From the NCBI GenBank assembly GCA_029567375.1, contig JAKQLB010000199.1:1-40085 (forward strand): a DNA stretch of 40,085 nt, given 5' to 3'. The notes below the pieces were generated by a model. The model was not told the origin of the DNA. It searched no databases and saw only the letters and a program-made list of their open reading frames with translations. The stretch's first letter is position 1, and each line of letters starts with the position of its first letter. Below, piece by piece: positions 1 to 40,085 of the stretch. The position numbers were made by a program, and so were the translations under genes. This DNA comes from Bacteroidota bacterium. Lineage in GTDB: Bacteria; Bacteroidota; Bacteroidia; Bacteroidales; UBA932.

Positions 1-37
1 AAGCGGTCATTGCCTTTTTAATCGTATTGAGATCCAT
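1..37 (-). CDS. 5' end of a chromosomal gene flanking the element (partial)
   Basis: A minus-strand ATG at 37-35 opens a frame that runs out of the window after 12 residues (MDLNTIKKAMTA). It lies outside the left attachment site, in the same direction as mnmE, so before insertion it was probably the next gene downstream of mnmE. Too little is visible to name it. Confidence 0.4.
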   Translation of the reverse strand, partial: MDLNTIKKAMTA

Positions 38-123
38 AGATTTCTATAATTTGTTAAGTTTGATTATTTTATACCTCAGGGGTCTTGAAGACAATGAGGT
101 TAATAGGATATTTGTTTGATGAA

Positions 124-141
124 TTATTTACCAATGCAGAA
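124..141 (-). other. Left attachment site: orphan mnmE tail (core 131-138)
   Basis: Read on the minus strand, these 18 bases encode F-C-I-G-K-stop (TTC TGC ATT GGT AAA TAA), the MnmE C-terminal signature. They use different synonymous codons and a different stop from the intact copy at the right end. No mnmE frame precedes them. This is what remains of the original chromosomal mnmE end after a recombinase crossover within TGCATTGG (plus strand CCAATGCA). Confidence 0.8.
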
Positions 142-400
142 AGTGTAAAGTATTAGTAATAAAGCGATTAGGCAAAACGTGGTACAAATATTGTCCATTA
201 AATGCCTGATAATCAATTAGATACGATAACAACGATTTTCGGCCATTTCGCGGGGTTTGTTATACATCGTTCTAATTTGTACTTGTTGCTAACTAAAACA
301 AACAAAAGTATAGTATTGATTGCGGTACAATCATCTATTCTGTTTGGCGAAGTTACGAAGAATTGCGGATATTTCAATATGAGAGCCCTCTCACGCGCCC
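142..400. other. Gene-free left terminus with two putative arm-type sites
   Basis: No gene is supported between the left attachment site and the end of the gene at 401. The stretch holds CGTGGTACAAAT at 178-189 and GCGGTACAA at 322-330. These match the cluster of GTGGTACAA-type sequences at the right end (39783-39813). Such repeats inside both ends of an element are typical of integrase arm or excisionase sites, which is an inference here. Confidence 0.5.
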
Positions 401-1171
401 TCAATGATTCTTATCCAATATCGACACGCAGTAGTCAATACCCCTCATCTCCGCCCTCAGTTCCTTCCGTCTGGACGGCGCATCGTCAAGCTCCAGTAGC
501 CGGAATCTGATCTCTTCCTTACGTTTGAGCATCAGCTCCCGCGCCCGCTGGTAATAATAGTCCTCGTTGATGATGACCGGCTCGTCAGGCACACGTGAGC
601 CACCAAGCGCATCCAACACTTCCCACAGTTTGCTTTGATTGACAGGCATCGCCGAGCCGTCATAGAAGAACTCCAAGGCGAGCCTGAATGCCTGGCAGAA
701 CACACTCTCTGGAATCGTAGGGTTGTGGTTTGCGATTCCACGTCTATAAGTGATACAGTTCTCCATCTCAATCTGGAACTGCGCATATTCCACATCCTGC
801 CAGCAAGTGACCTCATAATGTCTGCTGGGGTCACGGAGAAAAGCGTGAAACGTAAAGTGGCTTCCAGATTCTGCGCGCTCAATATAATACTCGCCACCAT
901 GAAGACGAGCCTTCTGAAAAGAGTCGAAAGACTCGTTCCAGTGCTTCTGGAAAGTGTCCCTCGTGATTCTCCGACACTCGTCTTTGCCAGCCACATCCAA
1001 AGGATAATCTTCGAAATCCTCACCGATGGCAATGTAAACACATAATCCAGGCGTCAGTTTACTGTCAGCGCTGGTCGCCATATGAATCCTATGATTCATC
1101 TTCCATAACTCCTCATTCCCTAAATGCCCAGGGAAATAACGCCTGACTCCGTAATACTTATTCTCATCCAT
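401..1171 (-). CDS. Hypothetical protein, 256 aa
   Basis: I do not recognise this family. The protein is soluble-looking, with no signal peptide or membrane segment, and ends in a charged, helical region rich in Arg, Lys and Glu. I chose the ATG at 1171 over the upstream TTG at 1198. A good -7 box (TAACTTTG, 1203-1196) implies transcription starts near 1189, so the longer frame would begin upstream of the transcript. The gene lies alone behind the strong terminator that closes the preceding operon, so it has its own promoter. It is the leftmost gene of the element, next to the attachment site, a position often used for cargo or accessory genes. Confidence 0.7.
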   Translation of the reverse strand: MDENKYYGVRRYFPGHLGNEELWKMNHRIHMATSADSKLTPGLCVYIAIGEDFEDYPLDVAGKDECRRITRDTFQKHWNESFDSFQKARLHGGEYYIERAESGSHFTFHAFLRDPSRHYEVTCWQDVEYAQFQIEMENCITYRRGIANHNPTIPESVFCQAFRLALEFFYDGSAMPVNQSKLWEVLDALGGSRVPDEPVIINEDYYYQRARELMLKRKEEIRFRLLELDDAPSRRKELRAEMRGIDYCVSILDKNH

Positions 1172-1195
1172 ATCGATACCAAATTGATCCACCCA

Positions 1196-1224
1196 CAAAG
1201 TTACACGCTTCTGACCATAACAAA
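1196..1224 (-). promoter_or_regulatory. Bacteroidota-type promoter for the 256-aa gene
   Basis: On the minus strand TAACTTTG (1203-1196) matches the TAnnTTTG -7 consensus, with TTTG at 1224-1221 as a -33 element 17 bases upstream. The -33 element overlaps the T-run of the terminator of the preceding operon, so the two units are packed back to back. Confidence 0.6.
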
Positions 1225-1251
1225 AAGCCCCGGCACACGAGGTGCCAGGGC
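1222..1251 (-). terminator. Rho-independent terminator of the structural/lysis-like operon
   Basis: On the minus strand a 10-bp stem (1251-1242 with 1236-1227, one G-U pair) with a 5-base loop is followed by five T (1226-1222). It lies just after the stop of the gene ending at 1283. Confidence 0.85.
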
Positions 1252-1282
1252 AGGTTCAGGTTTCAGGCCCGTAGGCCAGGGG

Positions 1283-1975
1283 CTACTCACCGGCAGCCCA
1301 CTTGCACTCGGCCAGCATGGTGCCGGACTTCTCGCCGGTGGCACCGTTGACCAGGTAGTAGCGGAAGAAGATCTTCGGGGCTGCTGCGCTGGGGGCGCCG
1401 TGCTTGGCGACGTAGTCGGCGCGGATGTCCACAGCCGAGGTGGAAGGGGAGGCGACCATCTTGATGGCCACAGCCTTGCTGTGGGCACGGGTCACACCGT
1501 TGGACTGGCCTTCAGAGGCCTCGATGACGAGCTTCAGGTTGGTCACGTCCGCAGGGACACTGGCCAGCGTGAAGGTGAAGGTCTCACCCTGGCAGGCGAT
1601 GGTCGCAGCACCAGGGTTCTCGACACCCACGAGTGCCGGAGGATTCTCCAGCGCGGTACCGCCGCAAGCGACGATCCAGTAGTTCAGGCGGGTGAACAGG
1701 TTGGAGCCGGAGATCTTGGCCTTGGTGCCGAGGACACTGCGGCCTTCCTGAGAAAGTGCCAGCTTGTTCCAGGCGAGAATCTGGGCGCTCGTCAGGCTCT
1801 TCCACTGGGTGGTGAGCTGCTTGAAAATGCCCTTGACCTTGGCCTGGTCAGCGGTACGGACAGAGCCGCCGTATCCACGGTTGCGGATGTACTTACGGCT
1901 CTTCATCTTAGCGGCCGTAACGCCCTTGGCGCTGCCGCTCATCTCCTCGAAGGCGATGGAAGGAATGTACTTCAT
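1283..1975 (-). CDS. DUF6266-like protein, 230 aa (paralogue 1)
   Basis: The N-terminal ~105 residues form a module shared with the genes ending at 3478 and 4668. It has an opening IAFEEMSGSAKGVTA, basic residues, a LTSAQILAWNKLA stretch, and closing motif ISGSNLFTRLN. The arrangement resembles DUF6266, a Bacteroidota family of unknown function often found in multiple copies; that assignment is from memory. The C-terminal half (about 110-230) looks beta-rich with Thr, Val and Ala and differs between paralogues, like a conserved anchor carrying variable displayed domains. Its ATG overlaps the stop of the spanin-like gene (ATGA, 1972-1975), so the two are translationally coupled. A structural or surface role in a phage-like particle is possible but unproven. 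Last gene before the terminator at 1222-1251. Confidence 0.75.
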   Translation of the reverse strand: MKYIPSIAFEEMSGSAKGVTAAKMKSRKYIRNRGYGGSVRTADQAKVKGIFKQLTTQWKSLTSAQILAWNKLALSQEGRSVLGTKAKISGSNLFTRLNYWIVACGGTALENPPALVGVENPGAATIACQGETFTFTLASVPADVTNLKLVIEASEGQSNGVTRAHSKAVAIKMVASPSTSAVDIRADYVAKHGAPSAAAPKIFFRYYLVNGATGEKSGTMLAECKWAAGE

Positions 1976-2442
1976 AGCTTGAAAAGTTTTAGGTAGTGAA
2001 ACAGAATGTATAGTATTGCTATTGCAATCAGTATGAGTGAGAATCCGCCAAGTTTCATCCGGAAGCTCTGCCAGAAGGTGAGCGGTTTCTCAATGTAGAC
2101 GTCCTCGCGGACAACCCTGTCACGGTAGACAATGGAATCCCGTACAATCTCCTTGTATTCGACGCTCACAGGCTCCCTGACGGGCTTTGTCTGCAGGGAG
2201 TGATGCAGAACACCTCCAGAGACGAAGGCCTCGGATTTGGCGTATTTGTTCTCAAGCACGGAGGCGGTATCAAGAGTGGCCACCTTTTCCACGATGACCG
2301 GCAACTCGAACCAGGCGGTATCCTTGACGATCTTCTCCACGACCTTGACTTCCACCCGGGTACTGTCCTGGACTGGAAGCGTCCGGACAGTACCGCAGGC
2401 AGAAGCGGCGAGGAGCAGAAGGAAGGGGAGAGCGAATCTCAT
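1972..2442 (-). CDS. Unimolecular-spanin-like lipoprotein, 156 aa
   Basis: The protein starts with a lipoprotein signal (hydrophobic residues 4-13, Cys16 in the context AASAC), continues with a long, Val/Glu/Lys-rich, probably coiled or extended region, and ends with a transmembrane helix (about 133-150) after the segment TFWQSFRMKLGG. An outer-membrane lipid anchor at one end and an inner-membrane helix at the other is the topology of unimolecular spanins, which fuse the two membranes at the end of phage lysis. Small proteins with this layout are common in Bacteroides phages. The holin-like gene lies immediately upstream (gap 9 bases), which supports a lysis role. An alternative is a periplasm-spanning structural protein. 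No catalytic motif is visible. Confidence 0.6.
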   Translation of the reverse strand: MRFALPFLLLLAASACGTVRTLPVQDSTRVEVKVVEKIVKDTAWFELPVIVEKVATLDTASVLENKYAKSEAFVSGGVLHHSLQTKPVREPVSVEYKEIVRDSIVYRDRVVREDVYIEKPLTFWQSFRMKLGGFSLILIAIAILYILFHYLKLFKL

Positions 2443-2451
2443 AGGTTTGGT

Positions 2452-2721
2452 TTAGGTAGTATGCTGGTTTTCGTTGTCTATCACTTGTTTGATCTCAGCC
2501 TCGAACTTGCGGAACTTGACGTCATAGGAGGCCTTGACTCCGAGAATGGCACCGCAGAGAACAAGCAGTTCGCTGACGATGGAAATCGCCGAGCTGGCTA
2601 TCTCGCCAAGCGGCGGAATCCAGAACAGGCAGACCACTGCAATGAGCACTCCGCTGGAGAAACTCGCGATGGCGATGATGCCCTGCAGTTTGGTGAGTTC
2701 TATGCGTTTCTTCTCGGTCAT
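2452..2721 (-). CDS. Holin-like small membrane protein, 89 aa
   Basis: The sequence has a short charged N-terminus, two hydrophobic helices (about 12-34 and 41-63) separated by a short PPLGE turn, and a highly charged C-terminal tail. Size and layout fit class II holins, which open the inner membrane so that an endolysin can reach peptidoglycan. It sits directly before the spanin-like gene, as in phage lysis cassettes. The amidase that could serve as endolysin lies far away at 23278-23937. Sequence similarity to a named holin family is not evident to me, so the call rests on topology and neighbours. Confidence 0.55.
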   Translation of the reverse strand: MTEKKRIELTKLQGIIAIASFSSGVLIAVVCLFWIPPLGEIASSAISIVSELLVLCGAILGVKASYDVKFRKFEAEIKQVIDNENQHTT

Positions 2722-2732
2722 GGGTCAAAGCA

Positions 2733-3470
2733 TTATTCGCCGTCACGCACCAGGAATGCGAAGATGAACGGGTCGTAACCGGTGCTGTCGAAGCCGGACA
2801 TCCTCTCCTGGCAGGTGAACACGCCGTTCTCGACGTGGGCGAGGGAAAAGCCGTTCACTGAAGGGTTGTACTGATTGGAGCCGCCCAGGAAGGGGACATC
2901 CGCATTCACGTCTGTCGGGAAATCACCCATCTGTGCCTCCCAAGGCTGGCTCCGGTAGGAGTAGGAGCAGCTGGAGAACTGCATATGAAGGAACACCCAG
3001 TGCTCAAAGATGACGCAGAAGGTTTCGGAACTCCAGTAGAGATACCTGGTCTCCTGGGTCATATTGATTCTGGTACGGGTGCCCTTGATGGGATTTCCGG
3101 GCTGGTTCTTCTGGGCGTACAGTGCCTGGATGAAGATGGTAATCTCGCCCTTGTCGTCAAAGTTGGTGAACTTCTCCAGGCAGATGGTATTCTTGTCCTT
3201 GATCCAGGACTTGATGGCGGTACCACCGTCGTTATTCCACGTGTAGGAAGAGTAAACATAGCGGTCCTGGAATGTCAGGATGACGCCGGCAACAGCACTG
3301 CGGTTAATCGAGAGGTCCGGAACATAAATCTCCAGTACGTCTGCGGCCTGGTAAGCTGCGTTCGTCGGATCATAGCTGAACTTGGCATTGAGAACCACAT
3401 AATTCTCCGCCTGGTAGTCCTTGAACTGAATGGTGCCTGCACCAAAGTTATTTCCTGTAGATGTAAACAT
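2733..3470 (-). CDS. Hypothetical protein, 245 aa, possibly structural
   Basis: I do not recognise this protein. It is rich in Tyr, Asn, Ser, Thr and Phe, with alternating hydrophobic residues suggesting beta structure, and has no signal peptide or membrane helix. Three cysteines cluster in the middle (around residues 148-168). It lies between two DUF6266-like genes and the holin/spanin-like pair, all closely spaced on one strand (8 bases after the paralogue ending at 3478, 11 bases before the holin-like gene). The composition and position would suit a particle or fibre component, but nothing in the sequence proves it. Confidence 0.65.
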   Translation of the reverse strand: MFTSTGNNFGAGTIQFKDYQAENYVVLNAKFSYDPTNAAYQAADVLEIYVPDLSINRSAVAGVILTFQDRYVYSSYTWNNDGGTAIKSWIKDKNTICLEKFTNFDDKGEITIFIQALYAQKNQPGNPIKGTRTRINMTQETRYLYWSSETFCVIFEHWVFLHMQFSSCSYSYRSQPWEAQMGDFPTDVNADVPFLGGSNQYNPSVNGFSLAHVENGVFTCQERMSGFDSTGYDPFIFAFLVRDGE

Positions 3471-3477
3471 AGCCGTA

Positions 3478-4536
3478 TTAGTAAAGGATTCCAGGTCCGA
3501 AGACCTCAGTGGGTTTCACATAATAACCGCCACGATGGGCGAAGGTGATAGAGGAACCATCCCAGCTGGAGTTACGCAGCCAGATGATGTAGGACTGGGC
3601 AGCGAAACAAGCGTTGCCCTCTCCCATACCACGGGCAAGAGCCATACTGGTGCCGACACAATCTGCCGGGAGTTCATCTTCGAGATAAGCCTCTGAAGAA
3701 GCGACATTGCTGTGGCCAAGGCAAACAGCATCGAAAGAGATGACCGGGGAATTCGTGGAGAAGTCCACATCACACTCCGATACATGGCTTTCCTCTTTGA
3801 GGTCGGCCATCGTGATCTTATTCCGTTTGACGTAGCCTTCTGCGGCAGCGTCTTCTTCAGATTCACAGACTCGGGCATCCTTTGTGGTCTGGCCGGTGAA
3901 GCCTGATACAGGGTCGAGCCAGTACATTTCAAGGAATACCTTCTGTCCGACAGCAGGTTTGACACCGAGTGTCTTGAAATACAGATAAGACAGATCAGCG
4001 TCGCCCCAGTCGTCCTCCATACCGGGAGTGATGATGACAGTTTTGCTCCAGCCGCTGGACACGCCGGCACTCTGGCCGGCAGACATCTTCACGACCATTT
4101 TGTAACCGGCTTCGTGCGCGATACCTTTAATTACAATGGTTTTGGGAGTGACCCAGATGTTCTCGTACGTCACGTTGGGAAGCGCAACCAGGGAAGTGGG
4201 GGCATCGGAAAGAATGCTTTCGCCAGCCATAGTCCTGCTCACGTTGAGACGGATGTAGAGATTCAGGCCGGAGATCTCGGCTTTCTGACCGAAGACGGAT
4301 GCACCGGAGCAATGTTCAGCCAGACGGTCCCAGCCTTGCATCTGGTCAGCCGTCAGGAGTTTGAAAGATTTGGAGATCTTGGAAAGCGACGCTCTTCTGA
4401 CTACCTGCGCAGAGGTGGTGGGGCCAGTAGGAAAACTCCGGACCGAAAGGATGGTACGGCCGCCGACTTGACGAGCCGTAACATCCTTGGCCGACCCGGA
4501 AAAGCCCCCGAAAGCGATGGAAGGAAGAGCTTGCAT
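3478..4536 (-). CDS. DUF6266-like protein, 352 aa (paralogue 2)
   Basis: The N-terminus carries the same module as the 230-aa protein: IAFGGFSGSAKDVTA, a basic stretch, TADQMQGWDRLAEH and ISGLNLYIRLN at about 95-105. The middle region has a beta-rich segment similar to the paralogue (KMSAGQSAGVSSG against ASEGQSNGVTRA). A C-terminal extension of about 130 residues ends in a WLRNSSWDGSSITFAHRGGYY stretch, similar to the end domain of some fibre-like proteins. A promoter box lies upstream at 4589-4596, so this gene probably starts the transcription unit that runs through to 1283. Function is unknown; multi-copy presence in one operon suggests variants of one displayed or structural subunit. Confidence 0.75.
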   Translation of the reverse strand: MQALPSIAFGGFSGSAKDVTARQVGGRTILSVRSFPTGPTTSAQVVRRASLSKISKSFKLLTADQMQGWDRLAEHCSGASVFGQKAEISGLNLYIRLNVSRTMAGESILSDAPTSLVALPNVTYENIWVTPKTIVIKGIAHEAGYKMVVKMSAGQSAGVSSGWSKTVIITPGMEDDWGDADLSYLYFKTLGVKPAVGQKVFLEMYWLDPVSGFTGQTTKDARVCESEEDAAAEGYVKRNKITMADLKEESHVSECDVDFSTNSPVISFDAVCLGHSNVASSEAYLEDELPADCVGTSMALARGMGEGNACFAAQSYIIWLRNSSWDGSSITFAHRGGYYVKPTEVFGPGILY

Positions 4537-4588
4537 AAAAGTTTAAGTATAGGTTAAGTTTCGGGTAGAATTCGTGTTCTTCCCGTAA

Positions 4589-4596
4589 CAAATATA
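4589..4596 (-). promoter_or_regulatory. -7 box for the 4536-1283 operon
   Basis: TATATTTG on the minus strand matches the Bacteroidota -7 consensus and would give a leader of about 45 bases before the ATG at 4536. A good TTTG -33 element is not seen. The 131-bp gap is AT-rich and holds no gene. Confidence 0.45.
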
Positions 4597-4667
4597 CTAA
4601 AACTTTTTCAATGATTTACAGCTATTTATGACTTTTTATCTAAAGTGTAAATAACGATAAATAACCA

Positions 4668-5387
4668 TTAAAAAACGCAAGTTAAAACGAATGATTTTTC
4701 TTTGAATCTGCACCTGTAACCCGTCTCGGAATCGAGCAAAAGGTACCGGCAGTGAGCCTGATAGTTGTCGAGAGCGAATCCCCAGATCTGGCGGTAATCC
4801 CGGATCAGGAACTCGACAACCTCACCGTCTCCTGAAGATCCAGGGAGGGCAAGAAAGTTTCGCATCAGACCGGGATTCTTGCCATAGTCCGGACGCTCCA
4901 GTTGAAGCTTCAGAAGATAGCGGTAGCGATGGCCGTCTGCGTCCGGGCTGAAGGTGGAGCGGAACTGCAGAAGGAGGTTGACATCATTGACGACCGTGGC
5001 CGACAGGAAGTCAAGCGCAAAGACAGGGAAGTGGCCTTTTCTCTGGGGGACAGGGACGTGTTCATTGCCCAATTGCGCGAAGCCGTGGTAAGCGGATACG
5101 AACAAGTTGTAGCCGGATATGCTTGTCTTGGGGTCATACGGCAACCTGGAACTGGGAACTGTCAGCGCATACTCGTTCCAGATGCGTTGTACCTCCGGTT
5201 CCTGCTGACGCCAGGCTTCCAGGGCACGATGATGGAGCGCCACCTGGTCCAATTGCCCATCCGTTCCGGGAAAAGCCGATTCAGACTTGTCTCGATAGTA
5301 ACAGCGGCCGTCCCGGTGATAAAATGTTTTGTCACCGAGCGAACCCCAGCAATCGGAGATCATAATATCTGGATAAAAACGCGGCAT
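4668..5387 (-). CDS. DUF6266-like protein, 239 aa (paralogue 3, divergent)
   Basis: This protein aligns by pattern with the other two paralogues: an N-terminal WGSLGDKTFYHRDGRCYYRDKS, then a helical segment with QRIWNEYALTV and the closing ISGYNLFVSAYHGFA at about 90-105. The remainder is different, rich in Phe, Leu, Arg and Tyr, and may be a separate beta-rich domain. Its stop is followed by the promoter at 4589-4596, so it may be transcribed separately from paralogue 2. There is no signal peptide. The shared module suggests a common binding partner or assembly role; nothing more specific can be read. Confidence 0.7.
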   Translation of the reverse strand: MPRFYPDIMISDCWGSLGDKTFYHRDGRCYYRDKSESAFPGTDGQLDQVALHHRALEAWRQQEPEVQRIWNEYALTVPSSRLPYDPKTSISGYNLFVSAYHGFAQLGNEHVPVPQRKGHFPVFALDFLSATVVNDVNLLLQFRSTFSPDADGHRYRYLLKLQLERPDYGKNPGLMRNFLALPGSSGDGEVVEFLIRDYRQIWGFALDNYQAHCRYLLLDSETGYRCRFKEKSFVLTCVF

Positions 5388-5479
5388 TGTTCAAGTTCAG
5401 GTTTTAAACCGGCGCGGGAGGGGCGGTTACAAGTCTTAAGCAGGGCAATAGCTGGTAGGGAAGTCAAAGGGCCCTTGCG

Positions 5480-5764
5480 TCAACGCTGACGAAGGTCCAC
5501 AAACTGGTTTGCAAGTTCCCAGATGGCGTCAGAATCCGGCTCCATATTGCCGTCCTCGTCATCATAAACCAGTTCTTCCAGTGAGAATTCTTCCCAGCCG
5601 GGACGACTGCCAGGCAGATCAATGGCTGCCTCTCTTTCCTGCTCATTCACAAGCAGGACCGGCATCTCATCCCACATGTCAGCCTCACCGACATACTGGG
5701 TTACAGCGTCGGTGATGGCATCCACGAGGGCATTCAGCAGTTCGAATTGGTTCTCCATACGCAC
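5480..5764 (-). CDS. Hypothetical acidic protein, 94 aa
   Basis: This small, strongly acidic protein has a helical N-terminal part (FELLNALVDAITDAVTQYV) and an acidic C-terminal half with WEEFSLEELVYDDED. No family is recognised. A second in-frame ATG two codons later is equally possible. It starts 4 bases after the stop of the 174-aa gene, so the two are very probably co-transcribed. The acidic character resembles small DNA-mimic or inhibitor proteins encoded by mobile elements, but that is only an impression. Confidence 0.6.
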   Translation of the reverse strand: MRMENQFELLNALVDAITDAVTQYVGEADMWDEMPVLLVNEQEREAAIDLPGSRPGWEEFSLEELVYDDEDGNMEPDSDAIWELANQFVDLRQR

Positions 5765-5768
5765 AAAG

Positions 5769-6293
5769 TTAGCGATTATTCTTGAGCCAGGTCACCGGCC
5801 GGAGGAGATTCTCGAAGGAGTGGCGGTTGTCCATATACTGGGAAGGGTCCCATACGACATCGGAGTCCACATCAAAGATGTAGCCGCCGGCAGCCTCCTT
5901 GTCCTCCTGCCAGGAGTACATACAGATCCAGAGGACCAGAAACACATAACCCTCGCCGAAGTCGCCTTTGCAGAGAGATTCCGGAGCACTGTGGAGCATC
6001 TTGAGGAGTTCATAGATGTCGCCCAGGGAAGACTCGCGGTCAAACTCCTCGGATACCACGAAGTAATTGGAGACAGTTTCGCAAAGCTCAGCCACCTTCA
6101 TCAGGTCAAACTCGTGGACGTTGCAGGGATCACTGCCGGCAAAGCCGGACGGATGAAGACCGTTCAGACACTCAGCCTCCTTGGCCAGGCCGAGTTTGTG
6201 GACGAAAAACTCGTCGATATGCACATCGGGATAGAAGCCTCCGATAAGCGTCCCGATCTTGGGAACAGGAAAGGTATTATTGCTCATAGTCAA
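5769..6293 (-). CDS. Hypothetical protein, 174 aa
   Basis: I do not recognise this acidic, soluble protein. It contains several aromatic and Cys residues, with a helical central region (KVAELCETVSNYF; LGDIYELLKML). The start may be at 6293 or two codons later (MSNNTF). A -7 box lies upstream at 6355-6348. It is the first gene of the leftward set and borders the GC-rich structured region. Confidence 0.6.
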   Translation of the reverse strand: MTMSNNTFPVPKIGTLIGGFYPDVHIDEFFVHKLGLAKEAECLNGLHPSGFAGSDPCNVHEFDLMKVAELCETVSNYFVVSEEFDRESSLGDIYELLKMLHSAPESLCKGDFGEGYVFLVLWICMYSWQEDKEAAGGYIFDVDSDVVWDPSQYMDNRHSFENLLRPVTWLKNNR

Positions 6294-6347
6294 CTCAGTT
6301 TTAAGTTCTATATTTGACTACAAGTTACTCATTTTTTATGAGAATAA

Positions 6348-6355
6348 CAAATTTA
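6348..6355 (-). promoter_or_regulatory. -7 box for the 174-aa gene, facing a plus-strand -7 box
   Basis: TAAATTTG on the minus strand (6355-6348) would place transcription start near 6340 and the ATG at 6293. On the plus strand TATATTTG at 6309-6316 is a second perfect -7 box pointing into the structured region at 6410-7800. It could drive that RNA. No clear -33 element is visible for either. Confidence 0.4.
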
Positions 6356-6409
6356 TTCACAGGAGTTTACACACATTTTTGACCGTCAGAATCCACCATA
6401 TCCAGAGTA

Positions 6410-7800
6410 CCCGCAGCGGCGTCAGCCGCTGCCTCCTGAAGTATATATATAAACCCTTTTCTTTGCCGTCGAGCGGGGTAGTGCGGTCGAGTATGCACTG
6501 CCGTTCGGGCGTACGTCTCTTGGTTGGCCTTGGTTGCTGGCAGTCTCACAGCTGCCGGATTGGTGGGCAGGGTTGTGGGTGGCGGCTGTGAGTCTGCCAG
6601 TGACCAAGGAGCCGGAGCGTAGCGGAGGCTTGGCCCGGGAGGCGGTCTGGTGTTGTGGGGGAGCCGGGCTCTGGAGTGGAGCATCGGCAAGACCAGCCAG
6701 GGGCTTGACGGCGGAACGGAGGAGACCGGATCTGTGGGGAGGCAGACGGCCTCACGGGCCTGGGACGGAACGGCCCAATCGCTCGAACGAAGGTATATGG
6801 TTCGTGGCGGCGTATGCTGCCTGGCACTGACCCTCCGGCGCAGTCTAAGGCCGGTTTATCCGGACTTTGTCTGCGCCAGCAGCCGGAACGGCTGCCTCCC
6901 GGACGCCCGCAACACTTCTGGCGGGGTTTACCCCGGCAGAGGTGTGGAGGAATTGCGGCCGGGTATGACCACGCCGCAGGCGTACCGAGGAGCGGAGGGA
7001 CGGGACTCTTCTGACGGAGCCTGCGGAGGAAGAGGAGTCACGGCCAGGAGCGACCCAGCAGCGGAGCTGCGTAAGGCGGCAGGATGCTCGCAACCAACAG
7101 ACACTGAAAGCGGGTGATGCCGGTCGAGAAGCACTATGGCTGTGCGTGGCAGCGCCGAGGTAGAGGAATTGGGGAAATTGGGGCCCCGATTCCTCTGCCC
7201 GGCGCGGGGCTGGCAAAGGGCCGGGTGCAACCCGACCACTGCAGCCAGGCCCTTTCCTGCCGCCGCCTCGCCCGGGAGGTCAGAGGTACAACCCTCGCAA
7301 CTCACTGTCGGAGCGTACTTAACATAATCCGGATTGTGCTAACCCGCAGCAGGCAGGAGGTTCGGGCGGGGCACCGTTCCTTCGAATATTGATGCCTTTC
7401 AAGCGGGTGATGCCGCTGGTGCGAGGAGTTACACAATCCTTATGGGATTATGTTAATGTACGCGGATTCGAGACACTGCCGGTCGCACTGGCAGTTGGCT
7501 CCCGGGCGTTTATGGCCCTTGGGGGCGGTGGGGGACTAACCAGCACGGCGAGCTGGCGGTTGTGGAGCAAGCTCAGCGAGCGGAACAACCGACTGCTGGC
7601 CGTGACCTTTTTTCCTTATATGCGCGAAGCGCGGCGCGGAACGGCCGCGAGTCTCTGACCGGAGCGCTTGTCGCGGAGGGAAGAGTCTCGCAGTGGAGCT
7701 GCCATAAGTGAAGTTCGGAGGGGCGCTCTGTGCCCCGGAGGACGGAACCAAAGCGAGTGAGCGGAGCTTTAGCGCAGCGAACTGGCTTTGACCGCTTTTG
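6410..7800 (+). ncRNA. Candidate large structured non-coding RNA
   Basis: This 1.4 kb has no credible gene: overlapping open frames occur in every register and none resembles a protein. It is visibly GC-rich against its neighbours and packed with strong hairpins. Examples: 6413-6432 (8 bp, perfect); 6528-6556 with 6581-6609 (29 positions: 25 Watson-Crick, 3 G-U, 1 mismatch); 6837-6877; 6912-6945 (about 15 bp); 7162-7196 (13 bp); and a long-range helix of 7321-7338 with 7432-7454. Where arms deviate from perfect pairing, the five substitutions I checked are G-U pairs on the plus strand, which would be A-C mismatches on the minus strand, so the plus strand is the likely RNA. A 15-base direct repeat occurs at 7108-7122 and 7401-7415. 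I could not fit it to a group II intron, tRNA, rRNA or CRISPR. Large ornate phage RNAs such as GOLLD or ROOL are a comparison by size and setting only. Confidence 0.55.
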
Positions 7801-7856
7801 TTCTAATCGGCCGCGAAGCGGACGTCTTAATCGTCCCGCATCTATTCAACAATGAA

Positions 7857-7915
7857 CCCCCACATCATCCGATTGAGGGAAGTGGGGGATATGAGGGGAG
7901 TGAGGGAATATTGAT
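7857..7915. repeat. Repeat copy A (related to 23285-23342)
   Basis: A 59-bp stretch with CCCCCAC ... GTGGGGG followed by ATGAGGGG and TGAGGGAA units matches copy B over its whole length with scattered differences, in the same orientation. On the minus strand it could encode IPSLPSYPPLPSIG-stop, recalling the amidase tail (SISSFPPLSSFGYGGGE) encoded by copy B. It may therefore be a remnant of an amidase 3' end. The rest of 7801-7964 holds no gene. Confidence 0.6.
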
Positions 7916-7964
7916 CAATCACCATGAAATACTGATTCAACATATTCCAATTGGGCTGACATAT

Positions 7965-9605
7965 TTATTCCCACTTTACTGCCGTGCGCATCGCTAAAGC
8001 AATCGCTTCGCCGACTAGGGCAACATCGGCAAGGAGATAATGGCTCTTATGACCAAATGTTACCGTTGTGCCGGCAATCTCTGCGGTATGGAGGATCTTC
8101 TTTCTTACTTTGCTGTCGCCCAAGTATGTTGCGGGACCAAGGCCGAATGCGGTACCTGAAGGACTGAGACCGAAAACGATGGGGCCGGCATCAATGTCCA
8201 TTCCCAATATCGGCGATTTGTGTTCGTATTCTTTGAAACCAGTCAGAGGCCATTTCTTCAGGAAGCGTGTCTTGAACTTATCGTACTGGTCTCTTGCAAA
8301 GTCTTCATCGACATAACTGAGATAGTAGCAACTGAGGGCTGTATAGGAGCCCTTAACCGTCACGCAACTGGGGCCATCATAGTCATACATCACCATAGAT
8401 GCGATGATTCCTGATGATTCGGACAAGTGGTTCTTTTTCATGTTCTCCAGCCACTTATTGACCGTTGACCCGTACTTGCCTCCATACTCCTGAGAATAAA
8501 GCTTTAGCGCCACTATTGCCACCAGCATGTCCGGGATGTAAACATATTCGCCAGGATAGGTTTGGAGGTTAAGTCCCGGGCTGGCCAGAAGACGGCGGTT
8601 CATTGTGGCGCAGAGAGAATGGTAGAGCTTGTCGTATCGGCCATCGCCACCTGCGTGCTTATAACCGGCAATCATCCAGGCCAGATGACTCAGATAAGAG
8701 ATGTGGCTCTTCTCTCCGTCCAGAGACGTCAGCGGGTCTTCTCCCCAACGTTCAAGATCATATCGGCGCAGTTCTGGAGACATCACAATCTTTATGAGGC
8801 TGTCGATATGGATCACGGCATCTTCCCGAGTCTCCGGATATAGCTGTGCCATATTAACCAGAGAAGCCGAGAGCATAGAACAGGAATACAGCGCCCACTC
8901 GCCCTGGAACTGAGGACCAACAGCGGCCGGCACCCTGTCAATGAGCATCTGAGGCCCCGTAATGACCTTTTCCTGCAAGTAATTCCTGCGCCGAAGCAGG
9001 GCGGATTTCTCGGACTTGAATGATCCGATATTCAAGGTAGCAATGACCACCCACAACACTTTCAAGACCACCAAAGCAGCCAGAACTAAAAGTACAATCT
9101 TCATTCTTTTTCTTTTTTTGGCGCGAATCTCCGGATCGTCCTTATTCAGGACCTTGATGGCGTAATCGGCATCATCGTAGGAAATCCCACAATGAGGGTC
9201 GACTTCTATCCAATTGTCTTCCTGACCTTCGATGGCCTCGGAATCATCCATATCATCGATAACGACATATGCGTAATCATCAACGACATTCTCATCAAGC
9301 CACTGTTGTATCTCTTCCCCACGAGTATCGAAAATGCGGCCATCTCCCCATACCCCAGGAGTGCAGCCAACTATCTCACCCGGAAGGCCCCAGCTGGTCC
9401 AGACCTCTCGTATCTTCTCTAACCCGAGGTGCCTCCATGATGATGAAACCACTATCTGGGCACCGGTTTTCTCTACGATTCTCCGAAGGTTCCTCACCGC
9501 TATGTCGTCGAAATGATGGCCATACCGGTCAGGGTTCATGAATTCTCCCCGGCCTGTGTTCAGAGTACCATCGAAATCAAGGAATATGTATTTGCGGTAA
9601 TGCAT
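7965..9605 (-). CDS. HAD phosphatase-like domain fused through a membrane helix to an alpha-helical domain
   Basis: Residues 1-125 form a HAD fold: FLDFDGTLN with the nucleophile Asp, VVSSSWR (motif II), TPGVWGDGR and VVIDDMDD (motif III). This pattern resembles the HAD domain linked to Swiss Army Knife RNA repair proteins. A basic stretch and a transmembrane helix (about 168-191, KIVLLVLAALVVLKVLWVV) follow. The remaining ~350 residues are helical with repeated aromatic and Gly-rich turns, suggesting an alpha/alpha barrel outside the cytoplasm, possibly carbohydrate- or lipid-active. I chose ATG 9605 (ATG 9620 is possible); upstream in-frame residues look like non-coding repeats. The gene is third in a unit with the WG lipoprotein and MtgA. 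Such a fusion is unusual; a merged two-gene origin is plausible since a Met precedes the helix. Confidence 0.7.
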   Translation of the reverse strand: MHYRKYIFLDFDGTLNTGRGEFMNPDRYGHHFDDIAVRNLRRIVEKTGAQIVVSSSWRHLGLEKIREVWTSWGLPGEIVGCTPGVWGDGRIFDTRGEEIQQWLDENVVDDYAYVVIDDMDDSEAIEGQEDNWIEVDPHCGISYDDADYAIKVLNKDDPEIRAKKRKRMKIVLLVLAALVVLKVLWVVIATLNIGSFKSEKSALLRRRNYLQEKVITGPQMLIDRVPAAVGPQFQGEWALYSCSMLSASLVNMAQLYPETREDAVIHIDSLIKIVMSPELRRYDLERWGEDPLTSLDGEKSHISYLSHLAWMIAGYKHAGGDGRYDKLYHSLCATMNRRLLASPGLNLQTYPGEYVYIPDMLVAIVALKLYSQEYGGKYGSTVNKWLENMKKNHLSESSGIIASMVMYDYDGPSCVTVKGSYTALSCYYLSYVDEDFARDQYDKFKTRFLKKWPLTGFKEYEHKSPILGMDIDAGPIVFGLSPSGTAFGLGPATYLGDSKVRKKILHTAEIAGTTVTFGHKSHYLLADVALVGEAIALAMRTAVKWE

Positions 9606-9761
9606 GAGTAGACTCGTCATCGATTCTATGCAAAGATACAGATTTTCATTCGAGGGATAAATAACCGCCGTCCACTTTGTCCACAGGTGGACGGAGTGGA
9701 CAGGGTGGACAGTTGTAGACAAATTGTGCGGGGTGAATTTGCTTTGATTGCTTTCATTTAT

Positions 9762-10463
9762 TCATCGGCCCGGCATCCGGAAACCATCGGCCGGAATCAT
9801 CATCGACGCATCCATAGCGATCTGTGCCCGTCTTGCCGCCATATATCGATTCGCCCAGTTCGGATCACGATGAAGCGGGTTGGGAAGGCAGCAGACAAGA
9901 GAGCTGGCATCGGCCATCGTCAGATCTGATGCATGGATATGGTAGAATCTTCTCGCTGCCGCTTCGGCTCCATAAATGCCCGGCCCCATCTCTGCTACAT
10001 TCAGATAGACCTCGAGTATTCTTTCCTTACCCCAAATCTTCTCTATCAAGACCGTGAAATAAGCTTCTATCCCTTTCCTCAGCCAGGTTTTCGTACACCA
10101 GGTGAAGCAGTTTTTTGCGGTCTGCTGGCTGATTGTGCTGCAGCCGCGGACGGGACTGCCGTCGAAAAGATGCTCCTGCTTCATCCGCCCGATTTCTTGG
10201 TAGTCGAACCCGTCGTGCTGGAAAAACCGCTGGTCCTCAGCAGCAATGACGGCGTAGATCATCTCATCAGAGATGTCTTCTATCGGCGTCCATTTATACT
10301 TCACCGTGACACCTTTCCCTCCAATTGAATGGAGGGAGCGTTTCAGCATCAGCGGGGTATTCGTGACGGGGACCCATTTGAGCAGCACAACCAGCAGAAT
10401 GCTGAGCAGAACGGCTCCGGCAGGAATGTACACGAGAAGGATTGAGAGGAGTTTCTTTTTCAT
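9762..10463 (-). CDS. mtgA: Monofunctional peptidoglycan glycosyltransferase (GT51)
   Basis: The enzyme polymerises lipid II into glycan strands at the outer face of the inner membrane. An N-terminal membrane anchor (about 7-29) precedes the GT51 domain. Motifs in order are AAEDQRFFQHDG (catalytic Glu), GCSTISQQTAKN, RKGIEAYFTVLIEKIWGKERILEVYLN and the second catalytic Glu in VAEMGPGIYG. There is no transpeptidase domain; about 230 residues is the normal MtgA length. The second motif has Cys where Gly-Ser-Thr usually appears as GGST or GAST. The gene starts 6 bases after the WG-repeat lipoprotein stop. Its presence on a mobile element is unusual, since MtgA is normally chromosomal; it may reinforce or remodel the wall under the control of the neighbouring LytTR regulator. 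Confidence 0.9.
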   Translation of the reverse strand: MKKKLLSILLVYIPAGAVLLSILLVVLLKWVPVTNTPLMLKRSLHSIGGKGVTVKYKWTPIEDISDEMIYAVIAAEDQRFFQHDGFDYQEIGRMKQEHLFDGSPVRGCSTISQQTAKNCFTWCTKTWLRKGIEAYFTVLIEKIWGKERILEVYLNVAEMGPGIYGAEAAARRFYHIHASDLTMADASSLVCCLPNPLHRDPNWANRYMAARRAQIAMDASMMIPADGFRMPGR

Positions 10464-10469
10464 CGGTCA

Positions 10470-11402
10470 CTATTTCATTACTACGCCCTTGGCATTCAGG
10501 ATAACTTCGGAATAGTAGTCGATAAGGGTAGCCCTGAACATATTCTTGTCTACGGCGGTAATTGACTTGTACAGCGGCTCCGTGAGCCTGTTGCAATTGG
10601 CATCCATCAGGCCGCAGCGACCTCCGACTCTGTAGGAGAACAAGCCGGTATCGATTTCCTTATCCAGATATTCAATTTCGCCCTCTCGATTCTCGTATCT
10701 CTCTTTTACCGTGTATGTAAGGCGCTTGATGTCATCCAGGACAAAGGAGTTCATCACCGTCCCGTCATACGACACCTGCATTCTGACACCGGCTTTTGAG
10801 ACAATGGCGTACTCTTTATACGTGCTGATGTTATCATATTCCGGCTTGATGAGCCAATGGCCCTTCTTGTCAATGACTCCGCACTTGCCGAGAGTGTCAG
10901 CCACCACACAATGCCCGTCTGAGAACACGAATTCGCTGAGGGGATTGCCGTGGTAGGGGAACTGGAAGTCGATGACGGTATTGCCCTTGTGGTCAATGAA
11001 TCCAATCATACCGTTCTTCTGGACGGCAGCGACACCTTCTGCAAACACCCATGCCCTGCGATACTGTGCCGGAACGGCTATCTCGCCCGTGTACATATTG
11101 TAGTAACCGCGTTTCTTTTCGGAACAGAAGACCGCAAGCGAATCCCTGGAAGATTCCTGAGTCCAGTCAAGTTTGATGTCCTTGATGGTGACTTTGCCGG
11201 TAACTTCGTTCTTGATGGTGACTTTGCCGTCGGAAGTCTTCACGGCCACCAGGTCATCATTGCGAAGGAGGCCTTCGTCGATTACGCGGTCTTCGATCTT
11301 GTCTTTGTCGGAAGAACAGCTTGTGACGATAGGCGGAATTGCGATGAGGCAGATGGTGCCCCAGGCTGCTGCTGCGATGCAGATTTTGTAGATTGTTTTC
11401 AT
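10470..11402 (-). CDS. WG-repeat lipoprotein, 310 aa
   Basis: A signal segment (about 4-27) ends in IVTSCSSD, a lipobox with Cys29, so the protein is probably lipid-anchored in the envelope. The rest contains WG-type repeats, short beta hairpins such as KNGMIGFIDHKGNTVIDFQF, LGKCGVIDKKGHWLIKPEYD and GGRCGLMDANCNRLTEPLYK. These repeats are common in Bacteroidota and are thought to mediate protein or ligand binding. A duplicated short stretch near the N-terminus (GKVTIKNEV / GKVTIKDIK) is notable. It is the first gene of a leftward unit with mtgA, divergent from the LytTR regulator, with about 220 bp between them that hold the direct repeats at 11528-11557. Confidence 0.8.
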   Translation of the reverse strand: MKTIYKICIAAAAWGTICLIAIPPIVTSCSSDKDKIEDRVIDEGLLRNDDLVAVKTSDGKVTIKNEVTGKVTIKDIKLDWTQESSRDSLAVFCSEKKRGYYNMYTGEIAVPAQYRRAWVFAEGVAAVQKNGMIGFIDHKGNTVIDFQFPYHGNPLSEFVFSDGHCVVADTLGKCGVIDKKGHWLIKPEYDNISTYKEYAIVSKAGVRMQVSYDGTVMNSFVLDDIKRLTYTVKERYENREGEIEYLDKEIDTGLFSYRVGGRCGLMDANCNRLTEPLYKSITAVDKNMFRATLIDYYSEVILNAKGVVMK

Positions 11403-11527
11403 TTTGAAAGAGGTTTAGTTGATGATTTCTGAGGGCAAAATTCCGTTGATTTTTCCGTATAATCAAGCATTCATAACGGCCAATGTATGAAGTCAAAACG
11501 GGCCGTATGTACCCGCGTGGCGGTGTT

Positions 11528-11557
11528 TATTTCGTACTCCATTTTTCTATTTCGTAC
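11528..11557 (+). promoter_or_regulatory. Direct repeats upstream of the LytTR gene, likely its operator
   Basis: TATTTCGTAC occurs exactly at 11528-11537 and 11548-11557, a period of 20 bases, so both copies face the same side of the helix. LytTR regulators typically bind two short direct repeats spaced about two helical turns apart. The site lies in the divergent region between the WG lipoprotein and the LytTR gene, about 40 bases upstream of the -7 box. Confidence 0.6.
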
Positions 11558-11597
11558 ATTAGGCCAGTTTTCTTACAAGCGGCTGGAAGAAAATTGC

Positions 11598-11605
11598 TAA
11601 ATTTG
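11598..11605 (+). promoter_or_regulatory. -7 box of the LytTR operon
   Basis: TAAATTTG fits the Bacteroidota -7 consensus exactly. Transcription would begin near 11612, 15 bases before the GTG at 11627, which supports that start over the much longer upstream frame. Confidence 0.5.
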
Positions 11606-11626
11606 TCATCAGCTATTGGGAGTCAC

Positions 11627-11998
11627 GTGAAACACATTGTAATTTCAAAAGGAACGGAATTCCTCAGGGTTCCATCCGACCGACTGATGTACGTATCGTC
11701 AGACGGTAATTATTCCAATGTGGTCACGCTTGACGGAGAGAAGCGGCTGGTTTCTCTTCAGCTTGGTCAGATTGAGGATTTGATAGGAGACCAGCTCGGA
11801 GATCACGGCGGAAACTTTCTTCGTCTCGGAAGAAGCTTGATAATAAATGTCGACTATATATACCTTATTGACATTACTAAGCAGCAGCTTATTCTGTCGG
11901 ATTGTGCCGGCAGCAAACACGACCTTACAGCGTCCCGCGAGGTGCTTATCAAGTTGAAGGCATATATGGAGGCCATAATCAATACGAACAATGATTAA
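11627..11998 (+). CDS. Stand-alone LytTR-type DNA-binding regulator, 123 aa
   Basis: The sequence is essentially one LytTR domain: a beta-rich start (HIVISKGTEFLRVP), the conserved DRLMYVSSDGNYSNVVTLDG segment, then LGQIEDLIGDQLG, FLRLGRSLIINVDYIYLID and the final strand QQLILSDCAG. There is no receiver domain or membrane sensor, as in other short LytTR regulators. I chose GTG 11627 because the -7 box lies at 11598-11605 and the upstream frame lacks family similarity. Direct repeats at 11528-11557 suggest autoregulation and possibly control of the divergent envelope genes. Its stop overlaps the next gene by 8 bases, so the membrane protein behind it may modulate its activity. Confidence 0.75.
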   Translation: MKHIVISKGTEFLRVPSDRLMYVSSDGNYSNVVTLDGEKRLVSLQLGQIEDLIGDQLGDHGGNFLRLGRSLIINVDYIYLIDITKQQLILSDCAGSKHDLTASREVLIKLKAYMEAIINTNND

Positions 11999-12881
11999 CA
12001 GGATTGACGAAATACAGGATGATGAGCTTAGGGTCATCGGGCGTCCTTCCGGTAGCGAAGATACCAGGAAGCCGCGCAAATGGCTCTGGATCGTTATGGC
12101 TGTGGTAATAGTCGCTGCCGTGGTGGCAGCAACTATTATTTGGTCCCGTAAGCCTGGCCCTGGGAACGATCCGGTAGTCTTTGACCCCTCTACCGTGGTA
12201 GAACCCACGGACTCCATAAAGGAAAAGGTAGAACCGCTTGGGAACTATGCTGACACGACTGGCAAGGCCTATACTGAGCACCTGAAGCTGACGATCAATG
12301 ACATTCCCCTGGACATTTACATCCCGCACAATGCGAAGCCCTCGCTTGCTATCGGTACGCCGGATATATTTGACAAGAATATTGTTCTCGTAACCCAGGC
12401 TGCGGACATCCGCGCTGACAACGGGAAAATCAACGGCGCATTCGTCCTTGCCGGCAAGCCGATGGCGTGGGGACTGTCGAAGAAGGGTTACGTCGGCATC
12501 ATCGATGATAAGATAACAGTCGGTGTGGCGGACAATTCTCCGCTGTTTGAGGAAGCGACCGAAAAGGGCGGCTATTTCTTCCGGCAGTATCCGCTTGTAG
12601 ATAATGGTGTGCTGGTAGATAACGAGCCGAAGGGCAAGGCCATACGGAAGGCAATCTGCGACAGGGCGGGGGAGATCATCGTCGTGATGAGCATCAGCCC
12701 TGAATCATTCCACGATTTCGCCCAGGCGCTTGTTGACCTGCAGGTGGACAATGCCGTGTACCTTGTTGGTTCTGACTCCTACGGATTTTTCCGGGATAAG
12801 TATGATCACTTCACGCAGATATATGAGAAGAGGCGCGGGGGATATAAGTATGAGAATTACATTAAGTGGACAATAGAATAG
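11991..12881 (+). CDS. Membrane-anchored phosphodiester glycosidase-like (NAGPA) protein, 296 aa
   Basis: An N-terminal cytoplasmic segment of about 28 residues is followed by a transmembrane helix (about 30-50, WLWIVMAVVIVAAVVAATII), a Pro-rich stalk and an external domain (about 90-290). The last part, GGYFFRQYPLVDNGVLVDN, then RKAICDRAGEIIVVMS and LQVDNAVYLVGSDSYGFF, follows the pattern of the NAGPA family (exopolysaccharide and N-acetylglucosamine-1-phosphodiester alpha-N-acetylglucosaminidase-like). The usual final DGGGS-type motif is changed to VGSDS, so activity is uncertain. It overlaps the LytTR gene. A role in sensing or processing envelope glycans fits the neighbouring MtgA and WG lipoprotein, as an inference. 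Confidence 0.6.
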   Translation: MINRIDEIQDDELRVIGRPSGSEDTRKPRKWLWIVMAVVIVAAVVAATIIWSRKPGPGNDPVVFDPSTVVEPTDSIKEKVEPLGNYADTTGKAYTEHLKLTINDIPLDIYIPHNAKPSLAIGTPDIFDKNIVLVTQAADIRADNGKINGAFVLAGKPMAWGLSKKGYVGIIDDKITVGVADNSPLFEEATEKGGYFFRQYPLVDNGVLVDNEPKGKAIRKAICDRAGEIIVVMSISPESFHDFAQALVDLQVDNAVYLVGSDSYGFFRDKYDHFTQIYEKRRGGYKYENYIKWTIE

Positions 12882-12930
12882 CTAATGTTTTACGGCTTTT
12901 TGTATTGTCCATCAGAATGTATAGCGGAGC

Positions 12931-12964
12931 TTTGCAAGAGCACAAAAATAAAATGTTAACTTTG
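12931..12964 (+). promoter_or_regulatory. Promoter of the chaperone-like operon
   Basis: TTTG at 12931-12934 and TAACTTTG at 12957-12964 match both Bacteroidota promoter elements with a 22-base spacer. Start of transcription is expected near 12972, giving a leader of about 130 bases. Confidence 0.65.
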
Positions 12965-12991
12965 TAAGTTGGCATAAAACGACTGAGACAA

Positions 12992-13051
12992 AAGGAAGCG
13001 AATAGCTTTAGTCCTGATAGGGAATAAGACTATTTTGGCTCACGCTTTCTT
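12992..13051 (+). promoter_or_regulatory. Structured leader before the chaperone-like operon
   Basis: Nested helices can form: 12992-13000 with 13043-13051 (one G-U pair), 13004-13006 with 13038-13040, and 13009-13013 with 13028-13032. It may be a regulatory leader or only protect the message. It does not match a riboswitch that I know, and no poly-T follows it. Confidence 0.35.
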
Positions 13052-13104
13052 GAAACATTAATTCCCGAGATGAGCCATTAGGGACACGAGACTATAACCT
13101 TCTG

Positions 13105-15102
13105 ATGCTTGGTATTATTTGCGGGAACCCTTTTCGTGTATTAGGCGTTTATTCAAATGCGGCCAAACGCGAAATAGTAAGGAATCAGGGGAAAATGGAT
13201 GTCTTCATTTCGGCTGGCCGAAATGTATCATTCGACTCTGACCTGATTTCTGTAATATCAACTCCTGTCGAAAGAACAAAACTAACTGTTCAAACAGCAC
13301 TTGCTCAGATTAATCTACCGCAAGATAAAATCAAGTACGGCCTATTTTGGCCATGTGTTAAGACGCCTGCAGATTCTCTTGCTATTGATGCCCTGAAAAG
13401 CGGAAGCTATGACTCTGCAATCAGCGCATTATCATCAGAAGATAATTATTCGGCCAAGATAAACCTTTCTTTCATTGGGCTGCTAAAAGGAGATTATCAA
13501 TTAGCGATACGAGTATTTAACCTTCTCATCTCAAATGCCACCATGCGAAAAGCATTTGTGGAAGACGTAACAGATGAGACTTTTACTATCTCGAGGGACG
13601 AACTGATGCATCTGTACCTTGACGAATTAGTAAAAGAAGTTCCTGCTGGTTCGCTGATTCCTATCCTGACTCATCAGAGCGACAAGAAGTATTTAACACA
13701 ACAAGCAGTCAATGAACCGATAAGTACAATTGAAAGTGCTATTCAAGTTGCGAAGGCAGTCAGGAGGACAGATGCTGAAGAATCATTAAAAGCAGGTAAA
13801 AAGCTAATTCGAGATACCAAAGAGGCCCTGGAGTCCTTGAGCGCTTATTATTCGAAAGACGATTTCGAGTATCAGAAAGTTGCAGATGCATTAGCCGATC
13901 AGATATTGCAGTGCGGAATCAATTATTTCAACAACAGCGATGATGCCAAAAGTACTAAGATTAAGAACGCATTGGCTGTTCAGAAATATGCACTTGGCGT
14001 TGCTGCCGGTCAGTTGGAAATAGATAGATGCACTCAAAATGTTAACATTCTTCGGAAACAACAAGAACAGTTGCCTCCAGATTCAGTGGCAGCAGAAGAC
14101 ACAGCGATAAAGGTTTTAATAGCCTCCTTCAATCGTTCTGACAACACTTTTTCTAGCATATCCTCTTTTTTGGTCAATTGTTCAAAATCAGTTGTCAAGA
14201 TCAAGGAGAAACTAGGCAAGAATAACAGTTACTATCTTAAAGTTTCAACTCTGGTGGTAAATAGCGCTTTATCAGAGTTGATTGATCTTGTTAATTCTAC
14301 ACTTGAATCGCTGAATAATCATACGACATCCGTATCAGATGCTAAATCCGCCTTAAGTTCGGCATGGCATATAACTATTGATATGGATAAATTTGATATT
14401 GAGAAGGATTTCCTGAATTCGAGGTACTCACCAAACAAGGGGACACTCGAACATATGATTGAGGAGGCCGGCGGTTTTGGCATTTTTGGCTTCGTCAAAT
14501 CTTACACTTCTCCAATTGATTTGCGCACTGAGTCCGAGTACTTTGCCGGATGTAAGACGAGTTCCGATTACGAAGGGTACATGTTGTTATATCCTAATGG
14601 CAAGTATATGTCGGAGGCATTAAACAAAAAGCAGGAATGCTTAGTTAAGGAAGAGCAGGAATGCTATGAACGTTGTAGGCGATCGGGGGATTTTACGCAA
14701 TATATCAGGCTTTACCCTTCCGGTCCCCATATTTCTGAAGCTCGTCAAAAAGTTGATGAATTGCGTCGGAAAAATGAAGCCATCAAGAAGGAATTTGACG
14801 CTTGTCACTCTAAATCCTCACTGCAAGCTTTCCTACAGAAGTATCCTAATAGCAAGTATGATTATGATGCTAAAAAGAAAATCCGAGAGTTTGAGCAGCA
14901 ATCTAAGGAGACTGTTAAATGGGTTTGGTATGTTTTCTCGGTCATTCTTATAGAGCTCGTCTGGGGCCTGATTTGCGCAAATGGAGATGGCTTTTGGGCT
15001 GGAATTGGGTACAGCATCATCGGTTGGTTCATGTACATTAATATATTGGTATTCCATCTTTTACGGCTTCTTGGAAACGCCATTTTTAATTTTGACGATT
15101 AG
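13105..15102 (+). CDS. J-domain-like N-terminus with helical body and C-terminal membrane anchor, 665 aa
   Basis: The N-terminus NPFRVLGVYSNAAKREIV (residues 8-25) resembles helix I-II of a J domain (FxVLGV...A..EI), but the HPD tripeptide that stimulates Hsp70 is absent. LPQDKIKYGLFWPCVKTPAD (about 71-90) follows, then a long helical region (about 95-480). From about 480 to 610 come short repeats with a Y-P-G/S-K/H signature (SSDYEGYMLLYPNGKY, GDFTQYIRLYPSGPH, SLQAFLQKYPNSKY), similar to those in the 333-aa protein later in the operon. Two hydrophobic segments (about 615-637 and 638-660) anchor the C-terminus. It is the first gene of an operon with GrpE- and Hsp70-like proteins, so a membrane-tethered cochaperone or substrate adaptor is likely, with the J function unproven. 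Confidence 0.7.
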   Translation: MLGIICGNPFRVLGVYSNAAKREIVRNQGKMDVFISAGRNVSFDSDLISVISTPVERTKLTVQTALAQINLPQDKIKYGLFWPCVKTPADSLAIDALKSGSYDSAISALSSEDNYSAKINLSFIGLLKGDYQLAIRVFNLLISNATMRKAFVEDVTDETFTISRDELMHLYLDELVKEVPAGSLIPILTHQSDKKYLTQQAVNEPISTIESAIQVAKAVRRTDAEESLKAGKKLIRDTKEALESLSAYYSKDDFEYQKVADALADQILQCGINYFNNSDDAKSTKIKNALAVQKYALGVAAGQLEIDRCTQNVNILRKQQEQLPPDSVAAEDTAIKVLIASFNRSDNTFSSISSFLVNCSKSVVKIKEKLGKNNSYYLKVSTLVVNSALSELIDLVNSTLESLNNHTTSVSDAKSALSSAWHITIDMDKFDIEKDFLNSRYSPNKGTLEHMIEEAGGFGIFGFVKSYTSPIDLRTESEYFAGCKTSSDYEGYMLLYPNGKYMSEALNKKQECLVKEEQECYERCRRSGDFTQYIRLYPSGPHISEARQKVDELRRKNEAIKKEFDACHSKSSLQAFLQKYPNSKYDYDAKKKIREFEQQSKETVKWVWYVFSVILIELVWGLICANGDGFWAGIGYSIIGWFMYINILVFHLLRLLGNAIFNFDD

Positions 15103-15109
15103 CACAAGT

Positions 15110-16054
15110 ATGAAAAGATTCTCATTTGTATTGGCATTTCTTTTTTGTTTGATGGCACTTTGTCCTCAAACTCTTTTCGCTCAAGCAAGCCAGGACTCCG
15201 TTTGTGTCCAGCAGTTACAGCAGAGCGTGGATGAACTTCAGAATCAAATACTATCTCTGGAGAAGACCAATGCGTCAAACGCCGCCCGTATCAACAGCTT
15301 GGAGCAAAGCATTTCTCGGCTATCATCAACGGCAGAAGAGAATCGAGTAGCCACTCAACAACTGAGTTCGGATTTTACCCAATCCAAAGAGGACTTTAGC
15401 AGTACGGCAGGACGTTTGTCGGCGGGAATCGACGATGTCACTAATAATCTTACGAATGCCACCTCTGTCATTAGAAAGAACTCCACATTAGGACTAGTTT
15501 TATTTGTAATACTACTGTTTCTTCTTGCTGCCGCGGTATTTTTCTTCTTTAAGAAGCTATTTGTGAACAATTCTTCTTTGAGCAAGCTCCAGGCAGCTCA
15601 AGATGAGCTTCAGAAGGTTCAGAAGTCTATTCAGGAGGAGAGTGTTAAGCTTGATTCAAAAATGGTCGATATCCTACAGAATCAGATTGCAAAATCCGAC
15701 ATTGAGAAAACCGCACCTGCAGCCGAACCAGATCATAGCCTTGTTATATCAATTGTTAATGAAGTTGCCAGAATTGAACAGAATCTTGGCAATATGGATA
15801 CTTCAGTCCGAGGCGTATCTAATCTGAAGAACAGGGCCGCCGCAATAATTGCATCCTTAAAGTCTAAGGGATACGAGTTTCCAAAATTGTTGGGTGAGAG
15901 ATTCAGTGATGGTGATAATATGATAGCAACCATGGAGTTAGATGAATCATTACCTACAGGGACTCAGATCATCAAGCGTGTAGTGAAACCGCAAGTAATG
16001 TATAAAGGGAAAATGATCCAGGCGGCAGATGTCGTTGTCGCTTATAACGAATAA
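15110..16054 (+). CDS. Transmembrane GrpE-like nucleotide exchange factor, 314 aa
   Basis: A signal peptide (1-25, ending FAQA), an external coiled coil (about 32-115), a transmembrane helix (about 127-148) and a second coiled coil (155-195) precede a C-terminal domain. Residues 208-311 read like the GrpE head: a helical part ending IASLKSKGYEFPKLLGERF, then GTQIIKRVVKPQV and GKMIQAADVVVAY, corresponding to the FDP...GTI..V..PGY...VLRPA.V.V pattern. GrpE exchanges ADP for ATP on Hsp70 and is normally soluble and about 200 residues. Here the head would face the cytoplasm and the first coil the periplasm, so an outside signal could control the chaperone. The Hsp70 gene follows after 13 bases. 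ATG 15110 is chosen because it opens the signal peptide 7 bases after the previous stop. Confidence 0.7.
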   Translation: MKRFSFVLAFLFCLMALCPQTLFAQASQDSVCVQQLQQSVDELQNQILSLEKTNASNAARINSLEQSISRLSSTAEENRVATQQLSSDFTQSKEDFSSTAGRLSAGIDDVTNNLTNATSVIRKNSTLGLVLFVILLFLLAAAVFFFFKKLFVNNSSLSKLQAAQDELQKVQKSIQEESVKLDSKMVDILQNQIAKSDIEKTAPAAEPDHSLVISIVNEVARIEQNLGNMDTSVRGVSNLKNRAAAIIASLKSKGYEFPKLLGERFSDGDNMIATMELDESLPTGTQIIKRVVKPQVMYKGKMIQAADVVVAYNE

Positions 16055-16067
16055 AACAAATAGGCAT

Positions 16068-18578
16068 ATGGCACGTGTTAATTATGGAATTGATTTAGGT
16101 ACAACTAATTCGGCAATTGCGCATTTCGAGAAAGGCGAGACTGTCATAAAAAAGAGTCCCACTCAAGGCGATACAACACCATCATGCGTGGCAGTAAGTC
16201 CGGTCGGTAGAATACTGGTTGGACAAAAAGCCTTTCGTCAATATCAGAAAGATCTTCAATTGTCATTTGTCCGCCCTGGATATAGTATTAACTCCTTCGT
16301 CGAATTTAAAAGACAGATGGGAACGGATGAGTCTTTTTACTCATCCAATGCCAAGAAAGATTTTTCCCCAGAAGAGCTGTCGTCTGAAGTCTTGAAGGAG
16401 CTTAAGAAATATGATTTATCTGGGAGCACAAAGTGTGCTGTCATCACCGTGCCGGCCATGTTTGAGAATACGCAGAAAGATGCGACCAAACGGGCCGCTA
16501 AGCTTGCGGGGTTCGACTACGTGGAGTTGATCCAAGAGCCCGTAGCGGCTTCGATTGCTTATGGACTTACGTCCAAAATGAAAGATGCATACTGGCTTGT
16601 TTTCGACTTTGGCGGAGGAACTTTCGATGCTGCCCTCATGAAAATAGAGGATGGTATCCCAACACCTATAGGGACGGCAGGCAACAACAAACTCGGAGGC
16701 AAAGATATTGATAAGGCGATTGTAGAACAGTTGTTCATCCCTTATTTTCGTGAGCACTATTCGATCGACTCTCTATTGGCCCAAAAGGGTGATGCCTTTA
16801 AGAACGAGTGGAAAGCAAAAGCTGAAGAAGCCAAGATACAATTGTCTTTCAATGAGTCTTTTGAGGTGGAAACTGATCTTGGGGACGATTATGGATGTGA
16901 TGACAATGGAGAGGCTTTCGAGTTGTGCATGACTTTGACTCAAGAAGAGTTCGAACCAATCGCTGCTCCAATCTATCAGAAAGCCATAGATATTACAAAA
17001 GAACTATTAAAGAAGCACAACCTTCAGGGGTCCCAGCTCGGGGCAATCGTCCTCGTTGGCGGACCGACCCATTCTCCGATAGTAAGGAAAATGCTTCGTG
17101 AACAAATTACTCCCAATGTTGATACCAGCATTGATCCGATGACTTGTGTTGCCGAAGGTGCTGCGCTATATGCTTCAACACTTGAAATACCCGAAGTCAT
17201 TCAGGATGAAAGTCGTGACAGGTCCAAAGTTCAACTCGATGTAAACGTTAAAGGTAATTCTGTGGAGGATAGTGAATTCGCCTTTGTCGCTTTGCGTCCG
17301 GATAAATGCGACAATTATTCGGAGCAGACTGTGGATGTCGAATTCGTTAGAACCGATGGCGCATTTCAGACGGGCAAGATATGTGTTGGTGCCGATGGAG
17401 AAGCAGTTGAACTTCGACTGGTTAAAGACAAAACGAACGTGTTCAAGATTCACTGCTTTGATGCATCTGGCAATTCTCTTGAATGCGAACCTGGTGAAAT
17501 AAGCATCTTGCCCATTGGGGGAACGGATGCTGTTATGCCTCTGTTTATTGGTATAGGCGTAGCGAATGATAAAGGGGATGAGATCTTCAAGAAGATTGAT
17601 GGCCTCGAGAAGAACCATATGTTGCCGGCAGATGGTGTATGTAATGGTCTTCGGACACAGAAAGCCATAAATGCGGGTGTTGTCGAAGACGAAATTCGTA
17701 TTACTATTTATCAGACAGATAGTTATAACGAGAACACCCGTGCTTTATATTGCAACAGGCAGTATGACGTTGTCTTTAATGGCGATGACATCCCCGGATT
17801 CCTCCCGATCAATAGTGAGGTAAACATCAGAATGCATGCAGATAAATCAGGCTCTATTGATAGCTTTGTTATCAATATCCCTTACTTGGACTTCGATCTT
17901 GATGTCACCGACAGGGTTACTAGTTCGACATTATCTGCAGTTTCCAACTCTTTTATTCTCACCGAACTGAGAAATGCATCTAATCGAGCAAAAGAGGCAA
18001 ATGCAGACGAACTCGTTAGTGAGATAGCATCTCTGAAATCTAAATATGAGTCGATGTCCAAAGACCGAGATTCAGTCGATGCTTTTGTAGAAGAGATGAA
18101 GCAGGCGTGCCGTAAGGTTGATGATGCATATGCAAAAGGGGAATGGGATCGTGTTGAGAAAGAATTGCGCGACATTTTTGAAGAAGTTGAAAAGGACGTT
18201 GAGAAATATGGCAATAGCCAGGCGCACAACATTTTTGAGCAATTGAAAGCTCGGACTGAAGATGCTATTGAGAAAAAAGATGTAGCATCCGCTAAGGTCC
18301 TGACAGACAATTTGCATGCGTTTGATTACAAGCTTGCTGAGATTGAATACTTCATTTCTTGGATCTATGGTTGGAACCGCAATTTCGAAATAAGCGATTG
18401 GTCAAACCCTGCCCGCGCACGTCAACTTGTCAACTCCGGTTTAAGCATTATTAATAATGGCCCTACTGCAGATCAGCTCCGTCCTATTATAAGAGAACTG
18501 ATCAGTTTGTTGCCGGATGACCAGGCTCCAGATATGGGAGGCGGTATTTTGAGGCAAGGTGGTCAGAAACCTAGTTAA
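16068..18578 (+). CDS. Hsp70 (DnaK-like) chaperone, 836 aa
   Basis: The ATPase domain is complete: GIDLGTTNSAIAHFEKG (7-23), TVPAMFENTQKDAT (128-140), VFDFGGGTFDAAL (178-190), and IVLVGGPTHSPIVRK near residue 345. The substrate-binding part is strongly diverged, and a long helical, coiled-coil C-terminus brings the length to 836 residues against about 640 for housekeeping DnaK. The C-terminal EEVD-like or typical DnaK tail is missing; it ends in GGGILRQGGQKPS. ATG 16068 is chosen since it places the phosphate-1 motif at residue 7, as in family members; the upstream frame overlaps the previous gene. It sits between a GrpE-like and a kinase-AAA+ gene. It is probably a dedicated Hsp70 for this system rather than the general chaperone. 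Confidence 0.9.
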   Translation: MARVNYGIDLGTTNSAIAHFEKGETVIKKSPTQGDTTPSCVAVSPVGRILVGQKAFRQYQKDLQLSFVRPGYSINSFVEFKRQMGTDESFYSSNAKKDFSPEELSSEVLKELKKYDLSGSTKCAVITVPAMFENTQKDATKRAAKLAGFDYVELIQEPVAASIAYGLTSKMKDAYWLVFDFGGGTFDAALMKIEDGIPTPIGTAGNNKLGGKDIDKAIVEQLFIPYFREHYSIDSLLAQKGDAFKNEWKAKAEEAKIQLSFNESFEVETDLGDDYGCDDNGEAFELCMTLTQEEFEPIAAPIYQKAIDITKELLKKHNLQGSQLGAIVLVGGPTHSPIVRKMLREQITPNVDTSIDPMTCVAEGAALYASTLEIPEVIQDESRDRSKVQLDVNVKGNSVEDSEFAFVALRPDKCDNYSEQTVDVEFVRTDGAFQTGKICVGADGEAVELRLVKDKTNVFKIHCFDASGNSLECEPGEISILPIGGTDAVMPLFIGIGVANDKGDEIFKKIDGLEKNHMLPADGVCNGLRTQKAINAGVVEDEIRITIYQTDSYNENTRALYCNRQYDVVFNGDDIPGFLPINSEVNIRMHADKSGSIDSFVINIPYLDFDLDVTDRVTSSTLSAVSNSFILTELRNASNRAKEANADELVSEIASLKSKYESMSKDRDSVDAFVEEMKQACRKVDDAYAKGEWDRVEKELRDIFEEVEKDVEKYGNSQAHNIFEQLKARTEDAIEKKDVASAKVLTDNLHAFDYKLAEIEYFISWIYGWNRNFEISDWSNPARARQLVNSGLSIINNGPTADQLRPIIRELISLLPDDQAPDMGGGILRQGGQKPS

Positions 18579-18589
18579 TATGACAACCT

Positions 18590-20353
18590 ATGGCGAAGTT
18601 CAAAAGAAATGACCATATAGGCGATTTTGTTGTTGCTTTCCCGATAAAGGACGGACAGTACGCAGAAACTTATCGTGTTAAGGATGATGCTGGGAATAAC
18701 TATTTCCTGAAGTTATTCTGTCCAGCAAAGATGCATCGGAGCCAATTTTCCGATGACGGAGGGATTCTAGAATTGGAGATAACCAGTTCTTTGGATCACC
18801 CCAATATTACCCACGCTCATTCGTCCGGGAAGATTGTTCACGATGGTCAGAGCCTGGAGTATGTTGTCTATGATTTTATCTCTGGAGAGACAGTGTCTCA
18901 AAGAGTGATTCGAGAACAAAAGTGCTCTGTAGGTGATGCAATTGAGATTGTAAAGAGTGTCTTAAAAGGGGTTCAGTATTTACATTCAAGGGAAGTCCCA
19001 ATAATTCATAATGAATTGACTACCCAGAATGTTATGCTTGAAACTGCTGGTAAGCGCTTGCCGACGCCAAAGATTATTGACTTTGGATATGCCCGGTATT
19101 TAGGCCAGGGGCAGAATGCTTTCAACAGAAAAGGACTGAACCCATTTTATATGGCGCCTGAGTCATTTAATGGAGTTTTCTCCGTACAATCAGACCTCTA
19201 CTCTGTTGGAGTAATGATATATCATCTATTGTATGGTATTCCACCTCATTACATTGATGTATCAAGGTTTACGCCCGATTCTCCGGAGTGTATTGATGCC
19301 ATCCTTGCAGAAAAAGCTAAACCACTTAAGATTCCAACTTCTTCAAGCATAATTGTTCCAGAGAGTATCCTCAACATTATGGCGAAAGCTACTGCTGCTG
19401 ATGTTGATGATCGTTTCAAGACCGCAACGGAGTTCATAGCGGCATTAAATGGCGATGTAGAAGTAACTCCTCCCGTCTATGGGGAGCGTCCGGCACATTC
19501 AGATTCTGCAGAATCAAAAAATATTCGCAGAGGTGGAGGTTTTAAAGACGTGGCCGGAATGAGGGCACTGAAAGAGCAATTGCAATCGGATGTCATTGAT
19601 TTGCTGCAGAATCCGGAGCAAGCAAAGGCTTTGGGTTTGTCTATCCCCAACGGCCTGCTTTTTTATGGTCCTCCCGGGTGCGGCAAAACCTATTTCGCCG
19701 AGAAATTTGCCGAGGAACTACAATGTAATTATCAATACGTGAAATGCTCCGATGTCGCCTCTCCCTATATACATGGGGGACAGGGGAAAATCGCAGCCGT
19801 GTTTGATGAAGCTAGAAAGAATGCTCCGACCATCTTGTTCTTTGACGAGATTGATGCTATGATTAAAGACAGGAGCAAGCATACTAACGTAAGTGAGGCG
19901 GGAGAAGTCAACGAGTTTCTTGCTCAATTGAATAATTGCGGTTCAGATGGTGTTATCGTAATAGGCGCCACCAACAAGCCGGATGAGATTGATGAAGCTG
20001 CTTTACGTGCTGGCCGTCTGGAGTTCAAGTATTATATTCCCCAACCAGATTTTGAAGCGAGGAAGGAGTTATTCAAGATACATCTCAGACAGAGGAAAAC
20101 AGAAATTGGGATTGACTATTCCCGACTTGCTGAGCTGACAGAGAATTACATAGCTGCTGACATAAAACTTATTGTGGACAATGCTGCACGATTAGTTTTC
20201 AGGCGGAAAGAAAGCCGGATAACCAATCAAATCCTGGAAGAAGTTATCCGTTCATCCAAACCTTCTATTTCTATTGACGTTATCCGAAAGCATGAGGCCA
20301 TTAGAGATAGTTTCGAAAGGAATGAACCAGTAAGAAGAAAAATAGGTTTTTAA
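18590..20353 (+). CDS. Protein kinase-like domain fused to a classic AAA+ ATPase, 587 aa
   Basis: Residues 10-290 form a Ser/Thr kinase fold: Lys41 (YFLKLF), the region around Glu61, the catalytic loop HNELTTQNVML (140-150), DFG at 164-166 and MAPE at 188-191. The loop has Glu142 where the catalytic Asp of HRD should be, and Thr in place of the usual Lys, so activity may be weak or lost. Residues 315-560 form an AAA+ module of the FtsH/Cdc48/spastin clade: Walker A GPPGCGKT (360-367), Walker B ILFFDEID (415-422), sensor IGATNKPDEID and arginine-finger region ALRAGRLEFK. No protease domain is present. It follows the Hsp70 gene by 11 bases. A remodelling ATPase directed or regulated by its kinase-like head is a reasonable inference. 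Confidence 0.85.
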   Translation: MAKFKRNDHIGDFVVAFPIKDGQYAETYRVKDDAGNNYFLKLFCPAKMHRSQFSDDGGILELEITSSLDHPNITHAHSSGKIVHDGQSLEYVVYDFISGETVSQRVIREQKCSVGDAIEIVKSVLKGVQYLHSREVPIIHNELTTQNVMLETAGKRLPTPKIIDFGYARYLGQGQNAFNRKGLNPFYMAPESFNGVFSVQSDLYSVGVMIYHLLYGIPPHYIDVSRFTPDSPECIDAILAEKAKPLKIPTSSSIIVPESILNIMAKATAADVDDRFKTATEFIAALNGDVEVTPPVYGERPAHSDSAESKNIRRGGGFKDVAGMRALKEQLQSDVIDLLQNPEQAKALGLSIPNGLLFYGPPGCGKTYFAEKFAEELQCNYQYVKCSDVASPYIHGGQGKIAAVFDEARKNAPTILFFDEIDAMIKDRSKHTNVSEAGEVNEFLAQLNNCGSDGVIVIGATNKPDEIDEAALRAGRLEFKYYIPQPDFEARKELFKIHLRQRKTEIGIDYSRLAELTENYIAADIKLIVDNAARLVFRRKESRITNQILEEVIRSSKPSISIDVIRKHEAIRDSFERNEPVRRKIGF

Positions 20354-20364
20354 TACATATCCAT

Positions 20365-20826
20365 ATGAACACGGAAGAATTGTACCTAAAAACGGTTTTT
20401 AGCTGCATGGCGTGCGACGGCTCCATCGCAGATGAGGAAATACAAGTTCTTGGCAATTATGTCAAGGGTACACCTTATTTTGGGAACATTGATTCCCAAG
20501 AAGTAATCAATAGGTTTGTTCGAGACATTAACATTCAAGGATCTTCCTTTTTGAAGAATTATTTGAGAGAGTTGTCTGATGCACACCTTGATGAAAATGG
20601 CGAACTGACAATTATAAAACTATCTTTGGAAACCATTAAGGCTGATAATCATATAGATTATTCTGAGGTCAGTTTCTTCAAAAAGATACGTTCTCGACTC
20701 GATGTTTCAGATGAAACCATTTTGAAGAATGTTGAAGTCGAGGATCTCTTCTTAAATCAAGACATTATTGACGACGAAGAAGTCGAGTTTATGCCTTCTT
20801 TCTCTGAAATCAGTATAACGGCATAA
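20365..20826 (+). CDS. TerB-like protein, 153 aa
   Basis: An all-helical protein with the TerB-type pattern: FSCMACDGSIADEEIQVLGNYV near the start and a second similar half, TIKADNHIDYSEVSFFKKIRSRLDVS, each with an acidic pair that in TerB can bind metal. An acidic tail of about 25 residues follows. TerB domains are linked to tellurite and general stress-response systems and to phage inhibition, often next to kinases and membrane proteins (Ter systems). It starts 11 bases after the kinase-AAA+ gene in the same operon. The pairing of TerB with a full Hsp70 team is what stands out. The assignment is from motif pattern only. Confidence 0.65.
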   Translation: MNTEELYLKTVFSCMACDGSIADEEIQVLGNYVKGTPYFGNIDSQEVINRFVRDINIQGSSFLKNYLRELSDAHLDENGELTIIKLSLETIKADNHIDYSEVSFFKKIRSRLDVSDETILKNVEVEDLFLNQDIIDDEEVEFMPSFSEISITA

Positions 20827-20838
20827 TCCATTTTGTTT

Positions 20839-21840
20839 ATGGCGAAAGAAAAGATTCTGCCTGTATCTATCCTTATTATCATTCTTGTTGGCATAGGTAT
20901 CTGGTCATATTCTGTCCTCGAGAAGAACTCGGATTCGGGAGTCTATCGGCAAGCACTTCAAGAGAATTCATTAAATGGATATGTTTCGTACATGTCCGAG
21001 TACCCATATGGAAAGCATGCCTCAGAGGTCGAAAATGCCATTTGTACAATCATAAACGAGTCATCGCTTGATGACTTAAAGGATATTCTTTCAACAGTTG
21101 ACAGGAAAATAAACAAAAAGGATTTGCGTGAACGATGCCATAGTGTTATTGGGAATTTGGCAGAGCAAGCATATAATACAGCTTTGAAAGAAAACACTGT
21201 AGAAGGCTGGAACTATTTCATAAAGAATATACCGACCGATTATCTCAAAGATGCCAATACTAAGATGGTTGATGCCGCATACGCTGATGCCGTTAAAACT
21301 AACACTATAGAAGGTTGGAATAAGTATAAAAGCATTGTTGGTTTTTCGAATTATAGAGATGCGGACAAGAAGATTGAAACTATCGAGTCAAGACAATGGA
21401 AGAACGAAAGTAATGCATGGCGGTTAGCATCGGCAGATGGTACAATTGCATCGTACAATAAGTATTTGAAATTTCATCCAAACGGTGCTCATTCCGCTTC
21501 TGCAAGGAAGAAGGTTATTGACCTTGAAGTAGATGGTATTTTCGCCGGTTCTCATGGCACACTCCCGTCTATGGATCGTTCCTATTATGGGTATTCGTCA
21601 TCAAGTACTGTTAAGATTCACAATGGTACTGGATATACTCTGACGATTTATTATAGCGGCAATACCAGTAAAAAGGTGTCAATCCCTGCCGGACAATCTT
21701 CTTCTTTCACTCTGCCAAATGGTGACTACCGAGTAGCGGCTTCGGTTTCAAGCGCGAGTGTGCGTTCATATGCTGGCAGGGAATCCCTGACTGGAGGAGG
21801 ATACGAAGCGGACTACTATATTTCGACATCAAGATACTAA
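20839..21840 (+). CDS. Membrane-anchored repeat protein, 333 aa
   Basis: An N-terminal transmembrane helix (about 7-25, PVSILIIILVGIGIW) acts as an anchor. Several short helical repeats follow (NSLNGYVSYMSEYPYGKH, NTVEGWNYFIKNIP, NTIEGWNKYKSIVG, GTIASYNKYLKFHPNGAH), of the same kind as in the 665-aa protein. A C-terminal beta domain (about 245-333) contains HNGTGYTLTIYYSG, then SIPAGQSSSFTLPNGDYRVAASV and GGGYEADYYI, a pattern seen in other Bacteroidota envelope proteins of unknown function. ATG 20839 is preferred over TTG 20833. The shared repeats suggest that this protein and the first operon product bind each other or the same ligand. Confidence 0.7.
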   Translation: MAKEKILPVSILIIILVGIGIWSYSVLEKNSDSGVYRQALQENSLNGYVSYMSEYPYGKHASEVENAICTIINESSLDDLKDILSTVDRKINKKDLRERCHSVIGNLAEQAYNTALKENTVEGWNYFIKNIPTDYLKDANTKMVDAAYADAVKTNTIEGWNKYKSIVGFSNYRDADKKIETIESRQWKNESNAWRLASADGTIASYNKYLKFHPNGAHSASARKKVIDLEVDGIFAGSHGTLPSMDRSYYGYSSSSTVKIHNGTGYTLTIYYSGNTSKKVSIPAGQSSSFTLPNGDYRVAASVSSASVRSYAGRESLTGGGYEADYYISTSRY

Positions 21841-21853
21841 GATTCAATTTATT

Positions 21854-22798
21854 ATGGAAGAACAGAAAAGTAATGTCCTAATTGAGTTGCTGAAGAACTC
21901 TACACCTGAACAAAGGAAAGAAGCTCAGGCAATAGCAAAGTTCATTTCAAAAATGATGTCGCTTGCCCCAGACTCGAAGCTCGAGGATCAGATGAGAATC
22001 CTGGATCAATACTTTATTGATAATGGAGAAAAACATACTCGCGATGACATGGCTCCTTATATGTTATCATACATTGATAAGGTGTGTCAAGACTACTATA
22101 ATCGCAACAAAGAAAACTTTGAGAAACTTGAAGAAAAAGATCCTTTTTCTATTGTTGTTGGGCTTATTATGGCCGATTACATTTTTACAGCGGACCATTC
22201 TAAACCAGAGGTTGAAGTTTTCTCTTTGTACCATAAGTACATCGAAGACTACCGCTCTTATGTAGAAGGTATCATTGTCAATAAGGATCGTTATGTACTT
22301 ACTGTGAATTCGGGAGATGTTTTTAAGAAGTATGTGAAATTTAAGAGCGATTACAAAGAAGCACAGAAAGAAACAACATTCGGTCAGATTTTCGGAACAA
22401 TTTCCGAACATATGGACAAATATATTCCTTTGGTAAAGGAACTGAAAGATGAAGGCCTTGATTCGGATTCTGTAGAATACCTCGTAACCGAAGTGCTTAT
22501 TAATCAGTATTTATTGGTGGCAACAGGATTATCAAAAGGCCCCCTACAAAAGTTGGGACCTGTTCAAGGAATGAGCGATGCCGCTTCTATTAGAAAATAT
22601 ATCTCAGCAGGACAGCGAATCTCCAACGAATTTGAACTTTCGGAAGGACAAAAGAAGAGTATTAATACAGGAACAGAGATGCTCAACAAAATGATACCCG
22701 CATCCTCTGGTTGTTTAGGAATGATGATAGCAATCCTGACTATTTCTGCTACCTTGATGGGGTTGATTGGATGGGGGATATCATCGCTAATTGCTTAA
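21854..22798 (+). CDS. Hypothetical helical protein with C-terminal membrane helix, 314 aa
   Basis: I recognise no family. The protein is mostly helical and charged, with a hydrophobic patch around IVVGLIMADYIF (about 99-110) and a C-terminal transmembrane segment (about 287-312, MMIAILTISATLMGLIGWGI). It therefore probably sits on the cytoplasmic side, tail-anchored. It starts 13 bases after the previous stop and 19 bases before the next gene, so it belongs to the operon. A receptor or effector role at the membrane is possible but cannot be read from the sequence. Confidence 0.65.
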   Translation: MEEQKSNVLIELLKNSTPEQRKEAQAIAKFISKMMSLAPDSKLEDQMRILDQYFIDNGEKHTRDDMAPYMLSYIDKVCQDYYNRNKENFEKLEEKDPFSIVVGLIMADYIFTADHSKPEVEVFSLYHKYIEDYRSYVEGIIVNKDRYVLTVNSGDVFKKYVKFKSDYKEAQKETTFGQIFGTISEHMDKYIPLVKELKDEGLDSDSVEYLVTEVLINQYLLVATGLSKGPLQKLGPVQGMSDAASIRKYISAGQRISNEFELSEGQKKSINTGTEMLNKMIPASSGCLGMMIAILTISATLMGLIGWGISSLIA

Positions 22799-22817
22799 TA
22801 CTTTTAACCTTAACTGA

Positions 22818-23123
22818 ATGATTTGGCTATTTCTAATACCGATAGCACTGCTCCTAGTCGGTCTTGCAGATTTACCGACTGGGTATTACACCCTCGTCAG
22901 GATTGTTGTATGCGCCATAAGCGCTTTGTCGTGTTATTGGAGCTATAAAAGCGACAAAAAGGTTGGGATTGCAACGGTGGTTTTTGGACTTTTAGCCATT
23001 TTGTTTAACCCTATTATCCCTGTCTACTTACAAGATAAAGGGGTTTGGGCGGTGATTGATGTTGCCGCTGCGATTCTTCTGGCGATCAGGTATTTCACTT
23101 TGAGAGGAAGAGTGGAAAACTGA
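22818..23123 (+). CDS. Small integral membrane protein, DUF6804-like, 101 aa
   Basis: Four hydrophobic segments fill most of the length. The pattern LADLPTGYYTLVRIVVCAIS near the start and FGLLAILFNPIIPVYL in the middle, followed by WAVIDVAAAILLAIRYF, matches what I recall of DUF6804, a family of small membrane proteins of unknown function. It is the last gene of the operon, 64 bases ahead of the terminator. Confidence 0.65.
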   Translation: MIWLFLIPIALLLVGLADLPTGYYTLVRIVVCAISALSCYWSYKSDKKVGIATVVFGLLAILFNPIIPVYLQDKGVWAVIDVAAAILLAIRYFTLRGRVEN

Positions 23124-23187
23124 ATTGCCTCCTCATTACCAGTTACGAACCAATAGATGGTTTTATAGCCACTATTCTTCATCCATA

Positions 23188-23217
23188 GCCTTCGTCGCGT
23201 AGCGGCGGAGGCTTTTT
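23188..23217 (+). terminator. Rho-independent terminator of the chaperone-like operon
   Basis: An 11-bp stem (23188-23198 with 23202-23212, with two G-U pairs), a 3-base loop and five T. The rest of 23124-23277 holds no gene. Confidence 0.75.
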
Positions 23218-23277
23218 GGTAGGTGGAGTTCGGCTTCGACCTGGGCGAGGATTACACAATATCATTATTGACTAAAG

Positions 23278-23937
23278 TTATTCGCCCCCACCATACCCGA
23301 AAGAGGAAAGTGGGGGAAATGAGGAAATTGAGGGAGATTGATATATTGCAACTGACAGATACAGTCTAATACCATCCACATGAAGGTCAACGAGTGATTG
23401 TTGGCCTTCAACGGTAAGGAGGAAACGATAGTCGGGTAGGGCGTCCATAAAGAAGTTCTCTGTGAGCACGGCGGGGCAGGCTGTATGGCGGAGGATGTAG
23501 AAGTCGGATTCGATGTCAGGATCTCCATCGATGTAGTCCGTGCGGAGATGCTTTCCCGGGAGATGGTATGACGCAGCTTCGTACAAGCTGGTTGCGAGTG
23601 CATCGGCCCCGGTGTCTCCGCGAGTGGTGAAGGCACACCAACCGGTAGCGTCCATCCAGCGGTCGCCGTGACCTGCCGCATTGACATGGATGGAGATCAG
23701 GATGACGTTGTCTTTGCCCAGACGCCGGCAGAGTTCGTTTACCCGGCGGCAGCGTTCGGGTAGGGGAATGTCCTCCTGCTCGGGGACGAGGAGCTGGGCA
23801 TCGAGGTCAAGGGCTTGAAGACGTTGGACAATCCGGCCGGCGATGAGCCGGTTGTAGGCATACTCGCGAAGCCGTCCATCGGGACTCCGTTTGCCTGGAG
23901 TTTCACGGCCGTGGCCGTTATCGATTAGGATTTTCAT
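23278..23937 (-). CDS. N-acetylmuramoyl-L-alanine amidase (Amidase_3), 219 aa
   Basis: The enzyme cleaves the bond between muramic acid and the peptide stem of peptidoglycan. Zinc ligands and catalytic residues fit the family: IDNGHGRETPG (His9), GRLREYAYN (Glu25), ISIHVNAAGHG (His84) and VLTENFFMD (Glu160). There is no signal peptide, as in phage endolysins that leave the cell through a holin. The last ~18 residues (SISSFPPLSSFGYGGGE) are low-complexity and encoded by repeat copy B. Amidases of this type often accompany DUF3987/VirE_N loci in Bacteroides; here the restriction operon lies between them. It could partner the holin-like and spanin-like genes at 1972-2721, though they are over 20 kb away, or be an accessory wall enzyme. 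Confidence 0.85.
   Translation of the reverse strand: MKILIDNGHGRETPGKRSPDGRLREYAYNRLIAGRIVQRLQALDLDAQLLVPEQEDIPLPERCRRVNELCRRLGKDNVILISIHVNAAGHGDRWMDATGWCAFTTRGDTGADALATSLYEAASYHLPGKHLRTDYIDGDPDIESDFYILRHTACPAVLTENFFMDALPDYRFLLTVEGQQSLVDLHVDGIRLYLSVAIYQSPSISSFPPLSSFGYGGGE
23285..23342. repeat. Repeat copy B, forming the amidase C-terminal tail
   Basis: The stretch is closely related to copy A at 7857-7915, same orientation, with the CCCCCAC ... GTGGGGG pair followed by ATGAGG and TGAGGGA units. The two copies flank the envelope and chaperone modules (about 15.4 kb). Related units also form the inverted repeat at 34390-34505. Confidence 0.6.
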
Positions 23938-23985
23938 AGCTGGTTTTGTGTTTAGGTTTACACCTTTAAGTTACACAAAATCAGC

Positions 23986-24007
23986 GAGAAAAGCAAGTTT
24001 TTCTTGC
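23986..24007 (-). terminator. Weak terminator after the restriction operon
   Basis: On the minus strand GCAAG and CTTGC (24007-24003 and 23997-23993) pair around a 5-base loop, followed by TTTTCTC. The stem is short. It lies 12 bases after the stop of the last restriction gene. Confidence 0.35.
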
Positions 24008-24018
24008 GTGAAAGGGTC

Positions 24019-24486
24019 TTATGTGAAGATGTAATTTTCGAACAAAACTTCGGAGAGTGTTGCCCTCGAAGAAGAGTCTTTCATTAGGATAAAAAGGTCC
24101 TCTGGAATCTCGGCATACTTGACATATTGTCGAATTGCTTTCAAAGAAGAACTCGGCGTTGATTGAGATAGTGCAAAGATTGTTTCAACACTATTATTGA
24201 CAGGAATCAGTTTCCAAATGGACGCTTCATTTCTAAGGTGCCAAAAAGGCATAGCGACCTCGGGATTAAAGAGAGGGGAGTCACCAATAAATTTGGCCCA
24301 TATGTCACGAAATCTCTCGCGGAGAGCATCTGAAAACTCAACCTTATTGTTGACCAAATCCCCACTTTCCACAAGACTCATCACCGCAAGAAGGAGAATG
24401 GCCTTATGAGGTGCCTTATATCCTTTGCGGTGGCTTACATTGAGTTTCTGAAACAAACTCACGTATTTGTCAAGAGCAGAGTCCAA
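24019..24486 (-). CDS. Stand-alone ScoMcrA-type sulfur-binding-like domain, 155 aa
   Basis: The sequence follows the DNA sulfur-binding domain found at the front of ScoMcrA-like HNH restriction enzymes: YVSLFQKLNVSHRKG, then APHKAILLLAVMSLVESGDL, then FRDIWAKFIG and VAMPFWHLRNEASIWKLIP. In those enzymes the domain recognises phosphorothioated or otherwise modified DNA and an HNH nuclease follows. Here the protein stops after the domain and about 45 more helical residues, so there is no nuclease. It starts 8 bases after the 741-aa gene and is the last gene of the operon. It may be a reader subunit that guides the complex, or a truncated gene. Conservation of the pocket residues cannot be judged by eye. 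Confidence 0.65.
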   Translation of the reverse strand: MDSALDKYVSLFQKLNVSHRKGYKAPHKAILLLAVMSLVESGDLVNNKVEFSDALRERFRDIWAKFIGDSPLFNPEVAMPFWHLRNEASIWKLIPVNNSVETIFALSQSTPSSSLKAIRQYVKYAEIPEDLFILMKDSSSRATLSEVLFENYIFT

Positions 24487-24494
24487 TTTGAGTT

Positions 24495-26720
24495 TTACAC
24501 CAGTTCAACGGTTAAACCAAGACCCAACCGATCGGATATTTCTTTAATCTGTTCGAACTTGGTAGGTGTGCCTGAACAGGTATTACATAACCATCCGTCT
24601 CCTACTGGTTTACAGGGATTCTCATATCGCGGCGTGGGGTGCTTAAGTATCAAGTTGTCACCACAGCAGATGATATTGAGCGCGCGGACACGTTCCGCAC
24701 CGGCAAACTTCACGACTTCAACAAGAGCTTCGAGGACTTTGCTGGGTTGAATCGTGCGACCATCCGGGAAACGAACTTTTATTTTCTCTCGCGTGCCCGT
24801 CTTAGATTCTGGGGGAACAACGGAAAGCGTAGCGGTAGGATCTAATGCGACCATCGATACCTTCATATCGACTCCGTATTCTTCAATGATGCGCAATAGG
24901 TCTTGATATTTAACTGGGGTCGGACTGTTCGTCATCACGTACCAACCGTCACCTATTGAACGTTGATAATCAGCGTATTTTGCGTCGAGTTCGCGGGAAA
25001 CTATATTGACACCAGCATGGCATATACCAAGAATGCTGATTTCTTCTGGACCAATCGACTTAATTGCTTCGCAATAGGTCGTGCTGACGTTTTTATGCTC
25101 AAGAACAGTTCCGTCAGCTAATTCGACGCGCAAAATCACGCTTTTGCTTCTTCTGGTGGGAGTTTCGGGCTCCGTAGTAGATGAAGACCGAGGGACAGGG
25201 TTAGACCAATCGATTTGTTTGAATAAGCGTCCCCATTCGTAGAACTCCATATCCCTAAACCGGTCACCGTAGAAATCTTCGACAATATTGCAAGCAGTTG
25301 CTGCATTTGGATACTCCCGATCAAGAACCGGGCGTAGCTTTTCCAGAAGTGCAGGGTTGGCTATCCTGGTTAATTTACCATTCTCGTCAGTGAATTCTGC
25401 TTCCCAATCCCGTCCTTCTTCTACTGGCGGCGGCGTTGTTCCATATGGCACAGGCTCGCCCTCCTCTAATACGTGCACAGGCTCAACAGGTTGAACGTAT
25501 GTCTCTGTTCGGACTAAGAACTCAACATACTGTTTCATTGCTGCGGAGTAATCATGATGACGCTCTTCGTTAATCGCCCTGACATCAGGGATGCGGAAGA
25601 ACTGATCAGCAGCATTTTGATACAGGGAATACGATGTGCATGTCAAGAAAACATTCTTGTGCTGTTCCAGAAAGCCTTCTTTGATTAGATAGCGCATTGC
25701 TCTGGAATAACGCTTAACCGTACTACGTAAATAGTCTTTGTGGAATAAGGCTCGTTCAAATCGCTCCACAGTTTCCAGATTGCAGAAATGATCAAACAGC
25801 GTTGCTTGATCTGGTTTATCAACGAGCTCAGAGGGGGAGGGAATACTATCTTCTTCAACTGGTAATTCAATCGTAGCGTCTTCTTCTTCGGGTTGAACAT
25901 CGTGGTTAAGGAAAGCGATGTAAGAACCAAGTGCCGCAGAAATCAAATTATGCCACTTGTCGTTCTTTGCACGAACCTCCGGGATGTCGATAAACTGAGG
26001 GATAGACTTTTCATAATCTGCAAGAGAATCATACTGTAGAAATATCTTTCTATTACGAGTTATGAAGCCTTCAGAAATCAAAGCTCTGATTACGCGACAG
26101 TAACTACCTATCGTTATCGAAGATAGACCCTCATCAGTAAGATACTTTGCAAAAGAAGCAACATTGGCAACATTAGAAAATCTCTTGAACGCCTCGTTCG
26201 CTTCAGGTCTTCGCTTAGATCCCATCGCCACATAATCACCAGTGTTAAGGAAGTAGCTTCCTACGTTGATAAAAAACATCCTGGTCATTTCGCGAGGGAA
26301 TATTACGACTTCTCCATCATTCCCCAGATCCATACGTTTCAACTGAAAAGACTGACGAGCTTCGACCTGTAGGGGATAGCGAGAGTATAAGGAAACATTC
26401 TCTGTGCTGTTCAGCCGCTGTTTTACCCAAACCGGATTCCAGGTGGCATAAACGTCATTCTCGTCGTCATACCCGAGCATAATAAACTCGGCTTCCGACT
26501 CTTTGATGACATTGAAATCGTCTCTAAGGGGCAACTGAGCTCTCCAGACATCGGGGTTAGTAAAGTGGGCCGAGGTAAGATTCTTGATATAAATCCAGTA
26601 TTCCGTTCCATTCAGAAGGATATGAAAAGGATTAAGGCCCTCGATAAAACGATAGTCTGCACCGTTGATAGCTTGCAAGAAGCGTATCTGTAACTCTTGT
26701 CTGTCAACTTTCTGTGCCAT
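24495..26720 (-). CDS. Restriction-operon protein with two internal duplications, 741 aa
   Basis: I do not recognise the full protein. An N-terminal domain (about 10-160) has NPFHILLNGTEYWIYIKNL, NPDVWRAQLP, FIMLGYDDENDVYATWNP and LYSRYPLQ, a pattern recalling DNA-binding domains linked to methylases. Residues 179-271 and 310-402 are repeats of one ~92-residue helical unit (Y.R..R.LI.EGF...FL...IP.VRA.N...H...SAA...Y..FL). Residues 527-624 and 646-741 are repeats of another unit (DG..., V...EV or EAIK, L.I, GDGW...T.S.TP.K). Acidic linkers separate them. It lies 3 bases after the DUF4420 nuclease gene, where related operons often encode an AIPR protein. It has no obvious nuclease motif, so target recognition is the likeliest role. 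Confidence 0.65.
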   Translation of the reverse strand: MAQKVDRQELQIRFLQAINGADYRFIEGLNPFHILLNGTEYWIYIKNLTSAHFTNPDVWRAQLPLRDDFNVIKESEAEFIMLGYDDENDVYATWNPVWVKQRLNSTENVSLYSRYPLQVEARQSFQLKRMDLGNDGEVVIFPREMTRMFFINVGSYFLNTGDYVAMGSKRRPEANEAFKRFSNVANVASFAKYLTDEGLSSITIGSYCRVIRALISEGFITRNRKIFLQYDSLADYEKSIPQFIDIPEVRAKNDKWHNLISAALGSYIAFLNHDVQPEEEDATIELPVEEDSIPSPSELVDKPDQATLFDHFCNLETVERFERALFHKDYLRSTVKRYSRAMRYLIKEGFLEQHKNVFLTCTSYSLYQNAADQFFRIPDVRAINEERHHDYSAAMKQYVEFLVRTETYVQPVEPVHVLEEGEPVPYGTTPPPVEEGRDWEAEFTDENGKLTRIANPALLEKLRPVLDREYPNAATACNIVEDFYGDRFRDMEFYEWGRLFKQIDWSNPVPRSSSTTEPETPTRRSKSVILRVELADGTVLEHKNVSTTYCEAIKSIGPEEISILGICHAGVNIVSRELDAKYADYQRSIGDGWYVMTNSPTPVKYQDLLRIIEEYGVDMKVSMVALDPTATLSVVPPESKTGTREKIKVRFPDGRTIQPSKVLEALVEVVKFAGAERVRALNIICCGDNLILKHPTPRYENPCKPVGDGWLCNTCSGTPTKFEQIKEISDRLGLGLTVELV

Positions 26721-26723
26721 AGG

Positions 26724-27728
26724 CTATATTAGGCTTTTAAACAACGGAGATGATTTAATATCGTAGTCGGACTCATCATCACGGACATCAATAAGCCCTG
26801 AGAGATCACTTGTAAATTTTACCTCGGACACTTTTTCGGGCACATTATTCTTCGCGATACTTGGGACGTCTCTATAGTCGTAGAACGCCAGGCTATCAGA
26901 GGCTCCTGTATAGTCGAAGTATATGCCATCGAGCTTGTCAATATCGCTACCAATGGTGTTGGCAATGATTGTAAATAACTTCAATTGAGAGTTAATTGCT
27001 GTTACACGCTCGCAAATCTTCTGATACAGTCCTTTGACGGACAAACCATCAAACGCGGGGCCGGATTCACGGACGATTACAGATGCAATTAGTAAGTTAG
27101 AGTGCTCTCCGGGATTGAGTTGATCAAGTGCAAAACGGTGAATTCTTTCTTCTGAAGATGTGCTTTTCACTTCAATTTTATCCCTGCCTGAGGTGAAATC
27201 ATATTTTGCGGTAGGGGCGGAATGCCAAGCTGCAATAAGCGTTTCAGGTGATGTGCTCTTTTCTATCACGAGCAACTCGGCCCAAAGTCCCTGAATTTTC
27301 TTTTTGGGTGGCTGGACTAAGGCCGAGAAAATGGCTATGAGGTTTTCAACTTCAACAGCAAGTTCGCGCCGGGACGGCTCGACGGGAAGGCGTTGTAGCA
27401 TCAGGGTGAAAATCTCAATGAAATATGACTGAAGCGGCTGGTCAAGAGATCGAAGTGTTATGATGGAGAATTGGTCATCTTGAACATTGCCTTCATCATC
27501 TTTTATCTGACAAGGAACATTATACTCTACAGACAAGATTTCCCTTACTACATTCTGCACAGTGGACGCTGAAGAATTTGTCCGAACGAAAAACTTGGGG
27601 AAGCCTTCAGTTGATGCCCCCAGTTTATGAGACATACCGGGGATAGAGATGACATTAAATCTATCTCCTACGGCAGACTGCGATTGGATGGCCGTAAACT
27701 GGCTGTATAGAGTATTAATTTGTGGCAT
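26724..27728 (-). CDS. DUF4420 PD-(D/E)XK nuclease, 334 aa
   Basis: The core of a restriction-endonuclease fold is visible: Glu in GLWAELLVIEKS, then KYDFTSGRDKIEVKSTSSEER, where Asp, Glu and Lys form the D...ExK metal-binding site. Length and order fit DUF4420, known as a PD-(D/E)XK family that travels with Z1 helicases and MORC/MutL-like ATPases in restriction systems. It is most likely the DNA-cleaving subunit of the operon. It begins 14 bases after the Z1 gene stop and is followed by the 741-aa gene after 3 bases. Confidence 0.8.
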   Translation of the reverse strand: MPQINTLYSQFTAIQSQSAVGDRFNVISIPGMSHKLGASTEGFPKFFVRTNSSASTVQNVVREILSVEYNVPCQIKDDEGNVQDDQFSIITLRSLDQPLQSYFIEIFTLMLQRLPVEPSRRELAVEVENLIAIFSALVQPPKKKIQGLWAELLVIEKSTSPETLIAAWHSAPTAKYDFTSGRDKIEVKSTSSEERIHRFALDQLNPGEHSNLLIASVIVRESGPAFDGLSVKGLYQKICERVTAINSQLKLFTIIANTIGSDIDKLDGIYFDYTGASDSLAFYDYRDVPSIAKNNVPEKVSEVKFTSDLSGLIDVRDDESDYDIKSSPLFKSLI

Positions 27729-27742
27729 AGTGTCTAATGTGT

Positions 27743-30046
27743 TTATTCTTCGTCTTCCTCGTCGGAGTCATCTATATTATACTTTTCGTTGGAGCAATAA
27801 TTGGCAGCCAAACTTTCCGGGTAATAAACTGCAAGTGTGTAGGCTTGCCGGGCAAAGTCCAGCGGAGCTCCATCAAACTGTATATGATAGAGTTGAATGG
27901 TCAGTGAATCTTTATCTCCAACTATCTTTGCATCACCAGGGTAATTTGTCGAATCCCCTTCGGAACTGGGACCAGCAAAAATTCGAGTATTGGCGGCTAA
28001 CCTGTTTGTCGCTGCGTCAAAGGCACGAGTACGAACAGGGGCGGAGAAGGCCATTTGATAGAAATAAACGTACTTTAGTGGATTTGGGCTGTCTTCAGCG
28101 GACAGATAACGCAAGTATCGAATGGTGTCAGCCTTCCGTTGTGCATCAGGCCAATTTTTGAAACTAAAATCGCTCAAGAACTGAATTGCCTCATCGATTT
28201 CCAGTTTAAACCAACGGTGTGTACGGTCTAAAGTGGTAAACTCGTTCCTGACCGTCCAGTCATTTTCATGCGCTTTCAGGAACGCATCCACTATCCTGTC
28301 ATTGTGCTCAATCGTCGCCTTACTTGCAAAAGCCTGTAGCTGATGCATACCCTTAAGTTTGGTGTTGACCACCCAGATAGGCAGAACATTTGAACGAGTA
28401 GGACGCAAAGTAGGGGAGAGAAGGACTTTACGCTCTGCGGCCTCAAGAGTGTCGCAGGAAGCTAATGTCGACCGTAATTCTTCTTCATGCCTTATGTACG
28501 CCAGATAGTTCATTATTGAGGACTGAGGCAAGAAAACACGGCACGATTTGATATAATCTGTTTTATACCCAAAGAAACGGCAACGCTGCTGTATTGTGTC
28601 TGCATTTGTCGCTCCCTTAGTATAGCGGGGCATATAAGTAGTGGCCAGTTTCTCAACAGTAAAACCACGGTTAAGCATTTCTGCTCCGACTAATACATGC
28701 ATTTTATAATCGTCCCACTCAATGCTTGTCTGAGCTTCCTTATCCGTATTGACGAGATAGACTTTCTTGTTGTTTAAGACCTCCAATAAATAGACTTTAA
28801 TCTGGTCGAAAGAAGGTTGATCATCAATATCGTAATACTGGATGGCCATAGGAAGAAGTTCCTCGAACCGAGCAAGGAGAGAAATCTTTCCTTCGTGGTC
28901 GTCTGGCTTACGAAGAAGTTTGCGCCACAATTTGAGTTCATTATCTATCCAGTCCTTAAACACCTTATTCCATTTCTTGGTGTTATCTGGATGGACCATC
29001 ATCGAAAGATAATTAACACCGTCAACCTGAAGCCAATATACCACAATAGCAATTGCGAGAATGTGGAGCATTAACGCATCTTTAAGCGACTGTGGCATCT
29101 TCGTGAGCGGATTCTCCTTCTTGTGGAATACTTGCTCCTCTGGTATTTGAAGAATCAGTCCGCCATTATACAAACTGTGATTCGGTCCCTGGCCGAAGAA
29201 CAACTTTCCACCTATATAGCCTTCCCCTGGAGTGAGGAGAGTGTGGCTCTTGGGCGAAAGCATATCTTGCATACTGATGAGGATATTTGCCTGAGGGGTT
29301 GCAGTATATTGAACATACGTGTTCCCGGGAAGATCCGCTCTTAAACGCAAAATAGCATCGTAAGTCCTGGATTTCTCATCCTCCTCATATTTGCTATTCT
29401 TCCTCCCATAGCTATTCAAGGATGCTTGATCGGCCTCGTCATCGATGATGATTATCGTCTCGTCCTGCATAATCCATTTAAGTTCATCATCATTGAGGAC
29501 ATCACGTACCTTCAAGATATGGTCATAATGCTTGAGGATGGGAATTAATACTATCGGCTGATTGATTGACTCCAGGTTGCCGATTATATCGTCGACGTCA
29601 GCAGTCGTCGGATTGGGGTGAATTTTATAGTAATTGTTAAACTTCCCATCAGGTCCGATTAAGTCCTTCCTTAATCGTTTTGAGGTCTGGTCGAGAAGAT
29701 TATTCTTGGTACCGGCAAGATAGATGATGACACGATACCCGTTATCCTTTGCTAAGGCTGTCAGTCCAGTAAACGACATCGTTTTACCGCTCTGCACATA
29801 TCCAACTACAAGATGAGTAGTCTCGGCGCTTTGAACGGCGTTATGGGGGTTACAATGCGAGAGGACATCAAATGTTTCTTCGCGAAAGCGGACGATGGCT
29901 TCTGCAGTGAGGCCTTTGGGCTTGCTATCACTCTGGCGCTGCGAGTCCAAAAAGGCTTCGAAGAACTTCCCTGCAGATACTTCCTGCAGAGCATTCGAGC
30001 TTTTTGTCTTGGCTTGACCTCCAGTATTAACGATGATCTGTTCCAT
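27743..30046 (-). CDS. Z1-domain superfamily II helicase/ATPase, 767 aa
   Basis: A helicase-type ATPase: Walker A GYVQSGKT (82-89), Walker B IIIIDDEADQAS, motif III QYTATPQANIL and late motifs LNRGFTVEKLATTYM and ADTIQQRCRFFGYK. These are characteristic of proteins with the Z1 domain, found in MORC/MutL-linked restriction operons. It would drive DNA translocation or remodelling after recognition of unmodified DNA. ATG 30046 is chosen: the longer frame reads through the end of the upstream GHKL gene, and this start lies just beside that gene's stop (30048), the usual tight coupling. Confidence 0.85.
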   Translation of the reverse strand: MEQIIVNTGGQAKTKSSNALQEVSAGKFFEAFLDSQRQSDSKPKGLTAEAIVRFREETFDVLSHCNPHNAVQSAETTHLVVGYVQSGKTMSFTGLTALAKDNGYRVIIYLAGTKNNLLDQTSKRLRKDLIGPDGKFNNYYKIHPNPTTADVDDIIGNLESINQPIVLIPILKHYDHILKVRDVLNDDELKWIMQDETIIIIDDEADQASLNSYGRKNSKYEEDEKSRTYDAILRLRADLPGNTYVQYTATPQANILISMQDMLSPKSHTLLTPGEGYIGGKLFFGQGPNHSLYNGGLILQIPEEQVFHKKENPLTKMPQSLKDALMLHILAIAIVVYWLQVDGVNYLSMMVHPDNTKKWNKVFKDWIDNELKLWRKLLRKPDDHEGKISLLARFEELLPMAIQYYDIDDQPSFDQIKVYLLEVLNNKKVYLVNTDKEAQTSIEWDDYKMHVLVGAEMLNRGFTVEKLATTYMPRYTKGATNADTIQQRCRFFGYKTDYIKSCRVFLPQSSIMNYLAYIRHEEELRSTLASCDTLEAAERKVLLSPTLRPTRSNVLPIWVVNTKLKGMHQLQAFASKATIEHNDRIVDAFLKAHENDWTVRNEFTTLDRTHRWFKLEIDEAIQFLSDFSFKNWPDAQRKADTIRYLRYLSAEDSPNPLKYVYFYQMAFSAPVRTRAFDAATNRLAANTRIFAGPSSEGDSTNYPGDAKIVGDKDSLTIQLYHIQFDGAPLDFARQAYTLAVYYPESLAANYCSNEKYNIDDSDEEDEE

Positions 30047-30047
30047 C

Positions 30048-31598
30048 TTAAACCTGTGTCTTCTTAATGAATTCGTTGAAGTATTCCATAAGTTCTGCCG
30101 CGGAGCCATTGCCGTTCTTCCCGGCTGTAAACTTGGCAATAACCAGAGACTTTAGAATTGCGACTATAGAATCCGAAGGATCCCCAAAATGCTTAAAGAA
30201 TACGTGCTTTACATTAATGTTGCACACAATCGTATCATTCAATTCTTTTGGTGTGCCCACGTAAATCAAGTCAGACCCTCCTTCGACAAATTTGACCTGC
30301 AAATGATATTGCTTACCACCAATGTCGTAAACATCGAGTTTTTTATACTCGTTTATAACTGCCGGCTCTTCGACATAAGGTCGGTGAACAAATACAGGAT
30401 CGCTCTCAACGCGAATCTTTTCCTCTACAGCCTTTGTATCAATGACAACCGGCGTATGCTTTGCCTTTGGAGCATCGTCGTGTTTCGTAACAAGCTTTCT
30501 AACTTGTTTGGCCGTATTATCTGCACGGTATCCATCGGCTTGAGGGAAAAACTGCGGGTCATCTTCACGAATCTTATCCCGGAGCGCTTCCATAAGCATC
30601 TCGAGGTTGTCCTTATCCTGGATGTCGTTCTTATTGAACGATACAGCAAAACCCTCTAATTCTAATTCGCCAAACAACCTCTTGTATTTGAAGTTACCAG
30701 GAGCCCCAAACAAGATTTTTGGGAAATACCGGCCATCTGATTCTGCACCAATAATAACGCGACCACGACGAGACAAAACAAGGCCATTTTGAAGGCTGTT
30801 AATGTCCCGTAGGATGGCAATAAAGCCGGTAGCCTTGTATTTCCCGAACTTGAAATCTACTTTGTAGCGCCATGTCTTAGCCGGATCGTCGGTTTTGTTA
30901 AAGAAGGGAGCATGCAGAATCGGGTAATCTACAAACTCAAGAGGATTATCGTTGACAAGGATGTCTAATTCGTCCTCCCTTAAACTGTTCCTGTAAATAC
31001 TGGCTATCTCCGTCCGAATTTTCTCCAGACTCTTGAATGTAGGGATGTTCTTAGTTGTGGCATCAATTTCTATGACTGTGCCATGCTCGCCCGGCGTCTT
31101 GGGGCGAGTCTCATAGGGGAGTTCCTTGAGTTCGTTATCTGTAACCTCGTTTATGTCAAAGCGAAAAATTCTCTCGACATTTTCTCCGAGAGCCTTTGTT
31201 TTGACTGACCATGTTTCACCAAGCCAGCATGCAGCAGTCTTTAAGCCCATACCGAACTCATTCAAACCAGAATCGTCATCGGGTGTTTCTGCGGATTTGA
31301 ATGCGTGAGCGTAATGGTTCAAATCAATACCGGCAGCATTGTCTGTAATAATAAACTTCTTGGCTAACCTCTGGCTACCTTTACTCTCATTCTCATCCCA
31401 GAATATCTCGATATTGACGTTGAGTTTGTAGCTGGGATCTATCGCCCGCAATTCCTCCCGATGGTCACGGGAGGATTGCAAGGCGTTATCCACGAACTCG
31501 GCAAGAACGTGAGAAACCGTATTTGGCAGGTCTTCGAACCTGCGAAACATTTTGGGGCCAATGTCGATACTGACTTTCTGGTTTGCGAGTTCTGCCAT
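30048..31598 (-). CDS. MORC/MutL-like GHKL ATPase, 516 aa
   Basis: The GHKL ATP-binding fold is clear: N box with Glu34 and Asn38 (LAEFVDNALQSS), G1 motif ITDNAAGID (84-92) and G2 motif GLNEFGMGLKTAACW (111-125). A transducer-like second domain follows, then a linker and a C-terminal domain of about 110 residues. Relatives are the bacterial ancestors of MORC proteins, described in restriction-modification operons with Z1 helicases, where they are thought to clamp DNA upon ATP binding. Its start lies next to the methyltransferase stop (31600), and its stop next to the Z1 start. Confidence 0.85.
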   Translation of the reverse strand: MAELANQKVSIDIGPKMFRRFEDLPNTVSHVLAEFVDNALQSSRDHREELRAIDPSYKLNVNIEIFWDENESKGSQRLAKKFIITDNAAGIDLNHYAHAFKSAETPDDDSGLNEFGMGLKTAACWLGETWSVKTKALGENVERIFRFDINEVTDNELKELPYETRPKTPGEHGTVIEIDATTKNIPTFKSLEKIRTEIASIYRNSLREDELDILVNDNPLEFVDYPILHAPFFNKTDDPAKTWRYKVDFKFGKYKATGFIAILRDINSLQNGLVLSRRGRVIIGAESDGRYFPKILFGAPGNFKYKRLFGELELEGFAVSFNKNDIQDKDNLEMLMEALRDKIREDDPQFFPQADGYRADNTAKQVRKLVTKHDDAPKAKHTPVVIDTKAVEEKIRVESDPVFVHRPYVEEPAVINEYKKLDVYDIGGKQYHLQVKFVEGGSDLIYVGTPKELNDTIVCNINVKHVFFKHFGDPSDSIVAILKSLVIAKFTAGKNGNGSAAELMEYFNEFIKKTQV

Positions 31599-31599
31599 A

Positions 31600-32937
31600 T
31601 TACTTGATTAAATTTTTAGCGATTCTATAAACCACATCCACGTTAACAGCATTTCCGAGAGCCTCGTAAACTCTGGACTGTGTCAACTGGAAGGCACCTT
31701 CTCCGAATTTCAGGTCTTGCATACACTGGAGAGCGGCGGCTTCTCGCATTGTCATGTATCGACCTTTGCCGGGCTCGCCCTCAGCCAACGTTTCCGGAGG
31801 CAGGTCAATCCAGGGACAGATGGGAACTTGCGTCCCGACGAGGTTAAGTGCCGGGGCGAAATTCGGGAGTTTGACGCGGATACCTGAGGCCCGGAACTGG
31901 ATGATTTTATCCTCCATCGTGGTTGTTGCCTTGGGACCGCAATTCCACTCAAATTTCAAGTGGCTGTTCTCAAAATGCTGGACCTTCCTGAGCCATACGT
32001 CCAACCATTCTTTGTTGTGCTCGTAGAATTTGCGATTCTCTTCAATGTAGCGGATTTTCCACTTGGGGAACTCTTTGGACGTGGCTGTACGTGCATAGAC
32101 CGGAAGTTGAGCCAGGCAGTCCTCGAGATTCCAGCCCTCAATCATACGACCGAGTTTGCCGCGTTTACCCAGCAGATTGTCAGCAGTATTAAATGCCGGT
32201 GCAGGGGAGATGGGATAATCAGCTCCGAACTCCATTGCCCAGATAGGGAAGCGAGGAATCTTGCCCTCATGCTCCTTCGTGAGATCCAGGAACTCTTGCC
32301 ACACTTCCATTTGATACCGCGTGTCGGCCTTGAGATGCATATACTGCGTGCTGGACTCATCTAAAACGGACTTAATATGCGTTTTCTTTTTGAGAGGCTT
32401 CGGATACTTGAAATCGCCAAGACCGCCCTTTTGACGATCTACTGCAACTATATAAACTCTGCGACGATGTTGCGGAATGCCAAACTGATGCGGAGAAAGA
32501 ATCTCCGGAGTCGGCACATCGTACTCCAGTTTGTCAAGTTCTCGCAAAATCACGCGCATCGTATCGCCACCATCATGGCCGTTCAGGTTGGAAACGTTTT
32601 CGAGCATCACATATTTGGGACGATGATACTCGATAATCTTGCAGATGGTAAAGAAGAAGTTTCCACGCTCTTTCTTATCCTTAAAGCCTTCGCGCTTGCC
32701 TGCTTGGCTAAACGGTTGGCAAGGGAATCCTGCGCAAAGTATGTCGTGAGCCGGTATGTCTTTCGGCTCAAAAGAGAGTAAATCGCCGTGAATAACGCCA
32801 CCTCCAAAGTTGATTTCATACAACTGCTGAAGATCCTCTTTCAATTCGCTGGCGAAAACGCACTCGTGCCCCAATTTCTGGAGCGCGAGATGGAATCCAC
32901 CAAGACCGGCGAACAGGTCTATGAATTTCAATCCCAT
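31600..32937 (-). CDS. dcm: DNA cytosine-5 methyltransferase, 445 aa
   Basis: The enzyme methylates cytosine at C5 and would protect the element's host DNA from the linked nuclease. Motifs in order: FIDLFAGLGGFHLAL (motif I), CAGFPCQPFSQAGKREGF (motif IV, catalytic Cys73), ENVSNL (motif VI), PQHRRRVYIV (motif VIII), a target-recognition region of about 190 residues and ALGNAVNVDVVYRI (motif X). I chose ATG 32937: it puts motif I at the very N-terminus and a -7 box (32988-32981) places transcription start near 32974, downstream of the earlier ATG at 32979. It is the first gene of the restriction operon, so methylation is expressed first. The symbol is generic for the family, not a claim of orthology to E. 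coli Dcm. Confidence 0.9.
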   Translation of the reverse strand: MGLKFIDLFAGLGGFHLALQKLGHECVFASELKEDLQQLYEINFGGGVIHGDLLSFEPKDIPAHDILCAGFPCQPFSQAGKREGFKDKKERGNFFFTICKIIEYHRPKYVMLENVSNLNGHDGGDTMRVILRELDKLEYDVPTPEILSPHQFGIPQHRRRVYIVAVDRQKGGLGDFKYPKPLKKKTHIKSVLDESSTQYMHLKADTRYQMEVWQEFLDLTKEHEGKIPRFPIWAMEFGADYPISPAPAFNTADNLLGKRGKLGRMIEGWNLEDCLAQLPVYARTATSKEFPKWKIRYIEENRKFYEHNKEWLDVWLRKVQHFENSHLKFEWNCGPKATTTMEDKIIQFRASGIRVKLPNFAPALNLVGTQVPICPWIDLPPETLAEGEPGKGRYMTMREAAALQCMQDLKFGEGAFQLTQSRVYEALGNAVNVDVVYRIAKNLIK

Positions 32938-32980
32938 AGGATTTGATTGCTTTCTGTCTATTTTTGGGTGCTTAATCATA

Positions 32981-32988
32981 CAAAGTTA
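32981..32988 (-). promoter_or_regulatory. -7 box of the restriction-modification operon
   Basis: TAACTTTG on the minus strand is a perfect -7 box, about 37 bases from the expected leader to the ATG at 32937. A matching TTTG -33 element is not obvious. It supports independent transcription of the six-gene restriction operon. Confidence 0.55.
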
Positions 32989-33053
32989 GCGTTTTTTGCT
33001 GATTTTTCGATAAGAAACGATACTTATAAGAATCGCGCACGCGAAAACTGCGT

Positions 33054-34877
33054 TTATTTACACTTTTTATAGTGCCCCAGATCCTGCCGGATCAGCAGCC
33101 CTTCATCCGTCCATTTTTTGATATTTCTTTCCGCGGTGGAAAGCGGCATTCCCAGGCGTGAAGAAATCTCTATGAAGGTCTGACGGTCGAATTCATCCGG
33201 CAAAGCGTCAAGGAAAAGTTGGCGGCGAACCGTCTTCTGGCCGCTTTCTGCGGCCTTCTGTGTGGCCACTCGCGGCAACTCCTTGAAAACTCTTGCTGTA
33301 TGCTGAAGTAGTGCCTTCGAGATTATCATAGCAGCCTGGAAATCATCATCGGAACATACCCGCTCGGTCCCGAAGTCCCCGTCGTCCATCATACGAACTG
33401 TGGACAGGATCATCGCTATACGGAAGGTAATGAGCCCGAGACGGCGGACGGAGGCTATGATTTCATCGCCCAGGAGTTGCGGGTATTCTTCGTGGATGAT
33501 CTTGAAGTAGCCGTTGAACTCGTCCTGCTGAGCGGGCGTGAGATGGAAGTGGACGTCGCCAGCTTCCTTCAGGATCTTGTAGAAGTCGAAAAATTGGCTT
33601 CCCAGGCCCTTGAAATAGTCGTCAACTGTCCCGTTTTCAGACAGCGCAAATACATCCTGCCACTCTGCTCCGGTGGGGAGGAAATAGAACATAAAGCGGC
33701 TGAAAAGACCGTTCTCGGCATCCGTAATCAGGCTCTGGACCTGCTTTGGTGTTCCAGTCAAGAGTGCGCTCAGGCGAGGATGCTTGAGGTTGACATACTC
33801 GCGGTCCTTACGGCGGACATAGGAGATGTTTTCGTGATGAAAAGCCTTGCGGAAGCCGTCGGAGTAGTTCCCATAATCGGACGAGAATGTGTTGGCCAGT
33901 GTGTCGCCCTCGGTCTCGAACATTATGCCCTGGCCATCGTTATCTCCAAGCACCTGGTAGACTGCAGTGGCACTGGAGTTGGCGGGGATGATGAGCATCC
34001 GGAGGGGCGGCTTCTCGGGCTGCTCCATCGTCATCTTCTTTTTATTAGCATTGTACTCCTGCAGATTCTGCTTGTAAGTTATCTCTTCAGCTTCGTTGAT
34101 TTCTCGCAAACGGTCGTGGATAGGGTCAATGAGGTATTTGCACAGCGTGAGTCGTCCCTTACCGGATGAAGCCCTGGCGGTTACGAAGAGGAAAAGATTC
34201 GACCAGACCGGACGTTTGTTGTAGATGCCAGACACATTGGGAAGGACTGCGGAAATGACAGTAAGAGAGCCCAGGAGGAGGATATCACCGTCCTGTTCGG
34301 ATTCGGACTGGTCTGCAATCTTCTGGAACAATCCGGGCAAAAGGTCACGAATCTGGACGGAGAAGGAGGGGAGAGGTGGCTCTTCTTCTCCCTCAATTCC
34401 GTCGTTTCCCTCACTTCCCTCATTTGCAGAAAATGAGTCACGCGGTAATACGGGCACATTGCTGCCGTAAAATGAGGTATGTGAGGGAGTTGAAGTTTTT
34501 GAGGGGACAGAAACACTGATTCCTGCGTCTTTCGCAGCCTGAAAGAAGGTGCGGATAGTGATGCCGGTACCGTGTGCCCGCATACATTTGTCATATTGGT
34601 CGTCTGTTTCCTTTTCAGTGTAACCGGCATAGAAGCGCGAGATCCGATGGAAGTAGTCACGGCCGTTCTCGCCCAGTTCGTCGGAGAGGGCGAAGCCGAG
34701 GTCGCGCCAGGTGGCGTAGTCGCCGGTGATGTCCACCCGGGCAGCTTCTATGCGCTGAGTGACGACTTCAATGTCATAGGTGGTGTCCGCTGCAGGAGTG
34801 GTTCGAGGAGTTGTATTCTGGGGAGCAGGAGCCTGTGAAGACTCGCCCCATTCTTCGGGATTGAAAGTCTTTTTCAT
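33054..34877 (-). CDS. PriCT_2-DUF3987 primase/helicase-like replication protein, 607 aa
   Basis: Residues about 36-115 fit a primase C-terminal (PriCT_2) domain: RVDITGDYATWRDLGFALSD, then HRISRFYAGYTEKETDDQYD. A low-complexity linker (about 125-170, NEGSEGNDGIEGEEE) is encoded by the inverted repeat at 34390-34505. The DUF3987 domain (about 175-540) has a P-loop-like TARASSGKGRLTL and downstream MFETEGDTLANTF. A C-terminal winged-helix-like stretch (QTFIEISSRLGMPLSTAERNI) may bind DNA. Proteins of this type, with VirE_N-like partners, are standard in Bacteroidota mobile elements and probably start or help element replication. Its ATG overlaps the stop of the VirE_N-like gene by one base. 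Confidence 0.8.
   Translation of the reverse strand: MKKTFNPEEWGESSQAPAPQNTTPRTTPAADTTYDIEVVTQRIEAARVDITGDYATWRDLGFALSDELGENGRDYFHRISRFYAGYTEKETDDQYDKCMRAHGTGITIRTFFQAAKDAGISVSVPSKTSTPSHTSFYGSNVPVLPRDSFSANEGSEGNDGIEGEEEPPLPSFSVQIRDLLPGLFQKIADQSESEQDGDILLLGSLTVISAVLPNVSGIYNKRPVWSNLFLFVTARASSGKGRLTLCKYLIDPIHDRLREINEAEEITYKQNLQEYNANKKKMTMEQPEKPPLRMLIIPANSSATAVYQVLGDNDGQGIMFETEGDTLANTFSSDYGNYSDGFRKAFHHENISYVRRKDREYVNLKHPRLSALLTGTPKQVQSLITDAENGLFSRFMFYFLPTGAEWQDVFALSENGTVDDYFKGLGSQFFDFYKILKEAGDVHFHLTPAQQDEFNGYFKIIHEEYPQLLGDEIIASVRRLGLITFRIAMILSTVRMMDDGDFGTERVCSDDDFQAAMIISKALLQHTARVFKELPRVATQKAAESGQKTVRRQLFLDALPDEFDRQTFIEISSRLGMPLSTAERNIKKWTDEGLLIRQDLGHYKKCK
34390..34505. repeat. Imperfect inverted repeat in the DUF3987 linker
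   Basis: Arms 34390-34425 and 34470-34505 match at 27 of 36 positions when one is inverted, spaced by 44 bases. The arms consist of ATGAGG and GTGAGGGA units like those in repeats A and B, so this looks like a third site of the same repeat family. It stays in frame and adds only linker residues. Confidence 0.55.
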
Positions 34878-35797
34878 TATTTGATGGCGTATTTCGGGTT
34901 GATGTAAGCCTGCGGATCGCAGGGGAGGAAGCAGGCGCGGGATAGGTCTTTGCCGGACTTGTCCACTTCGATTCCGTAGGTTTGTCTAATGTAGTTGGCG
35001 ACACGCCGGAAGTATTCAGCGTGCGTCATCCGGTTCTCGGCTATGGGGACAACCCATTTGAGACCGTGACCGGAAGGACTGCGGAATAGCAGCTCCGTAT
35101 CGAAGTATTCATCCTGCAGTAGAGCCTGGAAGAGGCCTTCAACGTCAGAGAGATGATCGAAATCGAGACAAATAAGTCCGGAAGGCTGGATGATCTCTTT
35201 GTCGCTGCGGGACTTGAATTGGCCGCAAAAGGTGGCATAATCGAAGTGTGCAGCTTTGTAGATCCGAGCTTGATTCGGGTCTGTGATGGCTCTCAGTTGC
35301 CGGGTTTGTTCGGCTGCATAATGACCACGGATGTAGGCGTAGGCGTCGCTCAAGCTGATGCTCTTGTGCGGGCGCGTGTTGGTAATAGGAGCCCGGAAGA
35401 AAGAGAACCGGGGGCCCCAGGGCTTCTCGTCCTTGCGCCCGTATGGATTGTAATCGTCCTCCAAGTGAAGGTGCATCACCTCATTGATGTGGTTGAGCAG
35501 GAATTGACCGGATTTGCCGTAGTAGCGTTCAGCGAAATCCAGCGCATCTCCGTCAGGGATGGTGCCGGAGAGGTCATGATGTCTGGCCAGTTCATCGCAA
35601 AGCTTCTTTTCTGGCTCCAGACGGATGATGTCCACCTTCAGGCAGGGCTCCCAGTCGTGGAAGGGGTTGCGGATGACTCCGCAGTCCCTTCCTTTGACGG
35701 TCATTACAATCTCGTTGGGGAAGTGCTCCCTGACGATATGGGAGTAGATACCGGCTCCGTAGAGGGTCTTGTCGAGGATGTTTTTCCTATTGATCAT
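34877..35797 (-). CDS. VirE_N/BT4734-like protein, 306 aa
   Basis: The protein has the layout of BT4734-like VirE N-terminal domain proteins: LSDAYAYIRGHYAAEQT, SGLICLDFDHLSDVEGLF and LLFRSPSGHGLKWVVPI, then YFRRVANYIRQTYGIEVDKSG and RACFLPCDPQAYINPKYA. The LDFDH and SPSGHGLK motifs are those of primase-polymerase-like domains. It normally precedes a DUF3987 protein, and together they form a replication module. ATG 35797 is preferred to the ATGs at 35806 and 35803, since an AGGAGG ribosome site lies 9 bases upstream of it and directly against the others. The start overlaps the 50-aa gene by 11 bases. Confidence 0.8.
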   Translation of the reverse strand: MINRKNILDKTLYGAGIYSHIVREHFPNEIVMTVKGRDCGVIRNPFHDWEPCLKVDIIRLEPEKKLCDELARHHDLSGTIPDGDALDFAERYYGKSGQFLLNHINEVMHLHLEDDYNPYGRKDEKPWGPRFSFFRAPITNTRPHKSISLSDAYAYIRGHYAAEQTRQLRAITDPNQARIYKAAHFDYATFCGQFKSRSDKEIIQPSGLICLDFDHLSDVEGLFQALLQDEYFDTELLFRSPSGHGLKWVVPIAENRMTHAEYFRRVANYIRQTYGIEVDKSGKDLSRACFLPCDPQAYINPKYAIK

Positions 35798-35939
35798 GGT
35801 CATCATCCTCCTTCGGCTGATCGGTCAGGAACTGACCGTTGTGTTCTTTGTACAGGCGGCGGAAAGCCACGGCAAAATCGTCGTTGGATTCCAGGAGATA
35901 CTCTTTCATGATATCCCCAAGCAGGCGTGGCTCTTTCAT
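35787..35939 (-). CDS. Small 50-aa coupled protein
   Basis: A 50-codon frame (starting MKEPRLLGDIMKEYLLESN, ending in an acidic tail KEDDDHDQ) lies between the excisionase-like and VirE_N-like genes. Its ATG overlaps the excisionase stop (ATGA, 35939-35936), and its end overlaps the VirE_N-like start. This coupling and the coding-like composition support a real gene. The LGDIxKEYL...AVAFRRLY pattern recalls short Bacteroidota proteins next to VirE_N genes; no function is known. Confidence 0.65.
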   Translation of the reverse strand: MKEPRLLGDIMKEYLLESNDDFAVAFRRLYKEHNGQFLTDQPKEDDDHDQ

Positions 35940-36280
35940 ATTCTCATCCGGTTTACGTAGTCAATGGCCATATTCTCGACTTCCTCGGCTGTTGCGCCGA
36001 AGCCTTTTTCAAGCCAGGCATCGATCTCGGCTTTCTTGAATGAGAGTTTCTTGCTGTACTTGTGGTAGGGGATAAGCCCCTGGCCAACCCAGCCGTAGAT
36101 GGTGGATTTTGCGGGGTGATCAGGAAGATAAGCCCGCAGTTCGTTGATGTCCATAGAAGAGTCGTCCTTAGGCTCTTCGGGTTTCTCGAGGGACTTGATG
36201 ATCAGGTCCTTCAGTTCAGCCAATGTGTCCAGAACCTGGTCCATTGCCTGAGGTAGTTGTTCAAAAGTAAATTGTGACAT
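35936..36280 (-). CDS. Excisionase-like HTH protein, 114 aa
   Basis: An N-terminal helix (about 8-40, coiled-coil-like) precedes a HTH_17/MerR-type DNA-binding domain (about 44-92): INELRAYLPDHPAKSTIYGWVGQGLIPYHKYSKK in pieces, then FKKAEIDAWLEKG. Proteins of this kind often act as excisionase or recombination directionality factor, bending DNA near att sites. ATG 36280 is chosen because the longer frame reads back through the terminator at 36333-36363 and a -7 box is at 36370-36363. First gene of the replication block, coupled to the 50-aa gene. Confidence 0.75.
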   Translation of the reverse strand: MSQFTFEQLPQAMDQVLDTLAELKDLIIKSLEKPEEPKDDSSMDINELRAYLPDHPAKSTIYGWVGQGLIPYHKYSKKLSFKKAEIDAWLEKGFGATAEEVENMAIDYVNRMRI

Positions 36281-36332
36281 AAAATTCTTGGTTTTATGTC
36301 GCAGTCGTTCTTTCTTTTGGCGCCTTATATTA

Positions 36333-36370
36333 CAAAGAAAGCCCACGACGTTGTTTCGTGGGCAAATGTA
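36333..36370 (-). terminator. Terminator after the 350-aa gene, overlapped by a -7 box
   Basis: On the minus strand a perfect 8-bp stem (36363-36356 with 36348-36341) with a 7-base loop is followed by TTTCTTT (36340-36334). TACATTTG at 36370-36363, a -7 box, touches the stem. A transcript started there would begin inside the hairpin and escape termination, while read-through from the integrase unit would stop. Confidence 0.65.
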
Positions 36371-36388
36371 GGAGTATGTAAGCAAGCC

Positions 36389-36418
36389 GTTTTTGTAGTG
36401 AACGTTAACTACAAAAAC
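36389..36418. repeat. Perfect 11-bp inverted repeat, probable operator
   Basis: GTTTTTGTAGT (36389-36399) and ACTACAAAAAC (36408-36418) are separated by 8 bases, in the gap upstream of the excisionase-like gene and around its expected -33 to -60 region. This dyad suits a dimeric repressor or activator. Confidence 0.55.
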
Positions 36419-36427
36419 ATTTTGCGG

Positions 36428-37480
36428 TTACTTTGAGATTATTTCTTTTTGTTTGGCCAGCATCTCCTCAAAAACGCGAATCAGAGCCTTCTGGTCGGCG
36501 ACAGATGCGCCCTTGGTAGTGGAGAGAAGGTTCTGATAGTCTTTGAAATTCTCGTTCAGCAAAAGGCCTAAAGCATCGAAGAAGTCCGCTTTTACGGCTT
36601 GGTCTCCGTCGCTGTCAACAAAGAATCCCATTTCGAGAAGAACGTTCATAACGCGGGCGAAGTCCGTCTTACGGCCTTTCTTCTGCTTCAGGTGGAATTT
36701 GGATGCGGCAGCGGTGTTGCCATTGTCCGTTGACGGGAGAACACGTTTGAGTTCTTCTTTGATGCGAATCAGACGTTTGTCATCGGAAGCTGTGGATTCG
36801 ATGAGAGTGCAGATGAAGCGAAACGTCAGGGCTTTTGCTTCGTTGCTACCACAGCTATTGTCCTCATCGTAGATGCGAATGGCAGACAGGGGATTGGCTT
36901 TGACCAGGCGAATCTCGTCATAAATGCGATAGGCGTTATTGAACCAGTCGAGAATGGTCGCCTCATCGGTTATGCCGGCATCTGTAAGTTTCCGGTACTG
37001 GGCGAAGTTGATATCATCATCAAGGTATTCGGAAAGCGCAGACTTAGGGTAGTCGTCGCGTGATTGTTTCAGAGCCTCCAGGATTCCTTTCTCGTCGGGA
37101 ACGCAGTCGATGGGATGAGTCGGGCGCTGGCTGTTGCGAAGGTTGCCCAAAAGGAAGAAGAGATAGCCGAACGTCTTGTCGTCTTTGATTACCTCAAAGA
37201 GTTCGTCTCTAACAGCAGCGGCATCCTCGACAGGGATCTCATCTGAACCCAGGAGGAATCCTTCCGGCTCGTCTGCCTGCATAGCATTGTTTTTCTCGTA
37301 GAGTTCTTTCGCGAGAAGGCATCCTTGAAGCCGGATGTCAGATATAAGTTTCTTATTGTAATACTCGACGGTTTTCTGCTTGCATGAGCGAAGAGGAAGC
37401 AGTTCATTGATGATCTGCTTCACTTTCTCGGGGTGCTTCAACGAGGCCTCGTTCGAAGCGATGAATTCTTTTGCCCTCAT
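36428..37480 (-). CDS. Hypothetical protein with RteC-like tail, 350 aa
   Basis: A soluble, largely helical protein without recognised family. Its C-terminal ~85 residues (KGRKTDFARVMNVLLEMGFF, then ADFFDALGLLLNENFKDY) resemble in pattern the end of RteC-type proteins, which control excision of Bacteroides conjugative transposons. The resemblance is loose. It starts 10 bases after the integrase stop and ends before the terminator at 36333-36363, so it is expressed with the integrase and could regulate excision. Confidence 0.6.
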   Translation of the reverse strand: MRAKEFIASNEASLKHPEKVKQIINELLPLRSCKQKTVEYYNKKLISDIRLQGCLLAKELYEKNNAMQADEPEGFLLGSDEIPVEDAAAVRDELFEVIKDDKTFGYLFFLLGNLRNSQRPTHPIDCVPDEKGILEALKQSRDDYPKSALSEYLDDDINFAQYRKLTDAGITDEATILDWFNNAYRIYDEIRLVKANPLSAIRIYDEDNSCGSNEAKALTFRFICTLIESTASDDKRLIRIKEELKRVLPSTDNGNTAAASKFHLKQKKGRKTDFARVMNVLLEMGFFVDSDGDQAVKADFFDALGLLLNENFKDYQNLLSTTKGASVADQKALIRVFEEMLAKQKEIISK

Positions 37481-37490
37481 AGTACGGTGC

Positions 37491-38597
37491 TTATTTCTTC
37501 TTTAAAGTGATACTTTCAGCAGCCTCACGTTTCTTCTTGTCCATCACCTCGGTATAAATCTGCGTTGTGGCAACGTTCCGGTGCGTGAGCATCTTACTTA
37601 CAGTATAAATGTCGGTGCCCTGGTCGAGCAGGAGGGTGGCGTTGGTATGACGGAAGCAGTGGAAGGTGATGTGCTTTGTTATGCCGGCCGCTGTAAGCCA
37701 GAGTTTGAGTTGGTACTGCGTCATCGAACGGTTCAATCCGCGGAATACCGTCCCGCTCCCGGGTTTACCACACAAAGATAATGCTTCTGCCGAAATTGGC
37801 AGTGTGGTTTCGGTCTCGGTCTTCTCAGTTTTAAGCCGGAGGCAGGCTCCGCCATCCGGATATTGCTCGATGTTTTCCCATTTCAGAGCCAATATATCGC
37901 TGATTCGCAAACCGGTAAGGCAACTGAACAAAGATGCTGCTTTAAGCACGGGAATCCGGCAGGGAGTCTCGGCAAGCTTCTGCAGTTCGTCAAGGGTCAA
38001 GTAATCTCGACGAGTCTCTGTATCTTCAATGGCCTCCAGGTAATCGTTGATGTTCTCCGGGATCAGGTGCTCCCGATACGCGATGCTCAGAAGCGCACGG
38101 AAGGTGGAATAGTAACCGGATGCGGAGTTCTGACTGAGCTTCTTTTTGGTGTGCTTCTGCTGCTTCGCATTCAACAGATACTCCCTGAAATTCTTGCACA
38201 GATCTATGGTGATTTCGCCCATCGTGCAATGTCCGCCAACGAAATCGTTGAAGTAGTTGTATGCAAACGCCCAGTTCTTATTGTTCTTCTCGACCTGGCT
38301 CCGGTACCACGCGAGGAAGTCCATCTTGGCAGTCGCTTTGTCCGCAAAGCCGAACTTGTCCTTGAGCAATGATATCTCGCGCTGAGAACGGATGCCCTCA
38401 GCGATTCTGATCTTCTCTGCGTTCTCTTTCCTGTCCTGCTGCGTCTTGGGGCTCTTTTTTAGGTAGATGCCAAGGTATTCGCGGCGGGTCTGGTGCTCGC
38501 TGTCTTTGTGTTTGATCGGAGGCCAGAAGTCCAGATACAAGGTTATCTTTCCACTGGGCAGAGTGCGTTTCCGGAGGCTGACTTTAGTTGCGGACAT
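37491..38597 (-). CDS. Tyrosine recombinase (integrase), 368 aa
   Basis: The layout is that of Bacteroidota element integrases: an arm-binding domain (about 1-60), a SAM-like core-binding domain (about 92-190) and a catalytic domain (195-360). The active site is complete: Arg231 (LTGLRISDIL), a Lys near 256-259, His313 and Arg316 (HCFRHTNAT), His339 (LTHRNVATTQ) and Tyr348 (IYTEV). It would cut and join DNA within the CCAATGCA core in the mnmE end. The stop of the preceding multi-HTH gene lies 4 bases upstream, so both are co-transcribed from the promoter near 39719. Confidence 0.92.
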   Translation of the reverse strand: MSATKVSLRKRTLPSGKITLYLDFWPPIKHKDSEHQTRREYLGIYLKKSPKTQQDRKENAEKIRIAEGIRSQREISLLKDKFGFADKATAKMDFLAWYRSQVEKNNKNWAFAYNYFNDFVGGHCTMGEITIDLCKNFREYLLNAKQQKHTKKKLSQNSASGYYSTFRALLSIAYREHLIPENINDYLEAIEDTETRRDYLTLDELQKLAETPCRIPVLKAASLFSCLTGLRISDILALKWENIEQYPDGGACLRLKTEKTETETTLPISAEALSLCGKPGSGTVFRGLNRSMTQYQLKLWLTAAGITKHITFHCFRHTNATLLLDQGTDIYTVSKMLTHRNVATTQIYTEVMDKKKREAAESITLKKK

Positions 38598-38600
38598 AGT

Positions 38601-39659
38601 TTACAGTTTCTTGAAAAGTTTATCGAGTTCGGTTTTCTTGTACCAGACGAAGTTGCCGGACGTCCTGATCTTTTCGACGTTATTGGCCTTGGTTTCGTCC
38701 AGGAAGCGCTGCAGGCCGATGTGATACTTCTTGAGTGCATCTTTGCAGCGAATGTAGTTCTTGGTGATTTCCTTGGGGATCTTCGGGGAGCGATCCCGCA
38801 GGAGCGGTTCCAGTTCGGCTTTCTTGTAGTACTTGAAGTGGCCGTTCTGAACACCCTGCAAGCCAGCTGCACCGATGATCTCACGGAATTTGACCGGACC
38901 TATGCGGTACTCTTTGCAGGCTTGCTCCGTTGTCATGTAGTAGCGCTCAAGTTTCGAGAGCAGTACACGAGCTTTCTTCCAGCCCTCTTTGGAGATGAGA
39001 AGCAACTGCCTCACACGGGATGTTTCTATGTTGTGCTCGCTGACAATCGTGAGGATTCGTTTGTCTGACATCCCTTGGGCCTGGACAAGATCATCGATGG
39101 TAAACCATTTGCTCCGGTTGTACGCCGAGCGGGGAGGGAACAACCGGTCCAAGGCATCCTTCTGGAAATAGGCCTTCCCTTTGACAACAACAGAGGGTAT
39201 TCCGTGGGCCTTGGTCTTCCTGTACAGCCAGGTCTCAGAGATAGAGTAGCGCTTAAGTGCGTCTTCTTTCGAGATCGTGAGACCCAAGTCGGCTTTGTCC
39301 AGGACAGGGGAGTCATCCTGGAGCAGAACAAGCTGGCTCATCGGAATCCTGACAGATCTCTCAGAAAAGGGGACCGGGGAAAGAACACCAGATTCTATAC
39401 ATGAATATATGGTAGGGCGGCTGACATTTAGGAAGCGAGCAGCGGCGGCAATCGACAGAAGCTTTTCACCACTGGCTTTCTCTTTCTTGGCTTTGCGCTG
39501 GTCCAGTTCCTTACCAACGACGAGGCTGTTTCGCTCCATCGTGTGAGTAGCAGTTTTGCCACAAACCTTGCTGCAGAAGATTTGCCCCGTAGTGTACGGG
39601 ACGAATTCTTTGCCGCATACAGGGCAGATTTTCTTATCAGTATCAGGTGTCGATTTCAT
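38601..39659 (-). CDS. Zinc-ribbon protein with five tandem HTH repeats, 352 aa
   Basis: Residues 12-33 hold a Cys4 zinc ribbon (CPVCGKEF, then CSKVC). Five HTH_17/MerR-like units follow at about 68-113, 128-175, 186-235, 241-288 and 302-350. Each has a helix pair (such as AARFLNVSRPTIYSCIESG and DALKRYSISETWLYRKTKA) and a closing wing with a Lys-rich or Tyr-rich segment (YYKKAELEPLL, WYKKTELDKLF). Most excisionases have one such unit. ATG 39659 is chosen: it opens the zinc ribbon and lies 52 bases from the expected start of transcription. As the first gene next to the attachment site, it could bind the repeated GTGGTACAA sites as an architectural or directionality factor. Confidence 0.75.
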   Translation of the reverse strand: MKSTPDTDKKICPVCGKEFVPYTTGQIFCSKVCGKTATHTMERNSLVVGKELDQRKAKKEKASGEKLLSIAAAARFLNVSRPTIYSCIESGVLSPVPFSERSVRIPMSQLVLLQDDSPVLDKADLGLTISKEDALKRYSISETWLYRKTKAHGIPSVVVKGKAYFQKDALDRLFPPRSAYNRSKWFTIDDLVQAQGMSDKRILTIVSEHNIETSRVRQLLLISKEGWKKARVLLSKLERYYMTTEQACKEYRIGPVKFREIIGAAGLQGVQNGHFKYYKKAELEPLLRDRSPKIPKEITKNYIRCKDALKKYHIGLQRFLDETKANNVEKIRTSGNFVWYKKTELDKLFKKL

Positions 39660-39718
39660 TTTATCCTGAGATATAACGTGATATGTCGTGGATGGTTCTC
39701 GGAACCTTCCGGCTACTG

Positions 39719-39726
39719 CAAATATA
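39719..39726 (-). promoter_or_regulatory. -7 box of the HTH-integrase operon
   Basis: TATATTTG on the minus strand gives a start near 39711. The 5' leader can fold a small hairpin (GGTTC ... GAACC). A convincing -33 element is not seen. The GTGGTACAA cluster lies about 60-95 bases upstream. Confidence 0.5.
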
Positions 39727-39782
39727 CACAAAAATTGTCAAAAAGTGTAAAATACTGCACAACTTTTTTACAAGAGAAAAAG

Positions 39783-39813
39783 TTTGTACCACGCACGGTA
39801 CAAATGTGGTACA
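39783..39813. repeat. Right-end cluster of GTGGTACAA-type sites
   Basis: TTTGTACC (39783-39790) and GGTACAAA (39797-39804) form a perfect 8-bp dyad with a 6-base spacer, followed by GTGGTACA at 39806-39813. The sequence CGTGGTACAAA is shared with the left end (178-188) in opposite orientation. These are likely integrase arm or excisionase sites, or an operator for the adjacent operon. Confidence 0.6.
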
Positions 39814-39824
39814 TAATCTATACT

Positions 39825-39861
39825 AAAAACGGCCACCTTCGAGAATGAAGCGAAAGTGGCC
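39825..39861 (-). terminator. Terminator supplied by the element behind mnmE
   Basis: On the minus strand an 11-position stem (39861-39851 with 39841-39831, one mismatch or wobble) is followed by GTTTTTA (39831-39825). It lies inside the element, downstream of mnmE, and would stop mnmE transcription before it enters the integrase operon. Confidence 0.6.
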
Positions 39862-39937
39862 TGTTAGTGTTATAGTGTTGATTACAAAGTTATTACGTTA
39901 TGCTATCTAACGCTTCGTTACGCTTTGCAACATTATT

Positions 39938-40085
39938 CTACTTTCCAATGCAAAACTTACTGAAGATGTTTTCGAGTATGTCTTCGTTTGCTATAGTGCC
40001 TGTAATCTCACCAAGATAATACAGGGCTGATCGGATATCTACCGATAGAAGATCGGGGGAGAGATTTTGCTTAATGTCGGATTCT
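39938..40085 (-). CDS. mnmE: MnmE tRNA modification GTPase, C-terminal end (partial)
   Basis: The last 49 residues are visible (ending [17 protein letters not shown] and TAG at 39938). MnmE, with MnmG, modifies U34 in the wobble position of several tRNAs. The final Cys-Ile-Gly-Lys motif is invariant and its Cys is important for the reaction. The helix [17 protein letters not shown] before it is typical. The gene is the integration target; the frame stays intact because the element restores the end. SGI1-type islands in Gammaproteobacteria use the same gene end, with unrelated context. Confidence 0.93.
39945..39952. other. Right attachment site core within the mnmE end
   Basis: CCAATGCA here is identical to 131-138 and encodes, on the minus strand, part of the CIG of the MnmE tail. 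Bases from here to 39938 (GGAAAGTAG end) would be element-derived, while the native end now sits at the left. Confidence 0.75.

Follow-up and report, generated by a model that had tools for sequence, protein, structure and literature searches.

What is the function of a GC-rich, hairpin-dense stretch of about 1.4 kb that is fitted by no gene and lies beside phage-like genes? The original prediction took positions 6410-7800 of the window (the whole stretch of DNA analysed, 40,085 nucleotides, which is contig C139 of genome G000; 400 contigs, 89% complete) to be a probable structured RNA of the plus strand, recalling the large ornate RNAs of phages. These coordinates are accurate within a few bases, and we refer to the structured non-coding unit from 6410 to about 7812 on the plus strand as S, whose left end is sharp and whose right end is approximate, as judged from homologues and covariation. 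S is a genuine folded strand of ~1.4 kb that has been kept in evolution, and it sits at an end of a phage-like element, so far undescribed, that occurs in gut and rumen bacteria.

S is a folded non-coding unit with relatives across Bacteroidales

The GC-richness of the region was confirmed, with 62-67% GC at 6501-7500 and 36-59% in the remaining 500-base tiles. Using 300-nt tiles and 30 dinucleotide shuffles of each, plus-strand fold energies gave z-scores of -4.5 (tile 6901), -3.9 (tile 7201) and -3.0 (tile 7501), with merely -0.8 for tile 6601 within S. Seven plus-strand tiles elsewhere in the window score z -3.0 to -3.9, which makes single-sequence fold energy modest evidence, and the case for S was therefore built on relatives.

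A search of 297 genomes with the DNA of S detected blocks of it in 18 (own genome counted), in a mosaic arrangement and often near contig ends, with L034 aligning across nearly all of S, L039 across most and the others in blocks. The exact pattern of its long-range helix, described below, was found in 49 stretches among 84,980 species genomes; 42 were taken as S, and seven were chance matches outside S and were dropped. By their titles 40 of the 42 are Bacteroidales, Bacteroidia or Cryptobacteroides, many from rumen, omasum or horse, and the remaining two are a Desulfovibrio bin and an Oscillospiraceae bin, both possibly mis-binned. Candidatus Cryptobacteroides choladohippi, of a genus placed in Bacteroidales, is one named relative with the pattern. 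When 398 genomes of a gut bacterial family were searched with a hairpin covariance model, 53 had a match at E<=0.001, among them 34 of the 207 good-quality genomes; the matches fall in 9 of the family's 25 genera. Phage and plasmid DNA records searched with S DNA gave no match, and none was found in IMG/VR with the hairpin pattern.

That no gene fits is borne out by 18 homologues, in which 97 of 676 gap runs have a length divisible by three, and a stop-free frame is seen in just one sequence. Genes on the minus strand in S of some relatives (stop-free stretches of up to 333 codons) were considered and rejected, because frames and gaps disagree between relatives. GC-rich repeat junk or a decayed gene would fit the high GC and the several contigs that end in S, but cross-species compensatory changes and non-triplet gaps speak against it, and we give this explanation hardly any credence.

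Within S, a terminal hairpin GCAGCGGC-GTCA-GCCGCTGC (6413-6432, plus strand) lies at the left edge and displays a G..A loop in 17 of 18 sequences, with 11 GNYA and 6 GNRA loops by our reading of the alignment (A6, see below), in which a conserved AT-rich block TATATATATAAAC (6442-6454) was also recognised. The -7-like box TATATTTG proposed on the plus strand at 6309-6316 is present, but it is outside the unit common to relatives, which starts at ~6410. In the single-sequence fold, a plus-strand domain at 7027-7616 holds the hairpin of the long-range helix, and a helix pairing 7027-7050 with 7593-7616 may close this domain. The 3' module (7617-7812, plus strand) is exchanged for other sequence in some relatives and in some occurs without the remaining S, several of these ending at contig edges. 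In L036 (690-2481) a gap of 1.5 kb separates the 3' module from the S domain before it, as though cargo had been inserted there. Adjoining S in the window is also a long frame (7965-9722) with an N-terminal match to HAD_SAK_2 (Pfam, E 5.7e-27) and a second, weaker match beyond it.

Compensatory changes support a plus-strand fold

To align the S 5' kilobase we used 18 sequences picked for a visible or alignable left end (alignment A6), which leaves out L064, L081 and L087, where the left end is visible, and two near-duplicates. RNAalifold gave 159 consensus pairs, 69 of which have both sides changed in at least one sequence, so that homologues with compensatory changes do exist and the original prediction withstands the lack of such homologues that it had named as its refutation. 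The predicted 29-position helix (6528-6556 with 6581-6609, plus strand; A6 columns 130-159 with 214-242) is present, is 86% complementary and is among the best supported, with columns 151/222 occurring as UA, AU, GC and GU.

Folded with RNA parameters, A6 had an energy of -220.7 kcal/mol as the plus strand and -176.5 kcal/mol as the minus strand; DNA parameters gave -101.4 and -86.1, respectively. At pairs with a Watson-Crick majority, plus-strand exceptions were 53 G-U vs 8 A-C, which extends to the alignment the earlier report that mismatches are G-U on this strand, and minus-strand exceptions were 36 G-U and 25 A-C. The lower alignment energy and the G-U excess thus identify the plus strand as the folded one, and fold energy is without power to separate RNA from DNA. 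The picture of a large plus-strand non-coding unit under structural constraint beside phage-like genes is therefore supported.

Such extensive one-strand covariation with G-U pairs kept would also suit a prophage-like element that transcribes its plus strand into a giant structured non-coding RNA in the style of GOLLD or ROOL, and in that case the hairpin described below would be either an RNA helix or a separate DNA site within an RNA gene. However, Rfam gave no match at gathering across the window, including none to GOLLD, ROOL or group II introns, and at E<=5 returned for 6000-8000 five weak and unrelated microRNA or sRNA matches far below gathering. The original RNA reading thus stands for structure, strand, non-coding nature and setting but not for membership of a known large RNA. 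Also against a giant RNA, the terminal hairpin with its G..A loop on the plus strand stands at the very edge of the unit and the sequence upstream cannot be aligned between relatives, for which reason no shared promoter is seen before S.

Two inverted dif-like sites form the long-range helix

The predicted long-range helix was found, with TTAACATAATCC (7319-7330) pairing to GGATTATGTTAA (7445-7456) at 12 of 12 positions, and it forms the stem of a hairpin in which two dif-like sites pair in inverted orientation, their centres being 6 and 11 nt long. Site 1 (7317-7344) has a XerD-like arm at 7317-7327, the centre TCCGGA at 7328-7333 and a XerC-like arm at 7334-7344, and on the opposite strand reads as the XerC-like arm, centre TCCGGA and the XerD-like arm TTATGTTAAGT. 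A variable inner region (7345-7425, plus strand), of 12 to 93 nt in relatives, separates it from the inverted site 2 (7426-7458), which has a XerC-like arm at 7426-7436, the centre TCC-TTATG-GGA at 7437-7447 and a XerD-like arm at 7448-7458.

Judged by sequence, the arms of the hairpin resemble the chromosomal dif of the bacterial family. The pattern AYAA-N6-TTATGTTAA gave 16 matches in 12 genomes, with 4 for the reversed control pattern; ten of the 16 have the centre TTTATA or TTTACA and occur one per genome, and the other six lie inside five S copies. In 40 same-genus genomes there were 41 matches vs 10 for the control, with exactly one match in 28 genomes, none in six and two or three in six. 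The TTTATA and TTTACA sites were taken as the putative chromosomal dif, and by our count site 1 of the window is identical to that of G003 at 18 of 22 arm positions. Genomes G004, G015, G029 and G094 hold S plus a separate TTTATA-centred site, so the S site is not the chromosomal dif. Several contigs stop inside S (e.g. L065, L067, L068 and L091), some within the dif-like sites, and contig C32 of G015 ends at the chromosomal dif; we read such contig ends as repeats or as structure that breaks assembly.

Pairing of the hairpin was examined in 38 sequences, 35 of them distinct (alignment A5). This omits five duplicates, L096, three loci cut at the hairpin (L065, L067 and L091), three in which site 2 is not intact (L068, L079 and L094), and 13 of the 19 DNA-search loci, which are without site 1 by strict expression and some of which hold diverged hairpins; two genomes of this kind, G145 and G176, match the hairpin model. 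In A5 94.5% of cells are paired, falling to at most 43% when the partner is slid by 1-3 columns. Both-side changes occur in 12 of 26 pairs, and the covariation score of 0.162, vs 0.070 shuffled, was reached by none of 500 shuffles, with a measure of further pair types being weaker (reached by 23 of 500). Eleven pairs of the arms and centre edges are invariant, a near-invariance that is partly imposed because an exact pattern spanning site 1 was used to find most A5 sequences, and the flanking and centre pairs change jointly, TCCGGA occurring with TCC..GGA, TCTAGA with TCT..AGA and CGAAAA with TTT..TCG. Diverged copies found with the model vary in the arms (e.g. TTTATACATAA or TTAACATAG) yet retain the layout. 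Near-fixed arms with co-varying flanks would be expected of a protein-binding duplex formed from one folded strand. In L206 (G373) there are two inverted hairpin copies ~15 kb apart with the D operon, described below, in between.

The same arrangement could be imagined as an invertible DNA segment, which XerCD or another tyrosine recombinase would turn around as duplex DNA for phase variation, the remaining S being incidental. Another genus does contain invertible-looking inverted pairs of dif cores with inner segments both ways round. However, the two centres of the hairpin are unequal in length in 37 of the 38 A5 sequences (6 vs 10-12 nt, with L034 having 6 and 6), the inner segments are as short as 12 nt, and structure of one strand is under selection across a kilobase, all of which makes inversion very improbable. 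The resemblance of the unit's centre to a DNA recombination site also speaks against a giant RNA. A combination, in which a DNA attachment hairpin would sit within a transcribed structured RNA leader or decoy at one locus, would suit a hairpin that looks like a protein-binding site, with near-fixed arms, in a unit whose rest is generic structure, but nothing forces two functions and we judge it improbable.

Small loops of S are of kinds stable in DNA

We next compared the loops of S in a census of 43 copies (52 kb) using perfect stems of at least 5, with five shuffles of each copy (261 kb) as control. The 43 copies displayed 224 triloops, including 102 GNA and 8 TNC, the latter being GNA on the opposite strand, and 72 tetraloops, including 5 GNRA, 9 GNYA and no UNCG, although these counts are not independent since relatives share descent. 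The shuffles gave 24 GNA, 15 TNC, 16 GNRA, 16 GNYA and 9 UNCG. With stems of at least 4 there were 139 GNA, 14 GNRA and no UNCG in the 43 copies, and 1 GNA, 3 GNRA and 3 UNCG in E. coli 16S plus 23S rRNA (4.4 kb), which is the sole RNA control for loops and has few of them. At this stem length the window copy alone has 5 GNA vs 0.45 expected, a number reached in none of 500 shuffles. In another 13 copies, most of them diverged and drawn from other genera and two viral contigs, there were 21 GNA vs 1.9 expected, 7 GNYA vs 0.55, 2 GNRA vs 0.9 and 1 UNCG vs 0.35. In conserved hairpins the loop retains its G and A and the middle base changes (GGA, GAA, GCA). The small loops are therefore mostly GNA and GNNA, with UNCG nearly absent and GNRA at most slightly enriched.

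In the published accounts, d(GNA) is a stable DNA loop family that behaves like RNA GNRA and favours C-G closure (PMC5815330), GCGAAGC-type hairpins are termed extraordinarily stable (PMC10527192), and GNNA and GNAB are listed as stable DNA tetraloops (PMC8373063, citing Nakano 2002). By our sum the closing pairs of GNA loops in S are 53 C-G and 44 G-C, with no strong C-G preference. The loop profile suggests, as we read it, that selection acts on single-stranded DNA, and the near absence of UNCG, the at most slight enrichment of GNRA and the strong enrichment of GNA and GNYA count against a giant RNA. Unpaired bases are enriched in A ~1.8-fold, as in rRNA, which would suit an RNA; the same enrichment is seen in S and 16S rRNA alike, and unpaired A was dropped as an RNA marker since it does not discriminate.

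Because the long-range helix is an inverted pair of dif-like sites and the loops are of DNA-stable kinds, we lean towards S being folded single-stranded DNA that carries a Xer-type hairpin and may serve as the cis-acting end of the phage-like element made up of S and the D genes described below (S-D), and we regard a giant RNA, the main rival, as less likely.

S is linked to a set of phage-like genes

Six genes that accompany S in the window, and whose kinds lie beside it in many loci, are all on the minus strand. D1 (1283-1975; 230 aa) comprises N-terminal helices and a fibronectin-III-like half, and is followed, in order of coordinates, by a lipoprotein with a C-terminal membrane segment (1972-2442), which we read as spanin-like and which has no family match, and by a small membrane protein, g2452 (2452-2721), which by our reading of its sequence is holin-like and belongs to no named family. 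Next are g2733 (2733-3470), with two beta-sandwich halves, receptor-binding-like in a model of pLDDT 90, then D2 (3478-4536; 352 aa), which is related to D1, and D3 (4668-5387; 239 aa). D1, D2 and D3 are three related proteins, with relatives in 32, 26 and 31 of 61 loci, respectively, counts that include paralogue matches, five duplicate loci and many loci cut by contig ends. D3 is present in all ten loci fetched around matches to the hairpin model, most of them diverged, and lies within ~2.1 kb of the hairpin in eight, at 2.9 kb in L207 and at 4.9 kb in L214. S adjoins the operon on the side of the D3 5' end or, where the operon is turned (L057 and L190), on the side of the D1 3' end; in the window, S and D3 are separated by two small genes.

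Endolysins of three kinds are found beside D1 depending on the locus (Amidase_3, M15 peptidase and phage lysozyme), and the lysis genes on this side include weak Rz-like spanin matches. The best scores of g2733 in VIA were Z 5.0-5.3 to attachment heads of phages and viruses, although such a Z can mean only a common arrangement; a cupin came first in Foldseek at low TM and was rejected. The C-terminal half of D1 matches fibronectin III at Z about 10, which is a very common fold. Phage-type genes are thus present, namely the endolysins and the attachment-head-like g2733 at modest Z. None of the families in Pfam, PHROGs and NCBIfam fits D1-D3 or g2733. We had likened D1-D3 to DUF6266, and this comparison was abandoned as no Pfam match supports it.

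Protein searches of D2 against phages, and of D1 against phages and plasmids, gave no match, and single queries of IMG/VR with D2 and g2733 found none. Alignments of D1 and D3 found two loci each in IMG/VR, on three contigs in total of which two have the hairpin; one contig holds S, D genes and an integrase beside D3, and another holds S, D3 and a terminase 5 kb off. In some loci a tyrosine integrase gene lies directly beside D3, as in L079 (2430-3758), L235 (6155-7621) and, judged by their similarity to L079, L062 and L064. We recognised no gene for replication or transfer in the unit. Structure, folded strand, conservation, dif-like arms and linkage to phage-like genes are all observed for S.

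The unit comes and goes in genus g11, where G112 and G123 carry it beside the same tRNA-Leu gene; at the same flank, 7-11 kb of sequence free of D genes is found in G133, G068, G100 and G329, and in G317 the contig ends. The 3' end of a tRNA or tmRNA faces the unit in 7 of 20 scanned loci (L205 and L232 being the same in place), with no clear direct repeat of the tRNA or tmRNA end in any of these seven. Phage-like genes with such tRNA or tmRNA neighbours (7/20 loci) would also suit a giant RNA, as reported for ROOL and GOLLD (PMC12286853).

Comparison with known systems and a possible route of recombination

The closest parallel to the hairpin is the CTX phage attP(+), described as two opposed dif-like sites ~90 bp apart with unequal centres that form a forked hairpin from the plus strand, and named together with the attP of the CUS-1F and Ypf-F phages (PMC3089051). 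Like CTX attP(+) as described there, S has close inverted dif-like sites, unequal centres and a stem from one folded strand. Unlike it, the S centre matches the host dif poorly in most copies, S was seen at none of the dif loci examined, the hairpin forms part of a folded unit of 1.4 kb, and we recognised no gene of filamentous phages. Substrates of a tyrosine recombinase that fold from a single strand, as is proposed for S, are also known from integrons, whose attC sites have an unpaired centre and a variable terminal part, but in S the arms are dif-like and there is usually one pair per locus.

GOLLD and ROOL RNAs are described as large and ornate, found in prophages and often near tRNA islands (PMC12286853). 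S shares with these descriptions its large size, ornate structure, prophage-like setting and the tRNA genes near some copies, whereas it is without an Rfam match and carries an embedded Xer-type site. Also in Bacteroidales, the BMV (Bacteroidetes microvirus proviruses) are reported as elements flanked by dif-like sites, three with an extra site near a terminus (PMC3091885); unlike S-D, whose genes are without a Pfam or PHROG family, they carry a microvirus capsid gene.

By BLAST, S was at none of 13 dif loci (1.5 kb on each side, two shorter); what matched was the dif site by itself in L108 and L109, plus 113 nt at weak similarity in L110. Counted from the XerC side, the centre of S and the dif centre TTTATA have one contiguous base in common for TCCGGA and TCTAGA, and three in L039; overall TCCGGA and TCTAGA agree with it at 2 and 4 of 6 positions, respectively. 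With no S at the 13 loci and this poor match of the centres, the results do not support simple integration into dif in the manner of CTX for most copies. The match in L110 (1477-1589) is in the flanks of the G004 dif and has 66% identity over 113 nt to S of L074, which could be fortuitous or could reflect a past exchange between S and dif.

We propose that S could be the cis-acting end of a small phage-like integrative element of Bacteroidales. The plus strand would turn single-stranded during replication, transfer or packaging and S would then fold, with the inverted dif-like sites pairing into a stem whose XerC- and XerD-type arms flank a bulged centre, as in CTX attP(+). Host XerC/XerD might then exchange a strand between the hairpin and a partner site, and the outcome could be integration, excision, monomer resolution or the exchange of modules among S copies. 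In this scheme we infer that single-stranded DNA is the acting molecule, that Xer binds it and that the reaction follows. That a family of phage-like elements has a giant structured DNA at the kilobase scale, with dozens of selected pairs and DNA-type loops, which would be a DNA analogue of ornate RNAs and would offer a host-like Xer site to the chromosome-resolution enzymes of the host, is an idea that we hold tentatively, at somewhat short of even confidence.

To our knowledge, the known cases of single-stranded DNA selected as structure are short (attC, attP(+), origins), and S, if correctly read, extends this class about tenfold, with 1.4 kb, one-strand covariation and DNA-type loops. It would also link large structured single-stranded DNA to Xer recombination in a phylum in which chromosome dimer resolution was described in 2011 as unstudied (PMC3091885). 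S points in addition to an undescribed phage-like element, with D1-D3 and g2733 outside the families of Pfam, PHROGs and NCBIfam, and if it were RNA instead it would be a giant RNA of a new class that carries its own recombination site.

Signs of other recombination at dif-like sequences

In L094 (3600-7350) a mobile element with three tandem recombinase-like frames, which by our reading may be of RIT type, lies exactly at the centre of site 2. The sequence GATAGA of this centre is present at both junctions, and the two halves of the site, XerC-like and XerD-like, lie on opposite sides of the element; one such junction is seen in L079 (1-80) with the centre ATGGGA instead. Other tyrosine recombinases may therefore use site 2, given that the element sits at its centre in L094 and L079. 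One of the junctions in L094 and L079 contains a perfect palindrome that repeats the six-base centre of the target in inverted form.

In another genus of the family, G092 and G076 (L167-L186) contain AT-rich segments between inverted repeats that have the dif core ATAA-TTTACA-TTATGTTAA. These repeats lie 124 to 134 bp apart; G092 has 14 complete pairs and G076 has 11, and single sites occur as well. By our reading the inner segment occurs in both orientations, and the arrangement resembles invertible promoters with a Xer-type core.
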